From Desulfamplus sp. (lineage in GTDB: Bacteria > Desulfobacterota > Desulfobacteria > Desulfobacterales > Desulfobacteraceae), in assembly GCA_015232555.1 (NCBI GenBank), contig JADFZJ010000008.1:1-64000 (forward strand): a stretch of DNA of 64,000 bases, given 5' to 3'. Below the pieces are notes generated by a model. That model had not been told where the DNA came from and ran no database searches. It was given only the letters and a program-made list of their open reading frames with translations. Position 1 is the stretch's first letter; every line of letters starts with the position of its first letter. Below are positions 1 through 64,000 of this stretch, piece by piece. The translations under genes and the position numbers were made by a program.

Positions 1-238
1 AAAATAGATTACAATACATTCAGTAAAATTCAATTTAAATACACTTTGTAACTGATTTAATTATGCTCTCCCCCAAATCCGTTATAATCAGTATCTTTTA
101 AATAAATTCTTGCACGAGAGCCAAGTTCGCTTAAATGGTCCTGCTGTATTAAAGTAACGCATGATGATCTCCTTGGTATCTGAAATCCTATTTCTTCTCT
201 AACTCTTTCCCCTAATAATTGATTCTAATATCTAATAC
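1..238. other. Left-edge stretch with no intact gene
   Basis: No complete gene is seen. On the minus strand a good Shine-Dalgarno (169-174) precedes an ATG at 162 that opens a 24-codon ORF (88-162) beginning MRYFNTAGP. This start resembles the N-terminus I remember for AAA ATPases with a C-terminal PD-(D/E)XK nuclease domain, the family whose C-terminal remnant lies at 29788-30045. A second minus-strand frame is open from 224 to a stop at 57-59 and reads plausibly as protein (for example LGERVREEIGFQIP), but it has no start codon and I do not recognise it. The stretch is best read as decayed sequence downstream of the kinase at 239-1885. Confidence 0.35.
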
Positions 239-1885
239 TCAACCGCATGGAATCTTTATAAAAAAAGTAGTTCCTCTGCCGACTCTGCTTTGAACAGTTA
301 TATCGCCGTTAAGAGCCTCAATAGCCCTGTGAACCATTGCAAGCCCAAGACCTGTCCCCTCTGGTCTGGTTGTAAAATAGGGATCAAAAATATGCTCAAT
401 ATCTTTTTCCTCAATACCTTTGCCTGTATCTGAAACTGATATAAGTATTTTTCCTTGAGAGTCTAATTCAGATACTTTGATGGTAAGCTCTCCATTTTCC
501 TCCATCGCCTGTAGAGCATTAAGATACAAATTAAGCAAAATCTGGTTTAACCTATCAGGATCAGTTATGATATTATATCTGTTTAATTTATAATCAATTT
601 TAACGCTGATATTTTTTTGAGCCTTATCGTATTCAATCAGCTTGAGTGAGTGTGTTATCAACTCCTTAATATCGACCTCTTTTGATGTTACAGGAAGAGG
701 TTTTGCAAATTCAAGCAGTTGTGTTACTGCACGGTTCAATCTTTCTACCTCCTGAATCATTATATCTGCAACTTCAGTATCATCTTTTACATTGCTGTAC
801 CGCTCTTTAAAATAGGTGGCAAATCCCTTGATAGAGCTTAAAGGATTTCTTATTTCATGGGCAACTCCTGCAGCAAGTTTTCCCACAGCAGCAAGCCTTC
901 TGCTCCTCTCAATTTCGCTTTTGAGTTCAGAGATAGATGTTTTAGCAGAGCGATAACCTTGAAGTGCAATAATTCCAAAAACACCTGTGCAACCTAAAAC
1001 AAAAAACATAAAACCCATTGCAATGACGTGACGCAGATATTTAGATTTAGCAATCTCAACTTCTGATATGTCAAGTGCTGCAAAAATTATCTGATTTTGA
1101 TTCTGGTGCTCTGGTGTCAATCTGCCAGTTTTAGGAGGTAGAAAGTGCATTCTGAACCAGTCCATATTCCTGTTACGCACCCGCTCCCCATTGTTAGCAT
1201 CTTCATGATTAAAATCAGGCTTACACTCACCACCCTCCTCAATTATACAGAAAGGTCTTACAGGAACACCTGGTCTTAAACGTCTATGTGCAGGGGTGAA
1301 CCGCTTGAAAACCTGAAAAACCTTTTGCCCATTTTCAGATTCAATTTCACGATGCCAGATAACAGGCTCCCCATTCTGGACATTTGAACTGAAGATAACT
1401 TTTTTTGAATCTTTACCTGCTCTTGAGCTATTTTGATTAGTTCTAACCGAGTCAGCCTTAAGCTCCTTGATATCTGGCATATTTTCATACTTCTGCCCTA
1501 CCCTTTCAGGCTCACTATGAGCAAGGATTGTTCCATCAAAGTCTGTTATCATCATATATTCAACTTCTGGTTGAAGAGCAGTCTCAGTAAGAAGATTTTG
1601 AACCCTTGATACACCCCAGCTCATGGTCAACATGCCTGTTCTGGTTCCAGCCTCAAATGCCCGTATCAGAAAAATCCCCTTTCCTGTCAGCTTCTCAATT
1701 GTCCGATCATTTTGCTCTCTTATGTTATCCATAGTCATAATAACAAAAATAGGCACAAGAATTATTGCTACCCCAAAGATAACAAATGGAGAGAAACTTT
1801 GGAGTAAGTTGTTTTTTTCAGGTTGCTGACTGTTTTCAGTTTTTTTGTGGTTCTCAGATTTCTCTTTTTTTTCAAATTTTTTCAT
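239..1885 (-). CDS. Membrane sensor histidine kinase (ZraS/AtoS-like)
   Basis: A 548-residue inner-membrane sensor kinase that would autophosphorylate on His and pass phosphate to a response regulator not present next to it. A hydrophilic, Lys/Glu/Gln-rich N-terminus is followed by a membrane segment at about 33-52, a periplasmic domain of about 230 residues, and a second membrane segment at about 284-306. The H-box GVAHEIRNPLSSIKGF places the phospho-acceptor at His343. The HATPase domain fills the C-terminus with N, G1 (DTGKGIEEKD) and G2 (GTGLGLAM) boxes. There is no receiver domain. It is divergent from the epd-like gene at 2026, about 140 bp away. The ligand is unknown. The periplasmic part contains a Pro/Arg-rich, Cys-containing loop (about 200-240). 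Confidence 0.9.
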   Translation of the reverse strand: MKKFEKKEKSENHKKTENSQQPEKNNLLQSFSPFVIFGVAIILVPIFVIMTMDNIREQNDRTIEKLTGKGIFLIRAFEAGTRTGMLTMSWGVSRVQNLLTETALQPEVEYMMITDFDGTILAHSEPERVGQKYENMPDIKELKADSVRTNQNSSRAGKDSKKVIFSSNVQNGEPVIWHREIESENGQKVFQVFKRFTPAHRRLRPGVPVRPFCIIEEGGECKPDFNHEDANNGERVRNRNMDWFRMHFLPPKTGRLTPEHQNQNQIIFAALDISEVEIAKSKYLRHVIAMGFMFFVLGCTGVFGIIALQGYRSAKTSISELKSEIERSRRLAAVGKLAAGVAHEIRNPLSSIKGFATYFKERYSNVKDDTEVADIMIQEVERLNRAVTQLLEFAKPLPVTSKEVDIKELITHSLKLIEYDKAQKNISVKIDYKLNRYNIITDPDRLNQILLNLYLNALQAMEENGELTIKVSELDSQGKILISVSDTGKGIEEKDIEHIFDPYFTTRPEGTGLGLAMVHRAIEALNGDITVQSRVGRGTTFFIKIPCG

Positions 1886-2025
1886 TGATCACCAATCTTT
1901 TAATTACACACAAATATATAATGTGATAAAGTCCCCTTCTTTTGAAATTTATGAAAGTAATTAAAAAACAAATAATAATATTTCTTACTAAAAACAAAAA
2001 GGGTTAAGATAAAAGAGTTTTTAAA

Positions 2026-3069
2026 ATGGGTTATAAAATTGCAATAAATGGATATGGAAGAATCGGAAGATCGATTCTGCGTGCCCTTTATGAATCTCAC
2101 CACTACAGAGAGCTTGAGATTGTTGCTATAAACGAGCTGTCTGATATTAAAACCATTGCACATCTAACAAAGTATGATACCACTCATGGGCGATTTTCAG
2201 GGCAGGTTGAAATATGTGGTAATAATTTTTATGTAAACAACAACCTTATTCATCTTAGTCACGAGCGAGATATTAAAAATCTTAGATGGAGAGAGCTTGA
2301 CGTTGATGTTGTCCTTGAGTGCACAGGCTCATTTACCTCACGCAAAACGGCTGAAGAGCATATAAAAAACGGTGCAAAAAAGGTGATCTTCTCCCAGCCA
2401 GCGGAAGAGAGCGTTGATGCTACCATTGTGTTTGGCATAAATGATCATCTGCTGACAAAAGAGCACACCATAATATCAAATGCTTCGTGCACTACAAATT
2501 GCGGTATCCCAGTTCTTAAAGTGCTCAACGATATTTTTGGAATCGAATCGGGCATTATTACAACCATACACTCTACCATGAATGATCAGCCAGTAATTGA
2601 TGCATATCATCATCACGATTTGAGGAGAACAAGATGTGCTGGTCAATCAATAATTCCTGTAGATACAGGTCTTGCACGAGGAATTGAAAGAATACTGCCT
2701 GAGTTAAAAGGCAGATTTCAGGCTGTCTCAATGAGAGTCCCAACCATAAATGTATCTGCTCTTGATATAACTCTTATACTATCAAGCAGCAAGAATATAT
2801 CTGTAAATGAGATAAATAGAACTCTTAAAGATGCTGCATCTGGCAGCAAAGACTCTTTTTTAGAGGGAAGACTTTCGGGTATTCTTGGATATACAGAAGA
2901 GCCTCTTGCATCATGCGATTTTAACCACGATTCAAGATCATCTGTGGTTGACGGCAATCAGACAAGGGTGAGTCGTGGAAATTTGGTCAAGATACTTGCA
3001 TGGTTTGACAATGAGTGGGCTTATGCTAACAGAATGCTTGACACTACGGCAGCGTTGATGAAGGTTTAA
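2026..3069 (+). CDS. epd: Erythrose-4-phosphate / glyceraldehyde-3-phosphate dehydrogenase
   Basis: A 347-residue NAD-dependent aldehyde dehydrogenase of the GAPDH fold. The N-terminus has the nucleotide-binding signature [10 protein letters not shown], and the catalytic Cys is Cys155 in SNASCTTNC, with a downstream HST motif for the catalytic His. I remember several stretches as closer to E. coli Epd than to GapA: VAINEL after the second strand, the HxxMxDQxVIDAYH segment, DLRRTR, and FNHD near the C-terminus. Epd oxidises erythrose-4-phosphate on the way to pyridoxal phosphate. Whether this protein prefers that substrate or glyceraldehyde-3-phosphate cannot be decided by eye. It stands alone on the plus strand and its end overlaps the convergent GGDEF gene by 4 bp. 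Confidence 0.85.
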
Positions 3070-3977
3070 TATGTGCAAAATCTATTTCTGCCGCTATTTT
3101 TTGCCTTGTAAAGAGCCTCATCAGCCATTTTTATCAACTCTTCTGGAGAACTGTCCTGAGATGGAACGACCGTTGCAACCCCCTGGCTTATACTTACACA
3201 ACTGTGTGTAGAAGAAGCAATATGAGGTATCTTCAGATCAATTATCTTATTCTGAAATTGCAGAGCAACATTACAAGCACCATCTGATTCTGTTTTAGGC
3301 AGAATGCAGCAAAACTCCTCACCGCCATAACGTGCTAAAAGGTCTATCTTCCGTCTTATCAAAGATTCAAGAGTGTTAGCAACAGTGATAAGACACGAAT
3401 CTCCCTCTTGATGTCCATAAGTGTCATTATACAATTTGAAATGATCAATATCAATAATGATAATTGAGAGTGGAGAAGAGTCTCGACAAGCACAATTCCA
3501 TGCAATTTCTATATATTCATTAAATCGGCGGCGGTTGGATACACCTGTTAATCCATCACGTAAAGATTGATTTTCAAGTAGTTTGCTTTTTCTTTTCAGA
3601 TCAATGTGAGTTCTAACTCTGGCTTGCACAACAATGGGTCTAAATGGTTTTGTAACGTAATCAACCGCACCTGTTTCAAATCCTCTTATCTCGTCCCGTT
3701 CATCTGTTTTTGATGTTATAAAAATAACTGGAATATCGTGAGTATTTGTATCAGCTTTTAACCTTTGACAAACTTCATATCCATCTATCCCGGGCATTAT
3801 AACATCAAGCAGAACAAGGTCTGGAGGATTATCTGACATTACTATCTCCAAAGCCCTCTCTCCGTTTGTTGCTACACGGATACTGTAGTCTGTTCTCAGC
3901 AGTTCATTTAATATTTTCAAATTATAAGGCTCATCATCAACAATAAGAATCGATGATTTTATGCAGTTTGTCTCCAT
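3066..3977 (-). CDS. Response regulator diguanylate cyclase (REC-GGDEF)
   Basis: A 303-residue cytoplasmic PleD-like protein expected to make cyclic-di-GMP when its receiver is phosphorylated. The receiver (about 8-125) has the acidic pair in IVDDEP, the phospho-acceptor Asp in [13 protein letters not shown] and the conserved Lys in YVTKPF. The GGDEF domain (about 145-303) carries the intact active-site motif RYGGEEF and an RxxD inhibitory site (RKID) five residues ahead of it, so product inhibition is likely. It lies 18 bp downstream of the large hybrid kinase (3996-7598), which ends in an HPt domain, so phosphate probably flows from that kinase to this regulator. Confidence 0.93.
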
Positions 3978-3995
3978 TATTATTATCCATTATCC

Positions 3996-6900
3996 TCAAT
4001 ATAATGCAACTTTCAGCTCTTCTGCTATATCTTTAATAGAACTCAAAGCTTTGGGAAAGTCAAAGTTATCTATCTGCTCATCAAGCTCTTGCATCAATTT
4101 AGCAAATTGAGAGTCAGAAGCCATAAACTTTGAATTAGCAATAGATTTCTTAAAATTTAAAAAACTTTCAGAGGCTTCAGGATTGCTGTTTCTAATAAAA
4201 CCGTAAAGCTCCATCAAAATAGGCGTAATTACGTTTATATCAATCTCGTCAACATTGGCAACGTTCAGATTGTTTACAGTATTAACAACATTGACCTGCG
4301 TATTGACACCTAAAACACCATTTTTATCTAAAGTTTTAAGAGAATCTAACACCTCTTGTAACGATTTATCAAAATCTGACAGAAGAGTTGCATAATCAGG
4401 TTCTCTACGCTCAATAATAGCTCTTTCTAATTTGTCTGCTGATGAATGGAGAGCATAAGCTGATATATTTCCAGCAACTCCCTTTACAGTATGAGCCATA
4501 CGTTCAGCAATTGTAATATCGCCTTTTTCTATTTCAGATTCTATCTCTCTTGTAATAGAAACATATTTTTTACCAAAATCAGTAAGAATATTTTTAAGCA
4601 GCCGTCTGTTACCTCTTATTCTTTTTAAAGCTGATTGAATATCAATGCCTTCCAAGGTTTCAGGGAGATAATCATCTATATTATCATCATTATGTATATT
4701 ATCTTTCGCCTTGCTAACTCTCTGTTGTAGTTGCTCAGTTGGTAGAATCTGCCCTTCTAATTTTTGTGATTCTTCATCTTTTGACTGCTGTAATGCTTGT
4801 CCTTCTGATGTTTTAACCGTTTTGGGTTTAATCCATTGAGCAAGGACTCTATATAACTCATCAGGATCAATAGGTTTGCTCACATAATCATTCATACCTG
4901 CCTCAATACACGCCTCTTTTGCTCCAGTCATCGCATGAGCTGTCATTGCAACAATTGGCAGATTTTGACATTCTGAGTTTTGCCTTATCAGAGCTGTAGC
5001 CTCATATCCACCCATTACAGGCATCTGAATATCCATTAAAACAAGATCATAATAATACTGCTGCTCTGCCACTGCTATTAGTGCATCCTCTTGCTGGTTT
5101 GTTTCAGATGATTTCTGTTTTATTGCAGATTGATTTTTGATTATTGCATCTAATGCCTCTTTACCGTTATTTGCAATCTCCACAACTAAGCCTACATCAT
5201 TTAGTATCTCTGTAGCCACCTGCTGATTCAAGATATTATCTTCAACAATAAGCACTCTTGCACCTTTGAGCGTATCTGTAGGTTTAATAATCTCACTATC
5301 TTCAAAACTACCAGCAGTATGTTGTGATGTATATTTAATATAAGAGTCCATACTCTCTTCGTCACAGGCATTTAATTTTGAATTTGGCACATCAGAATGA
5401 TTCTCTCGTTCAAATACTTCCACTATGGTATCAAACATCAATGAAACATTTACAGGCTTCATAAGAAAGGCTTTAATTCCAGCCTGTTCTGCCCGTTTGA
5501 CCACTTGATCTCGACCAAAAGCTGTTATCATAACTACCGTAGGCAGTTCTGATAGCTTAGCATTTTGTTTTATCCTCCTTGATGTTTCAATTCCATCTAT
5601 TTCAGGCATTCTGTAATCCATCAATACTAAATCATAACTTCTGCCTTCTGATGATGCCCTCTCAAGCTCTTCTATAGCTTTTAAGCCTGAATCTACAGTA
5701 TTCACGATAAATCCAAAAGATTTGATCTGCTCTTCATATATCTCTAAAGCAGTTTTATTGTCATCAACAATTAATACCTTTAATCCTCTAAGGTCTTTAC
5801 TTATTCTATGCTCTCGCGGCTTTGATAAAGGCTTATAATGAAACTCTGCTGTAAACGAAAAGATACTCCCCTTTCCTACTTCGCTTGAAACAGCTATTTG
5901 TCCACCCATCATCTCTGTTAAATGTTTGGAGATTGCCAACCCAAGCCCTGTGCCTCCAAATTTGCGGGTTATAGAGCTGTCAGCTTGAGCAAAAGCAGTG
6001 AATAGCCTCCCTATCTGTTCCTCGTTCATGCCAATGCCTGTATCTGAAACAGAAAATTTAAGCTTACACTTATGAGCATCTTTATTAATTATTTCGGTCT
6101 TTACAAGAACATGACCTGACTGGGTAAATTTAACGGCATTATTGCAAAGATTTATAAGAACTTGACCTAAACGGAGCTGGTCCCCAATCAATGAGAAGGG
6201 GACACCATCTTCTATTGTGCTTATGAATTCAATATCTTTTTCAGCAGCTTTTATAGAAACGATATTTGCAACATTATTCATAACATCTTCAAGGTCGAAA
6301 CAGGTGCTCTCTAACTCTAATTTACCAGCCTCAATTTTTGAGAAATCAAGGATATCGTTTATAAGTCCAAGCAGAGATCGTGCAGATGATTCTACTTTGG
6401 AGATGTAATCATACTGTTTAGGCGTAAGGTCTGTTTTGAGTGCAAGTGCAGAAAAACCTATAACAGCATTCATTGGAGTACGTATTTCGTGGCTCATATT
6501 AGCAAGAAATTCGTTTTTAGCCTTTGTAGAAGCCTCGGCAGCCTCTTTGGCAATCTTTAAATCTTTAACACGTTTTTTTTCGGTGATATCTTCCAACATA
6601 CCCTCATAATAAAGATGCTTACCATTATTATCAGAGACCACCTGAATATTTATAGAAACCTCAATTTCACTTTTATCCTTGCACAAAGCCTTGAATTCAA
6701 AATTCTTCACATATCCTTGGGTAGAAAGCATAGCAAGCAACTCTTCTCTTTTAACAAAATCAACATAAAGATTCTTTGATAGATCGTGGATGGAAAAGAT
6801 GAGTTCTTCTGGGGAATCATACTTAAGGATTTTCGCCAGAGCCGGGTTAGCAATGATAACCTTACCCGCAGGGGTTGTTTGGAATATTCCCTCCATAGAG

Positions 6901-7598
6901 TTATTGAAAATTCCTCTATACTTCTCCTCTGCTATTTTAAGTGCCTCTATCTGGGCATTTATCTTCTGCCCCATACTCTTCAATACAGTGATAAACGGCT
7001 CAAATTCCACAATTATATTGTAATTACTGGTAAAATGATAGTTGCCTGATGTATAAGCGTTGACGATTTCGTTAAGGTCAGCAAGCGGTTGTTTGAAAAA
7101 AAGACGCATCAAAAATCCTGTTGCAGAGATAATGGTAATCAAAACTATTATAAGGGTTATGATGCAGTATTTAAGAAGGTGGTAACTCTCTTTTCTATAA
7201 AGTTTAGTGGTAAGACTTATATCAACATAAGCTAAGAGAATATTTTCGTGTTTAATATCTCCCGCCCTTCTAATTAATTCAAATCTGTCTTGTTTATCTA
7301 TGCGTAAAATATCTTTGCCTGTGTTATCTATTATAAGCACCTTTGCTATTAAATCGTTCTTTCCAAAAGCATTGGCTATTCCTTCAACAGCTTTTATGTT
7401 CATCTGCCAGAGAGGCTCTTCTAAAGCGTTAATTAGATAGTTTAAAGAGTCATCAGCATTTTGATCTAATGCAGACATAGATTCTTGCGTTTTGAACATA
7501 TAAATAGAAAAAATTGCTGCTACAGATACGACTGAAATAACAACGACTAAACTGACGATAAGTGTTTGAGAAATTGAGTTTCTGAAAATACTCTTCAT
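3996..7598 (-). CDS. Hybrid sensor histidine kinase (HAMP-PAS-HK-REC-REC-HPt)
   Basis: A 1200-residue phosphorelay kinase. Membrane segments lie at about 12-34 and 143-165, around a periplasmic domain of about 105 residues. A HAMP-like stretch and a PAS domain (about 225-340) follow, then HisKA with the H-box [16 protein letters not shown], a HATPase domain with DTGIGM and [10 protein letters not shown], two receivers (phospho-acceptors in LVLMDYRMPEIDG and [13 protein letters not shown]), and an HPt domain with AHTVKGVAGN. A further helical tail of about 100 residues follows the HPt. Linkers are rich in Gln, Ser and Asn. The gene sits between a periplasmic binding protein (52 bp upstream) and a REC-GGDEF regulator (18 bp downstream), which suggests that ligand-loaded binding protein is read by the small periplasmic domain. 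A conserved promoter-like element lies at 7623-7648. Confidence 0.93.
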   Translation of the reverse strand: MKSIFRNSISQTLIVSLVVVISVVSVAAIFSIYMFKTQESMSALDQNADDSLNYLINALEEPLWQMNIKAVEGIANAFGKNDLIAKVLIIDNTGKDILRIDKQDRFELIRRAGDIKHENILLAYVDISLTTKLYRKESYHLLKYCIITLIIVLITIISATGFLMRLFFKQPLADLNEIVNAYTSGNYHFTSNYNIIVEFEPFITVLKSMGQKINAQIEALKIAEEKYRGIFNNSMEGIFQTTPAGKVIIANPALAKILKYDSPEELIFSIHDLSKNLYVDFVKREELLAMLSTQGYVKNFEFKALCKDKSEIEVSINIQVVSDNNGKHLYYEGMLEDITEKKRVKDLKIAKEAAEASTKAKNEFLANMSHEIRTPMNAVIGFSALALKTDLTPKQYDYISKVESSARSLLGLINDILDFSKIEAGKLELESTCFDLEDVMNNVANIVSIKAAEKDIEFISTIEDGVPFSLIGDQLRLGQVLINLCNNAVKFTQSGHVLVKTEIINKDAHKCKLKFSVSDTGIGMNEEQIGRLFTAFAQADSSITRKFGGTGLGLAISKHLTEMMGGQIAVSSEVGKGSIFSFTAEFHYKPLSKPREHRISKDLRGLKVLIVDDNKTALEIYEEQIKSFGFIVNTVDSGLKAIEELERASSEGRSYDLVLMDYRMPEIDGIETSRRIKQNAKLSELPTVVMITAFGRDQVVKRAEQAGIKAFLMKPVNVSLMFDTIVEVFERENHSDVPNSKLNACDEESMDSYIKYTSQHTAGSFEDSEIIKPTDTLKGARVLIVEDNILNQQVATEILNDVGLVVEIANNGKEALDAIIKNQSAIKQKSSETNQQEDALIAVAEQQYYYDLVLMDIQMPVMGGYEATALIRQNSECQNLPIVAMTAHAMTGAKEACIEAGMNDYVSKPIDPDELYRVLAQWIKPKTVKTSEGQALQQSKDEESQKLEGQILPTEQLQQRVSKAKDNIHNDDNIDDYLPETLEGIDIQSALKRIRGNRRLLKNILTDFGKKYVSITREIESEIEKGDITIAERMAHTVKGVAGNISAYALHSSADKLERAIIERREPDYATLLSDFDKSLQEVLDSLKTLDKNGVLGVNTQVNVVNTVNNLNVANVDEIDINVITPILMELYGFIRNSNPEASESFLNFKKSIANSKFMASDSQFAKLMQELDEQIDNFDFPKALSSIKDIAEELKVALY

Positions 7599-7622
7599 AC
7601 AATAACTGTCTCTCTATTTAGT

Positions 7623-7648
7623 TATACTGTTCAAGGTCATAAATTGAG
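7623..7648 (-). promoter_or_regulatory. Shared 26-bp upstream element, copy 1
   Basis: Read on the minus strand this begins CTCAATTTATGACCTTGAAC and ends in AGTATA, 24 bp before the start codon of the hybrid kinase. It matches 18441-18466 at 25 of 26 positions and 8593-8618 at about 20 of 26. The TATAAC at its 3' end could be a -10 box with a short leader. It may be a promoter or operator shared by three signalling genes. Confidence 0.5.
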
Positions 7649-7650
7649 CT

Positions 7651-8550
7651 TTATCTAAAAGTGATGGTCTCGTAAAAAGTCCGATATTTAGAAACGGGTT
7701 TAACCAAAAGATTTTCATACTGCTGTTGAAACTCATCTTGTGTAGTTTCGTCATAAAAAGGTTTAAAGCAATCAAAGTATCGCTGCTTAGGAATCTCTTT
7801 TCTTAAAATGGTATTAATTTTATCGATCATCTTTTTACCCCAGTCGTTTTTTGGGCATACGACATAAAGAATCAAATAATCCTGCTTTTCAATGATTCTA
7901 ATTCCCAAAACTTTATCTTCTATTCCCTGCTTTTTAGCGGCAAACTTCATTGCAAAATAACCGCCGATTGTGTAGTCAATACGCTTATTGTTCAATAGAG
8001 ATATCTGCTGTTCTGACACATCAGATGAATATGATGCAGATACATGAGGCTCTGTTGAATGGGCTTTTATAATTGAATCAATTTCAGGACCAAAACTTCG
8101 AGACGATGGATAGCCGAATTTTAACTTGCCGTTTTTTAGCGTATTCTCTAACGATATCATTTTTGTTCCCCCAAAAGCTGAATGCTCATCTTTTCTGATA
8201 AAGATATGTATAGGAGGAACTATAGCTGCTGGAATAGAATAATAAGCAAAACTCTCCCGCTCAGGATTTTTAGCTATAGATGAACTGCAAAACATCCTCT
8301 GAGTTTTAAGATTATCCAATATTCTTTCTAAATTGCTGTTCACCCTATGATGATCGTAATCTTTAAGATTTTCAAAGATTATATTTTCAATAGCAGCAGC
8401 AACTCCAGTTACCTTTTCGCCATCGCATATATATAAAGGTGGAATACAGTTGTGACCCCATGTAATAGTATCTTTTGACCAGGAATATCTGTCTGCAATA
8501 AAAATAGATATGCAAACTAAACTGAGTGCGAAAATCTTATTTTTCCCCAT
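7651..8550 (-). CDS. Periplasmic solute-binding protein family 3 (putative sensor partner)
   Basis: A 299-residue protein with an N-terminal signal peptide (hydrophobic core about 6-20) and the two-lobed fold of family 3 binding proteins, recognised from TITWGHNCIPPLYICDG near the N-terminus, from NKRIDYTIGGYFAMKF, and from the overall spacing. It has no permease or ATPase beside it. It lies directly upstream of the hybrid kinase (3996-7598) with 52 bp between, so it more likely feeds ligand information to that kinase than serves transport. A strong Shine-Dalgarno (AAGGAGGAG) supports the start. The ligand is unknown, and the C-terminal part is less typical of amino-acid binders. Confidence 0.75.
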   Translation of the reverse strand: MGKNKIFALSLVCISIFIADRYSWSKDTITWGHNCIPPLYICDGEKVTGVAAAIENIIFENLKDYDHHRVNSNLERILDNLKTQRMFCSSSIAKNPERESFAYYSIPAAIVPPIHIFIRKDEHSAFGGTKMISLENTLKNGKLKFGYPSSRSFGPEIDSIIKAHSTEPHVSASYSSDVSEQQISLLNNKRIDYTIGGYFAMKFAAKKQGIEDKVLGIRIIEKQDYLILYVVCPKNDWGKKMIDKINTILRKEIPKQRYFDCFKPFYDETTQDEFQQQYENLLVKPVSKYRTFYETITFR

Positions 8551-8592
8551 AAATATCTCCTCCTTATTAAGTGCAGCGTTTTTGCGTTTTTA

Positions 8593-8618
8593 TATACTCT
8601 ACACGGTCTTAATTTGAA
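8593..8618 (-). promoter_or_regulatory. Shared 26-bp upstream element, copy 3 (divergent)
   Basis: Lies 43 bp upstream of the binding-protein start at 8550. It matches the copies at 7623 and 18441 at about 20 of 26 positions and ends in TATATA on the minus strand, at a distance suitable for a -10 box. A further, gapped copy in the opposite orientation lies at 8677-8702. The two face each other around a pair of adjacent 13-bp direct repeats (GCCCTgaGCTGAA and GCCCTcgGCTGAA, 8634-8659). Confidence 0.4.
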
Positions 8619-8734
8619 CTTTTATTTTTTATCGCCCTGAGCTGAAGCCCTCGGCTGAAAAACTGAATAAAAACTAAATTTATGACCGTTTAAAATCTAT
8701 ACACTCAATTTAATTAAACTATAAATATGCAAAA

Positions 8735-9787
8735 CTATAAAAAAAGGTGCAGATTAGGACGATCAATAGTTTCAGGAGGTTGAGCGTGTTCTGAAAAGAT
8801 AGAATTAACAGATTTTAATATCTCATCAGTACTATCTGATTTTAGAAGTTGTTTGCTTATGCTATGTCCAAATTTGAATCCTGCTGCAAAATACGGTACA
8901 AATTTTTTAAACATCTTGACCGCTGTTCTTTCATCGTGATGCTTGAGAAGCAGTGTTATCATACGTATAGATGTATGTTGGTAGATATCGGGGTGTGGTA
9001 GAAATCCATTAGAGATAGTAGAAAATATCCAAGGTTTTGAAACTGCCATGCGTCCGATTGAAATACCATCACAATTGCCCAATTGCAACATCTTTTTACA
9101 ATCTGACGGTTCAAAAATATTGCCATTACCAAACACAGGTATGGAGACAGAATCTTTAATCAATCTAATATGTTCCCATTTAGGAGGACGCAAGCGTCTA
9201 TCTGGTGCAGACCGAGGATGAAACACAAGTGCATCAGCCCCTGCCGCTTGAAACATAGCCGCCATCTTTGCCGCATGAATTGCACCATCAAGAGAATTTT
9301 CCTCCCACCCGATTCTGAATTTCACAAAAAGAGGGATTGATACAGTTTGTCTCACTGCCTCAACAATTTTTTTTGCCAATTCTGGCTCTTTTAAGAGTGC
9401 TGCACCGCTTCCTTTTTTACAGATTGCTGAAGCACAACATCCAAAGTTGAGATCAACACCAAAAAATCCCTCTCGTTCAATTCTCTCTGCTGCAAGTGCC
9501 ATGCCATCAGGCTCAGACCCAAATATCTGGCAGACAAGATAGGGCAGTTCTTCATCTCTCCATCTAAAAACAGTCGAGATATTGCGGTTCTCCTGCGGCA
9601 CTGCCTTTGCACTGCACATACCAGTAAACAGAAGTCCGAATCCTCCAAACTCAGAGATTAGCTCCCTGAATGCCGCATGACCAAGCCCTGCCATGGGAGC
9701 AAGAAAAAGACGATTTTTAACTTTTTTGCCTTTTATTGTTATGGGAGAGGCAAGAAATGTCTTGTAGTTTTCAATTTGTGAATTCAT
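8735..9787 (-). CDS. tRNA-dihydrouridine synthase family protein
   Basis: A 350-residue FMN enzyme of the Dus family, expected to reduce specific uridines in tRNA to dihydrouridine. The N-terminal signature LFLAPMAGLGHAAFREL, the Q-I-F-G-S-E-P strand, the K-R-G-W type motif (FVKFRIGWEE), the FHPRSAPD segment and the FMN-phosphate motif GNGNIFEP are all present. The catalytic Cys motif reads NFGCCAS (Cys117-Cys118): a second Cys replaces the usual Pro. The C-terminus is shorter in helical content than DusA/B. It is one of three Dus paralogues in the window. The amidohydrolase gene lies 6 bp upstream, so the two are probably co-transcribed. Confidence 0.85.
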   Translation of the reverse strand: MNSQIENYKTFLASPITIKGKKVKNRLFLAPMAGLGHAAFRELISEFGGFGLLFTGMCSAKAVPQENRNISTVFRWRDEELPYLVCQIFGSEPDGMALAAERIEREGFFGVDLNFGCCASAICKKGSGAALLKEPELAKKIVEAVRQTVSIPLFVKFRIGWEENSLDGAIHAAKMAAMFQAAGADALVFHPRSAPDRRLRPPKWEHIRLIKDSVSIPVFGNGNIFEPSDCKKMLQLGNCDGISIGRMAVSKPWIFSTISNGFLPHPDIYQHTSIRMITLLLKHHDERTAVKMFKKFVPYFAAGFKFGHSISKQLLKSDSTDEILKSVNSIFSEHAQPPETIDRPNLHLFL

Positions 9788-9793
9788 AAATCT

Positions 9794-10636
9794 TTACAAT
9801 CTGATAAGATTTATTGCATTTTTACCCATAACTTTCTCTTTCTCTTCTTTAGATATTCCAGACTCATTAATATCTTTATAGTATCTTGAGGGTTTTAAGA
9901 GAGGATAGTCGCTGCCAAGTAAAACTTTGTCCATAAGTCCAATCTCCCTAACAACGCGATATATTGCACTGTCATAGAGAAATGGTGATGCAGCAGTGTC
10001 ATACCAGATATTTTTCAAAATATCTTTTGTCTCTTTTTTCAGCAGATGATAAAAAAATATTCCTCCTCCCCAATGTGCAAGAACAATTTTATTTTCAGGA
10101 AATGTTTTTGCAAGTTTGTAAATCTGCTCTAAAGTATTTGGAGTTTTACCAGGATAGACGTGTCCAACAGGCTCATTTGTGTGAATCATAATCGGCAGAT
10201 TTCCATATTTAAGGCAGACCTCCATTACAGGCTTTAATTGAGATAGGGCAGTATCATCTATTCCTGAAAGATAAAATGCAAGCTCCCCTACCCCGCAAAG
10301 CCCGCCCTTTATACAACGCTCTGTCTCTTTTGCTGCCCCTTCCCACTGGGTATCAAAGCAGGCAAAACCTTTAAGCCGATTCGGATACCGTGCAACTGAC
10401 TCCATTATATAATCGTTATTCTGACTTGCTATTTTGCCATCTTTCCATGGAAACCCAAAGATGACAGATAAGGAGACCTCATTTTCGTCCATCATATTAA
10501 TTAGGTCATCTACTCCTGCTATTTTTGAGGCAGGCGAGCTGTATAGCAGCTTGAAAGCAGGTTCGTTATCAAAGTATTTTTCCCGTGAAGTGCGGATATT
10601 ATCAGGGAAAATATGAGTATGAAAATCTATAATCAT
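9794..10636 (-). CDS. Amidohydrolase family 2 (TIM-barrel metal hydrolase)
   Basis: About 280 residues of a metal-dependent hydrolase/decarboxylase of the amidohydrolase 2 type. The N-terminal metal motif is IIDFHTHIFPDN (HxH), a central His is in MIHTNEP, another in VLAHWGGG, and the late Asp is in LLGSDYPLLKP. I place the start at the ATG at 10636, which has GAGGG nine bases upstream, rather than at an in-frame TTG at 10651. It has no signal peptide and is probably cytoplasmic. The substrate is unknown. It precedes the Dus gene by 6 bp. The unrelated jobs suggest a chance pairing. Confidence 0.82.
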   Translation of the reverse strand: MIIDFHTHIFPDNIRTSREKYFDNEPAFKLLYSSPASKIAGVDDLINMMDENEVSLSVIFGFPWKDGKIASQNNDYIMESVARYPNRLKGFACFDTQWEGAAKETERCIKGGLCGVGELAFYLSGIDDTALSQLKPVMEVCLKYGNLPIMIHTNEPVGHVYPGKTPNTLEQIYKLAKTFPENKIVLAHWGGGIFFYHLLKKETKDILKNIWYDTAASPFLYDSAIYRVVREIGLMDKVLLGSDYPLLKPSRYYKDINESGISKEEKEKVMGKNAINLIRL

Positions 10637-10683
10637 TTTTAACGCCCTCAAATTTGAAATATTAATAATTTATTTTATACACA

Positions 10684-10737
10684 GCCCTCCCCGCAGGAGA
10701 GGGAATGATATTATTCCCCTCTTCTTATGGGCGGGGC
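10684..10737. repeat. REP-like palindrome, intergenic copy
   Basis: A GC-rich imperfect palindrome in an AT-rich gap: outer arms CCCCGC and GCGGGG, inner arms AGAGGGAAT and ATTCCCCTCT. It shares the exact 10-mer CCCGCAGGAG and the CTTATGGG block, in the same order, with the palindrome inside the kinase gene at 27004-27080. It is probably a member of a dispersed REP-type repeat family of this genome. Confidence 0.65.
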
Positions 10738-10791
10738 AAAAGAGTAATTAGTTAAAAACCGTCATTTTTTTAATTGTAAAACATTTAATGA

Positions 10792-10821
10792 TTGAAAAAA
10801 AATATTTTTTTACTCTATAAT
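10792..10821 (+). promoter_or_regulatory. Candidate sigma-70 promoter of the tetrapyrrole gene run
   Basis: TTGAAA at 10792-10797 and a perfect TATAAT at 10816-10821 are separated by 18 bp. The position fits transcription of the genes from 10864 onward. Confidence 0.6.
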
Positions 10822-10863
10822 ACCTGTTTTTCACAAACAAGGAGATTTTAGATTTAAATCAAT

Positions 10864-11661
10864 TTGAATCAAAAGGGTGTGTTGAATTTGAATTATAATC
10901 ATGCTGATAACCTTAAATACTACCCAATATCGCTTAATATAGCAGATAAACGCTGTCTTGTGGTTGGAGGCGGAAGTGTTGGAGCAAGAAAAGCAGTAAC
11001 TCTTGCACGATGCGGGGCAGCGGTTACTGTTGTAAGCCTTTTTTTTTCTGATGAGTTTATCAAAAAAACAGATAGTTATTGTGAAATAAAAGCACACTCT
11101 GAAAAAGAGCATTCTGACTCTAATAATAAAGAGAAAATTATTTGCATTCAAAAACCTTATGATTCAACTGATCTTAATTCAATGTTTTTGGTAATTGGTG
11201 CAACTGATAATGTAGATGTCAACCGCCAGATTGCTGATGATGCAAGGCAAAAGACGATTCTGTGCAATATTGCAGATTATCCAGAGGGCAGCTCTTTTGT
11301 CCTCCCTTCAATTGTCCAGAGAGGAGAGCTTGTGATTACTGTCTCAACATCTGGCAATAGCCCTGCACTTGCAAAAAAACTTAGAAAAGAGCTTAAGTTG
11401 CAGTTTGGTCAGGAATATGCAACTTTTCTTGTGCTAATGGGCAAGATAAGAAAGTGGCTGTTAGCTCAAAATCATTCACCTCAAACCCATGCTGCGATTT
11501 TCAGGCAGCTTGTTAATTCAGAACTTCTCGAACATATTGCATCAAACGATTATTCAAAGATAGAGATTACCCTAAATGAAATTCTGGGCAGCCACAGGGA
11601 GCTTATGCTGATGGACAATTGCACTCTCCCTTCATATCAAGATTTTATCTTCGGAGAATAA
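10864..11661 (+). CDS. Precorrin-2 dehydrogenase / sirohydrochlorin ferrochelatase-like (CysG N-terminal domain)
   Basis: A 265-residue NAD-dependent enzyme of the siroheme synthase N-terminal type, oxidising precorrin-2 to sirohydrochlorin. The Rossmann motif is CLVVGGGSVGARKA (about 31-44). Characteristic blocks follow: IGATDNVDVNRQIAD, CNIADYPEGSSFVLPS and VITVSTSGNSPALAKKLR. An insert rich in Ser, Glu, Asp, Asn and Lys (about 76-92) interrupts the usual short loop after the dinucleotide fold. There is no ATG start: TTG at 10864, GTG at 10879 and TTG at 10882 or 10888 are all possible, and the nearest strong Shine-Dalgarno (10839-10844) is 19 bp before the first of these. The next gene starts 1 bp after the stop, and HemA lies two genes on, fitting siroheme/heme synthesis. 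Confidence 0.88.
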   Translation: MNQKGVLNLNYNHADNLKYYPISLNIADKRCLVVGGGSVGARKAVTLARCGAAVTVVSLFFSDEFIKKTDSYCEIKAHSEKEHSDSNNKEKIICIQKPYDSTDLNSMFLVIGATDNVDVNRQIADDARQKTILCNIADYPEGSSFVLPSIVQRGELVITVSTSGNSPALAKKLRKELKLQFGQEYATFLVLMGKIRKWLLAQNHSPQTHAAIFRQLVNSELLEHIASNDYSKIEITLNEILGSHRELMLMDNCTLPSYQDFIFGE

Positions 11662-11662
11662 C

Positions 11663-12499
11663 ATGACATTAGAAAACATCGCATATATCCTGTTTCTAAT
11701 TGCAACTGCACTCTATACAGGAAGCATGGCAGTCTATATATCCTATCTTTTCAGGCAGAAAGAGGAGTTTCAAAATTATGGGTTCTTTCTAATCTGTGCA
11801 GGTGCACTCCTCCATTTTGGAGGTATATGTGTAACTACAATAATAATGGGAACGCTGCCTGCCTATAATCTTCAGCAGACTCTTTATATTGCAGCCCTTG
11901 CACTCTCTGGAACATTTATTGTCCTTAACCAAAAATTCAATCTCAAAATTCTTGGACTCTTTGCCTCTCCTCTTGTTGTTATAATGATGATTGCAGCTTT
12001 TATGTCTCCTGATACTCCGCCGCTAAAAGCCTCTTTTTTAAAAGGCTTTTGGCTTGTTTCCCATATTGTTACTATTTTTACAGGAGAGGCGGCATTAGCT
12101 TTAGCCTGCGGTGCAGGGATTCTCTATCTTATTCAGGAAAAAGCTATCAAGGAGAAGAGACGGGGCTTTTTTTACAAGCGTCTACCATCTCTTGCACTGC
12201 TTGACAGCACAAGTTACACCAGCGTTATCACAGGTTTTACAATGTTGACTACTGGCTTGATTACAGGGCTTATATATGCAAAAAGCGTCTGGGGAACATT
12301 CTGGAGTTGGGATCCAAAAGAAATATGGTCAGCAGTAACATGGCTTGTTTATGCAGCTCTGCTTCATGGACGGCTCACATCAGGGTGGCGTGGAAGAAAA
12401 TCGGCAATAATGACTATTGTTGGATTTGCAGTTCTTCTCTTTACACTTTTTGGGGTAAATCTATTGATTGGCGGACATCATCAGCCTTTTACAAAATAA
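11663..12499 (+). CDS. Cytochrome c assembly / HemX-like membrane protein
   Basis: A 278-residue polytopic membrane protein of the CcsA/CcmC/HemX group with about eight hydrophobic segments. The heme-handling tryptophan-rich motif is present as GTFWSWDPKEIWS, and a conserved His follows in LHGRLTSGW. The C-terminus reads GVNLLIGGHHQPF, typical of this group. Proteins like this next to hemA are usually called HemX, whose role in heme formation is to limit GluTR levels in Bacillus. Others act in cytochrome c maturation. The position between the precorrin-2 dehydrogenase (1 bp gap) and hemA (17 bp gap) favours HemX, but a c-type cytochrome role is not excluded. Confidence 0.85.
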   Translation: MTLENIAYILFLIATALYTGSMAVYISYLFRQKEEFQNYGFFLICAGALLHFGGICVTTIIMGTLPAYNLQQTLYIAALALSGTFIVLNQKFNLKILGLFASPLVVIMMIAAFMSPDTPPLKASFLKGFWLVSHIVTIFTGEAALALACGAGILYLIQEKAIKEKRRGFFYKRLPSLALLDSTSYTSVITGFTMLTTGLITGLIYAKSVWGTFWSWDPKEIWSAVTWLVYAALLHGRLTSGWRGRKSAIMTIVGFAVLLFTLFGVNLLIGGHHQPFTK

Positions 12500-12516
12500 C
12501 TTAATACTGGAACAGA

Positions 12517-13917
12517 ATGTCAGATATCACACTTATTGGAATTAACCATAAAACAGCGGCGGTTGAACTTCGGGAAGCACTTGCATTTACATCAGAAGAG
12601 GCTACCAATGCCCTGAACGCTCTTGGAAACAATACAAAGATAAAAGAGGCAATGATATTTTCTACCTGTAACAGGATGGAGATACTGTTTGTCTCTGCAC
12701 CTTCAAAAAAGATTCAGTCAGAGGGCAACAATATTGAAGCAGGCGAAGATGCAACTCAATCAATGATAAACTTTCTTTCTGAATACAAAAACCTGCCAAC
12801 AACCCGTTTTAAGGACTCTTTGTATATCTACAAAGGAAGTGATGCAATAAAACATCTGTTTCGTGTTGCATCAAGTCTTGACTCCATGATTATTGGAGAG
12901 CCTCAGATTTTAGGTCAAGTCAAGGCTGCCTATCGTTTGGCATCTGCAAACAAATCTTCAGGTGTTGTTATCAACAGGCTTATGCACAAGGCATTTAGTA
13001 TTGCAAAAAAGGTGAGAAGAGAGACTGGTATTGGAGATAATGCAGTTTCAATCAGCTACGCTGCAATTGAGCTTGCCAACAAGATATTCAGCGATTTAAG
13101 CGAACGTAAGGTTATGCTGCTTGGTGCTGGTGAAATGGCAGAACTTGCAGTAGAGCATCTTATTTCTCACGGAGTTAAAAATATTGTTGTTGCAAACAGA
13201 ACTTTTGAAAATGCTGTGGTTCTTGCGGACAAATTCGACAGCAACAAGAATTCTGATAAAGTATCTGATAAAAATAGAAGATGTAATGCTCAAAATGTTG
13301 AAAATAACAAACCCAGTGTAGTTGCTGAAGCTGTTCGATTTGAAGAACGGGAACAGATGCTTAAAGATGTTGATATCATTATAAGTTCTACAGGTTCAAC
13401 TGAATATGTCTTAACTGCGGTTCATGTTAAAAAAAGTATGTCCCTGCGAAAAAGCAGACCCCTGTTTTTCATTGATATTGCAGTACCAAGAGATATTGAC
13501 CCTGCGGTTAATAAAATCGACAATGCATATCTTTACGATATTGATGATCTCCAGAGTATTGTTGATGATAATATGGATGAGAGAAAAAAAGAGGCTGTCA
13601 AGGGAGAAAGGCTTGTTGATGAGGCTGTAATTAAATTTCAAAGATGGCTTGAAAACCTTGATGTAGTTCCAACTATCGTTGCAATTAGGGAGAAGATTGA
13701 GACAATAACAGAATTAGAGACAGAAAAGACCTTAAATTCTCTGCACCTTGGTGAGGAGGAGCAGGAGGCTATAAAAAGGATGACCCGTGCAATTACAAGT
13801 AAAATAATGCATGACCCAATACGGTTTCTTAAAAATACGGGAAACCACAGAAATGATACGTTTTATTTAAATGCAGCAAGAGAGATTTTCAACATCAATA
13901 ACATGAATGGGGATTAA
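12517..13917 (+). CDS. hemA: Glutamyl-tRNA reductase
   Basis: A 466-residue enzyme that reduces glutamyl-tRNA to glutamate-1-semialdehyde, the first step of tetrapyrrole synthesis. The catalytic Cys is Cys51 in FSTCNRMEI. The segments LFRVASSLDSMIIGEPQILGQVK, LGAGEMAELA (NADPH fold) and the dimerisation helix at the C-terminus are all present. It is about 45 residues longer than typical because of two hydrophilic inserts: a small one at about 67-82 after the Cys motif, and one of about 28 residues at about 242-270 in the NADPH domain, rich in Asn, Lys, Ser and Asp, just before the conserved FEE and ISSTG blocks. The reading frame is intact across both. Confidence 0.96.
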   Translation: MSDITLIGINHKTAAVELREALAFTSEEATNALNALGNNTKIKEAMIFSTCNRMEILFVSAPSKKIQSEGNNIEAGEDATQSMINFLSEYKNLPTTRFKDSLYIYKGSDAIKHLFRVASSLDSMIIGEPQILGQVKAAYRLASANKSSGVVINRLMHKAFSIAKKVRRETGIGDNAVSISYAAIELANKIFSDLSERKVMLLGAGEMAELAVEHLISHGVKNIVVANRTFENAVVLADKFDSNKNSDKVSDKNRRCNAQNVENNKPSVVAEAVRFEEREQMLKDVDIIISSTGSTEYVLTAVHVKKSMSLRKSRPLFFIDIAVPRDIDPAVNKIDNAYLYDIDDLQSIVDDNMDERKKEAVKGERLVDEAVIKFQRWLENLDVVPTIVAIREKIETITELETEKTLNSLHLGEEEQEAIKRMTRAITSKIMHDPIRFLKNTGNHRNDTFYLNAAREIFNINNMNGD

Positions 13918-13951
13918 GTATCCTCTCTCAAATTAGGTAAAGGGTAAAAAA

Positions 13952-14314
13952 ATGGAAGATAAGGACTTGGATTTTTTCAAAAATCTTTTGAATGAAAGGC
14001 TCAAGGATCTCATTTCTCATGCAGACGAGACTGTAACTGAAATGACTGTACCTAAAGATAACTTTGCAGACCCGACAGACAGGGCATCACATGAGGCTGA
14101 ACGCAACTTTGAACTTAGAATCAGAGACAGGGAGCATAAGCTGATTAAAAAAGTAAAAGAGGCTCTAATACGAATTGAAAATAATACCTATGGAATCTGT
14201 GAAACCTGCGGAGATGACATTTCAACTGCAAGGCTTAAAGCCAGACCAGTAACAACCCAGTGTATTGAGTGCAAAACGCGGGACGAGGTTATGGAGAAAG
14301 CTCTTGGAATGTAA
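13952..14314 (+). CDS. dksA: DksA/TraR family RNA polymerase-binding protein
   Basis: A 120-residue protein of the DksA family, which enters the RNA polymerase secondary channel and, with ppGpp, adjusts rRNA and amino-acid promoters. It has an N-terminal helical hairpin with the acidic tip motif DPTDRAS (about 40-46) and a C-terminal zinc finger C83-x2-C86-x17-C104-x2-C107. Length and order match the short DksA form found in Desulfobacterota. It lies 34 bp after hemA and 81 bp before the PHP-RNase III gene, so stringent control of rRNA and an rRNA-processing enzyme may be co-expressed. Confidence 0.93.
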   Translation: MEDKDLDFFKNLLNERLKDLISHADETVTEMTVPKDNFADPTDRASHEAERNFELRIRDREHKLIKKVKEALIRIENNTYGICETCGDDISTARLKARPVTTQCIECKTRDEVMEKALGM

Positions 14315-14395
14315 TGCAGATAACATACTAACATTTAAGGTTGAATCATTGAAGTTCAAAAATAAGAGCCATATAAACCTGACGGAAAGTGTGCT

Positions 14396-16057
14396 GTGAT
14401 TGATTTACACATACATTCAACAGCCTCAGACGGCTCGTTTACGCCCCCTCAAATTGTCAATCTCGCTGTCAGCAAGGGACTTAATGCAATTGCAATTACA
14501 GACCATGACACTATTGACGGTGTAAGGGAGGCAATTGAAGCAGGTATTCCGCATAATTTAGAGTTCATAACAGGGGTTGAGCTTAGTGCCCAACCCCTTC
14601 CAGGATATGGAAAAGATGGAAGCATTCATATTCTTGGATATGGATTCAGCATTTATGATCGGCAGATAACCAGAACCTTGGAGAAACTCGGAGATGCTCG
14701 GGCAAACAGGAATCCGCTGATTCTTGAACGCCTTAGAAATTTGGGCTTTACCTTGACAATGGACGAGGTGATAGCCATTAGCGGACCTGGGCAGATTGGC
14801 AGACCTCACATTGCAAAGGCTATGGTGGAAAAAGGCTATGTTGCCTCTTTTGACGAGGCTTTTGACCACTATCTTGGCAAGGGGCGACCTGCATATATAG
14901 ATAAATTCAGGCTCTCGTGCGTGGCAGCCATTAAAATGATTATAGATGCTGGCGGTGTACCTGTGCTGGCACATCCTGGTCTTATTAAAATAGATAACTC
15001 TTATCAACATGAATTTTCAGGTGACTGCCATTCAAAGTCCGGGCAGGAAGCTGATTTATCACCAGTCTCTGCTTGTTATCAAAACAAGTGTAATCCTATA
15101 GAATATTTTATATCTCAACTTGTTGGTATGGGGCTTATGGGTATTGAGGTTTTTCACACAGACCACTCTGAAGAGCAGACAAAATATTTTGCAAAACTTG
15201 CACAGAAAAAAAGGCTTCTAATGACAGGCGGATCTGATTTTCACGGGACAATGAAACCAGAAGTTAAAATGGGAAGCGGAATAGGAAACCTTTCAATTTC
15301 CAATGACCATTACAAAAATCTATCGATTGCTGCTGAGCGGACAAGAAAAGAGAGCAACCAGATTTCAAAACTTGAAGACAATCTCTGCTACTCGTTTAAT
15401 GACAGAGCTTTACTGATGACAGCCCTCTGTCACAGTTCATATATTAATGAGGTGCCGTCTCTTGATATAACTGACAATCAAAGATTTGAGTTTCTTGGTG
15501 ATGCAGTTCTTGGACTTGCAGTAGCCCATCTTCTTATGCAGAAATTTCCAAATATGAAAGAGGGTGAACTGTCAAAGCTCAGATCAACACTTGTGAGCGA
15601 GGCAAGCCTTTCATCAATGGCAAGACTTATGGATATAGGACGATTCATATCGCTTGGAAAAGGTGAAAGACTCACTCGCGGATCGGAAAAAAACTCAATT
15701 CTTGCAGACACATTTGAGGCGATAATTGCAGCAATCTATCTTGAGATTGGATTTAAAGAGACCTGCGAGCTTATTTCAATCTATTTTGACGCTCAGATGA
15801 ACCAGATAACATCGGGCAACGACACATGTGATTATAAAAGTATGCTTCAGGAGATGGTTCAGGAGATGGGTAACTTTATTCCATGTTACAAAATTCTGCG
15901 AGAAACTGGTCCTGATCATAACAAAACATTTGAAATTCTCCTAAATGTCTGTGATATCGAGGCAAAAGGCGAGGGAAAAAATAAAAAATCAGCAGAGCAG
16001 AACGCTGCGGCAAATGCAATGGCTATTCTCAAAAAACAGAAAGAGTTATCTTGTTGA
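14396..16057 (+). CDS. PHP phosphoesterase (RNase AM/YciV-like) fused to RNase III
   Basis: One uninterrupted 553-residue frame. Residues 1-300 are a PHP domain of the YciV/TrpH type with all expected metal ligands: H5xH7, D36-H37-D38, E62, H78, H193 in LAHPG, and D281-F-H283. E. coli YciV (RNase AM) is a 5'-to-3' exonuclease that trims rRNA 5' ends. Residues 325-553 are a complete RNase III: the signature RFEFLGDAVLG with E365 and D369, D438 and E441 in LADTFEA, and a dsRNA-binding domain (about 478-547). No ATG, GTG or TTG codon lies in frame between residues 293 and 340, so RNase III is unlikely to have its own start. The GTG start has GGAAAG eight bases upstream. A Ser/Gln/Cys-rich insert of about 30 residues (199-232) sits in the PHP half. 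No era gene follows. Confidence 0.92.
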   Translation: MIDLHIHSTASDGSFTPPQIVNLAVSKGLNAIAITDHDTIDGVREAIEAGIPHNLEFITGVELSAQPLPGYGKDGSIHILGYGFSIYDRQITRTLEKLGDARANRNPLILERLRNLGFTLTMDEVIAISGPGQIGRPHIAKAMVEKGYVASFDEAFDHYLGKGRPAYIDKFRLSCVAAIKMIIDAGGVPVLAHPGLIKIDNSYQHEFSGDCHSKSGQEADLSPVSACYQNKCNPIEYFISQLVGMGLMGIEVFHTDHSEEQTKYFAKLAQKKRLLMTGGSDFHGTMKPEVKMGSGIGNLSISNDHYKNLSIAAERTRKESNQISKLEDNLCYSFNDRALLMTALCHSSYINEVPSLDITDNQRFEFLGDAVLGLAVAHLLMQKFPNMKEGELSKLRSTLVSEASLSSMARLMDIGRFISLGKGERLTRGSEKNSILADTFEAIIAAIYLEIGFKETCELISIYFDAQMNQITSGNDTCDYKSMLQEMVQEMGNFIPCYKILRETGPDHNKTFEILLNVCDIEAKGEGKNKKSAEQNAAANAMAILKKQKELSC

Positions 16058-17202
16058 ACAACTGCAAACCTCTTGTAATTCCAATATTTATCCCGCATTC
16101 AGGCTGCCCCCATCAATGTGCATTCTGCAACCAATCCATAATAACAGAGAAGAGCAAACGATATATAATTCCATCTGCTGAGGAGATACAGCAGGTGGTG
16201 GAACATTTTCTATCTTATAAAGGCTCAAGAGAAGAGGTGGAGCTTGCATTTTTTGGAGGAAATTTTTTAGGTCTTAAACCAGATGAGATAATATTTCTCC
16301 TCTCGTCTGCCCAAAAACTTGTAAATCAAGGAAAAATTGACTCTGTTCGTTTCTCAACAAGACCAGATACAATCACCAAAGAGAGGCTTGAGCTTATAGC
16401 CCCCTACCCTGTCTCTACTATTGAGATCGGGGTTCAATCTATGAACAATCAAGTTCTTAAAGCTGCAATGCGGGGGCATACAGCAGAAGATACAATAAAA
16501 GCAATATCTCTTTTAAAACAATTTACTACTGCAAATAGAAAACAATTTACAATTGGTATGCAGATGATGGTTGGTCTTCCCTCTAAATATGATAGTGGAA
16601 AAGAAGACACCGTAGAATATAAGTCAAAGGTTGAATTTACAGACCTTTTTGATATTGCAAAATTTAAAGATGATATTGAGACAGCACAAAAAATAACAGA
16701 GCTTAAACCAGATTTTGTCAGAATCTATCCGTTGATTGTTCTTGAAGGAAGCCTTATTGCCCGTTGGTATCGTGAAGGAAAATATGAGCCGATGGAGTTG
16801 GACGCATGCGTGAAATTGGTCAAGGAGATATTTCTGCTATTTCAAGAACACAATATTCCAGTGATCAGAATGGGACTTCAAGCATCAGATATGCTTCAAG
16901 ATAAATTATCTATGGTTGCGGGTCCTTGGCATCCTGCATTTGGTCATTTGGTCTATTCTGAAATTTTTTTTGATAAAGCCATTGATCTGATTAGTAAATC
17001 GTTGAAGATGGAAACTAATAGAAAAATAGAAAATAACCATCATATACATATAACTTTAACTGTTCATAACTCTTCCATCTCAAGGCTTAGGGGGGATAAA
17101 AACGACAACATCAAACGGTTAAAAGAGATTTATCCATCAATTGAGATTAAAATAAAAGAAGATAATAGACTTGAAAGAGATCAGATAACACTATGCCTAT
17201 AA
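16051..17202 (+). CDS. Radical SAM protein (Elp3/HemN-like)
   Basis: About 383 residues with the radical SAM cluster C19-x3-C23-x2-C26 in HSGCPHQCAFCNQ. Supporting blocks are AFFGGNFLG, RPDTI, IEIGVQSMNNQVLKAAMRGH (a typical second half-barrel motif), and FVRIYPLIVLEGSLIARWY. The function in this subfamily is unsettled; it is related to Elp3-like and coproporphyrinogen-oxidase-like proteins. The start is a TTG at 16051 or 16054, overlapping the stop of the PHP-RNase III gene, so translation is probably coupled. A hydrophilic insert of about 25 residues (about 180-207, rich in Asp, Lys, Glu, Ser) follows the MVGLP motif. In other Desulfobacterota/Geobacter genomes a radical SAM gene next to rnc is common, which supports the RNase III assignment. 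Confidence 0.85.
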   Translation: MLNNCKPLVIPIFIPHSGCPHQCAFCNQSIITEKSKRYIIPSAEEIQQVVEHFLSYKGSREEVELAFFGGNFLGLKPDEIIFLLSSAQKLVNQGKIDSVRFSTRPDTITKERLELIAPYPVSTIEIGVQSMNNQVLKAAMRGHTAEDTIKAISLLKQFTTANRKQFTIGMQMMVGLPSKYDSGKEDTVEYKSKVEFTDLFDIAKFKDDIETAQKITELKPDFVRIYPLIVLEGSLIARWYREGKYEPMELDACVKLVKEIFLLFQEHNIPVIRMGLQASDMLQDKLSMVAGPWHPAFGHLVYSEIFFDKAIDLISKSLKMETNRKIENNHHIHITLTVHNSSISRLRGDKNDNIKRLKEIYPSIEIKIKEDNRLERDQITLCL

Positions 17203-17232
17203 AAGACTTAAAACAATCAGATAAAGCTCTGC

Positions 17233-18384
17233 TTATAATTTACTAACACAAGCCCCGCCTGCTGATGAAGCTGGAAGGGATAAGATAACCTCAGTTCCCA
17301 CATTCTCCTCTGATCTGACTGACAATGTGCCTTGATTCAATTCTGCAAACTCTTTAGCAACCATAAGCCCAAGTCCGCTGCCTACCTCTTTGCGTGTACC
17401 AAGTTTTGATGTTTTTGTCCCTACCTGAAAGAGTAAATCGCACACCTCTTTTTTCATTCCTATGCCTGTATCTTTAACAGAGATATGATGATATCCTCCC
17501 TCTTCACTGCATGATATAGTAACTGAATTGCCACTATCGCAGTATTTGATAGCATTATGAACAAGGTTTCTTATGATAAAGTTGAGCATGTTCTTATCAT
17601 ACATCACATCACACCCCTCTTTTACATCAGATATAAGAGAAATATCTTTATTTGCAGCGTCAGCTCTAAAAAAATCAATTATCTCAACAGCTATTTTCCC
17701 AACATTTATATTCTCTGTAACTACTTCAATACTGCCTGTCTGCATCCTTGCCCAAGTAAAAAGATTTTCAAATAGTTTATACATCTGCTGAGAAGTATTA
17801 GACATTGACTTAATCCGTTCCCTCTTTTCTTCATCACTAAGCTCATTAAAAAAGGAGTCAATCAGCTCAATGCTGCCGATCAACCCAGAGAGTTTATTTC
17901 TCATATCATGGGCAATAATTGAAAATAGTTTGTCTTTTGAAGCATTTGCCTTTGCAAGTTCAAAATTTGCCTTTTCAAGCTCTTTTTTTTGCTTTGCGAT
18001 AGTCAGATGAGTTTTGATTCTTGCCAACACCTCATCTTGATTAAAAGGCTTGACTATAAAATCAACTGCTCCGCGGTTAAAGGCTTTTATCTTATTTTCA
18101 GTATCTGCAAAGGCGGTTAGAAAAATTATAGGTATATCTTTTGTCTCTTCTTGCTCTTTTAATCTTTTACATGTCTCATATCCGTCAATTTCTGGCATCA
18201 TAATATCAAGAAGGATGATATCAGGTTTAGCATTAGCGGTTCTTTCAAGAGCTTCTCTTCCGTTTTTTGCAATAAAAATCTTATAACCTTTCTCTCCACT
18301 CAAATATTCAAACAGCACCTTAAGATTTGTTGGGTTATCATCTACTATCAATATTCTGTTTTGAATCTGTTCAGATACAGCCAT
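17233..18384 (-). CDS. Receiver-histidine kinase protein (REC-HK)
   Basis: A 383-residue cytoplasmic protein with an N-terminal receiver (about 10-130; acidic pair in IVDDNP, phospho-acceptor in IILLDIMMPEIDG, Lys in FIVKPF). A short coiled linker, a HisKA domain with SIIAHDMRNKLSGLIG, and a HATPase with DTGIGM and GSGLGLMVA follow. With no membrane segment it probably relays phosphate from another kinase. It is the last gene of the signalling operon that starts at 29576. The 111-bp gap before it contains a palindrome and a promoter-like element (18441-18466), so it may also be transcribed on its own. Confidence 0.92.
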   Translation of the reverse strand: MAVSEQIQNRILIVDDNPTNLKVLFEYLSGEKGYKIFIAKNGREALERTANAKPDIILLDIMMPEIDGYETCKRLKEQEETKDIPIIFLTAFADTENKIKAFNRGAVDFIVKPFNQDEVLARIKTHLTIAKQKKELEKANFELAKANASKDKLFSIIAHDMRNKLSGLIGSIELIDSFFNELSDEEKRERIKSMSNTSQQMYKLFENLFTWARMQTGSIEVVTENINVGKIAVEIIDFFRADAANKDISLISDVKEGCDVMYDKNMLNFIIRNLVHNAIKYCDSGNSVTISCSEEGGYHHISVKDTGIGMKKEVCDLLFQVGTKTSKLGTRKEVGSGLGLMVAKEFAELNQGTLSVRSEENVGTEVILSLPASSAGGACVSKL

Positions 18385-18440
18385 ATTTTTTCACTCTCCT
18401 ATCAAGATTTAATACCAATCTTTTAGATATTGAGTCTTTA

Positions 18441-18466
18441 TATACTGTTCAAGATCATAAATTGAG
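18441..18466 (-). promoter_or_regulatory. Shared 26-bp upstream element, copy 2
   Basis: Differs from 7623-7648 by one base. On the minus strand it ends in AGTATATAAA, 57 bp before the start codon at 18384, suitable for a -10 box. It abuts the palindrome at 18466-18493. Confidence 0.5.
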
Positions 18467-18493
18467 TAGAGACGTACAGCCGTGGGTCTCTAC
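18466..18493. repeat. Palindrome with GTAGAGAC / GTCTCTAC arms
   Basis: A 28-bp inverted repeat with perfect 8-bp arms and a partly decayed palindromic centre, 2 bp after the stop codon of the CHASE8 kinase. It resembles the GTAGAGACGCACGGCCGTGC-type dispersed palindromes I recall from several bacterial genomes. It could also weaken transcription into the next gene. Confidence 0.5.
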
Positions 18494-18495
18494 TT

Positions 18496-20994
18496 TTATG
18501 CCTTGATGGTGCTTTCGACCAGCATAACTATCTCATCAATCATAAAATTTTCTGTAAATTCAATAATCTTATTTTTAAATCTTAATATTATCTGCTGTCT
18601 ATTTTTATCATCAGGTAGCTCTTTATAAACTTCTAAATTAATTGAATCTGCCCACTCCTGAATACCTGCAATATCGCCCTGCTTTGCTGTCTGTAAAAGC
18701 TCATCAAAATTTCTTATTTTTTCTATAAGATAGAGCCTTTCATCAGAGGTGAATCCGCATCCACCGGCATAATCGTGAATCTCATTCCCTCTGTCTGAAG
18801 CCCCGCTGCCTGAGTCTGCCTTTACATCTGAAGTAAAGCCCTCTTTCATAAATTTAGAACCATTAGCTGCATCTATATTGTTATCACTATTTTCAGCTTC
18901 ATAAATCCATTCAATATCTTTATATTTTGAGATAACTGTAAAAAGAGAGTTAAGGCTGACCGGTTTTGTCAAAAATTCATCGCAGCCCGCACGAAGGCTC
19001 TTTTCCCTCGACTCATTGACTACGCTTGCAGATATGGCAATCACAAGTATTCCCTTTAAAGCAGGGTTTTGTTTTATATGTTCGGTCGCTTCAAAGCCGT
19101 TCATCTTTGGCATCATTAGATCCATCAAAATAACATCTGGTTTATTCGCAAGTGCCATGTCAATACACTCTTTTCCATTTGCTGCCATCTCAACTATAAA
19201 TCCAAGTGGTTCAAGAGCATCCCTTAAAAGCTCCCTGTTATTAAGGTTATCATCTGCAACAAGAATATGAAAATTTTTATTGTCAATTCCTGCAATACGC
19301 TTTCCAGATTCAAGTTTAATCTCTCTGCCGCTTGTTTCAGGCAGATCAATTGAAAAGCTGAATTGACTCCCCTCTCCCAATTTTGATTTTACAACAAGAT
19401 CGCTTCCCATAAGCCTTACAAGCCTTTGAGATATTGCAAGACCAAGACCCGTGCCCTGAGAACTGTCATTAGGTTTTCCAGCCTGCTCAAACGGATAAAA
19501 TATCTTCTCTAAATCTTTCTCATCAATACCAGCTCCGCTGTCTTTTATTGAAAAACGAATCCAGTTACCCGAACTTTTCTGCATATCAGAATTTAGCTCT
19601 ACAATATACTCAACTCCCCCTGCTGATGTGAATTTAACAGCATTATCAAGAATATTGAACAGCACTTGACGTATTCTAACCTCGTCACCAATAACCCATT
19701 TGGGAAGGTTTTCAGATACTTTAAGTTTAAAGTGGATATTTTTCTTTTTTGCCTTAATACGAGTGATAGCAGATGTTGCATCTAAAAGCCCTGACAGAGA
19801 AAATTCCACAGGATTTATCTCCATCTTGCCAGCTTCAATTTTAGAGAGATCAAGAATATCGTTAATCATCATAAGAAGATGCTCTCCGCTCTGACTGATT
19901 ATCTTAAGCTGCTTTAACTCCTTTTCTTGAAGGTTGCCGTTACGCTCCATTATCTGGGTATAGCCAAGAATTCCGTTAAGCGGGGTTCTAAGTTCATGGC
20001 TCATGCTTGCAAGAAATGCACTTTTTGCCCTGTTTGCAACTTCAGCTTTCTCTTTAGAGATCATAAGTTCATGGTTTAAATCTTGAAGGCGGCGGGTTCT
20101 CTCTTCAACCTTCTGTTCTAAAATGGATTTATGATTTTCAAGTTCAATATCTCTTAACTGAATTTCACCAACCATCTGGTTGAATGCCTGAATCATGTAG
20201 TGTATTTCATCAGTGGAATCATGGTAGCATGGCACCCGAAGAGAAAAATTTTTCTCTTTTGATATTAATTTAACAGCATGGGTTAATGAGACAATAGGAG
20301 AGATAAGAACTTTCATAAACCTTGAAGAGACAATATAGATAAGCAGTCCAGTCGCAAAAATAATGACAATATTATATCCAATATACCACCTTATAAGCTC
20401 CATGATTTTGCTTTTGCCTGCAATAATTATAAGATGACCAAGTATCTTGTCCTTCATCAATATTGTTTTATGGGATTCAAGAAAGTCCCCAGATTGATTC
20501 AGTCCGTCCCGATGCGGTTTCCAGTTTTTAAGCTGTTCGGTTGTTATATCAGATTTATCACTGATATATGATGCAAAAAGTCTTCCTTTATCATCATATA
20601 CTGCCGAAGCCATAATATCGCTGTTCTCCTTGAATGAGTTCAGAGTCTCTACAGCCGCATCCGTATCATTAAAGTAGAGAGGTGCTTCGATATGAGTCTC
20701 AACAAGATCAGTAACCGATGCAGCTACATAGTTAATGGTTGTCTTCATAATATGAAAATCATTGATAACAAAAAAAGTGCCTGCAAAAACAAGTGCAATG
20801 ACATTGGTTGCCATAAGCATTATAAAAATTTTTGTTTTAAGGCTCTGTTTTGAAAGAAAAAGATGAAAAAGACGCCTGTGCATTTTCATGGCTTCCAAAG
20901 GATTTTTACAGCTTGCATCAAAGGGGGGGAGACAATTAGCATTAGGAGGGCAATTGCATATATTTTTATTAAATAGAGGATTCACCTTTTTCAC
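18496..20994 (-). CDS. CHASE8-HAMP hybrid histidine kinase
   Basis: An 832-residue membrane kinase. Membrane segments at about 57-77 and 205-225 enclose a periplasmic domain of about 125 residues that reads like CHASE8 ([18 protein letters not shown], then [15 protein letters not shown]). The order continues with HAMP (about 228-285), coiled coil, HisKA ([16 protein letters not shown]), HATPase ([15 protein letters not shown]), one receiver ([13 protein letters not shown]), and a tail without a clear HPt. CHASE8 is the sensor domain of the cyclase YfiN, which YfiR represses. Here the upstream gene is YfiR-like and overlaps by the 4 bases GTGA. The GTG start gives a cytoplasmic N-terminus with four Cys (13, 15, 21, 29). 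A start at Met36 or Met38 would remove it. Confidence 0.9.
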
Positions 20995-21626
20995 CTCTTT
21001 TGGCTCTTTAGACTACTGCCATTTTGCTCTACAACTATCTTACCGAGCTTGAGAAGATGAGAGCTTATTTTAATACCTGACAAATTTTTTGCTTCCATGT
21101 TGATCTCAAATCCAATTCTGTTATTTGCTTTTCTAAAAAAGTTGATTATCCCGCCGTTTAGAGCAAATTCAGGAAAATCTCCAATAGTTAAAACAGGCTT
21201 ACCTTTTAGCTTATCAAGTATCTGTTTTATTCTCTTTTTTTCCGATTTATTGACGATTAAAATCTGAATCTTTCCAAGATTGTCAATATCTGCGTAGATA
21301 TTTTCAACATCTGCAAAATGGACAATTTTAAGTTTTTTTCCATAAAATAGCCGTTTTTTGAATGGCTCAAAAAGCCCTTCATATTCATTTTCGCCCATAA
21401 TAGCTATCACAAACTCTTCTGCATTCTCATCAAAAGAGTGAGAGGTCCATTCGATAAAATCTGTGAATTTTATTATCATAGCTGCTTGAATCTCCTGTTT
21501 TGAAGGCTCTTGAGCATAAAGAGAAGAGAAGCAAAATAGATTTTGTGAAATTGATAGGGGCATATTAGAAAAGGCATAAAAAAGAAGTGATAACAGAAGA
21601 GTTTTTTTGATAGCAGATATCATCAT
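20991..21626 (-). CDS. YfiR family periplasmic protein (DUF4154)
   Basis: A 211-residue exported protein with a signal peptide (hydrophobic about 9-24, probable cleavage near YAQEPS). The YfiR/DUF4154 pattern is clear: [13 protein letters not shown] near the mature N-terminus, [13 protein letters not shown], the [15 protein letters not shown] segment, [20 protein letters not shown] and the C-terminal [20 protein letters not shown]. In Pseudomonas YfiR is a periplasmic repressor of the cyclase YfiN. Here it lies between a TonB-dependent receptor gene (one-base overlap, TGATG) and a CHASE8 hybrid kinase (GTGA overlap), so it probably regulates that kinase in response to the envelope or receptor state. 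Its control of a kinase rather than a cyclase is inference. Confidence 0.9.
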
Positions 21627-23995
21627 CAGAATTTCCAGCTCAAACCAATAGTATATGTTGGATGTTCTAATGAAATATGTTCGTAATTTTGCAGATTGTA
21701 ATAATAACCTGCTGCTGGAACAGTGTTATCAAATATGTTTTCACCTTTAATTATAAGATAACAGTTGCCTGCAAGACGGTATCTTGCTCCAACATTGACG
21801 ATAAAACGGTTATCGTCAAACATATCTTCAATTGAGTTATCAGAGAGATGCAGATTTTGTTCTTCTGACGGCTGGCTCTCTTGATCTGGCTGAATAGGAA
21901 CAGAAGCTGTGTAGTTATTGCTTATTGTAGAGGTAGCATTGTTGAAAAGAGCACCTAATGAGATATCTAATCGTTCATTCATAAACGATTTGGTGATATT
22001 CATTTTAACTGTCTGCTCAGGGTAAGCTTTCCAGCGATCTCCTGATTTATCAACAAGATATGGGTTCAGCTCTGTATCATCTTTCATATTATACGGTTGA
22101 GAAAAAGAGTAAGATATTTCTATGCTTTCAGTGTTATTGGGAGCAATCCGCAAAGATGTCTCAAATCCTGATGATGCAAACTCGTCAGCCCTAAGAGCAG
22201 TGCTGATACCCTCTAAATTTTCATCAATAAGAGAAAATATAGTATTGTGGAAAATATTACTGTAAAAGTTTACATGAAATTGAAGTTTATCTGCCATGAA
22301 ATTGTGATAGTAGCTCAACTCATAGCTCTCAACCTCTTCTTCAAGTATTGCTCTCTCCCTAAACTGAATAGATTTCATTATTGTTACATAGTCAGGATAG
22401 TGATACCCCTCTTGATATACAAATTTAACGGTTTTGTTATCATCAATATCGTATGAGATACCGACTCTTGGTATTATAACATCAATTGCATAATCATCAC
22501 CATTATCATCATCTAAATCTAATAAATTGTAGTTTGCAGGTATAGTTTTAGTCTCATCATTATTTTTAACGGTAACAGCTTCAGATGTTATAAACTTAAA
22601 CGAAGAGTCTCTAACTTTATCATATCTAACACCTGCAAATAGATTTAAATTTTTTGTCAAATGGTAGTTATCCTCAAAAAAGAGCGATGTTTCAATCCAC
22701 CTTAAATCAGCTTCAACATCAATATTAAAGTTACTATTATCCTCGTCCAAATCAGGTATATAAAGCGAAAATCTATCAGAACTAAAGCGTTTTAAAAATG
22801 CCGAAGCTCCAAAAGCGATTAGGTGATCAGAAAAGCGGGTTGTTCTAAATACTAAATTGGATTTAAGATGAAGCTCTGAATCAGTTGAATATGCTGCTGG
22901 TGATAGGTGGGCTGCAGGATCATACTCAAAGTATTGGATAGGCAGCCCGATTGTCAATTTTTCACTCTGGGTCAGATCAAGTTTAAGCTCTGGAAGCAGA
23001 ACCATACTTTTCATCATAACGTTTTTATTATAATAAGATACAATATCTTCCTCTAATAAAGAGTTTTGGTCTGCTGCATCAGCAGACTGGCTGCTGTTAG
23101 ATGACGAAGGCTGATTGAAATAGGGTTTCCATGGAAGAGTTGATTCAACCTTTTCGTTTTGAACAACACCAATAAGGCTGAAATTGTCTCTGTTCCAGTT
23201 TAATGAAAAACGGCTGTTTATATCGGAAAAATGGTTGTCATTTATGATTATTCTCCCAAATCTGTCTGGATTATCACCGATTTTTATATATTTCCCATTT
23301 TCATTTATGCCGTCAGATTTCACACCGCCTGCATAAATAAAGATATCTCCATATTCAGGCGAAAAGCTGCCATAACCGCTCTCTGCTTTTACGAGACCAT
23401 CTTTCAGCCCGACTTCTGTATTTATAAAACCGCCTCTGTTATCTTTACCATTTTTGGGGATTACATTTATAAAGCCATTGATTGAGCCGCTGCCGTGAAT
23501 AATAGAACAAGGACCTTTTAGAACCTCTATTCGTTCAACATCTCCAAGAAGAGGAAGATTAAGATTTGTGTTGATTCCTGTTCCGCTGCTCACATTCATG
23601 TTTGTACCGTTAAGCATAAAGAGCGTTGTTACATTAGATGAAGATGCAATACCTCGTGTTGAGTAGAGAGAGCCTGAACTATATGCACCTGATATGTGGA
23701 CACCCGGCACATAATATTGAAGAAAATCAGATATGCTTGAAGAATAGGATTTTTCTATCTGCTCTTGTGAAATCAGATAGAGAGAACCCGGAGCTTTTTC
23801 AGGAGCAACATCAAAAAAACTTGTTGAACTTACCTCAATTGACATCAACTGCTCTATACTCAAATCAGCAAGAGCTTCAACAGAACTTTTGCCTTGATCT
23901 GCCAAAACAGATATTGGAGAGAAAATAGAAAAACAGTAAAAAAACAGAGCAGCAAAGGTAAGACCCAAAGGGTTTGACAAAAATTTAGATAACAT
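21626..23995 (-). CDS. TonB-dependent outer-membrane receptor
   Basis: About 789 residues of a TonB-dependent receptor with signal peptide, plug domain and beta-barrel. Plug landmarks are the early LADLSIEQLMSIEV box, SISDFLQYYVPGVHI, STRGIASSSN and VERIEVLKGPCSIIHGSGSINGFINVI. Barrel landmarks include LFFEDNYHLTKNLNLFAGVRYDKV, IIPRVGISYDI and the C-terminal aromatic residue in IGLSWKF. I prefer the ATG at 23995, with AAAAGAG upstream, over the ATG at 24016; it still overlaps the preceding kinase by 11 bp. The Asp/Asn-rich extracellular loops (QPSSSNSSQSADAADQN, NYNLLDLDDDNGDDYA) suggest cation binding, but the substrate is unknown. It lies within a kinase operon, so it may signal as well as transport. 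Confidence 0.92.
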   Translation of the reverse strand: MLSKFLSNPLGLTFAALFFYCFSIFSPISVLADQGKSSVEALADLSIEQLMSIEVSSTSFFDVAPEKAPGSLYLISQEQIEKSYSSSISDFLQYYVPGVHISGAYSSGSLYSTRGIASSSNVTTLFMLNGTNMNVSSGTGINTNLNLPLLGDVERIEVLKGPCSIIHGSGSINGFINVIPKNGKDNRGGFINTEVGLKDGLVKAESGYGSFSPEYGDIFIYAGGVKSDGINENGKYIKIGDNPDRFGRIIINDNHFSDINSRFSLNWNRDNFSLIGVVQNEKVESTLPWKPYFNQPSSSNSSQSADAADQNSLLEEDIVSYYNKNVMMKSMVLLPELKLDLTQSEKLTIGLPIQYFEYDPAAHLSPAAYSTDSELHLKSNLVFRTTRFSDHLIAFGASAFLKRFSSDRFSLYIPDLDEDNSNFNIDVEADLRWIETSLFFEDNYHLTKNLNLFAGVRYDKVRDSSFKFITSEAVTVKNNDETKTIPANYNLLDLDDDNGDDYAIDVIIPRVGISYDIDDNKTVKFVYQEGYHYPDYVTIMKSIQFRERAILEEEVESYELSYYHNFMADKLQFHVNFYSNIFHNTIFSLIDENLEGISTALRADEFASSGFETSLRIAPNNTESIEISYSFSQPYNMKDDTELNPYLVDKSGDRWKAYPEQTVKMNITKSFMNERLDISLGALFNNATSTISNNYTASVPIQPDQESQPSEEQNLHLSDNSIEDMFDDNRFIVNVGARYRLAGNCYLIIKGENIFDNTVPAAGYYYNLQNYEHISLEHPTYTIGLSWKF

Positions 23996-26180
23996 TTTTA
24001 TCTCTTTTGAGCACATTTTGGATAGTAAATCCTAAATCCTGCATTGAAACAGGTTTCATCATATATGCAGCAATACCAATCTCTTTAGCCTTCTCCTCAT
24101 TTATAAGAGAGCTGTAGCCGCTGCACAGAATAACTGGAATGTCAGAACGAATCGCTCTTACTCTTTCGGCGAGCTTTGCACCTGTCATCTGAGGCATGGT
24201 CATATCGGTGATGATAAGATCAAAAGCATCAGGATTTGCCATAAAAAGCTCAAGAGCCTCTTCAGGATCAGATTTACTTTCAACCTTATATCCGAGCCGT
24301 TCAAGCATCTCATTGGTCATCTCAACAATAAACTCATCGTCGTCGACAAGCAATATTCGCTCTGTTCCGTAATAGATAACATCTGCTTTTGGTTCTATCT
24401 CTGTTGGCTGTCTCTCTTCTTCATTATCAATATCAGCGGTTATTTCATGGGTAACAATTGGAAGTAAAACTGTAAAAGTTGCACCTTCTGGCGGATTGCT
24501 GCTAACTGTAATAACTCCATTATGGTTTTTAACAATGCCGTGAACTACTGCAAGCCCCATACCTGTACCTTTATCAACCTTTTTAGTGGTAAAATATGGG
24601 TCAAAAATCTTATCAATTATATCAGAAGGAATACCCGGACCTGTATCTGATACAGTAATTTTTACATGTTCACCAGTTCCAGCATACTCCAAGACTCCGC
24701 CGATATACTCACCTGTTCCATCATACTCGCCAATTATCCCATACTCTCCGGGTTCAAGCAGAACTTTTTCAACCTTAATCACAATAGCTCCCTCAACAGT
24801 TTCCATTGCATGAGAAGCATTGATACAAAGATTTATAATAATTTGATGAATCTGAGTTGAATGTCCAAGAACGACAGCGTCCATATCAGGCGGTATATTC
24901 TCAATGATTTTTATTGATACAGGTATAGTTGCACGTAATAGGTGAATTGACTCTCTTATAATTGGTACAATATCTATGGGCTTAAGCTCCATATCTGTTT
25001 TTCGGCCGAAGCTTAAAAGCTGCTTAACAATACCTGATGCTTTATGCCCAGCCGCTCTTATAGACTCAACTTTAGCGTGAGCAGGACTTGACTGCGGGAT
25101 ATCCTCTATAGCAAGTTCAGCATTGCCGAGCATGATGTTAAGGATATTGTTGAAATCATGTGCAATTCCGCCTGTCAAAGTGCCTATTGATTCCATTTTT
25201 TGAGCCTGCCGAAGTTCATTTTCAAGCAGCTTTTTACTGGTTACATCTCTATATACACCTTCAATACCAGCAATATTACCTCCAGAATCTTTGAAAAAAT
25301 GGGCATTAGTTGAAGCCCACCAGATTGTTCCATCTTTTTTTTTCAACTTCTCTTCATAATTACTGACATAGCCGCTCTTTTGAATCATTGAAAAAAAATC
25401 TTTCCGCCCCGCTGGGTCTAAGTAAAAAAGCTCTGACACATCTTTTCCAATCAACTCCTCAGCATTATAACCAGAAACTCCCTCGCATGACGGAGAGATA
25501 AATAAAATTTTACCTTCCATATCTGTTCTGTAGAGAATATCTGGTATGTTCTCAATAAGAATACGGTAATGCTCTTCACTTTTAAGAAGTGCCTCTCTTG
25601 CTTGACGATGCTCTTCTACCTCAAACTTGAGAGAAGAGTTAACAATGGAAAGCTCCATTGTCCGTAACTTGACCTTCTGCTCAAGCAGATTTTTTGCTTT
25701 AAGCAGCCGAATATTAAGATAGCATATAAAATAGAGCAGAATAAGGGCAAAAAGGAGATATATCTCTTGATAGATAGTATTGCATTTCCATATCGCCTTA
25801 ATTGTACCGATCGTTGTGCCGTCATAAATTACATCAGATTGAAGCAAGACTTCAGGCATTAGATGTAAAAAGGTGAAGATACTTTCGCTCCATCCGTTTG
25901 TATTACCATCAGCACTTTTGAAAATCCTACCTTTAGTATCAAATACAGATATAGTTTTGTAGTTGTGGGATTTACAGGCAAGGGAGAGGTATTCGTCAGC
26001 CCCCTCTGGACTTAAATTCCATAGGGCATTCGAGATAACAACTCCATGCTGCTCTATGCGGGAGTAGGCTTTATCATATTCATATCTCTCATAAAAAAAG
26101 ACACATAGACAGAAAAAAAAAGAGAATACAATAGCAGATGCCAATGCAAGCCTTCTATAATTAGCAATTTGGTAGTTCAA
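23985..26180 (-). CDS. PAS hybrid histidine kinase with C-terminal receiver
   Basis: A 731-residue membrane kinase: segments at about 10-29 and 139-158 around a periplasmic domain of about 110 residues, then coiled coil, PAS/PAC (about 206-325), HisKA of the HDFNN type ([16 protein letters not shown]), HATPase ([19 protein letters not shown]), and a receiver ([12 protein letters not shown], Lys in MMKPVS). Ahead of the G1 box the HATPase contains a Gly/Glu/Tyr repeat insert (about 490-515) with units such as [18 protein letters not shown] and EYAGTGEH, echoed in the DNA at about 24680-24755. It is the third gene of the signalling operon, 14 bp after its neighbour, and overlaps the receptor gene start. 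Confidence 0.92.
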
Positions 26181-26194
26181 ATCTATTCATTCCT

Positions 26195-28285
26195 TTACTT
26201 TAAGAGAGATGTAAAACTTCTCTCTTGATGCTCTTTTAACTCATTAACCATCTTTTCTATACTAACAACAAAATGATCATAAATTTTTTTGGCTTGTTCT
26301 CGATCTATAGAACCCGATTTTCCTATATTTTCAAGTTTAGAAACGATTTCAGCTACAGATTTGCCAAAATGCAGCAGCATCCCCTTTAAGGCGTGAGCTG
26401 CCATTCTTAAGCCGTCAGGGTTTTCAGAGTCAATCGCATTTTTTATCTCTAACTGTTTTTCCTTATAGTTAGATAAAAATATTCCTATGAGTTGTGCTGC
26501 AAGCTCATGATTGCCATCAATACGTTTCATCAATGCACAAATATCAATCAAAGATTCTGATGCAGGCTCAATAGTCTGTATAGATTCTGATATAATTGAA
26601 ACTTTCTGATTTCCAAACCGTTTACTAATGAGTTCAAAAAGATGTTCAGGCTCAAATGGTTTTGAAAGATAGTCATCCATGCCGCTATTAAGGCAATCCT
26701 CTCTGTCTTGATCGCTTGCATGAGCTGTCATTGCCACAATAAATACATCATGATCCAGCACACCTGAGTTTTGATCACGGATTATCGCTGTTGCCTCAAA
26801 TCCATCCATTAAAGGCATCTGAATATCCATGAAAATAAGATCAAATTTCTCTTTTTCGAGTATGGTTATCGCCTCTTTACCATTAGCCGCAACTTTAAGG
26901 CTGTGCATTGGAAGCATAGCAATCATCAACTGTTGATTGAAAAATTGATCTTCTACCAACAAAATATTTAAACAAGGAACTTTAGTCTTTACGTCCAGAC
27001 CCTCCCCACCCCTTCCCGCAGGAGGTGAGAGAGTAATACTATTCTCAATCTCCTTATGGGGAGGAGGGAAGGGGGTGGGGCAGATATTGCTTTCATGGTC
27101 TTTTGATATCTGCATCCCCTCAATTTCGATAATTTTTTCCAAAGGCACGGTAAACCAGAAGGTTGAGCCTTTACCCTCAGTGCTTTCAAAATCTATCTCT
27201 CCGCCCATCATATTTACTAACTTTTTTGATATGAAAAGACCCGCACCTGTACCGCCATATCTTCTTGTTGCAGAGCCGTCTGCTTGAACAAACGCATTGA
27301 AGATATAATCCTTACGGTTGTCAGGAATGCCTATTCCAGTATCACTTATCATAAATTTAAGAATTACTGTTGAACCATAAGATTTTTCATTGAGAATATG
27401 TATAGATACCAAGCCGTTAGGGGTAAACTTTATTGCGTTAGAGGTAAGATGTGTAATTACTTGGGTCAGTTTGTCTTTAGCTCCTCTGTAGAAAAAGGAT
27501 ATATCAGGTGCAAATTCAGTTGAGAGTTTAAGTTTTTTTTCAGTAACACTCTCTTGCAATATTACCATAATATTATCAATAACTGAGCGTAAATCAAAAT
27601 CAGTAAGTTCAATATCTATTTTACCAGATTCAATCTTTGAACAGTCTAAAAGATCATTTATAATAGTAAGTAAATATTTGGAAGATTTATATATTGCGTC
27701 TATCTGCTCTAAATCGTCAGAGTGAATTCTATTGTATGGATTTGACATAAGCAGACTGCTAAATCCCATGATAGCATTCATGGGAGTTCGTATTTCGTGG
27801 CTCATATTTGCTAAAAACTGGCTTTTCGCTCTATTGGCAGATTCCGCCTGCTCTTTGGCAATACGAAGGTTCTGCTCTGTCTCTTTAAGGTCAGCAATAA
27901 TAGAACGCTCTCTGAGAACCCTGTCAATTCTTGCGGTTAGCTCCTTGACTGATAAAGGTTTTTGTATAAAATCACTTGCACCAGTTTGAATAATATCCTG
28001 AAATTTATAATCTTCAATATATGCTGTCATAACAATAACATTGGCACTATAATCTTCACGCACTATCTCTGCAAGTTCAAGCCCGCTGATTCCGGGCATA
28101 TTTATATCTGTAACCACAATATCAATCGGTTCAGCTTTAAGAATTTTCAATGCTCCTACTGCATTTTGAGCTGCTGAAACAATATATCCAGTATTGTGAA
28201 GAATTTTTTGCAGCATTTTAATCACTGGTATCTCGTCATCAACTATCAGAATATGGGGTTTGTCTGTTAGTGAATCTTCTGACAT
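26195..28285 (-). CDS. Hybrid kinase REC-HK-REC-HPt carrying a REP-like insert
   Basis: A 696-residue cytoplasmic relay kinase. Order: receiver (about 8-125, [13 protein letters not shown]), HisKA ([16 protein letters not shown]), HATPase ([19 protein letters not shown]), linker, second receiver (about 438-560, [13 protein letters not shown]), and HPt (about 590-690, [13 protein letters not shown]). The linker between HATPase and second receiver (about 400-430) is encoded by a GC-rich palindrome at 27004-27080 and reads as Pro/Gly-rich protein ([18 protein letters not shown]). It keeps the frame, so the repeat has been tolerated as a linker. G2 reads GTGAGL, where GTGLGL is usual. There is no membrane segment. 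The gene starts 19 bp after the previous gene of the operon. Confidence 0.93.
27004..27080. repeat. REP-like palindrome inside a kinase gene
   Basis: Outer arms CCCCACCCCTTCCC (27004-27017) and GGGAAGGGGGTGGGG (27066-27080) pair with one bulge. The inner part has shorter pairing arms around AATACTATT. It shares CCCGCAGGAG and CTTATGGG with 10684-10737. Its GC content contrasts strongly with the surrounding gene. Translated in frame it forms the linker of the kinase at 26195-28285. Confidence 0.75.
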
Positions 28286-28304
28286 ATTATATTTCTCCTT
28301 CCTT

Positions 28305-29576
28305 TCATGTTAATGCAGGTAGGTAAACTGGAAGATTTATGATAAATCTTGCCCCGCCTTCAGGTCTATTTTCTACAGAGATACTTCCGCCATGAGATTT
28401 GATGATACCATGAGAAATCGACATGCCAAGCCCTGTACCCTTGCCTACTGGTTTTGTCGTGAAAAATGGATCCCATATATTTTTTAGTATATATTTACTC
28501 AGCCCTGGACCGCTGTCATCAATAGTAATTGTAATAAAATTAATATCTTGTGAGCTGTCAAGTGAGCTATCAGTTGAATAGTCAATTGAGATGTTAGTTC
28601 TGGTGCTGATATTAAGAATCCCCTGACTCATATTGATCATAGCGTATGATGCATTGTTAAATATATTTACAAGAACCTGTTCTATCTGATGAGGATCACA
28701 TTTTACAGAGGGAATGTTTTTCATAAAATTTTTTGTGATACTGACATTGTATTTAAGTGTGTTGTGGCACAAAAGAAGGGCGTCTTCAATAATTTTATGA
28801 ATATCATACTCAATAAACTTCGGGCTGTCCTGACGTGCATAAGATTTAAGACCTTTAAGAATCCTCTGTATTCTTTCAGCTCCGCTTCTAATACCATCAA
28901 TCAGGCTTGGCATCTCCTCTATTATAAACGCAGTATCATTATCTTGTTTTTGCTGATCTTCTTCACCGATACGTTCATCTAAGAGCCTATTTTTAATAAC
29001 TGTCCAGAATTTTGCAAAAGTTTGAATGTTGCCGCTGATAAATGTAGCAGGATTGTTGATCTCGTGTGCAATACCAGCAGCCATTACCCCAAGGCTTGCC
29101 ATCCTATCAGCATGAATCAACTGTTCAGCCCTCTGTTTTGCAAGATTCTCCATCTCATCGGCAAAACGTGAGACTTTATGCTTTTCATAGGTAAGCTGCT
29201 GTTGAAGATTTATAATCCTGATACCGACTTTAACCTGCACATCAAGAATTTTTATGGAGATAGGTTTTTGAAGATAGGCATCCACCCCAGCTTCAAAGCC
29301 ATTCATCAGGTCTTCCTCTTCTGATCTCGAAGTTACCATAATGATATATACATACCCGTCACTATTTTTTCTTGCCCTAATTCTCTGACAAAGCTCAATT
29401 CCGTCCATGCCCGGCATCATCCAGTCAGAAATCACAATATTTATATCCTGAGCCTCTAAAATAGAGAGTGCCTCATTACCATTAACAGCCTGAAGAATAT
29501 CATAATTGAGCTTTTCTAACGCTGTGATTAAAAACAGCCTCTCCATTGGATTGTCATCAACAATTAGTATTTTCAC
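28305..29576 (-). CDS. Receiver-histidine kinase protein (REC-HK), first gene of operon
   Basis: A 423-residue cytoplasmic protein: receiver (about 1-120; [19 protein letters not shown], Lys in YLQKPI), coiled linker, HisKA with [16 protein letters not shown], and HATPase ([18 protein letters not shown]). The start is GTG at 29576. A Ser/Asp-rich insert ([11 protein letters not shown]) sits in the HATPase just before the G1 box, the same place where other kinases in this window carry inserts. It heads a run of seven same-strand genes with small gaps or overlaps down to 17233. A candidate extended -10 promoter lies at 29655-29663. Confidence 0.92.
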
Positions 29577-29654
29577 AGTAACTTATCTCATCCTTTTATA
29601 AATTCAGAGGCATCTTTCATTCAGGTATCTTTGTTTTTTTTTGACTATCTCTAA

Positions 29655-29663
29655 AGTATACCA
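29655..29663 (-). promoter_or_regulatory. Candidate extended -10 promoter of the signalling operon
   Basis: On the minus strand TGGTATACT fits an extended -10 (TGnTATAAT), about 80 bp before the GTG start at 29576. No good -35 is seen at the proper distance. Confidence 0.35.
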
Positions 29664-29743
29664 AATTAGATGAATGCTCACAGTATTTTTTTTAAAAAAA
29701 TATCCTCCCGTATGTCAAAAACACATTTTAATTTCTAATATTG

Positions 29744-29775
29744 AATAAGGGCAAGCTATTTTGTTTGCCCTTATT
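29744..29775. terminator. Orphan stem-loop terminator
   Basis: Perfect 11-bp arms AATAAGGGCAA (29744-29754) and TTGCCCTTATT (29765-29775), followed on the plus strand by TATTTTAATT. No intact plus-strand gene lies upstream. It directly precedes the gene remnant at 29788. Confidence 0.6.
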
Positions 29776-29787
29776 TATTTTAATTCA

Positions 29788-30045
29788 GGCGGCCAGGTTG
29801 AGCGGGAATATGGGCTTGGGAGAATGAAAACAGATTTGCTTGTTATTTGACAGTGTAACATCTTCACAAATCGTTAGATAAGACCATAAAAGATGTAGTT
29901 GGGCAGACTCTTGAATATATGGATAGATGCGGCACGGACGAGGGGCATCTTGTGATATTTGACAGAATTGAAGGTAAATCTTGGGAAGAGAAGATTTTTA
30001 GAAAAGAGGAAAAAGTTGATATTGGAGAGTAAAATTATTTGGACA
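29788..30045 (+). pseudogene. Remnant of AAA ATPase with PD-(D/E)XK nuclease domain (C-terminal part)
   Basis: Decayed coding sequence. From 29788 one frame reads GGQVEREYGLGRMKTDLLVI and then hits TGA (29848-29850) where the family, as I recall it, has Trp. After a frame change, 29880-30032 reads GQTLEYMDRCGTDEGHLVIF, then SWEEKIFRKEE, and stops; a further shift gives IIW where the family ends with VWG. These blocks match the C-terminus of the common AAA-ATPase/PD-(D/E)XK proteins of Desulfobacterota and other anaerobes. The ATPase part is gone. The 76-codon plus-strand ORF starting at 29959 is an out-of-frame reading of this remnant and is not a gene. The rest of 29577-30230 shows only the terminator and an inverted repeat at 30169-30202. 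Confidence 0.75.
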
Positions 30046-30168
30046 AAAAAAGGTAATTATTGGGGGAATGTAAAATTTAGAGATTCTAAATATACTTTAG
30101 CTCTTATTGGGTTTCAGGGTCTTATTTTACAAGCAACTCAATCAGGGAGTGAAGCAGGACTTTGCCAC

Positions 30169-30202
30169 GCTTTCTTGAATTATGAATAAATTCAAAGAAA
30201 GC
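30169..30202. repeat. Inverted repeat downstream of tmRNA
   Basis: GCTTTCTTGAAT (30169-30180) pairs with ATTCAAAGAAAGC (30190-30202) with one bulge. It lies about 30 bp past the tmRNA 3' end and might end its transcript, though no T-run follows on the minus strand. Confidence 0.4.
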
Positions 30203-30230
30203 AAGATATAAAGAAGAGCCAGATAAAAAT

Positions 30231-30588
30231 TGGTGGAGGCGGCGGGAGTCGAACCCGCGTCCGAAAAGAGTTAGCAGTGACTTCTACATGCTTATCCTGA
30301 ACTTTAAATTTTGTTGAAAGTCTCCCTCAGGACGGATACATATCAACATAGCCTGATAAATTTAACCTCACATAAGTCAGACACCAATGTGAAGCGTTCC
30401 CGCATAATCGACGCCCTTTAACTGAAAGCTGCAGGAAATTTTTCAGCAGGACGGAAGCTGCCTAAGCAGCTACAGCGTAGTTATAATCGTCTGCGATTAT
30501 CTTTAGTTTCCATTGATTTTACGAGTCAACAGAAAGCTCGGCATGCTACCAAAACCTCGTCGTCTCCGTCGAAGCCTTTTCGCCCCCT
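30231..30588 (-). ncRNA. ssrA: tmRNA
   Basis: A 358-nt transfer-messenger RNA. The 5' end GGGGGCGAAAAGG pairs with the 3' end CGCCTCCACCA to form a 7-bp acceptor stem (one G-T pair), and the T arm reads GGGTTCGACTCCC. The internal frame gives the proteolysis tag ADDYNYAVAA followed by TAG, starting at a GCA resume codon, with the C-terminal AVAA expected for ClpXP/ClpAP recognition. Pseudoknot-like pairings surround the tag. tmRNA with SmpB frees stalled ribosomes. The 3' CCA is encoded. The T arm alone can look like a tRNA, but no separate tRNA is present. Confidence 0.97.
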
Positions 30589-30604
30589 TTTAAATTCTAA
30601 TATT

Positions 30605-30633
30605 AAAATAGCATGGATATCTGCTTTTTACAA
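30605..30633 (-). promoter_or_regulatory. Candidate tmRNA promoter
   Basis: On the minus strand TTGTAA (30628-30633) and TATTTT (30605-30610) are 17 bp apart, just upstream of the mature tmRNA 5' end. The -35 overlaps the stop codon of the preceding gene. Confidence 0.35.
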
Positions 30634-32526
30634 CAACTCTTTAGCCTGCTCTTGCTGTTCAGCCAATGGCGGGGGGAAATCCATAATTACCTCAACCTCT
30701 CCTCCTCCTGTGCGGACAACCTTTGCGTTTGGATAGTGTTTCTGAAATACCCGAATCATCTTCCTGTTTTCTGCAAGAACAGTAGCGACAAAACGGCTAT
30801 ATCCATTCTTTCTTGCAATACCTTCAAGAATTTCAAGCAGATATGAGCCAATACCCAATCCGTGCAAATCCTCTTTTACTAAAAATGCCACTTCAGCCGT
30901 ATTCTCTTCTGCCTCAGCATAGGAGCCAATTGCGATTATCTGTTTTCTTCTGCCTATCTGACGAAGCCCTATTATGCTCATATTTCTACGGTAATCTACA
31001 CTTGCCCACTGTTTTTGCAGCATCTCTCGTGAAAAGACTTTTCTCTTATTAAAAAATCTATAATAAATCGTATCCTCTTGAAGAGAGTAAAAGAAATTTC
31101 TTGATTCAAATTCATCTGACGGCAGAAGCGGTCTGAATTCTAAATGTTTGCCCATTGGAAGCATTTTTGTGTATTGATAATCATCTAAGAACAGCAGGTC
31201 TTGACTTGACGGAGTCATCTGATCTGGGAATATGTATCTTCGTTTCTTTGCCTCATCAATAAGCTCCTGCCTAAATTTTGGATGTGCAATCTGGGCAAGC
31301 TCAATGACCCTTTGATATATACTTTTACGCCGAAGCTCGGCAATTCCATATTCAGTAACAACAATATCAATATCGCCGCGGGTTGTGGCAACTCCAGCTC
31401 CTTCACTCAGATGGGGAACAATTCTTGAGACTTTGCCGTTTTCTGCTGTAGAAGGGATAACGATAATTGAAAATCCCCCTTTTGACATGCTGCTGCCCCT
31501 TATAAAATCAACCTGGTCGCCAATTCCGCTGTAAAACAGATAACCTTGAGAATCAGTGCATATCTGACCTGTCAGATCAACCTCAAGTGCAGAGCTTATG
31601 GAGATAAAATTATCATTTCTTGCGATAACATTTGGATCATTTACAAACTCCGATGCTCGAAAATAGAACATCGGGTTATTATGAACATAATCGTAGAGCT
31701 TTTGAGAACCCATGCAGAGAGATGCAACAACTCTGCCCGGTAGGTAAGATTTATGTCTGTTATTTATAACCTTTTTTTCAAACAAAGGGAGCAGACCATC
31801 AGTGATTACCTGCGTATGAAGTCCTAAATCTTTTTTGTTGTCAAGAAACTTGACTACTGCATTTGGCAGATGTCCAAATCCTACTTGTATAGTTGAACCG
31901 TCATCTACAAGTTGGTTGATATAGTGGCCTATTCGTTCTGCTATTGATGGGTCTTTTACAGTAGGCAGTGCCTCTACTAAAGGCTCTTCGTGAATTACCA
32001 AATAGTCAATTTCATCAACATGCACTAAGCTGTCACCCCAAGTCCTTGGCATATTCGGATTGACCTGAGCTATGACAACCTCAGAAGACTGCATTCCAGC
32101 AAGGGTTATATCTACAGAGATTCCAAGACTGCAAAATCCGAATCTGTCAGGCGGACTAACCTGTATTAACGCAACATCTAAGCCAATCTCACGGCTTTTG
32201 AATATCTCTGGAATCTGGGAAAGATAGACAGGTATGTAATCTATTTTACCCTCAAATGCTGCTTGTCTCATGGCAACACTTATAAAAAAAAGTTTAATGT
32301 TAAATCTATTTAGAAAATCTTTATTATCCACGTATTTAGCAAGTGTTGAAGAGAGCATCTGATAGACAACAATATCCTGAATAGATGGATTTGCAACCAT
32401 TGCTTCAATAAGTTTTTGCGGTTCTCCGCAGCCGGTACCGACAAAAACCCTGCTGCCATTGGAAATTTTTTTGACAGCTTTTTCAGGTGTCATAAGTTTT
32501 TTAGGACAATATTCTTCAAGATTCAT
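30628..32526 (-). CDS. Acetyl-CoA hydrolase/transferase fused to GNAT acetyltransferase
   Basis: A 632-residue two-part protein. Residues about 1-430 are a family I CoA-transferase/acetyl-CoA hydrolase; the active-site region is SSALEVDLTGQ, and the CoA-binding stretch YSGIGDQVDFIRGS follows. Residues about 460-610 are a GNAT domain (VAFLVKEDLHGLGIGSYLLE is the acetyl-CoA binding loop, then AENRKMIRVFQKH). Such fusions are known in Desulfobacterota. The CoA-transferase would exchange CoA between acetate and other acids, and the GNAT part may acetylate a protein lysine, possibly as self-control. It is a single gene on the minus strand, immediately upstream of tmRNA. Confidence 0.9.
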   Translation of the reverse strand: MNLEEYCPKKLMTPEKAVKKISNGSRVFVGTGCGEPQKLIEAMVANPSIQDIVVYQMLSSTLAKYVDNKDFLNRFNIKLFFISVAMRQAAFEGKIDYIPVYLSQIPEIFKSREIGLDVALIQVSPPDRFGFCSLGISVDITLAGMQSSEVVIAQVNPNMPRTWGDSLVHVDEIDYLVIHEEPLVEALPTVKDPSIAERIGHYINQLVDDGSTIQVGFGHLPNAVVKFLDNKKDLGLHTQVITDGLLPLFEKKVINNRHKSYLPGRVVASLCMGSQKLYDYVHNNPMFYFRASEFVNDPNVIARNDNFISISSALEVDLTGQICTDSQGYLFYSGIGDQVDFIRGSSMSKGGFSIIVIPSTAENGKVSRIVPHLSEGAGVATTRGDIDIVVTEYGIAELRRKSIYQRVIELAQIAHPKFRQELIDEAKKRRYIFPDQMTPSSQDLLFLDDYQYTKMLPMGKHLEFRPLLPSDEFESRNFFYSLQEDTIYYRFFNKRKVFSREMLQKQWASVDYRRNMSIIGLRQIGRRKQIIAIGSYAEAEENTAEVAFLVKEDLHGLGIGSYLLEILEGIARKNGYSRFVATVLAENRKMIRVFQKHYPNAKVVRTGGGEVEVIMDFPPPLAEQQEQAKELL

Positions 32527-32617
32527 AATTTTAATTTTTCCTATTGGTAAATTGTGTTATCTATCATATTTTTATTTTATATAATTATTTGTGTTAAAAG
32601 ATTGTCAGATGATGCTT

Positions 32618-35473
32618 TTATCTTATTACATCAACTTGAATCAATGATAAAAGTTTATTTCCCTCTTGTTCAATATCATTCATAAGCAGCTTCACCTTTT
32701 CCATATTGTTGCTTTTTGCAGCAAGCTCTATTTGATAAGAAGCGTCACGGAGCCTATGAGCCGAGCAGTTTGCAGCAAAACCCTTTATGTTGTGTGCCTG
32801 TATTATAACACCATTAATATCATCACTATCTGCTGCTGTTTTCAATGTATTTATATAATCTGGCAAGTTTTTAGTAACGATATCAAGAAGTTGTCTCATT
32901 ACTATCTCATTTCCGCTTATACGGTTCAAAAATTCTTGTTTGTCAAATACTGCTCTTGAATCAGACTGAGGTGAACTTAAGTTTTGAGAAAGATTTGCTT
33001 GAGAGAGATTAGTAATAGATTGCAAAGTTTGAGAATCAGACAGAGGCTTTTTTATATGCCTTTTAAGAAGGTCACAAAGTTTTTCAGGATCAATAGGTTT
33101 GGAGATATAGCCATCCATACCCGCAGCAACGCAGTCAGCCCGATCCTTTGGTGTTACATTGGCCGTCATGGCAATAATTGGAATATGAGGCTGTTCGCAT
33201 CTGATTATTCTTGCAGCTTCAAATCCATCCATTTCAGGCATCTGAATATCCATCAAAACTGCATCATAACTATTTTTTCTAACAGCCTCTGTTGCCTCTA
33301 TGCCATTAGACACCACATCTACAATAATACCAATTTTCCCCAACATTTTCAAAACTAATATCTGGTTAAATTCATTATCTTCAGCCATGATAAGGTGAAG
33401 CCCTGCAAGCTCTGATGGGTCCGATGTTTTTCTTTCAGGTGATACAGATTCAGGAATATAGACTGCCTCTTCACATTTTTCAAAACATGCTGTGAATTGA
33501 AATCTGCTCCCTTTTCCATATTCACTTTCAACTGAAATAGTGCCTCCCATAAATTCGACAAGCCGTTTTGAAATCACAAGACCAAGTCCAGTTCCGCCAT
33601 ATTTTCTTGTTGTCGAAGCATCTGCCTGTGAAAAAGGTTGAAACATTCGATCCAGACGCTCATTTGGAATGCCTATACCTGTATCTGTTACGCTAAAACT
33701 GATAACGCTTAAGCTATTATACCGATTATTGGCATGATTACTCTCCTGATTGGTATAGCTTATGCTGTTTCCGTTATTATTTTCAACTTCAATTGATATG
33801 GTTATCTCTCCTTTATCTGTAAATTTTACAGCATTGTTCATAAGATTTAGTATAACCTGACGCAATCGGTTTGGATCGCCTTTAAGAAAACGGGGAACAT
33901 CAGAAGAGATATAACTGCTTAAAGTCAACCCTTTTTCAGAGACTTTTATCTTCAATATTTCGGTTATTCTATCAATCAACTCTTTAAGATCAAAATTAAC
34001 ATGCTCTAACTCCACTTTACCAGCTTCGATTTTTGAAAAATCAAGTATATCTTCTATAAGAGAGAGAAGTATTTCAGATGAGTTAAAAACTATATCTGCA
34101 TATTCTCGCTGCTCTTCGTTAAGAGGAGTCTCTCTGATAAGGCGGCTCATGCCGATAATTACATTCATAGGAGTTCTTATCTCATGGCTCATGTTGGCAA
34201 GAAAGTCTGATTTTGCACGGGTTGCAGCCTCTGCAACCTCTTTAGCTTTAACAAGTGCCTCTTCAGCCTGTTTCTGCTCAACAATCTGCCACGTTACGTC
34301 AGCAAGAAAAGATATAGTATCGACATCTTTTTCTGTATAATTCTCCTTTTTATTTCCCACTCCAAGAATAGCACAAACGCTACCTTGTCTTATTACAGGC
34401 ACAACAAGTTCACGTATCACTTCAGCATGACCTTCAGGAAGTCCCCTTTTATGGGGTAGAGATTTATAGTCATTGTGTACAACAGGTTTTTTCTGAATCA
34501 CACAGTCAACCCAGACTCCAGCCTTGCTAATGGGATAGTGCAGCCCTTTGCCCCCCATCTTACAAAATTCGTTTAAAGTACGGGTTGACCACTGCTGAAG
34601 AGATATTGAATTTTGATCCTCTTCCACAAAGTGATAAAAACCTATAGGACTTTCAACCATGCTTACCACGTCATCTAAAACTTTTGTAAGAAGCTCATCA
34701 AGATTATGGTTTCTGGCATATTCAACAAGATCAAGCCTTGTCTGAGTAAGTTGCTGATTTCTGTCCAAACGTGTCTGATTATCTGCTAATTCTTGTTCTA
34801 CAAATTTACGTTTAGTGATATCATGATAGGTGATTATGACTCCATACCCTTCAAGCGGTATAGGTGCTGCATGAACATTTATCCAAGTTGTATCTTCTTC
34901 TCCCTTTACAATCCCCATTTCAGCATTTTCAACTAACTGCTGTGTTTTAATGGCACGGACACTTGCATACTCTTCAGGAGGCATCAAAGTGCCGTCAGGG
35001 CGGATGATTTTCCACTCTTTGCCGTCTATTTTCCGTGAAGAGTGTTTTGACGTAGAGATGCCAAGCAATAGCTCAGATTCAGGATTTGCCTCAATAATGT
35101 TGCCTTCTTTATCGGTAACGCTCACTCCTATAGGAAACGACTCAAACAGGACTCTGTATTTCTCAACGATGATATTCAATTTTTCAAGACTGATTTTTAA
35201 CTCATTCTCTACTAACCCGCGTTCATCTATCTGTCTTACAAGGCGTCTGTTCCAAAATAGGCTTATGAGTAAAGTTACAATAACAAACGCTCCGATTCCC
35301 AATAACCACCTTATAAACACTGACCAGTCAGATGAATGCCCAAAGCAGATAAGCATCTCGCTGTTATGAGAGACTTCGTAGCTCTTCTCAGTACAGCCAA
35401 TTGAGAATATAAAAAGTATAATGGCTGTGCTGAGAAAAATAGAAAAATTAATATGTGATTTTTTAAAAATCAT
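32618..35473 (-). CDS. PAS-GAF hybrid histidine kinase with receiver and HPt
   Basis: A 951-residue kinase. Hydrophobic segments at about 10-26 and 54-74 leave a periplasmic loop of only about 27 residues; the first resembles a lipoprotein signal (SIGC). PAS (about 105-225), GAF (about 245-395, with [19 protein letters not shown]), HisKA ([16 protein letters not shown]), HATPase ([19 protein letters not shown]), receiver ([13 protein letters not shown]) and HPt ([13 protein letters not shown]) follow. With such a small outside part, sensing is probably by the PAS and GAF domains. An Asn/Ser-rich insert of about 24 residues splits the HATPase before the G1 box. It has no neighbouring regulator. 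Confidence 0.92.
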
Positions 35474-35558
35474 ATTTTGAAATCCATCTTGCTGTTTGGT
35501 CTCTTTTGGGCAGGAAAAATTTACACTTTAAAAGAAATTGAAATCTCAAAAAAAGGAT

Positions 35559-36953
35559 TTATAGAATAATCTTCTTTGCAGGTATAAGACCAGTTGCAGC
35601 AGCAGAGACAATATTGCCGGCAACACCAGGTCCATCTCCAGCAACATACATGCCTTTTATAGCAGTTTCAAGATTATTGTCAGCATCAATCTGGGTGGCA
35701 AAAAATTTGATTTCAGGCGAGTATAGCAAAGTTTCGTCATTTGATACGCCAGGTACAACAAGATTGAGAGTTTCAAGCCCTTCAATAAGGTTGGATAAGA
35801 TTCGTTCAGGCAGAGCCATTGCAATATCTCCGCATACAACATTTGTCATAGTCGGTTCAATGTATCCTTTTCTTATGCGATTCCATGTAGAGCGTCTTCC
35901 TCTCTTTAAATCACCAAATCTCTGTAAAATGGGCTTGCCTCCGCCGATAATTGCAGATAGCCTTCCAATTGATTCACCATAAGCCTGATTATCAGTTACA
36001 GGTTCAGTAAGGACAACCTTGGAGAGAAAGGCAAAATTTGTATTTGATGACTTTTTTCCAGTATAGGCATGACCATTTACACAGACAAAATCTTTATAAT
36101 TTTCAAGGGATATAAAACCGCCCTGATTTGTGCAAAAAGTTCTGGTCAGGTCATCGTATTTGGTTGTGCGGATAAAAAAGGTGGGGTCATAGATAATGTT
36201 GCACAGATCATCCATAATATCGTTATGAACCTCAACTCTTACACCAACCTCAATTCCCCGCTGAGATACGCTTATTCCATGTTTTTGTGCCAATCCTCCA
36301 ACCCAGTTTGCACCAATACGCCCGGGTGCAAGAATAACATTATCTGCCTTATACACAGCTTTATTTGTAATTACGCCAGTAACCTTTTTTCTCTTTGGTG
36401 TATCAGAAGAGAGTGTTTCTGATGTTATATCAAGCACCTCTTCTGATGTGTGAAGTTCCATTCCCTTTGACTCAATATAAGCTGCCATATTTGCAATATA
36501 TTTAGGAAGATTATCGCTGCCAAGATGCTTTTGCTTAATCAATAAAAGATCAACTCCAAATCTTTTGGCATCTTTTCTTATCTCTTTTGCCTCTTCCATG
36601 TTGGTTGGATAGACTGGTCCATCCATGCCAAACCGTGTAAATATGGCTTCTGTCTCATCAATTAAAGCCTGTGCCGATGAGATTGGCATAAATTGAGTCA
36701 GATCAGTTTTACCAAGGCGTGGAATAAAGTTGAGCTTGCCATCAGAATAGAGTCCTGCACCGCCTACGCCAGATAATATATTGCATGGCTGACACCCCAC
36801 GCATTTTTGTAAATTGTGGTTTGGACATTTTCTATCAAGAGGTCTTTTACCCTTTTCAATCATAAGAACTTTAAGTTTAGAGTTCTCCATAAGGTGGTAA
36901 GCGGAAAAAAGCCCTGCTGGTCCTCCACCCACGATAATAACATCAAATTTCAT
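35559..36953 (-). CDS. FAD-dependent dehydrogenase (COG2509-like)
   Basis: A 464-residue cytoplasmic flavoprotein. It opens with the dinucleotide motif DVIIVGGGPAGLFSAYHL and ends with GMYVAGDGPGVAGNIVSAAA, the usual C-terminal FAD block. A Cys-rich segment near residues 44-58 (RKCPNHNLQKCVGCQPC) is followed by SGVGGAGLYSDGKLNF, typical of this uncharacterised dehydrogenase family. The substrate is unknown. A short Ser/Lys-rich insert lies near residues 180-192. It stands alone, with 85 bp to the kinase gene downstream. Confidence 0.85.
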   Translation of the reverse strand: MKFDVIIVGGGPAGLFSAYHLMENSKLKVLMIEKGKRPLDRKCPNHNLQKCVGCQPCNILSGVGGAGLYSDGKLNFIPRLGKTDLTQFMPISSAQALIDETEAIFTRFGMDGPVYPTNMEEAKEIRKDAKRFGVDLLLIKQKHLGSDNLPKYIANMAAYIESKGMELHTSEEVLDITSETLSSDTPKRKKVTGVITNKAVYKADNVILAPGRIGANWVGGLAQKHGISVSQRGIEVGVRVEVHNDIMDDLCNIIYDPTFFIRTTKYDDLTRTFCTNQGGFISLENYKDFVCVNGHAYTGKKSSNTNFAFLSKVVLTEPVTDNQAYGESIGRLSAIIGGGKPILQRFGDLKRGRRSTWNRIRKGYIEPTMTNVVCGDIAMALPERILSNLIEGLETLNLVVPGVSNDETLLYSPEIKFFATQIDADNNLETAIKGMYVAGDGPGVAGNIVSAAATGLIPAKKIIL

Positions 36954-37110
36954 CTTTTTGTTTTATCCTGTTTTTTTGTTGTATAATACTTGAGTTTTAG
37001 AAAAATAATTCTTTGACAAAATAAGGCTTTGGCATATGGCTTGCTTTAAGCAGCTAAATCCAACAGCATTTTGTAGCGATTTTAAACGACTATTGAAACA
37101 GGAGGGTTTT

Positions 37111-37170
37111 ATGGAAACAGAAGCACAAGCAGTTGAGGAAGAGATACCAGACATATCTAATAAGATTTGA
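37111..37170 (+). CDS. Possible 19-residue small protein
   Basis: An ATG at 37111 has a very strong Shine-Dalgarno (AGGAGGG, four bases away) and opens a 19-codon acidic ORF (METEAQAVEEEIPDISNKI). It ends within the left arm of a perfect hairpin at 37163-37199. The strong ribosome site and following terminator look like a real small gene, but conservation is unknown and the ORF could be a chance product. Confidence 0.35.
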   Translation: METEAQAVEEEIPDISNKI

Positions 37171-37199
37171 CAGCTTTTGAAAAGTTGTCAAATCTTAAA
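37163..37199. terminator. Hairpin with AAGATTTGACA arms
   Basis: Perfect 11-bp arms AAGATTTGACA and TGTCAAATCTT around a short loop. It lies between the 19-codon ORF and the convergent ihfA-like gene. A related hairpin beginning AGATTTGACAGC lies at 46653-46676. Confidence 0.6.
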
Positions 37200-37234
37200 G
37201 TCTGATATCATTTTAGATTCTTATGCGTATATTC

Positions 37235-37525
37235 TTATGCAGGTTCACCATTAATAAGATTTCTAAGTTTTCCCGAACATTTAAATGTCACAACTCTTCT
37301 TGCTGGAAGATTCATCTCCTCGTTAGTTGCAGGGTTTCTGCCTTTTCTGGATTTTTTTTCATTTACACAGAACTTTCCAAATCCGCTTATCATTACATCG
37401 TCACCATCTGTAAGGCTCTCTTTGATTATTTTTAAAAAGTCCTCCATTATGTTATATGCAGTAGTTCTTGAGATATTCAGATTCTGTTGAATTTTTTCTG
37501 TGATATCAGTTTTGGTTAATGCCAT
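37235..37525 (-). CDS. ihfA: Integration host factor alpha-like DNA-bending protein
   Basis: A 96-residue protein of the HU/IHF family. MALTKTDITEKI starts the N-terminal helices, FGKFCVNEKKSRKGRNPATNEE is the beta-arm region with the conserved GRNP turn, and ARRVVTFKCSGKLR matches the IHF-alpha pattern more than HU. IHF bends DNA and assists recombination and sigma-54 promoters. The start at 37525 has GGAGGA eight bases upstream. An upstream in-frame extension to 37585 is rejected because it has no ribosome site. The partner IHF-beta gene is not in the window. Confidence 0.88.
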   Translation of the reverse strand: MALTKTDITEKIQQNLNISRTTAYNIMEDFLKIIKESLTDGDDVMISGFGKFCVNEKKSRKGRNPATNEEMNLPARRVVTFKCSGKLRNLINGEPA

Positions 37526-37570
37526 GAATGTTCCTCCAAGCAGGTTATAATATTTGTAATAAAAAATTAT

Positions 37571-37634
37571 AACAGCCACAGACAAAATGTTTTAAGGCAT
37601 ACGGACACCATTTTGGCTTAAGTGGCTGTTTTTT
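37571..37634. terminator. Two-tier stem-loop between acyl-CoA dehydrogenase and ihfA
   Basis: Outer arms AACAGCCAC (37571-37579) and GTGGCTGTT (37622-37630), inner arms CAAAATG (37583-37589) and CATTTTG (37609-37615). T-runs flank both sides (TTTT on plus, ATAATTTTTT on minus). It probably ends the acyl-CoA dehydrogenase transcript. Confidence 0.6.
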
Positions 37635-37697
37635 AATTGCATAACATAAAAAAATTTTAATCTAAAATACTTTACCTACTGAGGGTTTGTCAACTTT

Positions 37698-39395
37698 TTA
37701 TTTGTTCATATTATATGTATTTTTTAATGATAACACGTAGTTTTCCCATACTCTTTGGAATCTCTCCTGATTGAGTTGAGGTTTCTTGATCATTTTCAAG
37801 GCAAATTCCATCTGTTTTTCATTGCTGCTGCTCTTAGAATAGAGTTGAAGGGCATATTTTGAAAAATCCCTTATCATACAATCAAAAATCTGATCCAAAA
37901 TGTCATTATCAACCTCTCTTAAAACTGCATTTTCAATTATCAACTGCCCATAAGCTACAACTGTAAACAGCTCTCCGAGAATCAGCAGAAAGTCAATATC
38001 TTTGCTCTGATGCTTTTCAGGTGGAGCAGCCATAAGCATCTCTTTTAGCACCGCAATCTGCTCTCTGAAAATGGCAATATTTGGCAGATCAACGCTTGAG
38101 TATGCTTTGTTAAAATCGTGAAACAGTGTTTTTCCAAGCCCTTTTGTAGCACCCTGATCAAACAGAAAATCATCATTTGCGGGTTTCTCTACTATAGGAA
38201 TATTTGGCATTTGGGCAGGTGCAAACAGATAATTTGCCATGAATTTAACTATCAATGCCATATTTACATGAACTGTGCCTTCAAGTTTTGGAAGCCCTCT
38301 GATATCAATAGCAGCCATCTCAAAATAGGTATCTTTTTCAAACCCTTTGGCTGCGATCACATCCCACATCAGGTTTATTACCTCTTCGCCTTGAGTTGTA
38401 ACCTTCATTTTTGTCAAAGGATTGTAGAGCAGATAGCGTCTGTCATCTTTTGATGCAGTTCTCAAGTAATCTGCGTTTCTTCTTGCAAATAGCTTCATTG
38501 CTATAAGGCGTACAAAAGCATCTGTCATAAGTGCCTGTACGTGTGGGAAATCAGTCACAAACTTGCCATAGAGTCTTCGTTTTGAGGCGTGGTTGACGGC
38601 TTCAAACAGAGCATGACTGCAAATTCCTATGGATGCCCAGCCAAGATTATACTTTCCAACATTAATAGTATTTAGGGCACAATCCCACGCATGGTCGCCT
38701 CTTGAGAGGACATTATCATCTGTTACAGGATATCCATTAAGCCCAAACTCTGCAACATAAGATTGACTGCTGACGACATTTTTAACCAGATCATAATTTT
38801 CATGCTTTGGATCAGCAGTAAAAAAAACATACTCGTCAGTGTCAGAATCTTTGGCAAATACAGATACAAGTCCAGCTTTATTGGCATTTCCAATGTAATA
38901 CTTGCCGCCGTCTGCGACATATTTTCCTTCTGACAGTTGGGTCAGCGTCATTTCACTTGAGTAGAGGTCTGCCCCATGCTCCTTTTCCGAGAGTCCAAAG
39001 GCAAATATTTCACCCTGCTCCAAAAGTTCAGCAGTCTTTTTTTTGACAGCCTCATTGTTGCCCATCCAAATAGGACCAAGACCTAAAATGGTTACCTGCC
39101 ATGTGTACCAGTATGGAAGACCATAAAATCCAAGTATTTCGTTAAAATCGCAGTTTCTTGCTGTATCCCATCTGCATCCCGCTTTTCCATATTTTGACGG
39201 GGTTAGAAGTTTATAAAATATCTTCTCCTGCTTTACAAATTCAAGAAAATCGGCATACCAAATTTTGCCGTGGTAATCCTCTTTAAGTTTATCCTTGCCT
39301 TTGCTTTCAAAGAAATTAATGGTCTTTCGCATTATCTCTTTTGATTCTGCATCAAGATGTTCAAAGTTTTCTGTTTTAGGATTAAGAAGTCTCAT
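37698..39395 (-). CDS. Acyl-CoA dehydrogenase family protein
   Basis: About 565 residues of an FAD-dependent acyl-CoA dehydrogenase. Family landmarks are the FAD/substrate segment EIFAFGLSEKEHGADLYSSE, DGGKYYIGNANKAG, GWASIGICSHALFEAV, RRLYGKFVTDFPHVQALM, and the late region ending in ENYVLSLKN. It is longer at the C-terminus than classic short-chain enzymes, and I cannot place a catalytic Glu with confidence. I choose the ATG at 39395 because GGAG lies seven bases upstream. The ATG at 39407 contains that site within its own codons. It is a single gene with no ETF or CoA-ligase beside it, so the substrate is not indicated. Confidence 0.87.
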   Translation of the reverse strand: MRLLNPKTENFEHLDAESKEIMRKTINFFESKGKDKLKEDYHGKIWYADFLEFVKQEKIFYKLLTPSKYGKAGCRWDTARNCDFNEILGFYGLPYWYTWQVTILGLGPIWMGNNEAVKKKTAELLEQGEIFAFGLSEKEHGADLYSSEMTLTQLSEGKYVADGGKYYIGNANKAGLVSVFAKDSDTDEYVFFTADPKHENYDLVKNVVSSQSYVAEFGLNGYPVTDDNVLSRGDHAWDCALNTINVGKYNLGWASIGICSHALFEAVNHASKRRLYGKFVTDFPHVQALMTDAFVRLIAMKLFARRNADYLRTASKDDRRYLLYNPLTKMKVTTQGEEVINLMWDVIAAKGFEKDTYFEMAAIDIRGLPKLEGTVHVNMALIVKFMANYLFAPAQMPNIPIVEKPANDDFLFDQGATKGLGKTLFHDFNKAYSSVDLPNIAIFREQIAVLKEMLMAAPPEKHQSKDIDFLLILGELFTVVAYGQLIIENAVLREVDNDILDQIFDCMIRDFSKYALQLYSKSSSNEKQMEFALKMIKKPQLNQERFQRVWENYVLSLKNTYNMNK

Positions 39396-39567
39396 AATAT
39401 TCTCCATAAGTTAAAAAGTTAAAATCAAAGTAATTTAAGATGAATTATAGTTTTTATAAAAAACATTGTTTTAGTTGATAATAACAACATTCTACAAATT
39501 CAGAGTGTTTGTCAAGTTTTTTTATGTGAAAGTAAAGGCAATGATTACTTTGATTTAGAGATTCCTT

Positions 39568-41691
39568 TTATCTTTTTCGCGGAATAAATTTTTGAAGAGC
39601 CGTAGCAAGGGCATTGATTGATAAAGGTTTTGGCAGAACAGCATCAATGCAGGATGCACTGGCTCTTGCAGTTGTGGTGATGTCGCTGAAACCAGTTACA
39701 AGAATAACTGGAAGATTTGGGCGGATTGCTTTTATCTGTTCAGCAAGCTGAATCCCCTGAATATCAGGCATAGTGAGATCAGTGATAACAATATCAAAAT
39801 TGTTAGGGTTTTTCTGAATAATCTCAAGAGCATTTCTTGAAGATTTGACTGCTAAAGCCTCATAGCCTATCTTTTCAAGCATCATTTTTCCTAAATCCAC
39901 AAGCATCTGTTCATCATCAACAAAAAGCACCTTTCCCTCGCCAGTCTGAATTGGTAGTCCTTCTCCAGCCATTTTTTTCTTTTCAGGAAATTGCCTGGGA
40001 AAACAGATGGTGATTTTTGTCCCTTTGCCAGAAGCACTATCCAACTTAATGCCTCCGTGACATCGTTTTACAATACCATGCACTACCGATAGACCAAGAC
40101 CTGTTCCGTCTCCACCTGTTTTTGTTGTAAAATATGGGTCAAAGACCTTTTCTATGGTTTCAGGAGACATTCCCTTACCATCATCTTCCACAGATATTGC
40201 TACATACTCTCCATAAGGAATCCCAATCTCCCGAGAGAGTGTAGCATTGGAATCATTAAGGGTTATATTGTGGATTTCGATTGTAATATTGCCCTGATTG
40301 TTATCCATAGCCTGCATGGAGTTGGTAGCAAGATTCATGATTATCTGATGGATATCTGTCGGAGATGCAAGAACGTATCCCGAATCCTTATCAATCTTGG
40401 TTATAATATTAATGGATGCAGGAATAGAGGCGTGGAGAAGTTTTACCTTTTCTTTGAGCATTGAAGAGACCAATACAGGTGTTTTAACTGCACCTTGTGA
40501 CTCTCTTTGCCTGCTGAACTCAAGAATCTGTAAGGTAAGATTCTTTGCACGGTTACAGCCATTAACTATCTGCTGAGTGTAACGCATACTCTTTTCGTTG
40601 CCAGCAGAATCCATCTGAAGAAGCTGGGCATAACCTAAAATGGAACCAAGAATATTGTTGAAATCATGGGCAATCCCGCCTGCCAAAGTACCAAGTGCCT
40701 CCAACCTTTGAGACTCTTTAAGGTTAAATAAGAGCTTCTCTTTCTCCTTTTCAGCAAGTTTTATTTCTGTGATATCCTTGTCAACACCTCTATATCCAGT
40801 TATCACTCCATCTTCGCCATATACAGGCTTTCCGCTTGTAAGCAGGTAAACACTTTTGTTATTTTTCGAGGTTTTTATGATTTCGATATTGGCATATTGG
40901 CAGCCTGAAGCAATCTTCTCCGCAATTATTTTAAGGGTGTGTGTTGATGTATCAGGCGACATCAGATGAGAAAAGTGCTTATTTATAAGTTCATAAGCAG
41001 CATAACCGATAAGCTGCTCAACATTATCAGAAAGATATGTGTATCTGCCATCTTGATCCGTTTCCCATATCCAATCCCCAGTGCTCAAAGCAATATCTCT
41101 GAAACGCTCTCTGCTCTCACGAAGTGATGATTCTACAGATGTACGGTATTCAAGCTCTTTTTTGAGCTTTGATTTTAGTTCAAAAGAGCGCAGTGATGCA
41201 GTTACAAGGGTGTGTAGTTTTTGAGATGTGAGTTCAGTCTTGAGCCTGTAGTCATTAATATCATAATCCTCAATAATCTTCTGTTCTGGTGCCTGTCCAG
41301 GCTGTCCTGTTCTTATGACAATCTGGGTAATGCTGTTATTAAGAACTTTTCTTATGTAATGGATGAGCTTGAGTCCCGCATCATCAGTTTCCATAGTTAC
41401 ATCAAGAAGGATAAGTGCAGTATCAGGATTGTCTTTAAGAATCTCTGCCGCCTCTTTTGATGAAAAACTGTTAAGAAAACAGAGGGGTCTTTTTTGGAAA
41501 GAGTAATTTTCAAGTGTCTTTGTCGTGATATAGTGGACATCTTTTTCATCATCAACAATGAGTATTTTCCATGGCAGCATAGAATCATCTGAAATAGAGT
41601 GACTGGTTTGTCTGAAATTACTCTCCTGTTTATCTGGGATTTCATCGGAAAAAACAATTGAGTTTGATTCTGCTTCATGATTTATGGACAT
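39568..41691 (-). CDS. Hybrid kinase REC-PAS-HK-REC
   Basis: A 707-residue soluble kinase. The N-terminal receiver (about 43-165) is of the kind found with DUF3369, shown by VIRTGQPGQAPEQKII and YDINDYRLKTELT, with phospho-acceptor in LILLDVTMETDDAG. A PAS domain (about 205-315), HisKA of the HDFNN type ([16 protein letters not shown]), HATPase (GKGMSPETIEKVFDPYFTT, GTGLGLSVVH), and a C-terminal receiver (IVITDLTMPDIQG, Lys in VLPKPL) follow. There is no membrane segment and no neighbouring regulator. The C-terminal half is closely similar in layout to the kinase at 23985-26180, so the two may be paralogues. Confidence 0.92.
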   Translation of the reverse strand: MSINHEAESNSIVFSDEIPDKQESNFRQTSHSISDDSMLPWKILIVDDEKDVHYITTKTLENYSFQKRPLCFLNSFSSKEAAEILKDNPDTALILLDVTMETDDAGLKLIHYIRKVLNNSITQIVIRTGQPGQAPEQKIIEDYDINDYRLKTELTSQKLHTLVTASLRSFELKSKLKKELEYRTSVESSLRESRERFRDIALSTGDWIWETDQDGRYTYLSDNVEQLIGYAAYELINKHFSHLMSPDTSTHTLKIIAEKIASGCQYANIEIIKTSKNNKSVYLLTSGKPVYGEDGVITGYRGVDKDITEIKLAEKEKEKLLFNLKESQRLEALGTLAGGIAHDFNNILGSILGYAQLLQMDSAGNEKSMRYTQQIVNGCNRAKNLTLQILEFSRQRESQGAVKTPVLVSSMLKEKVKLLHASIPASINIITKIDKDSGYVLASPTDIHQIIMNLATNSMQAMDNNQGNITIEIHNITLNDSNATLSREIGIPYGEYVAISVEDDGKGMSPETIEKVFDPYFTTKTGGDGTGLGLSVVHGIVKRCHGGIKLDSASGKGTKITICFPRQFPEKKKMAGEGLPIQTGEGKVLFVDDEQMLVDLGKMMLEKIGYEALAVKSSRNALEIIQKNPNNFDIVITDLTMPDIQGIQLAEQIKAIRPNLPVILVTGFSDITTTARASASCIDAVLPKPLSINALATALQKFIPRKR

Positions 41692-41846
41692 TTTTCTTAG
41701 CCCTTATATTAAAAAACAACTTAAGTTTAACAAAGTAGCGTTAGACATGATGAAAGATGGGTGTATTGAAAAAAATCGTGGTATGATTTTTTTAAAAGTA
41801 TTATTAGATAATGGTTCTTTTCTGTCAAATATTTTCTGATAAATTA

Positions 41847-41855
41847 TGGTATAAT
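41847..41855 (+). promoter_or_regulatory. Candidate extended -10 promoter of purB
   Basis: TGGTATAAT is a full extended -10 with a perfect TATAAT, about 82 bp before the purB start. Confidence 0.45.
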
Positions 41856-41936
41856 AAAATCCAAAATGGGATTGTAGTTAGCTTAACTGTATAGAAATTA
41901 GTTTGATTTAATTATATTTAAAAGGAATTTATAAAG

Positions 41937-43397
41937 ATGGAATCTTCTTTAAAAGCACTATCTGCACTTGATGGCAGATATGACAAAATGACAGCAGAAC
42001 TTAAAGATATTTTTTCTGAATATGGATTGATACGCCATAGGGTTTATGTTGAGATTGAGTGGCTCAAATTTATCATTGATGACTTAAAATTGACTTCACT
42101 ATCTGCTTCAACGGGAGAACTCACTGCAAAAGAGCAGTCGTCTTCAAGCGTTGCTGATAAGGTTCAAGCTGACGATAATAAGTTGCAAATCAATAAAATT
42201 CAATTGATTTTAGAAAACTTTAATGAATCAGATGCACAGAAAATTAAAGATATAGAGAAAACAACCAACCATGATGTCAAGGCTGTGGAGTATTTCATAA
42301 AGGATAAATTAGTTGACTTAGGATTATCTGCTATCATGGAGTGGGTTCATTTTGCCTGCACATCAGATGATATCAACAATATCTCTTACGCTCTTATGGT
42401 AAAAAAGGGCAGAGATGTTGTGGTGAAATATCTCTTTGAGCTGGTTGAAAGGATTGAGGAGAAAGCACTTGAGTATAAATCTATCCCGATGATGGGAAGA
42501 ACTCACGGACAGCCTGCTACACCCACAACAACAGGCAAAGAATTTGTCAACTTTGCGTGGCGTCTCCGCCGTGAGCTTAATATTTTAAAAGGTGCAACTA
42601 TAGAGGCAAAGATTAACGGTGCTACAGGCAACTACAATGCACACTGTTTTGTATTTCCCCAAATTGACTGGATTGAAGCTGGACAGAGATTTCTTAAGAA
42701 AAATCTTGGACTTGAACCGCTTCTGTTTACAACCCAGATAAGCCCCAATGCTCATTTGTCGTTCATTCTCCACGCAATGGTAAGGTCTGCTGCCATTACA
42801 ATTGATTTTGACAGGGATATGTGGGGTTATATCTCGCTTAGATATTTCAGGCAGCGTCTTAAAAAAGGGGAGACTGGCTCTTCAACCATGCCGCACAAGG
42901 TCAACCCGATTGATTTTGAAAACAGCGAGGGAAATATGGGGCTTGCAATCTCAATGATGGAGCATCTTGCGGTTAAACTTCAAAAATCACGTTTTCAGAG
43001 GGATTTGAGTGACAGCACTGTATTAAGAAGCCTTGGGTCTGCTTTCGGCTATTATTTGATTGGTATTAAAAATAGCATCAAAGGTCTTAGTAAGATCGCT
43101 ATTGATACAGATGCCATCTCTAAAGATTTAGAGGCAAATCCTGAACTTTTGGCAGAACCGTTTCAAACAGCCATGAGATTTTACGGAGAGGATAACCCTT
43201 ATGAGCGGCTAAAAGAGCTTACACGGGGACATAGAATTGGACGGCAGGAGCTTGAGATGTTTGTGAACACTCTTGAGAAGGTTCCAGTTGAGTTCAGAGA
43301 GAAGATGAAACTTCTAACTCCAGCAGGCTATACAGGGCTTGCAGAGAAACTTGTAGAACAATATTTTGTAACTATCAAATCCTCTAAATATGACTGA
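41937..43397 (+). CDS. purB: Adenylosuccinate lyase
   Basis: A 486-residue lyase that splits adenylosuccinate to AMP and SAICAR to AICAR in purine synthesis. It matches the long E. coli-type PurB: LSALDGRYDK at the N-terminus, IEKTTNHDVKAVEYF, TSDDINN, MGRTHGQPATPTT (catalytic His), and the flexible signature loop GSSTMPHKVNPIDFENSEGN. It is about 30 residues longer than E. coli PurB (456), mainly through a Ser/Thr/Lys/Asp-rich insert at about 57-80. It is a stand-alone plus-strand gene with its own promoter candidate, ended by the palindrome at 43431-43479. Confidence 0.97.
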   Translation: MESSLKALSALDGRYDKMTAELKDIFSEYGLIRHRVYVEIEWLKFIIDDLKLTSLSASTGELTAKEQSSSSVADKVQADDNKLQINKIQLILENFNESDAQKIKDIEKTTNHDVKAVEYFIKDKLVDLGLSAIMEWVHFACTSDDINNISYALMVKKGRDVVVKYLFELVERIEEKALEYKSIPMMGRTHGQPATPTTTGKEFVNFAWRLRRELNILKGATIEAKINGATGNYNAHCFVFPQIDWIEAGQRFLKKNLGLEPLLFTTQISPNAHLSFILHAMVRSAAITIDFDRDMWGYISLRYFRQRLKKGETGSSTMPHKVNPIDFENSEGNMGLAISMMEHLAVKLQKSRFQRDLSDSTVLRSLGSAFGYYLIGIKNSIKGLSKIAIDTDAISKDLEANPELLAEPFQTAMRFYGEDNPYERLKELTRGHRIGRQELEMFVNTLEKVPVEFREKMKLLTPAGYTGLAEKLVEQYFVTIKSSKYD

Positions 43398-43430
43398 ATG
43401 AAATCATAGAGGTGCATGAAACTATAATAG

Positions 43431-43479
43431 ATTACACATGGATGATTGGTCATTTGATTATAAATCATCCATGTGTAAT
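43431..43479. terminator. Bidirectional terminator-type palindrome
   Basis: Perfect 17-bp arms ATTACACATGGATGATT and AATCATCCATGTGTAAT with a 15-nt loop, between the convergent purB and DUF3334 genes. T-runs are weak on both sides. Confidence 0.65.
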
Positions 43480-43488
43480 AATCAGGTA

Positions 43489-44139
43489 TTATTCTAAAAC
43501 AGCTTCCTTGTTCATCTTTTCAGTTAGCCGCTGTTTTGTTTGTGCTGCAAGAAGGATATCATCTATATCCTCCTCCTCCTCCTTTTCAAATGGGAACAGT
43601 GTTTCAAACTCGGTTTTTTCAATACCAAGTTCAAGAAAAAAAGGGCGGTGGTTTTCAGTTTCAAACGAAACTCTTCTAAATTGAGGAGTTTCAATCTTTG
43701 TGTCGATAGAGATTACAACATCTTTATTGATAACAAGCATTTTAGGCAGACTCAGCTTTATTGATACCTGAAGCTCCTGTCTGAGTTCAGTCTGAAAACG
43801 TCCCATAGTCTGACTCATAAGCTCGCCTAAAACATTTGCAACATCATCGGATGTGTGCAAAATAGATAGCTCATCTTTAGGCATTCCCATATTTATCATA
43901 TAGCTTGTATAGACTTCCATTGCAGCTTCCGCTGTAAAATTCATTACAAGAAGTCCAGACAACCCCCCTTCAAATATAGTAAAACAGCTTATATCTGGTT
44001 TTAAACATGTTTTACTTATTTTCTGGACAATTGGAGAGAACGATACCTCCTCACCTGATGCCTTGGTCAATACTTTTTGAACCGATTTGCATAAAATAAT
44101 AAGTATCTCATCTGTTGACTGAATTACTTTTTCGGTCAT
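43489..44139 (-). CDS. DUF3334 family protein, CheX/CheC-like
   Basis: A 216-residue cytoplasmic protein matching what I recall of DUF3334: LCKSVQKVLTKASGEEV, ISKTCLKPDISCFTIFEGG, YTSYMINMGMPKDELSILHTSDDVANVLGEL and ENHRPFFLEL. The DDVANVLGELMSQTMGRFQ helix resembles the phosphatase helix of CheX/CheC, but the key E-x2-N pair is not clear, so activity on a phosphorylated regulator is only a suggestion. The C-terminus is acidic (EKEEEEDIDD). It has a strong AAGGAGG ribosome site. Three tandem 15-18-bp repeats lie upstream (44203-44263). With many receiver proteins in the window, a signalling role is plausible. Confidence 0.75.
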   Translation of the reverse strand: MTEKVIQSTDEILIILCKSVQKVLTKASGEEVSFSPIVQKISKTCLKPDISCFTIFEGGLSGLLVMNFTAEAAMEVYTSYMINMGMPKDELSILHTSDDVANVLGELMSQTMGRFQTELRQELQVSIKLSLPKMLVINKDVVISIDTKIETPQFRRVSFETENHRPFFLELGIEKTEFETLFPFEKEEEEDIDDILLAAQTKQRLTEKMNKEAVLE

Positions 44140-44202
44140 TCTGTGCCTCCTTATGTATTAAATAATCTGTTAAATGCTTTATTTTAGGTTGGTTATAAAC
44201 AT

Positions 44203-44263
44203 TTTTGTTCAGTTGTTTAGCAATATTTTGTTCAATTGTTTAGAACTGTTTTTGTTTGTTTAG
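44203..44263. repeat. Three tandem TTTTGTTCAaTTGTTTAG-type repeats
   Basis: Copies at 44203-44220, 44226-44243 and (shortened) 44249-44263, spaced 23 bp. They lie 64-124 bp upstream of the DUF3334 start and could be operators for a regulator binding one face of the DNA. Confidence 0.5.
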
Positions 44264-44272
44264 TAACAGAGT

Positions 44273-44761
44273 TTAAAGCCTTATGATATCTGGCTTTTTA
44301 TCGCAGTGCTCCATGAATTTGAGCAGATCACATGATGCAATAGTAGTAGTTGCAGTATTAACTAAAGGGTGAAAATTGAGAAGGCTATGTTCCATCATCT
44401 CTTCATCTAAAACAATTTTAACATCTTGATTTTTTATGTTAATCACTGCAAATGGTGTTACAGAACCAGGAGTTACCCCCATAACCTCTTCAAGCAGTTC
44501 AGGCTTGCCAAATGATGGATTTTTAGCATCAATTTTTTTTGCAATCTCTTTGATGTTAATCTGTTTATCAGATAGAGTTACCACTAAAAACAGATTATTT
44601 TTCCTGTCTTTAAAAAAAAGATTCTTGCTATGCACACCCTCAATGCCTTCATGGTGAAGGTCAGCCTCTTCAACAGTATATACGGGCGGATGTTCGTGAT
44701 TTTTATAATTTATGCCAATTTCTGATAATACGTGTAACAGCTCTTCTTGGGTTTTTAACAT
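44273..44761 (-). CDS. Prolyl-tRNA deacylase (ProX/PrdX, YbaK-like)
   Basis: A 162-residue editing protein of the YbaK/ProX fold that hydrolyses mischarged Ala-tRNA(Pro). Supporting blocks are YKNHEHPPVYTVEEAD near the N-terminus, SKNLFFKDRKNNLFLVV with the conserved Lys, FGKPELLEEVMGVTPGSVTPFAVIN (the GxxPG-type substrate pocket) and FHPLVNTATTTI at the C-terminus. The length matches stand-alone family members. It is monocistronic, 133 bp upstream of the DUF3334 gene on the same strand. Confidence 0.92.
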   Translation of the reverse strand: MLKTQEELLHVLSEIGINYKNHEHPPVYTVEEADLHHEGIEGVHSKNLFFKDRKNNLFLVVTLSDKQINIKEIAKKIDAKNPSFGKPELLEEVMGVTPGSVTPFAVINIKNQDVKIVLDEEMMEHSLLNFHPLVNTATTTIASCDLLKFMEHCDKKPDIIRL

Positions 44762-44961
44762 TATTCAACTCCAGATTTTTAAATTTAAAGTGTTTTTATC
44801 TCATTATTTAATCCTTTTAACCTGAAAATACTCCTGACAGCAAAAGATTTTTTAATATTATCGGTTATAATCATGTTAAGATGACATGAAAAAACTTTAC
44901 GGCAATCAGATAATCATTCATATATAATGTGAATTATAATTCATTTAAAAGGAGTATATCA

Positions 44962-45414
44962 GTGACTCGATTAATTTATATATTGGCAATAATGTCAGGT
45001 GGAATTTTTCTTCCGATTCAAGTAGCGGTGAATACCCTGCTAAGAAAACATATTGGAGCACCAATGCAGGTTACTTTTATCTCGTTTCTTGTTGGAACAG
45101 TAGCTTCATTGTTTATCTGTATTGCGGCTCGCTATCCTTTGCCTACTGCTGCCGGCATAAGTGCTACATCATGGTGGATGTGGTTTGGAGGTCTGCTTGG
45201 CACGTTTTATGTGTGGGCTACTATTTTTGCCACCCCGCATATTGGTGCGGCTTTAGCTATGGCTCTTACTGTTGCGGGGCAGATGTCAACTGCACTTCTT
45301 TTGGATCATTACGGAGCATTTGGTTTACAGCGATATCCATTATCTTTTATACGTATAACTGGTATTGTGCTTGTAATTGCTGGTGTGTCGCTGATTGCAT
45401 ACACAAAAAAATAG
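44962..45414 (+). CDS. YdcZ-like small membrane protein (DMT superfamily, DUF606)
   Basis: About 150 residues with five hydrophobic segments and the DUF606/YdcZ landmarks IQVAVNTLLRKHIGAP near the N-terminus, SFLVGT, WMWFGGLLGTFYVWATI and GQMSTALLLDHYGAFG. Such half-size members of the drug/metabolite transporter superfamily may work as homo- or heterodimers; the substrate is unknown. I choose GTG at 44962, with AAGGAG six bases upstream, over the in-frame upstream start at 44929. It precedes the Dus gene by 18 bp. Confidence 0.85.
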   Translation: MTRLIYILAIMSGGIFLPIQVAVNTLLRKHIGAPMQVTFISFLVGTVASLFICIAARYPLPTAAGISATSWWMWFGGLLGTFYVWATIFATPHIGAALAMALTVAGQMSTALLLDHYGAFGLQRYPLSFIRITGIVLVIAGVSLIAYTKK

Positions 45415-45432
45415 AGATTTTTAAGAGAGAAA

Positions 45433-46575
45433 ATGAGTTATCAAATAATACTTGCACCTCTACAGGGTTATACTGACGCAGTCTTTAGGGATGTCTATTT
45501 CCGTCACTTTACAGGTGTTGATGAGGCAATGTCTCCTTTTATATCAACAATGAGTCAAAATAAAATAAATATCTCATCTTTAAAAGATGTTGTTCCAGAA
45601 AATAACCTTCATTGCCCTAAACTTATTCCGCAGATACTTGGCAATGTGGCAGAAGATTTTCTCTTTCTTACTCGTCGCCTTGTGGAGCTTGGTTACAGCA
45701 CCGTAAATCTTAACATGGGCTGCCCTCACTCCAAAGTTGCAAAGAAAAAGCGGGGGTCTGGTATGCTTCCATATCCTGAAATGGTTGACCAGTTACTTGA
45801 TAATGTGTTTAAAGGTCTAACCTCTGAACTTGTTCAATGTAAAATTTCCATTAAGACCCGTTTAGGAAGGTATGAGAAAGATGAGATATTTAATCTGTTA
45901 CCGATTTTTGAACGATATCCTTTAGAGGAGATTATTGTTCATCCTCGAACAGGTGTTGAGATGTACGGGGGAAATGCTGACGTTAATGCTTTTATCCGGG
46001 TTGCTGATAACACATCTCACAATTTGGTTTACAATGGAGATATTACAAGCGTTAAAGTGTTTGAGAATATTGCAGGAAATTTAGAAGGCATAAGAAGATA
46101 TGGTCAATCAACTTCCACCGCATCTTCAAAGCCTATAAAGCGATTTATGATTGGAAGAGGTATTTTATCAAATCCGTTTCTGCCTTCAGAGATAAAAGAG
46201 GCATTAGGATACAATGGAAAAATGCAGGGGTTTTACAGCTTTGAAGATAGAATCGGCAAGAGCAGTGATAAGTTGGGTGAAAATAGAATGAACAAGGACA
46301 AGGACAGTGATAAATTAGAAAAAATCAGGCTTTTTCACAACGAACTGTTTGCAACCTATTCCCGTAAGTTTTATGGACCTTTGCATGTAACTGGCAGAAT
46401 GAAAGGATTTTGGACATATATTGGTCCATCGTTTCCTGTAAATAGAAAAGAGATAAAAAAGATTTTAAAGGTAAAAAACAGGGAGCATTATGCAGAAGCA
46501 GCAGAGAAGTTTTTTGCTGCAATGCCTATTTTTGAACCAGATAATGATAATCTTGACACATATTCGAGACTCTAA
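45433..46575 (+). CDS. tRNA-dihydrouridine synthase family (DusC-like)
   Basis: A 380-residue Dus enzyme. IILAPLQGYTDAVFRDVYF opens the barrel, the catalytic Cys is Cys97 in NLNMGCPHSKVAKKKRGSG, the KTRLGR and HPRTGVEMYGG strands follow, and the FMN site is NGDITS and MIGRGIL. Two hydrophilic inserts are present: Ser/Thr-rich at about 226-237, and one of about 35 residues rich in Lys, Asp and Ser at about 270-300 before FHNELF. It is the only one of the three Dus proteins here with Pro after the catalytic Cys. Its uridine target is unknown. It lies 18 bp after the YdcZ-like gene. Confidence 0.9.
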   Translation: MSYQIILAPLQGYTDAVFRDVYFRHFTGVDEAMSPFISTMSQNKINISSLKDVVPENNLHCPKLIPQILGNVAEDFLFLTRRLVELGYSTVNLNMGCPHSKVAKKKRGSGMLPYPEMVDQLLDNVFKGLTSELVQCKISIKTRLGRYEKDEIFNLLPIFERYPLEEIIVHPRTGVEMYGGNADVNAFIRVADNTSHNLVYNGDITSVKVFENIAGNLEGIRRYGQSTSTASSKPIKRFMIGRGILSNPFLPSEIKEALGYNGKMQGFYSFEDRIGKSSDKLGENRMNKDKDSDKLEKIRLFHNELFATYSRKFYGPLHVTGRMKGFWTYIGPSFPVNRKEIKKILKVKNREHYAEAAEKFFAAMPIFEPDNDNLDTYSRL

Positions 46576-46652
46576 AACTTGATATAATCTAATATTTCGT
46601 AATTTAGTACGATTTAATACTTAATAATGTGACACAATTTGAGATTTGACAG

Positions 46653-46676
46653 CACCTAAAAAATCATCAAATCTTT
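46653..46676. terminator. Hairpin beginning AGATTTGACAGC
   Basis: AGATTTGA pairs with TCAAATCT around a loop, followed by TTAAAA on the plus strand. It shares AGATTTGACAGC with the hairpin at 37163. It probably ends the Dus transcript before the next gene. Confidence 0.45.
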
Positions 46677-46716
46677 AAAAATATAAAACAAGATAAACAA
46701 AAAGGAGATACCCGTA

Positions 46717-48783
46717 ATGGATCCACTGTTTCAACCAATTAATATCAATTTTCTTTCAGTTAAAAATAGAATATTCATGCCTGCAATGCATCTTAACATG
46801 GCAGACAATTTTCAGGTTACAGACCAGATAGTAGATTTTTATATAGAGCGGGCAAAAGGTGGTGCAGGCATGATCTCGGTTGGATATGCAACTGTTGATG
46901 AGTTGTCAGGCAACAGCCTTAATATTGGTGCTCATAAAGATGAATTTATTGAGGGATTAAGCAGGCTTGCATCAGCAATCAAGGATAATGGAGCAAGATC
47001 ATGCGTTCAGCTTAACCATTCTGGGCGTTATAACATGTCTTTTTTTCTCAACGGTGAAAAGCCTGTAGCACCATCTCCGATTGCATCTAATTTAACAAGA
47101 GAGGTTCCAAGGGAACTTGAGAAAGATGATATCAAAAATATTATCAAAAGATTTGCAGATGCAGCACTCAGGGTTAAAAAAGCAGGGTTTGATGCTGTTG
47201 AGATTTTAAGCGGGACAGGTTATCTGATAAGTGAATTTCTCTCTCCTTTGACTAATCATAGAACCGATGAATATGGAGGCTCTTTTGAAAACCGTATCCG
47301 CTTTGGCATTGAGATCATGTTAGCAATCCGTCAAGCTGTAGGGGAAGATTTTCCTATAATCGTCAGAATGAATGGAAATGATTTTATGCGACAAGGGCAG
47401 GGACGAGAGGAGCTTTTAAAGTATGCAACTGCCCTTGAGGAAGAGGCTGGAGTTGATGCTCTATGTATCAATGTTGGATGGCATGAAGCACGAGTTCCTC
47501 AAATTACTGCATCAGTTCCGCGTGGTGCTTTTGGTTACCTTGCTCGTGGAATCAGAGATGTTGTAAGGATACCTGTCATAGCAAGCCATAGAATCAACGA
47601 TCCAGTAGTTGCAAGAGAGATGATAGCAGACGGCTTGTGTGATATGGTTGCTATGGGGAGAAGTCTGATTGCCGATCCGTCTCTGCCTGAAAAAACAAGA
47701 ACGGGTAGAGAAGAGGAGATTATACACTGTATCGCATGTGCTCAAGGGTGCTTTGACAACCTCTTTAAGCTCAAACATGTTGAGTGTCTGTGTAACCCAA
47801 GAGCAGGGCATGAAAAGGCAAGAGCAACTATTCAGACAGATAAACCCAAAAAGGTTATGATAATTGGAGGCGGAGCGGCTGGAATGAATGCAGCCATGAC
47901 TCTTGCAGATCGAGGTCACAAGGTCTCTTTGTACGAAAAGTCAGGACGGCTTGGCGGACAGCTCTATTTAGCTGCGGCTCCTCCAGGACGGGATGAATTT
48001 GCAGAATTTGCAAAAAATCTTGCAACTCAGATTAGTATTCGCAATATTGATCTTCACCTGAACACTTCTGTAGATATTGATATGATTAAAAATGCCAATC
48101 CAGATCATATTATCCTTGCTACTGGTGCTGTTCCTGTAACTCCGCCCATTCCTGGTATTGATAAATCCCACGTTGAAGAGGCATATCTTCCTGGCAGTGA
48201 TCAGTTGTGTCATCTGACATTGGTTGAATTTTCCCGCGTGGTTCAGGCGTGGGATGTGCTGCAAAATAAAGTTTATACAGGAGAAAATGTTGTAGTTGTA
48301 GGAGGCGGTGCTGTTGGAGTTGAAACGGCTCTCTTTCTTGCAGAAAAAGGTACATTGTCAGGAGAATCTCTTAAATTTCTCCTTATTAACAATGCAGAGC
48401 CGCCCGAAACTCTCTACAAGATGGCTACAAAAGGGACAAAACATGTTACAATAATTGAGATGCTTGACAAGGTTGGTAAAGAGTTTGGCAAGAGCACAAG
48501 ATGGGGAATGCTTCAGGATATGGAAAGGGTTGGTATAGATGTCAAGCTCAAGAGTCGTGCATTGGAGATTACCCGTGATGGTATTATAGTCGAGACACCA
48601 AATGGTGTTCAAGAGATTACAGCAGATAGCATTGTAATTGCCACAGGTTCTGCCTCTGAGAACAGACTTCTGCCTGAAATTAAGAGTCTCAATATTCCAT
48701 GCGATGTGATAGGTGATGCAAAGAGTATAGGCATGGCATTTGACGCTGTTCATCAAGGAGTTATAGCAGCATTGAAGATTTAA
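46717..48783 (+). CDS. NADH:flavin oxidoreductase / 2,4-dienoyl-CoA reductase type
   Basis: A 688-residue iron-sulfur flavoprotein of the FadH/old-yellow-enzyme group. Residues about 1-340 form the FMN barrel (FMPAMHLNMAD, QLNHSGR, then GTGYLISEFLSPLTNHRTDEYGG). A 4Fe-4S cluster is bound by CIACAQGCFDNLFKLKHVEC (about 341-360). The C-terminal half has FAD and NAD(P) Rossmann motifs (VMIIGGGAAGMNAAM and VVVVGGGAVGVETALF). FadH reduces 2,4-dienoyl-CoA; in anaerobes relatives act on other enones, so the substrate is open. An insert of about 20 residues (about 485-505) precedes the AWDVL block. A strong AAAAGGAG supports the start. The next gene is 32 bp on. Confidence 0.9.
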   Translation: MDPLFQPININFLSVKNRIFMPAMHLNMADNFQVTDQIVDFYIERAKGGAGMISVGYATVDELSGNSLNIGAHKDEFIEGLSRLASAIKDNGARSCVQLNHSGRYNMSFFLNGEKPVAPSPIASNLTREVPRELEKDDIKNIIKRFADAALRVKKAGFDAVEILSGTGYLISEFLSPLTNHRTDEYGGSFENRIRFGIEIMLAIRQAVGEDFPIIVRMNGNDFMRQGQGREELLKYATALEEEAGVDALCINVGWHEARVPQITASVPRGAFGYLARGIRDVVRIPVIASHRINDPVVAREMIADGLCDMVAMGRSLIADPSLPEKTRTGREEEIIHCIACAQGCFDNLFKLKHVECLCNPRAGHEKARATIQTDKPKKVMIIGGGAAGMNAAMTLADRGHKVSLYEKSGRLGGQLYLAAAPPGRDEFAEFAKNLATQISIRNIDLHLNTSVDIDMIKNANPDHIILATGAVPVTPPIPGIDKSHVEEAYLPGSDQLCHLTLVEFSRVVQAWDVLQNKVYTGENVVVVGGGAVGVETALFLAEKGTLSGESLKFLLINNAEPPETLYKMATKGTKHVTIIEMLDKVGKEFGKSTRWGMLQDMERVGIDVKLKSRALEITRDGIIVETPNGVQEITADSIVIATGSASENRLLPEIKSLNIPCDVIGDAKSIGMAFDAVHQGVIAALKI

Positions 48784-48815
48784 GTTGTTTCAATAATCGT
48801 CACGGAGAACATTCT

Positions 48816-49238
48816 ATGGCAATAGAAAATGATATTATTCTGGTATATATGGAAGACTCACCTATTTTTTTTGCAAGGGTGGAGGAGATATGGCCAGATA
48901 TTAAAAAAGATTGGTTCAATATAGAGCTTTTAGTACTCCAGATACCTGTAAAGATTATTGTCTGGACACTTAAAGATATCTATATTAATGGCACTGAATT
49001 TTTTATGGGCGGCAAGCGTATGAGAATTGAGGTTGTTCGTGCTCCTCGCGATAATTTTATGGAGGAGCATGAAGAAGAGGCTCATGACAACTCTATAACG
49101 CAACTCAAAAAAAATAACAGCGTCAAAAGCGATAAAGAAGGTAAAGTTGATAAAGAAGAGAGTGGACAGGTCATTTCCATAGCAGCTTTTCAGAAGAAAA
49201 AAAGGATAACCAATGAAGATAGGGAAACTGATAATTGA
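48816..49238 (+). CDS. Conserved hypothetical protein upstream of dusB-like gene
   Basis: A 140-residue protein I do not recognise by function. The first 80 residues look folded and beta-rich (ILVYMEDSPIFFARVEEI, WFNIELLVLQIPV, WTLKDIYINGTEFFMGG). The last 50 are charged and repetitive (EEHEEEAHD, then SDKEGKVDKEE). I recall similar proteins beside dihydrouridine synthase genes in Desulfobacterota. It overlaps the dusB-like start by 26 bp, so the two are translated together. It has no signal peptide or membrane segment. Confidence 0.75.
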   Translation: MAIENDIILVYMEDSPIFFARVEEIWPDIKKDWFNIELLVLQIPVKIIVWTLKDIYINGTEFFMGGKRMRIEVVRAPRDNFMEEHEEEAHDNSITQLKKNNSVKSDKEGKVDKEESGQVISIAAFQKKKRITNEDRETDN

Positions 49239-50334
49239 TGGACATACTGTTCTGGCACCGCTTGCGGGAGTAACCAATTTGCCGTTCAGGCGTATTGTGA
49301 AGCGTTGCGGATGTTCATTGGTATGTACTGAAATGATCAGTGTCAAAGGTCTTCTGTATAACTCAGAAAAAACCTTCTCCCTTCTTCAAACTACACCTGA
49401 AGAAAAACCTCTGTCGGTTCAGATTTTTGGTTCTGAACCGACAGAGATGGCAAAAGCCGCTGCTATAATTGAGAAAATGGACATTGCCTCATCTTCTCTT
49501 TTGAATGATAGAGCTACGACTAGCAAAGTTGCTGACATTATTGATATCAACTTTGGCTGTAGCGTAAAGAAGGTGGTTAAAACAGGTGCAGGAGTTGCAT
49601 TAATGCAAAATATCGCCAATGCAGAAAATATTATCAGGGCTGTCCGTGATGCTGTATCCACTCCTTTTACGATTAAAATACGATCTGGATGGGATAGGTC
49701 GGGTATTCAGGCGTTCAAGATTGCAGAATCAGCACAAAAATTAGGGGTTGATGCGATAACATTTCACCCTCGAACAGCATCTCAGGGTTTTAAGGGAGAG
49801 GCTGACTGGTCATTGATAAAACAGCTAAAAGCCAATATGTCAATTCCCCTAATTGGTAATGGAGACATCTTTTCGGCTGAAGATGGAGTCAGGATGATTC
49901 AAGAGACAGGATGTGATGCAGTTATGGTTGGCAGGGCTGCAATGTCTAACCCTTTTATTTTAGAAGATATTGAAACTCTTATTTCTGAACTTGCTGAACA
50001 TCAATATGAATATGACTTTGCAAATAAATCGGTCAACTCTTCTGATTTGCGGTCATTTTATGATTTGTTAAAAAAAAGTTACCAAAATCGTTCTTCAGAC
50101 GAAATTTTCGCTGTTATGAAGGAGCTTCTGAAAAGTTCAGCAGATTATTTTGGAGAGTTGCCAGCTTGCAAGATGATGCGAAGCCGGCTTGTCTGGTTTG
50201 TCAAAGGGTATCCTGAGAGCAGTAAATTCAGAAGAGCCTTGACAAACATTGAGTCAATGTCACAGGCTCTTGATATTATTAATGAATATCAAAATTTTAT
50301 TGTTTCTCATAAACAGCAGATGCCATTGAGCTGA
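49213..50334 (+). CDS. tRNA-dihydrouridine synthase (DusB-like)
   Basis: A 373-residue Dus enzyme closest to DusB. VLAPLAGVTNLPFRRIVKR opens the barrel; QIFGSEP, DINFGCSVKKVVKTGAG (catalytic Cys116), KIRSGWD, FHPRTASQGFKGEADW, GNGDIFS and VGRAAMSNPF follow in order. The Pro usually after the catalytic Cys is Ser. A Ser/Thr/Asp-rich insert at about 91-108 splits the segment before DINFGC, where homologues have two or three residues. The start overlaps the preceding small gene by 26 bp and the end overlaps the convergent queF by 38 bp. Confidence 0.92.
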   Translation: MKIGKLIIDGHTVLAPLAGVTNLPFRRIVKRCGCSLVCTEMISVKGLLYNSEKTFSLLQTTPEEKPLSVQIFGSEPTEMAKAAAIIEKMDIASSSLLNDRATTSKVADIIDINFGCSVKKVVKTGAGVALMQNIANAENIIRAVRDAVSTPFTIKIRSGWDRSGIQAFKIAESAQKLGVDAITFHPRTASQGFKGEADWSLIKQLKANMSIPLIGNGDIFSAEDGVRMIQETGCDAVMVGRAAMSNPFILEDIETLISELAEHQYEYDFANKSVNSSDLRSFYDLLKKSYQNRSSDEIFAVMKELLKSSADYFGELPACKMMRSRLVWFVKGYPESSKFRRALTNIESMSQALDIINEYQNFIVSHKQQMPLS

Positions 50335-50701
50335 CTCCTCCCCGAGGTGTAAATTCGCCGATAACTTCCATGTAGAGAGGGTCAATCATATCAACTAAAT
50401 CATCTAAAATCCTGTTGACTACATGCTCATAGAACATCCCAACATTACGATACTGGAGCAGATAGAATTTTAAAGATTTAAGTTCAACTATTTTTTGGTC
50501 AGGTCTGTATTTTATGATAATACACCCAACATCAGGAAGCCCAGTCATCGGGCATACCGATGTAAATTCAGGCTGTTTGATAGTTATATCAATAGTTCTT
50601 TTGGATTTATAACCATAATCAATAGGGTCAAGCATCTCTTTTTTAACTGTTTCAGGCAGTTCAATAGTATAATTTATTTTGTATTCATAAGAAGGTTTCA
50701 T
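50297..50701 (-). CDS. queF: NADPH-dependent preQ0 reductase
   Basis: A 134-residue type I (unimodular) QueF that reduces 7-cyano-7-deazaguanine to preQ1 in queuosine synthesis. The T-fold active site is FTSVCPMTGLPD with Cys50 and Asp57, matching the known catalytic pair. The QueF motif region YLLQYRNVGMFYEH and the C-terminal FTPRGG are present. The product would be used by Tgt (62331-63479). It stands alone on the minus strand, and its 3' end overlaps the dusB-like gene by 38 bp. Confidence 0.95.
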   Translation of the reverse strand: MKPSYEYKINYTIELPETVKKEMLDPIDYGYKSKRTIDITIKQPEFTSVCPMTGLPDVGCIIIKYRPDQKIVELKSLKFYLLQYRNVGMFYEHVVNRILDDLVDMIDPLYMEVIGEFTPRGGVSSMASAVYEKQ

Positions 50702-51190
50702 TTTTTTCCTTATTTCCCCTTAATAAAGATAACGTGTTCGTAAGAGCATTGTAAAAAAATTCAGAAATAGTCTTAAAAAAGTATTAGTAAATAACAGCAT
50801 AATATATTCCGTTTACAAAAATACTTGACAGAATACGATAAATTGCAGATAAAGTAAATTCTTGAGTTTAGAAATCACCGCATTCACATAAAAAATAAAA
50901 TGTTTAATGTAGTAAATACTTACACTCCTTTTATTAAAATCTTAAAAAGCAAAATTACAATCATAAATAAATCTAATAAAATTAAAATTCAACCTGCTTA
51001 TTAACTCACATGGTCTGATATTTAAAAAAATTCATTGTGTAGTATTTTTACATTTATCGTTGCATGACAACCAGTTATTCAGAACATAAGCAGCTTCGCT
51101 GTAATTATTGTTGAGACTGAAATTGCCTAACAATAAAATAACAAGTATAACAAATATAAATTAAATAAATCAAAAATAAGGAGAATATTA
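50702..51190. other. AT-rich intergenic region of about 490 bp
   Basis: No ORF or RNA gene is recognisable. It contains two promoter-like arrays pointing to the gene at 51191: TTGACA (50825-50830) with GATAAA 17 bp on, and the better 51111-51139 pair. A long leader from the first would be possible. Confidence 0.5.
51111..51139 (+). promoter_or_regulatory. Candidate sigma-70 promoter
   Basis: TTGAGA (51111-51116) and TAAAAT (51134-51139) with a 17-bp spacer, about 50 bp before the start codon at 51191. Confidence 0.6.
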
Positions 51191-52300
51191 ATGAACGATT
51201 TTCTTCAAAGTATCAGAGGTAATCAGAAAGAAAAACGTGTACCAAAGACCAGAAGAAATTTCGATAACAGCAATTTTAATGCATCCCCTAATTTCCAGAA
51301 CCAGGGTAATTACCAATCAATACGGGCAGGGAATATAAAAAGACCTATTACAAGAGCTGTACCCCATCTTCATGTGCCAGGAGATGAACCACAGCAATCT
51401 TACCCTCCACAGCCAGAACAGATTGATATCATGCTGGAACTGATTGATATATATACAAAACATCAACAAATGATGATTACTGTCCATGAAAAAAGGATAC
51501 TTGCAGAGGAGCGTAAAGCCATAGCTCTTGAAGAGATAGCCGAATATCTGAGAGTTATTACAATGCCCTCTTTTCAGCAGCAATTCTCATTTAAAAACAC
51601 AACAGACACCTCTAAAGAGCCAATATCGTCAGATTCTATTGAGAAGCCAGATAGTTATATAGATGCTGATCAAGAGAATATAACTCACTCCTCTGAAGCT
51701 CTTGAATCAGACGAGATGCGGAACGAGGATGAGGTCTTCACAGCACAAGTCGTTGAAAACCAGCCCATTGACGGCGAGATTGTTGATGAAGATGATGAGT
51801 ATATTGATAACAAGACGGCTGATGCTGAATATGTTGAGACTACAAATATTGGTTCAAAACAGGATTACTCGCAAGACGTTGAATATTCTATGAAGCCATC
51901 TGTGCAAGAATTTGAAGATAAGGACAATAAAGACGCTGTAAGAGTGATAAGACGCAAACGAACAGATAATATTTCGTCTCCAGCAGATGAGTCAGAAGCG
52001 GTATCTTTGGACAGTGGGCAGAAAGCAGAATCTTTTGAACAGAAACAGAATTTATCAGCACAGCTTAAAGACAGCTCTGAACAGACGAGAGAAAAGGCTC
52101 TATTATCGCGGGAAGAGATAATTGAAATTATTAATTCCATGCGTGCTAAAGGCAAAACTTTTGATGAGGTTGCACAACATCTTATTAATCTTGGACAGCC
52201 TACATTTTCAGGAAGAGGGGTTTGGCATGCACAAACCATACATAGAATCTGCACAAGGAATGAAAAAAAAGCAGCACAGCTTTTTAGGAGAAAAGGATAA
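51191..52300 (+). CDS. Hypothetical protein with recombinase-like C-terminal helix-turn-helix
   Basis: A 369-residue protein of unknown function. The N-terminus is basic and Asn-rich, probably disordered. Residues about 78-120 form a predicted coiled coil (IDIYTKHQQMMITVHEKRIL, then EERKAIALEEIAEYLR). A long acidic, low-complexity region (about 135-300) follows. The last 60 residues (EIINSMRAKGKTFDEVAQHL, then PTFSGRGVWHAQTIHRIC) resemble the DNA-binding part of serine recombinases, where short helices choose among sites. There is no catalytic recombinase domain. It might be a DNA-binding adaptor; I cannot say more. It has its own promoter candidate, AAGGAG ribosome site and terminator. Confidence 0.75.
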   Translation: MNDFLQSIRGNQKEKRVPKTRRNFDNSNFNASPNFQNQGNYQSIRAGNIKRPITRAVPHLHVPGDEPQQSYPPQPEQIDIMLELIDIYTKHQQMMITVHEKRILAEERKAIALEEIAEYLRVITMPSFQQQFSFKNTTDTSKEPISSDSIEKPDSYIDADQENITHSSEALESDEMRNEDEVFTAQVVENQPIDGEIVDEDDEYIDNKTADAEYVETTNIGSKQDYSQDVEYSMKPSVQEFEDKDNKDAVRVIRRKRTDNISSPADESEAVSLDSGQKAESFEQKQNLSAQLKDSSEQTREKALLSREEIIEIINSMRAKGKTFDEVAQHLINLGQPTFSGRGVWHAQTIHRICTRNEKKAAQLFRRKG

Positions 52301-52339
52301 GTTTACATATCGAGCATCATTTGTCTTTAGCTTTTTAGA

Positions 52340-52363
52340 TACCCTGCGGCTTGCTGCAGGGTA
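52340..52363. terminator. Stem-loop between convergent genes
   Basis: Perfect 8-bp arms TACCCTGC and GCAGGGTA with an 8-nt loop, GC-rich in an AT-rich gap, between the gene ending at 52300 and the kinase ending at 52397. Confidence 0.6.
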
Positions 52364-52396
52364 GTTCATATATTTAAACTTTGAAACAATATTAGT

Positions 52397-55300
52397 TTAA
52401 TATTTTGATATTTCATCATAAAAATCTTTGAAAGCTGACTCTAAAGATTCATACAGAACTCTTATCTGTTCAATACTCTCTTGTTTAATAATAATATTCT
52501 TAGGTTCAATAATATCAAATGGTTGACTATAAACCTCATTAAAGTTTTCATTATCTGTATATTGACTGGCTATACGTTCAATTTGTTTTGCAATTTCTGC
52601 CAATACCCCAGCTTCAATATTTAAGGATATACCTTTTAGAGAATGGGCACTGAACATGATTTGTTCAAAGTCTTTTGATTCTAATCCTTCAAGTAATAAA
52701 GATAACAATTCAGGTACTCTTGATAGAAATATTGATTTAAGCCTCTCATAAAACTCTCTATTATTACCAATTCTTAATATAAAAGCATCTCTGTTAAAAA
52801 TTTGTAAAGTTCTATTCGTATCAGTTTGAATTTGATTTGCAAAAGTTTTTTTAATTTCCTGTAACTCTGTTAGATGCTCAGATGAATTTTTAATGTTTAG
52901 CAACTTAATATTTAGCGGTTGGTCTTTGTTCTGGCAAAATCGATTGATAACAGTTACGATATCATCAGACTTGAATGGTTTTGACAGATAAAAATCCATA
53001 CCCTGAGCAAGACATTTCTCTCTGTCATCTTTAAACGCATCTGCTGTTAGAGCTATAATCGGAGTGTGAACTTTTGTTCCGTTTTTTTGCTCAATATCTT
53101 CTTCATGCTCCCTGATCCTTCGTGTTGCCTCAAACCCGTTCATCTCAGGCATGTGAATATCCATAAAAATAAGATTTATATCGTTGATGGTAAACTTTTT
53201 AACAGCCTCTTTTCCGTTATATGCTTCTATAACCTCAAATCCCATTTTATTAAGATTAGCCTTGATAATTAGCATGTTTATAGGGTTATCTTCAGCAACA
53301 AGAATATTACCTGTGTAATGTGCATCTGCTCTCTGTGCTGATAGTGTGGCATCAATATTGTTAATAGATTGAGCGTATTCACAAGTCATTATATTTAATT
53401 TGGGATAACCTGAAGCATTAGGCTTATCTACAATTGGCAGCATAAGATTGACAAAAAAAGTTGTTCCTGTTTCTGTGATGCTTTCAACGGCGATAGTTCC
53501 GCCCATCATTTCAACTAATCTTTTACTTATGGTAAGACCAAGACCAGTGCCTCCATATTTTCTGGTTATAAAATCGTCTGCCTGAGTGAAACTTTCAAAA
53601 ATGGTATTGAGCTTGGCTTCGGTAATTCCTATACCTGTATCTTTAATAGAAATGGTTATCGGCAGAATTTTTCCCGCACAATTTTGATTATCCTGACTGT
53701 ATTCATTGAGTGATTTTTTTATAGAAATTCTAACTTCTCCAGTTTCTGTAAATTTTACGGCATTACCTGTTAGGTTCAATATTATCTGACGGATTCTTAC
53801 GGGATCACCAATAAAAAATTGAGGGATATCAGGTTCAATTTCTGTAAGAAGAAGAATGCCCTTCTGACTGGCTTTGTGACTCATCATAAAAACACATTTC
53901 TGCACTACATCAACAAGATTGAATTCAATATTTTCAAGTTCAAGTTTATCTGCCTCAATTTTGGATATGTCCAAAATATCATTTATAATATCAAGCAGTG
54001 CATAAGCAGAATATCTTAAGTTTCCAAGATATTCCTTTTGCATATCTGTCATATCAGTTGTCAAAAGGAGATCTGTTAATCCAATAACCCCGTTCATAGG
54101 GGTTCTGATTTCATGGCTCATCACAGCAAGAAACTGACTTTTTGTTCGGTTTGCCGATTCAGCGTCTTCTTTGGCTCGTTTAAGCTCTTTTTCCATTCTT
54201 TTACGGTCAGTGATATCTTGATTCATAGCTAAAACGCCCTCAATCTCCTGATTTGCACCAATAATTGGCACAGCCCAGTTGAGGACAATTTTACGGGTGC
54301 CGTCAAAACACTCTATCTCGATCTCCTCTTCAGTTGACACCTCTCCTTTAGTTAAAGCTCTTGTTGCAGACCAATCCTCTGACTTAATAATTTCACCTGT
54401 TGATACCCACCATGCCCTATATTCACCGTAATTCTCTGGATTAACATATCGAACTCCTGCCCATATCCTTTGACCCGATTCGTTCACATAAGTTATGTTG
54501 CCTTTTTTGTCTGTAATCCAAACGCCAACTGGTAGTATCTCTAAAACCTTTGCCAGCCTTCTTTGACTCTCCATAAGTGCATCAGACATTGCCTTTCGAT
54601 CTGTGATATCTGTCAGGACCGCAAGGGAGCGGATAAAATTGCGTTTCTCATCTTTTTCAGAGATCGCAGAAAGAAGAGTATCAATAGTTTCTCCATTTTT
54701 TTTAACAAATTTGTAAGCAACATCTTTGACAAAACCGATCTTGAAAAACTCAGGGAAGGATATTGACTCTGCATAGGCTGCTGACTCTTCTGTAAGGAAA
54801 TCTGTAAGATGACGGCCTATAACCTCATGGCGTTCATAGCCCATAACTTCAAGCCAGTAGTCGCTTACACTTATTATTGATCCTGTATTGTCTATAGAGT
54901 GCAGCATTACAGGCGTTTTATTATAAATTTCACGATAACGCTCTTCACTGTTAAGCATTGCTTTTTCTGCATATTCACGTTCAGTTATCTCCTGCTGAAG
55001 CTCCTCGTTTATTCTTTCAAACTGCATTGCCCGTGCTTCAAGTTTTTTTATTATTGGGCTTGTTATTTTTACAAATAACAGTGCACCTAAAACAACAAAC
55101 AATAAAGTTAAGATAGCTGCGATTAGCCCTGCTTTAATAAAGGGTTCACGTATTTCAGACATATTAATTTTGGTGATAAGCCCTAAATTAACCTTAAGAT
55201 TAGGAATAACAATTGGCTCATAAGCGGCAACGACACTTTGAGCCATATAATCTTTTCCCACCGTTGCACCAGATTCGCCTGTTAATGCCATACGCATTGG

Positions 55301-55687
55301 TTCTGCCAGTGGGGAGTCAAGAGAGATTGGTTCAGGTTGATTTACTCCGACCTGACTATGAGACAAGATAAAAACAACTTTGTTCTCCTCTTTTTTTACA
55401 AGAAGAAGTTCTCCAGTTTTTCCAAAACTGTTGAAATGCTGATAGGCATCTTTTATTTGGGAAAGTGTCGCTTCAACTGCTCCGCCAGGGTAATCATTAT
55501 TGTGAACGGCGTTGAATCTTGCAGTTGCCTCAATCATGCGTGCACGTGCTTTTACACTAACAATAAGGCGGGATTTTTGTGCTTCAAAAGATGTGTGATA
55601 TAGAATTGCTGTTGTTATGCCTGAAATCATAAGTGATGAAACTGCCATAATAACAATCAACAATGACACTCTTTTGCGTTCATTCAT
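52397..55687 (-). CDS. Cache/PAS-PAS hybrid histidine kinase with receiver and HPt
   Basis: About 1096 residues. A membrane segment near the N-terminus (LLIVIMAVSSLMISGI), a periplasmic domain of about 150 residues resembling a Cache-type sensor (FNSFGKTGELLLVKKEENKV, then SVVAAYEPIV), and a second segment (LIAAILTLLFVVLGALLF) come first. Coiled coil, two PAS/PAC units, HisKA ([16 protein letters not shown]), HATPase (DTGIGITEA, GGTGLGLTIS), receiver (LIFMDIHMPEMNG) and HPt (SAHSLKGISLNIE) follow. I choose ATG at 55687 because the longer form starts at a TTG (55729) within the upstream phosphofructokinase gene; GTG at 55708 is another option. The pairing with phosphofructokinase is unexplained. 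Confidence 0.9.
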   Translation of the reverse strand: MNERKRVSLLIVIMAVSSLMISGITTAILYHTSFEAQKSRLIVSVKARARMIEATARFNAVHNNDYPGGAVEATLSQIKDAYQHFNSFGKTGELLLVKKEENKVVFILSHSQVGVNQPEPISLDSPLAEPMRMALTGESGATVGKDYMAQSVVAAYEPIVIPNLKVNLGLITKINMSEIREPFIKAGLIAAILTLLFVVLGALLFVKITSPIIKKLEARAMQFERINEELQQEITEREYAEKAMLNSEERYREIYNKTPVMLHSIDNTGSIISVSDYWLEVMGYERHEVIGRHLTDFLTEESAAYAESISFPEFFKIGFVKDVAYKFVKKNGETIDTLLSAISEKDEKRNFIRSLAVLTDITDRKAMSDALMESQRRLAKVLEILPVGVWITDKKGNITYVNESGQRIWAGVRYVNPENYGEYRAWWVSTGEIIKSEDWSATRALTKGEVSTEEEIEIECFDGTRKIVLNWAVPIIGANQEIEGVLAMNQDITDRKRMEKELKRAKEDAESANRTKSQFLAVMSHEIRTPMNGVIGLTDLLLTTDMTDMQKEYLGNLRYSAYALLDIINDILDISKIEADKLELENIEFNLVDVVQKCVFMMSHKASQKGILLLTEIEPDIPQFFIGDPVRIRQIILNLTGNAVKFTETGEVRISIKKSLNEYSQDNQNCAGKILPITISIKDTGIGITEAKLNTIFESFTQADDFITRKYGGTGLGLTISKRLVEMMGGTIAVESITETGTTFFVNLMLPIVDKPNASGYPKLNIMTCEYAQSINNIDATLSAQRADAHYTGNILVAEDNPINMLIIKANLNKMGFEVIEAYNGKEAVKKFTINDINLIFMDIHMPEMNGFEATRRIREHEEDIEQKNGTKVHTPIIALTADAFKDDREKCLAQGMDFYLSKPFKSDDIVTVINRFCQNKDQPLNIKLLNIKNSSEHLTELQEIKKTFANQIQTDTNRTLQIFNRDAFILRIGNNREFYERLKSIFLSRVPELLSLLLEGLESKDFEQIMFSAHSLKGISLNIEAGVLAEIAKQIERIASQYTDNENFNEVYSQPFDIIEPKNIIIKQESIEQIRVLYESLESAFKDFYDEISKY

Positions 55688-55700
55688 ATTGGCTAAACTC

Positions 55701-57818
55701 TTATTCACCAGAAATAGAATTAAGTACAAGTGTCAAAGGTTTATCCTCTTCGCTTTTCCCCTGAAATCTAACAGGACCTGGCTTTCTGTAATGGTCATCT
55801 CCATCGTCTGCTGCAAGCCACTTTTCCCGCATCGCTTTTACTATACGAAATGAGTTAGTATTGGTATCAACAATATTTTTTTCCATTACAAGGGCGAGTT
55901 TGCCGCTTCGCTCTTCAAGGTGCATCAATTTACCAATAGGAATTCCAAGAGGTTCCCATCTGTCAAAATTGTGCTCTAAATTTTTTATAACAGCCATCTG
56001 ACCAGTAGTTCCGTTGGCAATAAGAGCAAAAGCTGTAAGTCCAAGATTATAGGTGTAATTGCAATCAAATTTTGTAGGATTACTGCCCCTCCCATCGTAT
56101 CCGTAAAAATGGCTCTGTGTTTTGAAATTAGGGACAGATTTTTTAAATATCTCTAAAATTGGAGATGGAACTTTATCATCGTCAGTTAATATCTCTGCAT
56201 TGACCAAAGCCTGTTTCAGAGTTTTTACAGATATGATATTTTTTTTGATTAGATAATAACGGTCATTATAATCCGTATTGTTATTATCTTTATAATTTCT
56301 GAATATAGTTTTACCAATAAGTTCAGGATCAAGATTTGCCCGCTCCATAATATAGTGAAAGCGGGTATCCTCTATTCCAACCTTATAATCACCCTTCTCC
56401 TTGAGAATATGAAGATAATCGCCTACCATGTCCATAATGATCTTCTCTGTGTTTACCTGAGAGAACTGAAAATTTCCGTGTGTATCCCTTTCAACCAGCA
56501 GCCCCTCTTGAAAAAATGATGGGAGATCATTAAAAAGTTCGTCATCTCTGGGGTTCCAGATAGGTGATGCCTGTTTTTCTGTGATTCCCCTCGACAGGCG
56601 GCGAAGATACTCAAGTTTGGCATCAAGAGAGTGAAATGTGGTGTGAAAATCAAGATCATGTATCTGATTATACTGTGCGATAATTGTGTTAAGTTTAATT
56701 ATAAATATCTGTATTTCATTTATAAACTCAAGAACACCTTCAGGGATTATCATTACACCGTAATTTTTCCCCTTTGCAGCACGTTTCACAATCGCGTCAC
56801 ATATAAGACGCGACAGGTGGCGGAGAGTCATGCCATAAGCTGTATAATCTACCTCTCCCTTTTCCTGAGCTTTTTGCAGCCTTGTTTTATCAACGTAATC
56901 AGCTAAATCTTCTCCGATAAGGGTCAAATTGGAGTGAGTCTGAAGTGAAGCCTCTAAGGCAAGATGGCTTGCAACCCTTCCCATAACCTTGCAGACATGC
57001 CAATATTTAAGATCAGAACTTGCATCAGTACAGAGGTTGCTGATATTCTGGGCAAAAGCTCTTGCAGCAGAGTGAAAACCAAATGAGATAGCACACAGAG
57101 TTTCGCCATCTTCGGTACGAATCTGGATATCTCCGTCAATTGTTTTTGGAATGCCAATAACCTGTATTCCATGAAATTTCAACTCTTGGGCAAGAAATGC
57201 AGCATTGGTGTTGGAGTCGTCTCCCCCAACAATTACAAGTGCATCGAGACTAAGCTCCTGACAAGCCTCTTTGGAGAGTGCCATCTTCTGCTTTGAATTT
57301 ATTTTGGTTCTTCCTGTTTTTATCATGGTAAAGCCGCCCATGTTACGATATGTATCCACAAGCTCTTTTGTTATCTCAACATATCTGTTTTCAAGTATCC
57401 CTTCCGGACCCAAGATAAATCCAAATATTTTTGACTCGGGATTGGCTTTTTTTGCAGCATCAAAAACTCCGGCAACTACATTATGCCCCCCGGGTGCAGG
57501 ACCTCCAGAAAACACGATCCCAATATTTCTCTTTTTGAAAAAATATCTTTTGCCTGCCTCGTTATCTGATAAACCACAAACAAGTTTCTCTACATGGTTG
57601 TGAATGATATCTGGAAGTTGCTTTTGAGCCTCACGGTTGATTGTAAATCTGTATTGAGGCTGATCTTCAAGAGATATGAAGCTGTTGGAAAAAACCTTGC
57701 ATATCTGAGGAACGAAGGCTCTTCGGTCAAGGGTTTCGCTATTAATATCTGCAATCGCGGTTTCAATGTTTGGATTATTCAAAAGTGTTTCAATAGATAT
57801 CATATCAGATGATGTCAT
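55701..57818 (-). CDS. Diphosphate-type 6-phosphofructokinase (long PFP-like)
   Basis: About 705 residues of a phosphofructokinase. GIVFSGGPAPGGHNVV is the phosphate-donor loop, IVGGDDSNTNAAFLAQE contains the GGDD motif that marks PPi-dependent enzymes, and IPKTIDGDI is the catalytic segment with its Asp base. It would interconvert fructose-6-phosphate and fructose-1,6-bisphosphate with pyrophosphate. It is longer than plant-type or spirochaete long PFPs (about 550-570). The ATG at 57818 with GGAG upstream is preferred to a TTG at 57854. PPi use fits organisms that save ATP during sulfate activation, but this is inference. Its stop lies 13 bp before the kinase start. Confidence 0.88.
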   Translation of the reverse strand: MTSSDMISIETLLNNPNIETAIADINSETLDRRAFVPQICKVFSNSFISLEDQPQYRFTINREAQKQLPDIIHNHVEKLVCGLSDNEAGKRYFFKKRNIGIVFSGGPAPGGHNVVAGVFDAAKKANPESKIFGFILGPEGILENRYVEITKELVDTYRNMGGFTMIKTGRTKINSKQKMALSKEACQELSLDALVIVGGDDSNTNAAFLAQELKFHGIQVIGIPKTIDGDIQIRTEDGETLCAISFGFHSAARAFAQNISNLCTDASSDLKYWHVCKVMGRVASHLALEASLQTHSNLTLIGEDLADYVDKTRLQKAQEKGEVDYTAYGMTLRHLSRLICDAIVKRAAKGKNYGVMIIPEGVLEFINEIQIFIIKLNTIIAQYNQIHDLDFHTTFHSLDAKLEYLRRLSRGITEKQASPIWNPRDDELFNDLPSFFQEGLLVERDTHGNFQFSQVNTEKIIMDMVGDYLHILKEKGDYKVGIEDTRFHYIMERANLDPELIGKTIFRNYKDNNNTDYNDRYYLIKKNIISVKTLKQALVNAEILTDDDKVPSPILEIFKKSVPNFKTQSHFYGYDGRGSNPTKFDCNYTYNLGLTAFALIANGTTGQMAVIKNLEHNFDRWEPLGIPIGKLMHLEERSGKLALVMEKNIVDTNTNSFRIVKAMREKWLAADDGDDHYRKPGPVRFQGKSEEDKPLTLVLNSISGE

Positions 57819-57946
57819 GGTTGTTAAGCTCCATGTAAATCCATTTATTGGCAAATCAGTTTGTTTATTAAATCAAAGCCTTATCTAAAATTACAAATGT
57901 TATATTAAAATTGAATTACCTGTTTGTTAGAATTTCAAATCAGTGG

Positions 57947-59371
57947 TTATCCAGTAATCACCCTGTTCCGACCTTCACTTTTGGCTCTATAAAGTGCAGC
58001 ATCAGCCCTTTCAAAAATAACTTCATGTGATTTGTCCCCATCTTTTACTTGAGAGACTCCAATACTTACGGTCATTCGGATAGTATCTGCTTTGTATATA
58101 AATTCGATCTTCTCAATGCTCTTTCTTATCTTCTCTGCAACAACAACAGCACCATCAACAGGAGTTTCAGGCATTATAACAACAAACTCTTCACCACCAT
58201 ATCGGGCAAGCATGTCATTTTTACGAAGAACAGGGGCAGTCCTTCTTGTAATCTCCTGAAGGCACTTATCGCCAATAGCATGTCCATAGGTATCATTGAC
58301 CTTTTTGAAAAAATCAATATCAAGAACAAGGATGGAAAATATGGTCTGGTATCTTAAAAAACGATCCATTTCATCAGCAATACGTTTAGTGTATGCTCTC
58401 CTGTTATAAACCTTGGTTAATGGATCCTGATTAAGTTTTGTCTCAAGGTCTTTAGAGTGTTGTATGGCTTGATCAAGCTCTTTTTTCAATTTGGAAAATC
58501 CAGCCTGAAAATCTGACCGATTTTTTTCCGATACACTCTTGATAGCTCTGTCTTTGACTGTTTTTTCTTTAAGTGCTGTTTCAATGGATGAGAGAGTTTG
58601 AGATACATGATTCTTTAAGTCTTCAAGTCGCTTTGACACGCCAACACTATTTTTAAGTGCTCCAATTTCATGGTTCAAAAGATTGCTGAACTCTTCATTG
58701 GATTCAACTGTAGCGTGAGTATGCTCATAAGTGTTGGTAATACCAGCTTCAATCTGGAGAATTCGTTTTACAATCTCTTTGACAAATGCTGTAATTTTTT
58801 CCCTGTCAGACCCTACATTGTAAATGTACTGATGTATAAGTGAAAAAAGTTCATTCCTTAGCTGTGTAATTGAATCAAAGCTCTCTGCCAACTGAATAGA
58901 AGCAGCAATCTGATTAAGTTTTGGCGTGTATTGAGAATCAATAGTCTCTTTCAAAGAGTTGATAAGCTCAATATATCCTGCTTTCAAATTATCAAGATAA
59001 TCTTCACCACTGTCAGAAGTCTTAAACAGACCTGAAAGAAAAGAAGATTTCTCCTTTTGTCCCGTAGTTTTAGGTGCATCTTTCAGCATATCTGTCTGCA
59101 CACGGGTAAGAAGCTGTTCTATTTTTGTCTTTGACTCACCATTTTTAATTGCTGTGCTAAGCTGTCTAAGGGAGTTTACAAAAGCTGGGTTCTTATCTTC
59201 TACATAGTCTAATATGGGAGGTAAATACCTTGCATACATGTTGCAAGTTGCCTGAAGAGCCTCTTCAATTTTATTTATTTCTTTTAAAAGCATCTCTTTT
59301 TGAGACTGAAGTTTCTCTGTTTTGGCTGTTAATGCGGCAATATGATTATCTATATTCTGAGCGTCTGCCAT
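57947..59371 (-). CDS. Diguanylate cyclase with long coiled-coil N-terminus (GGDEF)
   Basis: A 474-residue cytoplasmic protein. Residues about 1-300 are almost wholly helical with heptad-like patterns (for example LTAKTEKLQSQKEMLLKEIN) and no known sensor fold. The GGDEF domain (about 310-474) has DPLTKVYNRRAYTKRI, the active site RYGGEEFVVIMPE and an RxxD inhibitory site (RKND) five residues before it. It should make cyclic-di-GMP and be product-inhibited. The helical part may mediate oligomerisation or partner binding. It has no receiver domain, so it is not a direct target of the kinases. It is a single gene between the phosphofructokinase and the ABC transporter. Confidence 0.93.
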   Translation of the reverse strand: MADAQNIDNHIAALTAKTEKLQSQKEMLLKEINKIEEALQATCNMYARYLPPILDYVEDKNPAFVNSLRQLSTAIKNGESKTKIEQLLTRVQTDMLKDAPKTTGQKEKSSFLSGLFKTSDSGEDYLDNLKAGYIELINSLKETIDSQYTPKLNQIAASIQLAESFDSITQLRNELFSLIHQYIYNVGSDREKITAFVKEIVKRILQIEAGITNTYEHTHATVESNEEFSNLLNHEIGALKNSVGVSKRLEDLKNHVSQTLSSIETALKEKTVKDRAIKSVSEKNRSDFQAGFSKLKKELDQAIQHSKDLETKLNQDPLTKVYNRRAYTKRIADEMDRFLRYQTIFSILVLDIDFFKKVNDTYGHAIGDKCLQEITRRTAPVLRKNDMLARYGGEEFVVIMPETPVDGAVVVAEKIRKSIEKIEFIYKADTIRMTVSIGVSQVKDGDKSHEVIFERADAALYRAKSEGRNRVITG

Positions 59372-59449
59372 TGTAAAAAACCTGTGAAATATATTTCCAG
59401 TAAAATTTAAAAAAACCTGTTTAAGAAAAAATTGTAAATCATAAAGATA

Positions 59450-60181
59450 TTATAAAATCTGTTTAAGGAACAGTTTTGTTCGATCATGGCTGGGGTTAGT
59501 AAAAAAATGTTCTGGAGTTCCAGTTTCCAATATTTTACCTTCATCCATAAATATAACTCTATCTGCAACCTCTCTTGCAAATCCCATCTCATGTGTAACA
59601 ACAACCATAGTCATCCCCTCTTTTGCAAGAGTTTTCATTACATCTAAAACTTCTCCTATCATCTCAGGATCAAGAGCTGATGTAGGTTCATCAAATAACA
59701 TCGCCTTTGGATTCATTGCAAGTGCTCTTGCAATTGCAACACGCTGCTGCTGACCACCTGAAAGCTGATCAGGATAAACACCTTTTTTATCAGCAATTCC
59801 AACTTTAGTAAGCAGTTTCATGGTTATATCATCAGATTCTGAGGCAGAGCGTTTTCTTACAACATTTTGGGCAAGATTTACATTTTCTCTGACTGTTTTA
59901 TGTGGGAAAAGGTTAAATGACTGAAACACCATTCCAACCTCTGCTCTGACCTTGTTGATATCTGTTTTAGGATGCAAAATATCAACGCCATCTATCAGTA
60001 TATGCCCCTGCTCTGCTGTTTCGAGTCTGTTCAAGCATCTTAAGAAGGTACTTTTACCTGAGCCAGACGGACCAATAACTACAACTACTTCACCCTTTGC
60101 AATATTTGCTGAGACATTTACAAGAGCATTGACTCTGTGAGGTACCATAAAAGTTTTATATATATTAGTAACATCTATCAT
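59450..60181 (-). CDS. Polar amino-acid ABC transporter ATPase
   Basis: About 243 residues of a GlnQ/HisP-type ATPase. Walker A is GPSGSGKST, the ABC signature [15 protein letters not shown], Walker [15 protein letters not shown], and the switch His is in [11 protein letters not shown] use the ATG at 60181 ([11 protein letters not shown]), which has AAAGGAC upstream, and not the longer frame to 60235, which would overlap the permease. It powers uptake together with the permease (60210) and binding protein (61312) genes upstream in the same operon. Confidence 0.95.
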
Positions 60182-60209
60182 GTTAAATAGTCCTTTAGAG
60201 GCTGTAGTT

Positions 60210-61259
60210 TCAAGAATACATTGTCCGCTTTTCAAGATACTGTAAAAGCATTGAAAGAGAGAAGGTTAATACAAGATAGAGAATAGCACATACAAACCAT
60301 AGCTCAAACGGCTGAAGGCTTGTGGTTACAACCTCCCGTGTTGCCTTTGTCAACTCCCTTATTGCGATGATACCAAGCAGCGAAGAGTCTTTGATAAGAC
60401 TTATGAACTGACCAGCAAGCGGAGGAAGAATTCTTCTGAACGCCTGAGGAAGTATAACATGATACATGCTCTGAGAGTATGTCATACCAAGTGAACGAGA
60501 GGCTTCTGTCTGACCTCTATGGATTGATTGAATGCCTGAGCGAACAATTTCAGCAACGTATGCACCAGTAAAAGTTGCAAGAGAGGCAACACCAAACCAC
60601 AATGGAGGAATTTGAGAGATGCCGTAGCGTGCAAGCATTGTATTGACAAGAGTTCCAAGTACAAAATACCAGATGAAAATTTGAACTAAAAGAGGAGAAC
60701 CTCGGACAAGTTCAATATAAGTGATAGCAAGCCATTTGAATGCAGGGTTGGAAGATATTCTTGCAAGACCCGTAAAAAGTCCAAGAACTATGCCAAACAG
60801 AATAGCAATAAAGCTTACATAAAGGGTAAGCCATAAACCTTGAAGAAGAATTCCCACTTTCCAGTGCTTGTACGATGCTATGGTATCTCCTGCAAAAACA
60901 AGGTCACCTTCAGATACTTTCACATCATTGGATGGGGCACCACTCTTTATGGCATATTCTTTTTTTTCTCCACCTTCTTCAGTGATATAGATGGTTGTAT
61001 TATCGCCAGCGGTTTTAATAGAGTCAACAGTCCCGCCCAAGTCAGTTTTAATTAACACCTCTTCATTATAAAAAAAATACTGCGGTACCCTAAACCACCG
61101 CCATGTATAATCAATCTTTAATGTGCAGTAATAAAGCCCTCCAATAAAAGTGGAGATAACTAAAAAAAAGACTATTACCCACATATAGTAAGCTCTTGCC
61201 TGCTGTTTTTGCAAAAGGGATGTTGATGAATCCATTTGTTGGCATAACTCCTGTATCAT
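60210..61259 (-). CDS. Amino-acid ABC transporter permease with large periplasmic insert
   Basis: A 349-residue inner-membrane permease. The His/Glu/Gln family core is clear: [51 protein letters not shown] (the EAA loop region, with [20 protein letters not shown]), and [12 protein letters not shown]. Unlike usual permeases of about 220 residues it has an N-terminal membrane segment (about 26-46), then a periplasmic portion of about 85 residues with a beta-rich, barrel-sandwich-like pattern ([20 protein letters not shown], then [20 protein letters not shown]). I recall such N-terminal extensions in Desulfovibrio-type permeases. The domain may dock the binding protein. A start at Met9 is possible. 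Confidence 0.9.
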
Positions 61260-61274
61260 TTAAACTTATATTGA

Positions 61275-61301
61275 TTTCCCCTCTCAAAATAAGAGGGGAA
61301 A
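61275..61301. terminator. Intercistronic stem-loop in the ABC operon
   Basis: Perfect 10-bp arms TTTCCCCTCT and AGAGGGGAAA with a 7-nt loop, between the binding-protein gene and the permease gene. It probably lets most transcripts end or be stabilised after the binding-protein gene. Confidence 0.6.
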
Positions 61302-61311
61302 GATGTGAGTT

Positions 61312-62139
61312 TTACTGCACGTTTTTAATCCAGTCAGTCGATTTTATCCATTTATTATATATAATATCGTATCTGCCGTCATTTTTCATCTGTCTTAAAA
61401 AGTTATTGAGAAAATTGAGGAAATCAGGATCACCCTTGTTGATTGCCCATGCAAGAGGTTCAAATGTAAAAGGTTGATCTAAAAATATAACTTTTCCTGC
61501 CCCTTGCTGTGCCATGAATACAACGCAATAGGGAAGATCATAGACAAACGCATCTGCTTTACCATTCACAACCTCAAGAGCAGCCTCTGTCTCAGTTTCA
61601 AATGACTTGTAGGTTGCCTTTGGAATTTTACTCTTAACAGCAGATTCTCCAGTTGTTCCAAGTTTTGAAGTTACTATAAACTTTGGATCATTTAAGTCTT
61701 TATGTGATGTTATTGAACCTTCATGCTTTTTGTTGAGAAGAATTGTCTGACCTACAATAATATAAGGGTCTGCAAAATTTATCTTAAGGTTTCTCTCCTG
61801 AGTAACTGTCATACCGCTCATTATGATGTCAAACTTGTCTGTGATAAGAGATGGAATAATACCGTCCCACGCTGTATTTACAGGAACAAACTTTACTCCC
61901 ATTGCCTTTGCCATCTCTTTGGCAATGTCAATATCAAATCCCACAAAATTTCCCTTCTGATCGGTCATCTCAAATGGCATATATCCAGCTTCAAACCCGA
62001 CTCTAAGTTCCCCTTTTTTAAGAACCTTTTCCAAAGTTGATTTTTGTGCAAGCTCAATATCCGCAGCAAACAAAGCATTGGAAGCAAAAAAGATAAATCC
62101 AGTGACCACTACAAGCAATACAGTAAAATTTTTTTTCAT
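61312..62139 (-). CDS. Amino-acid ABC transporter periplasmic binding protein
   Basis: A 275-residue family 3 binding protein with a signal peptide (hydrophobic about 5-24, cleavage near LFAADIE). KKGELRVGFEAGYMPFEM, NFVGFDIDIAKEMAKAMG, WDGIIPSLITDKFDIIMSGMTVTQERN and FADPYI are the classic motifs of polar amino-acid binders, including the Arg in QERN that grips the carboxylate. The exact amino acid is not known. It is the first gene of the three-gene transporter operon, with AGGAGG before the start and a hairpin after the stop that would raise its level above the membrane parts. Confidence 0.95.
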   Translation of the reverse strand: MKKNFTVLLVVVTGFIFFASNALFAADIELAQKSTLEKVLKKGELRVGFEAGYMPFEMTDQKGNFVGFDIDIAKEMAKAMGVKFVPVNTAWDGIIPSLITDKFDIIMSGMTVTQERNLKINFADPYIIVGQTILLNKKHEGSITSHKDLNDPKFIVTSKLGTTGESAVKSKIPKATYKSFETETEAALEVVNGKADAFVYDLPYCVVFMAQQGAGKVIFLDQPFTFEPLAWAINKGDPDFLNFLNNFLRQMKNDGRYDIIYNKWIKSTDWIKNVQ

Positions 62140-62330
62140 TTTAAAGCCTCCTTAAATCATGTAACAAAAAAATGGTTAGAAATAGTTAGAAAAAATACTA
62201 AGCAAAACATTAAATTAATTAATAAACAAAACAAAAGCTACTCTGTTTTGATAACAGAATTTTTTCATTCTGTATATGAAGACGAGAATAATGTAAAGCA
62301 TCTTTGAGATAAAGGATAAACTTAAACAAA

Positions 62331-63479
62331 TTAGCTCTGTTTATGATACTTATCAAGCCATTTAGCTTTGAAACTCTTATATATACCCTGTTCAACTGCG
62401 TCACGAATATCTCTCATTAAATCTTGATAAAATGTAAGATTATGGATTGTCGCAAGTGTTTCTGCTAATGGGTCACGGGTGAAAAAAAGATACCTGAGTA
62501 CCATCTGGGAGTATGTACGGCATGTGTAACAGTCACAATGAGTATCAATAGGATACTTCTCCTTTCGAGAAGCTTTATCCATTATTCTTAATTTTCCAAG
62601 CCTTGTAAATAGCGTTCCTTGACGTGCATAACGTGTAGGAATTACACAGTCAAACATATCAATACCGCTCCCTACAGCCTCTAAAATATCTTCAGGCAGC
62701 CCTACACCCATAAGATAACGTGGTTTATCAAACGGGAGAAACGGCGTAGTATTCTTAGTAACGTTTTTCATCAATTCGTAGCCTTCTCCCACACTTACAC
62801 CACCAATTGCAAAACCATCGAACGTTATAGCGGTTATCTCCTCAGCACTCTTTCTGCGAAGATCAGGATAAACCCCTCCCTGAACAATACCAAACAAAAA
62901 TTGATGAGATTGAAGTTCAAAATCTCTACATCTTTTTGCCCATGCCGTGGTTCTATCTGATGATTTTGCAACATATTCGCGTGTAGCCGGATACTCAACA
63001 CACTCATCAAATGCCATAACAATATCAGCACCAAGGTCCCGCTGAATCTCCATTGACCGTTCAGGGTTTAGGAACATTCTATCTTTTTTCTTCTTTTCCT
63101 CTTTTTTTTCCTTATCCTTGTCATTATAGGAGAACCAGACTCCTTCATCTGTGATCTCTTTATCAGGCAGTGAAAATACCTGAAATCCACCTGAATCTGT
63201 CAAAATGGTTTTATTCCATCCCATAAAGAGGTGCAGCCCTCCCATCCGTTTTACTGTAGCGAGCCGCTCCTCCAAACCTAAATGGTAAGTATTAGCTAAG
63301 AGCACCTCTGCACCAGACTCCTCTACGTCTCTTGGCAAAGTTGATCTGACAAAGCCTGCTGTTCCTACTGGCATAAATGCTGGTGTCTCTACTGTACCAT
63401 GTTCAGTTGTAAAACTGCCACGTCTTGCACCGGTGGAGTCAATGGCATGAAGTTGAAATTTAATATCTTTGAGGCTCAT
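62331..63479 (-). CDS. tgt: tRNA-guanine (queuine/preQ1) transglycosylase
   Basis: A 382-residue enzyme that swaps guanine-34 for preQ1 in tRNAs with GUN anticodons. The TIM-barrel motifs are LANTYHL, LTDSGGFQVFSL (catalytic Asp), MAFDEC, GIVQGGVYPDLR, GGVSVGE and MGVGLPEDILEAV. The zinc site is CDCYTC plus a late His (TIHNL). A Lys/Glu/Asp-rich insert (about 119-133) lengthens the loop before FLNPERSMEIQ. QueF (50297-50701) makes its substrate. It is monocistronic, with AAGGAA upstream. Between its end and the ABC operon (62140-62330) I see only AT-rich sequence and a weak hairpin near 62250-62275. Confidence 0.96.
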   Translation of the reverse strand: MSLKDIKFQLHAIDSTGARRGSFTTEHGTVETPAFMPVGTAGFVRSTLPRDVEESGAEVLLANTYHLGLEERLATVKRMGGLHLFMGWNKTILTDSGGFQVFSLPDKEITDEGVWFSYNDKDKEKKEEKKKKDRMFLNPERSMEIQRDLGADIVMAFDECVEYPATREYVAKSSDRTTAWAKRCRDFELQSHQFLFGIVQGGVYPDLRRKSAEEITAITFDGFAIGGVSVGEGYELMKNVTKNTTPFLPFDKPRYLMGVGLPEDILEAVGSGIDMFDCVIPTRYARQGTLFTRLGKLRIMDKASRKEKYPIDTHCDCYTCRTYSQMVLRYLFFTRDPLAETLATIHNLTFYQDLMRDIRDAVEQGIYKSFKAKWLDKYHKQS

Positions 63480-63704
63480 TATTTATTCCTTATCATTTTT
63501 TGTTTGTTAAAAAAATATAAATGCAGTTTTCGCTGATTAATGTGGATATTTAACGACTCTTTTTAACACATCTTCAAATTGATGTCACGATACTCATAAA
63601 CTCTTGTGGAGTAGTGATGATTTTTGTATATTCTTTATTATTCTGTGAAACTTAGAGGGGTTGCTAAACAGATATTATAAATAGTATAAAAATTTAGGTA
63701 ATTA

Positions 63705-64000
63705 ATGAAAAGTAAATTGATACATATAAGCGATATAATTAATAGCATATTAAAAAATATCAGAACAAGTTCTGATACTAACATGACAGAAATATGGGAA
63801 TTATGGCAAAATTCAGTAGGAGAGACAATTGCTAAAGAGGCAAAACCAGGTGCATTCAAAGATGGTATTCTTATCGTTCATGTTTCAAGTTCAGTATGGA
63901 TCCAGCATCTCAATTTTTTAAAAAAGGATATTATCATGCAATTAAATGGTGTCTTAAAATATGAAGTTGTAAAAGATATAAGGTTTAAAATTGGAAAAAT
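63705..64000 (+). CDS. DciA-like protein (DUF721), 5' part, runs off the window
   Basis: The first 98 codons of a gene that continues past the right edge. SDIINSILKNIRT, TEIWELWQNSVGETIAKEAKPGAFKDGILIVHVSSSVWIQHLNFLKKDII and the following strand match the DUF721 fold of DciA, the helicase operator that helps load DnaB in bacteria without DnaC. The ATG at 63705 is preceded by TTAGGTAATTA. A minus-strand ORF over the same bases (63638-63859) is an antisense shadow. Confidence 0.82.
   Translation, partial: MKSKLIHISDIINSILKNIRTSSDTNMTEIWELWQNSVGETIAKEAKPGAFKDGILIVHVSSSVWIQHLNFLKKDIIMQLNGVLKYEVVKDIRFKIGK

Follow-up and report, generated by a model that had tools for sequence, protein, structure and literature searches.

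A single open reading frame joins a predicted RNase AM-like PHP phosphoesterase to RNase III in the 64,000-nucleotide stretch of Desulfamplus sp. DNA analyzed here (the window), and this php-rnc join has been gained or lost repeatedly in the order to which the organism belongs. We propose, with moderate confidence, that the product is one bifunctional ribonuclease, in which the RNase III half would cut and the tethered PHP half would trim the resulting 5' ends, most likely on pre-rRNA.

A Single Open Frame Carries Both Enzymes

An earlier note on this DNA had placed a PHP enzyme and RNase III on one polypeptide, which it put at about 61 kDa, encoded behind dksA and beside a radical SAM gene. 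The fusion is genuine: a 553-codon frame contains Pfam matches to both parts (PHP at residues 3–69, Ribonucleas_3_3 at 336–461, and dsrm at 480–545, every one above its cut-off), and dksA and the radical SAM gene are seen upstream and downstream of it, respectively. The features of the locus, and one further gene of the window, are as follows.

13952–14314, plus strand: dksA, the conserved upstream neighbor of the fusion (TIGR02420, 138.2 bits)
14396–16057, plus strand: php-rnc fusion gene, a single open frame of 553 codons plus stop, with a GTG start
14396–15295, plus strand: PHP phosphoesterase half, residues 1–300, from the Pfam PHP match, fold, and conserved residues
14993–15100, plus strand: insertion in the PHP half, about residues 200–235 (alignment A1)
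15296–15364, plus strand: linker, residues 301–323, mostly a predicted helix (303–319) running into RNase III
15365–16054, plus strand: RNase III half, residues 324–553, with nuclease domain and dsRNA-binding domain
16051–17202, plus strand: radical SAM gene, the conserved downstream neighbor (Pfam Radical_SAM and Radical_SAM_C)
30231–30587, minus strand: tmRNA gene, with tag peptide ADDYNYAVAA

The fusion gene starts at the GTG at 14396, with GGAAAG read from the sequence 6 nt upstream, and its 3' end is overlapped by the radical SAM gene as listed. On the opposite strand, the longest ORF inside 14396–16057 has 150 codons.

Conservation of the Fusion in the Window's Family

A sequencing error merging two frames had been named in the earlier note as a possible undoing of the fusion. 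Such an assembly or frameshift artefact, the probability of which we consider negligible, is ruled out by the occurrence of the same fusion in 80 of the 86 genomes of the window's GTDB family, in which a match runs across the PHP/RNase III junction and the frame is open across it; nothing was found in favor of an artefact. Two of the 80 (G051 and G076) carried a stop flag, but the stop is the terminal one and their fusions are whole. The fusion gene of G079 is split at two contig ends, and G085 (88% complete) has rnc alone, with php gone and the order dksA-rnc-radical SAM retained. In four assemblies that are 70–88% complete (G066, G072, G077, and G084) no rnc was found, and in G009 (63% complete) there was no junction-spanning match among the matches listed. 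At the level of genera, the fusion is present in 12 of 14, the remaining two being represented by one with rnc alone and one in which no rnc was found. The earlier note had also raised a stand-alone rnc elsewhere in the genome, together with loss of the fusion in all relatives; the genome containing the window is 3.82 Mb in size and 96% complete, its single RNase III match is the fusion itself, no stand-alone rnc was found there, and the relatives keep the fusion.

Comparison of 12 fused-gene pairs by the NG86 method gave dN/dS values of 0.09–0.21 for the PHP half (11 usable pairs) and 0.05–0.19 for the RNase III half (all 12 pairs), values that are rough for the several pairs with dS above 1. 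For the linker, 10 pairs gave dN/dS values of 0.03–0.45 and one pair 0.74, and for the remaining pair no value could be computed; this agrees with translation and maintenance of the linker.

The RNase III Half and the Linker

Residues 327–543 match the RNase III model TIGR02191 with 229.1 bits, above the cut-off of 166.25, and Glu365, Asp369, Asp438, and Glu441, which we take to be the RNase III catalytic acids, are invariant in all 48 fused proteins aligned. An AlphaFold2 model of the fusion, built on the 48-row alignment, has a mean pLDDT of 89.7 and a pTM of 0.79. Escherichia coli RNase III (7r97) aligns with this model over 223 residues (Z 24.2, 5.0 Å), and the predicted linker helix at 303–319 continues into RNase III, whose first helix lies at 323–330.

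It is very improbable, in our view, that the frame yields two proteins, by an internal start or by proteolysis, and no fused enzyme. Between GSDFH, a motif of the PHP half, and the start of the RNase III domain, the gene in the window has just two start codons, ATGs at residues 286 and 292. Both lie inside the PHP C-terminal motif, 39 and 33 residues ahead of the domain, where either might serve as an internal start; at least one ATG, GTG, or TTG occurs in the corresponding stretch in 52 of the 59 fused rows read. However, the other seven rows (L004, L005, L006, L010, L018, L026, and L036) have no such codon, and the frame is kept even though the distance between GSDFH and the domain ranges from 37 to 63 residues. 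The linker of the window (301–323) contains no ATG, GTG, or TTG, and the statement in the earlier note that no in-frame start lies between residues 293 and 340 is borne out, the last ATG being residue 292. Shine-Dalgarno sites of at least five bases occur in 2 of 32 fused linkers, ahead of 8 of 51 separate rnc genes, and at 5 of 32 fused-gene N termini; since they are rare in every class, they do not discriminate for or against an internal start. Overall, an internal start in the fusion is unlikely.

The PHP Half Is Similar to RNase AM

According to a source on RNase AM (PMC9410882), this enzyme breaks down 5'-phosphorylated RNA processively; in the E. coli structure, its metal ligands are His13, Asp20, His45, Glu72, His83, His198, Asp255, and His257, the 5' nucleotide is surrounded by Arg107, Arg110, Arg141, and Phe161, and Arg201 forms a salt bridge with an active-site sulfate. 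In our alignment, the eight metal ligands correspond to His5, Asp12, His37, Glu62, His78, His193, Asp281, and His283 of the fusion, and the 5'-phosphate pocket residues to Arg102, Arg105, Arg136, and Phe156, all of which are invariant in the 48 fused proteins. The same holds for His7, the second histidine of the HxH motif, which we assume to be a metal ligand. The position equivalent to Arg201 (residue 196), however, is occupied by Leu in 38 of the 48 proteins, including that of the window, by Ile in seven, Ser in two, and Phe in one, and a motif-based reading of the 51 separate php genes found Arg at this position in none. The view in the earlier note that both halves keep every catalytic residue is therefore upheld, across all 48 proteins, for the metal ligands, the 5'-phosphate pocket, and the RNase III acids, but not for Arg201, which is replaced.

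The PHP half scores 164.8 bits against the NCBI RNase RNM model NF047791, below the cut-off of 375 (RNase RNM presumably being the same enzyme as RNase AM/YciV), and 180.4 bits against the 3',5'-nucleoside bisphosphate phosphatase model NF041577, below the cut-off of 400. On the RNase RNM model a paralogue in the same genome (C106) reaches 80.5 bits; by this score the fused half is the nearer to RNase RNM/AM of the two PHP proteins scored from its own genome, in which another PHP frame is found at C9. The VIA-align structures closest to the predicted model are 3e0f (Z 33.0), 3o0f (Z 32.7), and 2yb1 (Z 31.9); RNase AM from Vibrio cholerae (9etk) follows with Z 30.7 over 270 aligned residues at 2.5 Å, and the RNase AM PHP domain in 7ug9 gives Z 25.0. 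The insertion at about residues 200–235, which is present in three of four same-genus rows and in none of the remaining 10 rows of alignment A1, is modeled poorly, with pLDDT below 50 at residues 212–214 and 216–230.

Because its score lies below the cut-off of 375 and Arg201 is not retained, the PHP half was not assigned as RNase AM, and we describe it as a putative RNase AM-like PHP phosphoesterase. Of the RNase AM/YciV type proposed in the earlier note, the fold and the 5'-phosphate pocket are present, whereas the RNM cut-off and Arg201 speak against it; the wider interpretation given there stands as regards the fusion, the single rnc found, and the gene context, but not as regards the PHP half being RNase AM itself.

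A different function for the PHP half, that of a bisphosphate nucleotidase or nanoRNase acting on pAp or very short 5'-phosphorylated fragments, would place the protein in RNA decay rather than rRNA maturation. The bisphosphate phosphatase model is the best-scoring curated model (180.4 bits versus 164.8 for RNase RNM), and the fold of 2yb1, a structure with bound AMP and phosphate, matches the model as closely as that of RNase AM does (Z 31.9 versus 30.7). The order of these scores is nevertheless weak evidence because both are far below their cut-offs, and among the frames of the genome are DHH-domain ones, 319 and 341 codons long, as candidates for a nanoRNase/pAp role. A link to RNase III would, in our judgment, also be less natural for a pAp phosphatase, and we regard this function as unlikely, though it deserves weight.

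Distribution of Fused and Separate Genes

HMMs built from each half were run over the stop-to-stop frames of 231 loci. Outside the window's family, the fused gene is found in at least 16 genomes from nine other families of the same order (f24, f38, f39, f51, f58, f59, f60, f67, and f71), and the PHP part is N-terminal in every fused locus read. A sample of at least 80 loci from named organisms contained one fused locus (L057, a Desulfatibacillum sp. MAG), one in which php and rnc are adjacent with one stop between them (L056, a Desulfatitalea sp. MAG), and 78 without a PHP match in the stretch examined.

Where the genes are separate, php sits between dksA and rnc in all 51 rows of the tree set described below, forming a dksA-php-rnc operon in which the php frame lies no more than 301 nt from the rnc frame. 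Exactly one in-frame stop parts the two frames in 23 of these 51 rows, a share that is inflated because many rows were picked for a match crossing the junction. Across the tree set, dksA is upstream in 82 of the 84 rows from the order, the two remaining rows being too short to contain it, and 79 of all 88 rows have the radical SAM gene downstream; in the four rows that do not belong to the order, the radical SAM gene occurs, with php and dksA absent from the stretch. At one locus (L220, from G253), a 326-codon rnc frame on the minus strand runs into a piece that, by eye, is like the C-terminal part of the radical SAM protein; there is no downstream radical SAM match, and the locus looks as if most of the radical SAM gene had been deleted.

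A scan of 297 genomes of the phylum, 12 of them from the same order, gave no junction-spanning single open frame outside the order among the matches listed. Three long rnc frames from outside the order (L224, L225, and L226; 670–700 codons) were considered as further fusions and rejected by eye, their N-terminal parts being GC-rich alternative frames that precede an ordinary rnc start. At L091 a match reached into the PHP part, yet the HMM found no PHP match. A separate observation concerns L063 (positions 2462–4720; Deltaproteobacteria CSMAG_954 MAG), where a 753-codon frame encodes, by eye, TPR-like repeats and, after them, a whole RNase III; this may be another kind of RNase III fusion.

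Repeated Change of the Fused State

The tree set comprised 88 rows (32 fused, 51 adjacent, and five with rnc alone), 17 of them from the window's family, for which many more had been retrieved. It left out L212, in which the contig ends just upstream of rnc, L224–L229, which are from outside the order and lack php, and the 78 loci from named organisms in which no PHP match was seen. The main tree was inferred by maximum likelihood with a quick search, with support by SH-aLRT only. On this tree the fused state must have changed at least 11 times, with five changes forced by the starred branches alone, and FastTree trees of the single halves give 10 and 12 changes. A single fused clade was rejected by the AU test, being 288 log-likelihood units worse (p-AU 1.2e-41). 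The php-rnc join has been gained or lost repeatedly in the order.

Fused and separate states are mixed within f24, f59, and f71. A clear local change is seen in f24, where genus g136 is fused and nested among separate-gene rows of the same family, and several further clear local changes occur inside f59. The 16 fused rows of the window's family and G085 group in one starred clade (100), for which a fused ancestor is the simplest assumption. Fused genes also occur in several rows that branch early (f58, f67, f51, and f39), with unstarred support. The outgroup does not fall on one side of a branch, since the long outside row L221 is placed inside the order, and the root is unsure.

In G085, dksA is followed by AAGGAG and a stand-alone rnc that begins with GTG (a 233-codon frame), and these by the radical SAM gene (L231, positions 2100–2700); the sole remaining php-like match in this genome comes from a paralogue with 34% identity to the query. 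It appears to be a natural deletion of the PHP half, which seems dispensable there.

The repeated changes might also reflect a near-neutral by-product, in which the stop between operon neighbors that share one frame is lost now and then and the halves act independently. Loss of a stop can join such neighbors without benefit, only one in-frame stop separates the genes in 23 of 51 rows (the share inflated by the choice of rows), the two states intermix in f24, f59, and f71, and G085 has lost its PHP half. Against this are the presence of the fusion in 12 of the 14 genera of the window's family, the low dN/dS in both halves, and the constant N-terminal position of the PHP part, and we consider a by-product improbable. 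Since operon neighbors have been joined again and again, the simplest reading is that RNase III would make ends for the PHP half to trim, and the repeated joining suggests that the two enzymes act on the same RNA.

A Proposed Cutting and Trimming Enzyme

RNase III products bear 5'-monophosphates. In the bifunctional ribonuclease that we propose, the C-terminal half, as a dimer, would cut double-stranded RNA to leave such 5'-monophosphate ends. The N-terminal half would be a three-metal PHP enzyme of the RNase AM/nucleoside-bisphosphatase type, with a predicted pocket that fits a 5'-phosphorylated nucleotide, and would trim the ends so created, working from 5' to 3'. The tether would hold cutter and trimmer on one RNA, the likeliest candidates being the leader-trailer stems of pre-rRNA, that of 23S above all, at which E. 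coli employs both enzymes separately. For the fusion protein we infer both activities, dimerization, the substrate, and the hand-over between the halves from sequence and predicted structure, and a role of the PHP half in rRNA trimming may reasonably be inferred as well. More tentatively, the fusion may be a self-contained cut-and-trim rRNA enzyme, in which an RNase III dimer cuts the stem and the two tethered PHP domains trim the 5' ends; we see this as possible, but it commands less than even confidence. If it is true, the repeated change of state would be natural evidence, far from E. coli, for an RNase AM-like exonuclease acting directly on RNase III products.

Relation to Known Enzymes and Significance

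Bacterial RNase III enzymes (E. coli, 7r97; Thermotoga maritima, 1o0w; Aquifex aeolicus, 2nug) have the same nuclease and dsRNA-binding domains and catalytic acids as the fusion, which differs from them by approximately 300 additional N-terminal residues constituting the PHP enzyme. RNase AM/RNM (YciV; 7ug9 and V. cholerae 9etk) shares with the PHP half the PHP fold, the metal ligands, the three 5'-phosphate-binding arginines, and the stacking Phe; in contrast, the PHP half has approximately 30% identity to it, reaches 164.8 of 375 bits, has Arg201 replaced, and is fused to RNase III. The 3',5'-nucleoside bisphosphate phosphatase CV1693 (2yb1) has its fold and metal site in common with the PHP half, which scores below the cut-off of 400 of the bisphosphatase model and, unlike CV1693, is fused to RNase III. 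Dicer and Drosha likewise tie an RNase III domain to other modules and have the tethering idea alone in common with the fusion; to our knowledge, their extra domains are not PHP enzymes.

The earlier note knew of no described fusion of this kind, and our literature search, which covered titles and the openings of abstracts, most subscription papers being beyond its reach, likewise found no account of a PHP-RNase III fusion. Both parts are of known kinds; within the reach of these searches, no description exists of the joined enzyme, of its distribution, or of the repeated change between fused and separate genes.

The 5'-end maturation of bacterial rRNA is poorly known beyond a few model species, and even for E. 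coli RNase AM has been added to the picture recently. A fusion that is kept across nearly the whole family, and repeatedly gained or lost in the order, points to direct cooperation between cutting and 5' trimming. It offers a single protein on which such cooperation can be tested, with natural controls in G085, which is without the PHP half, and in the sister lineages with separate genes.
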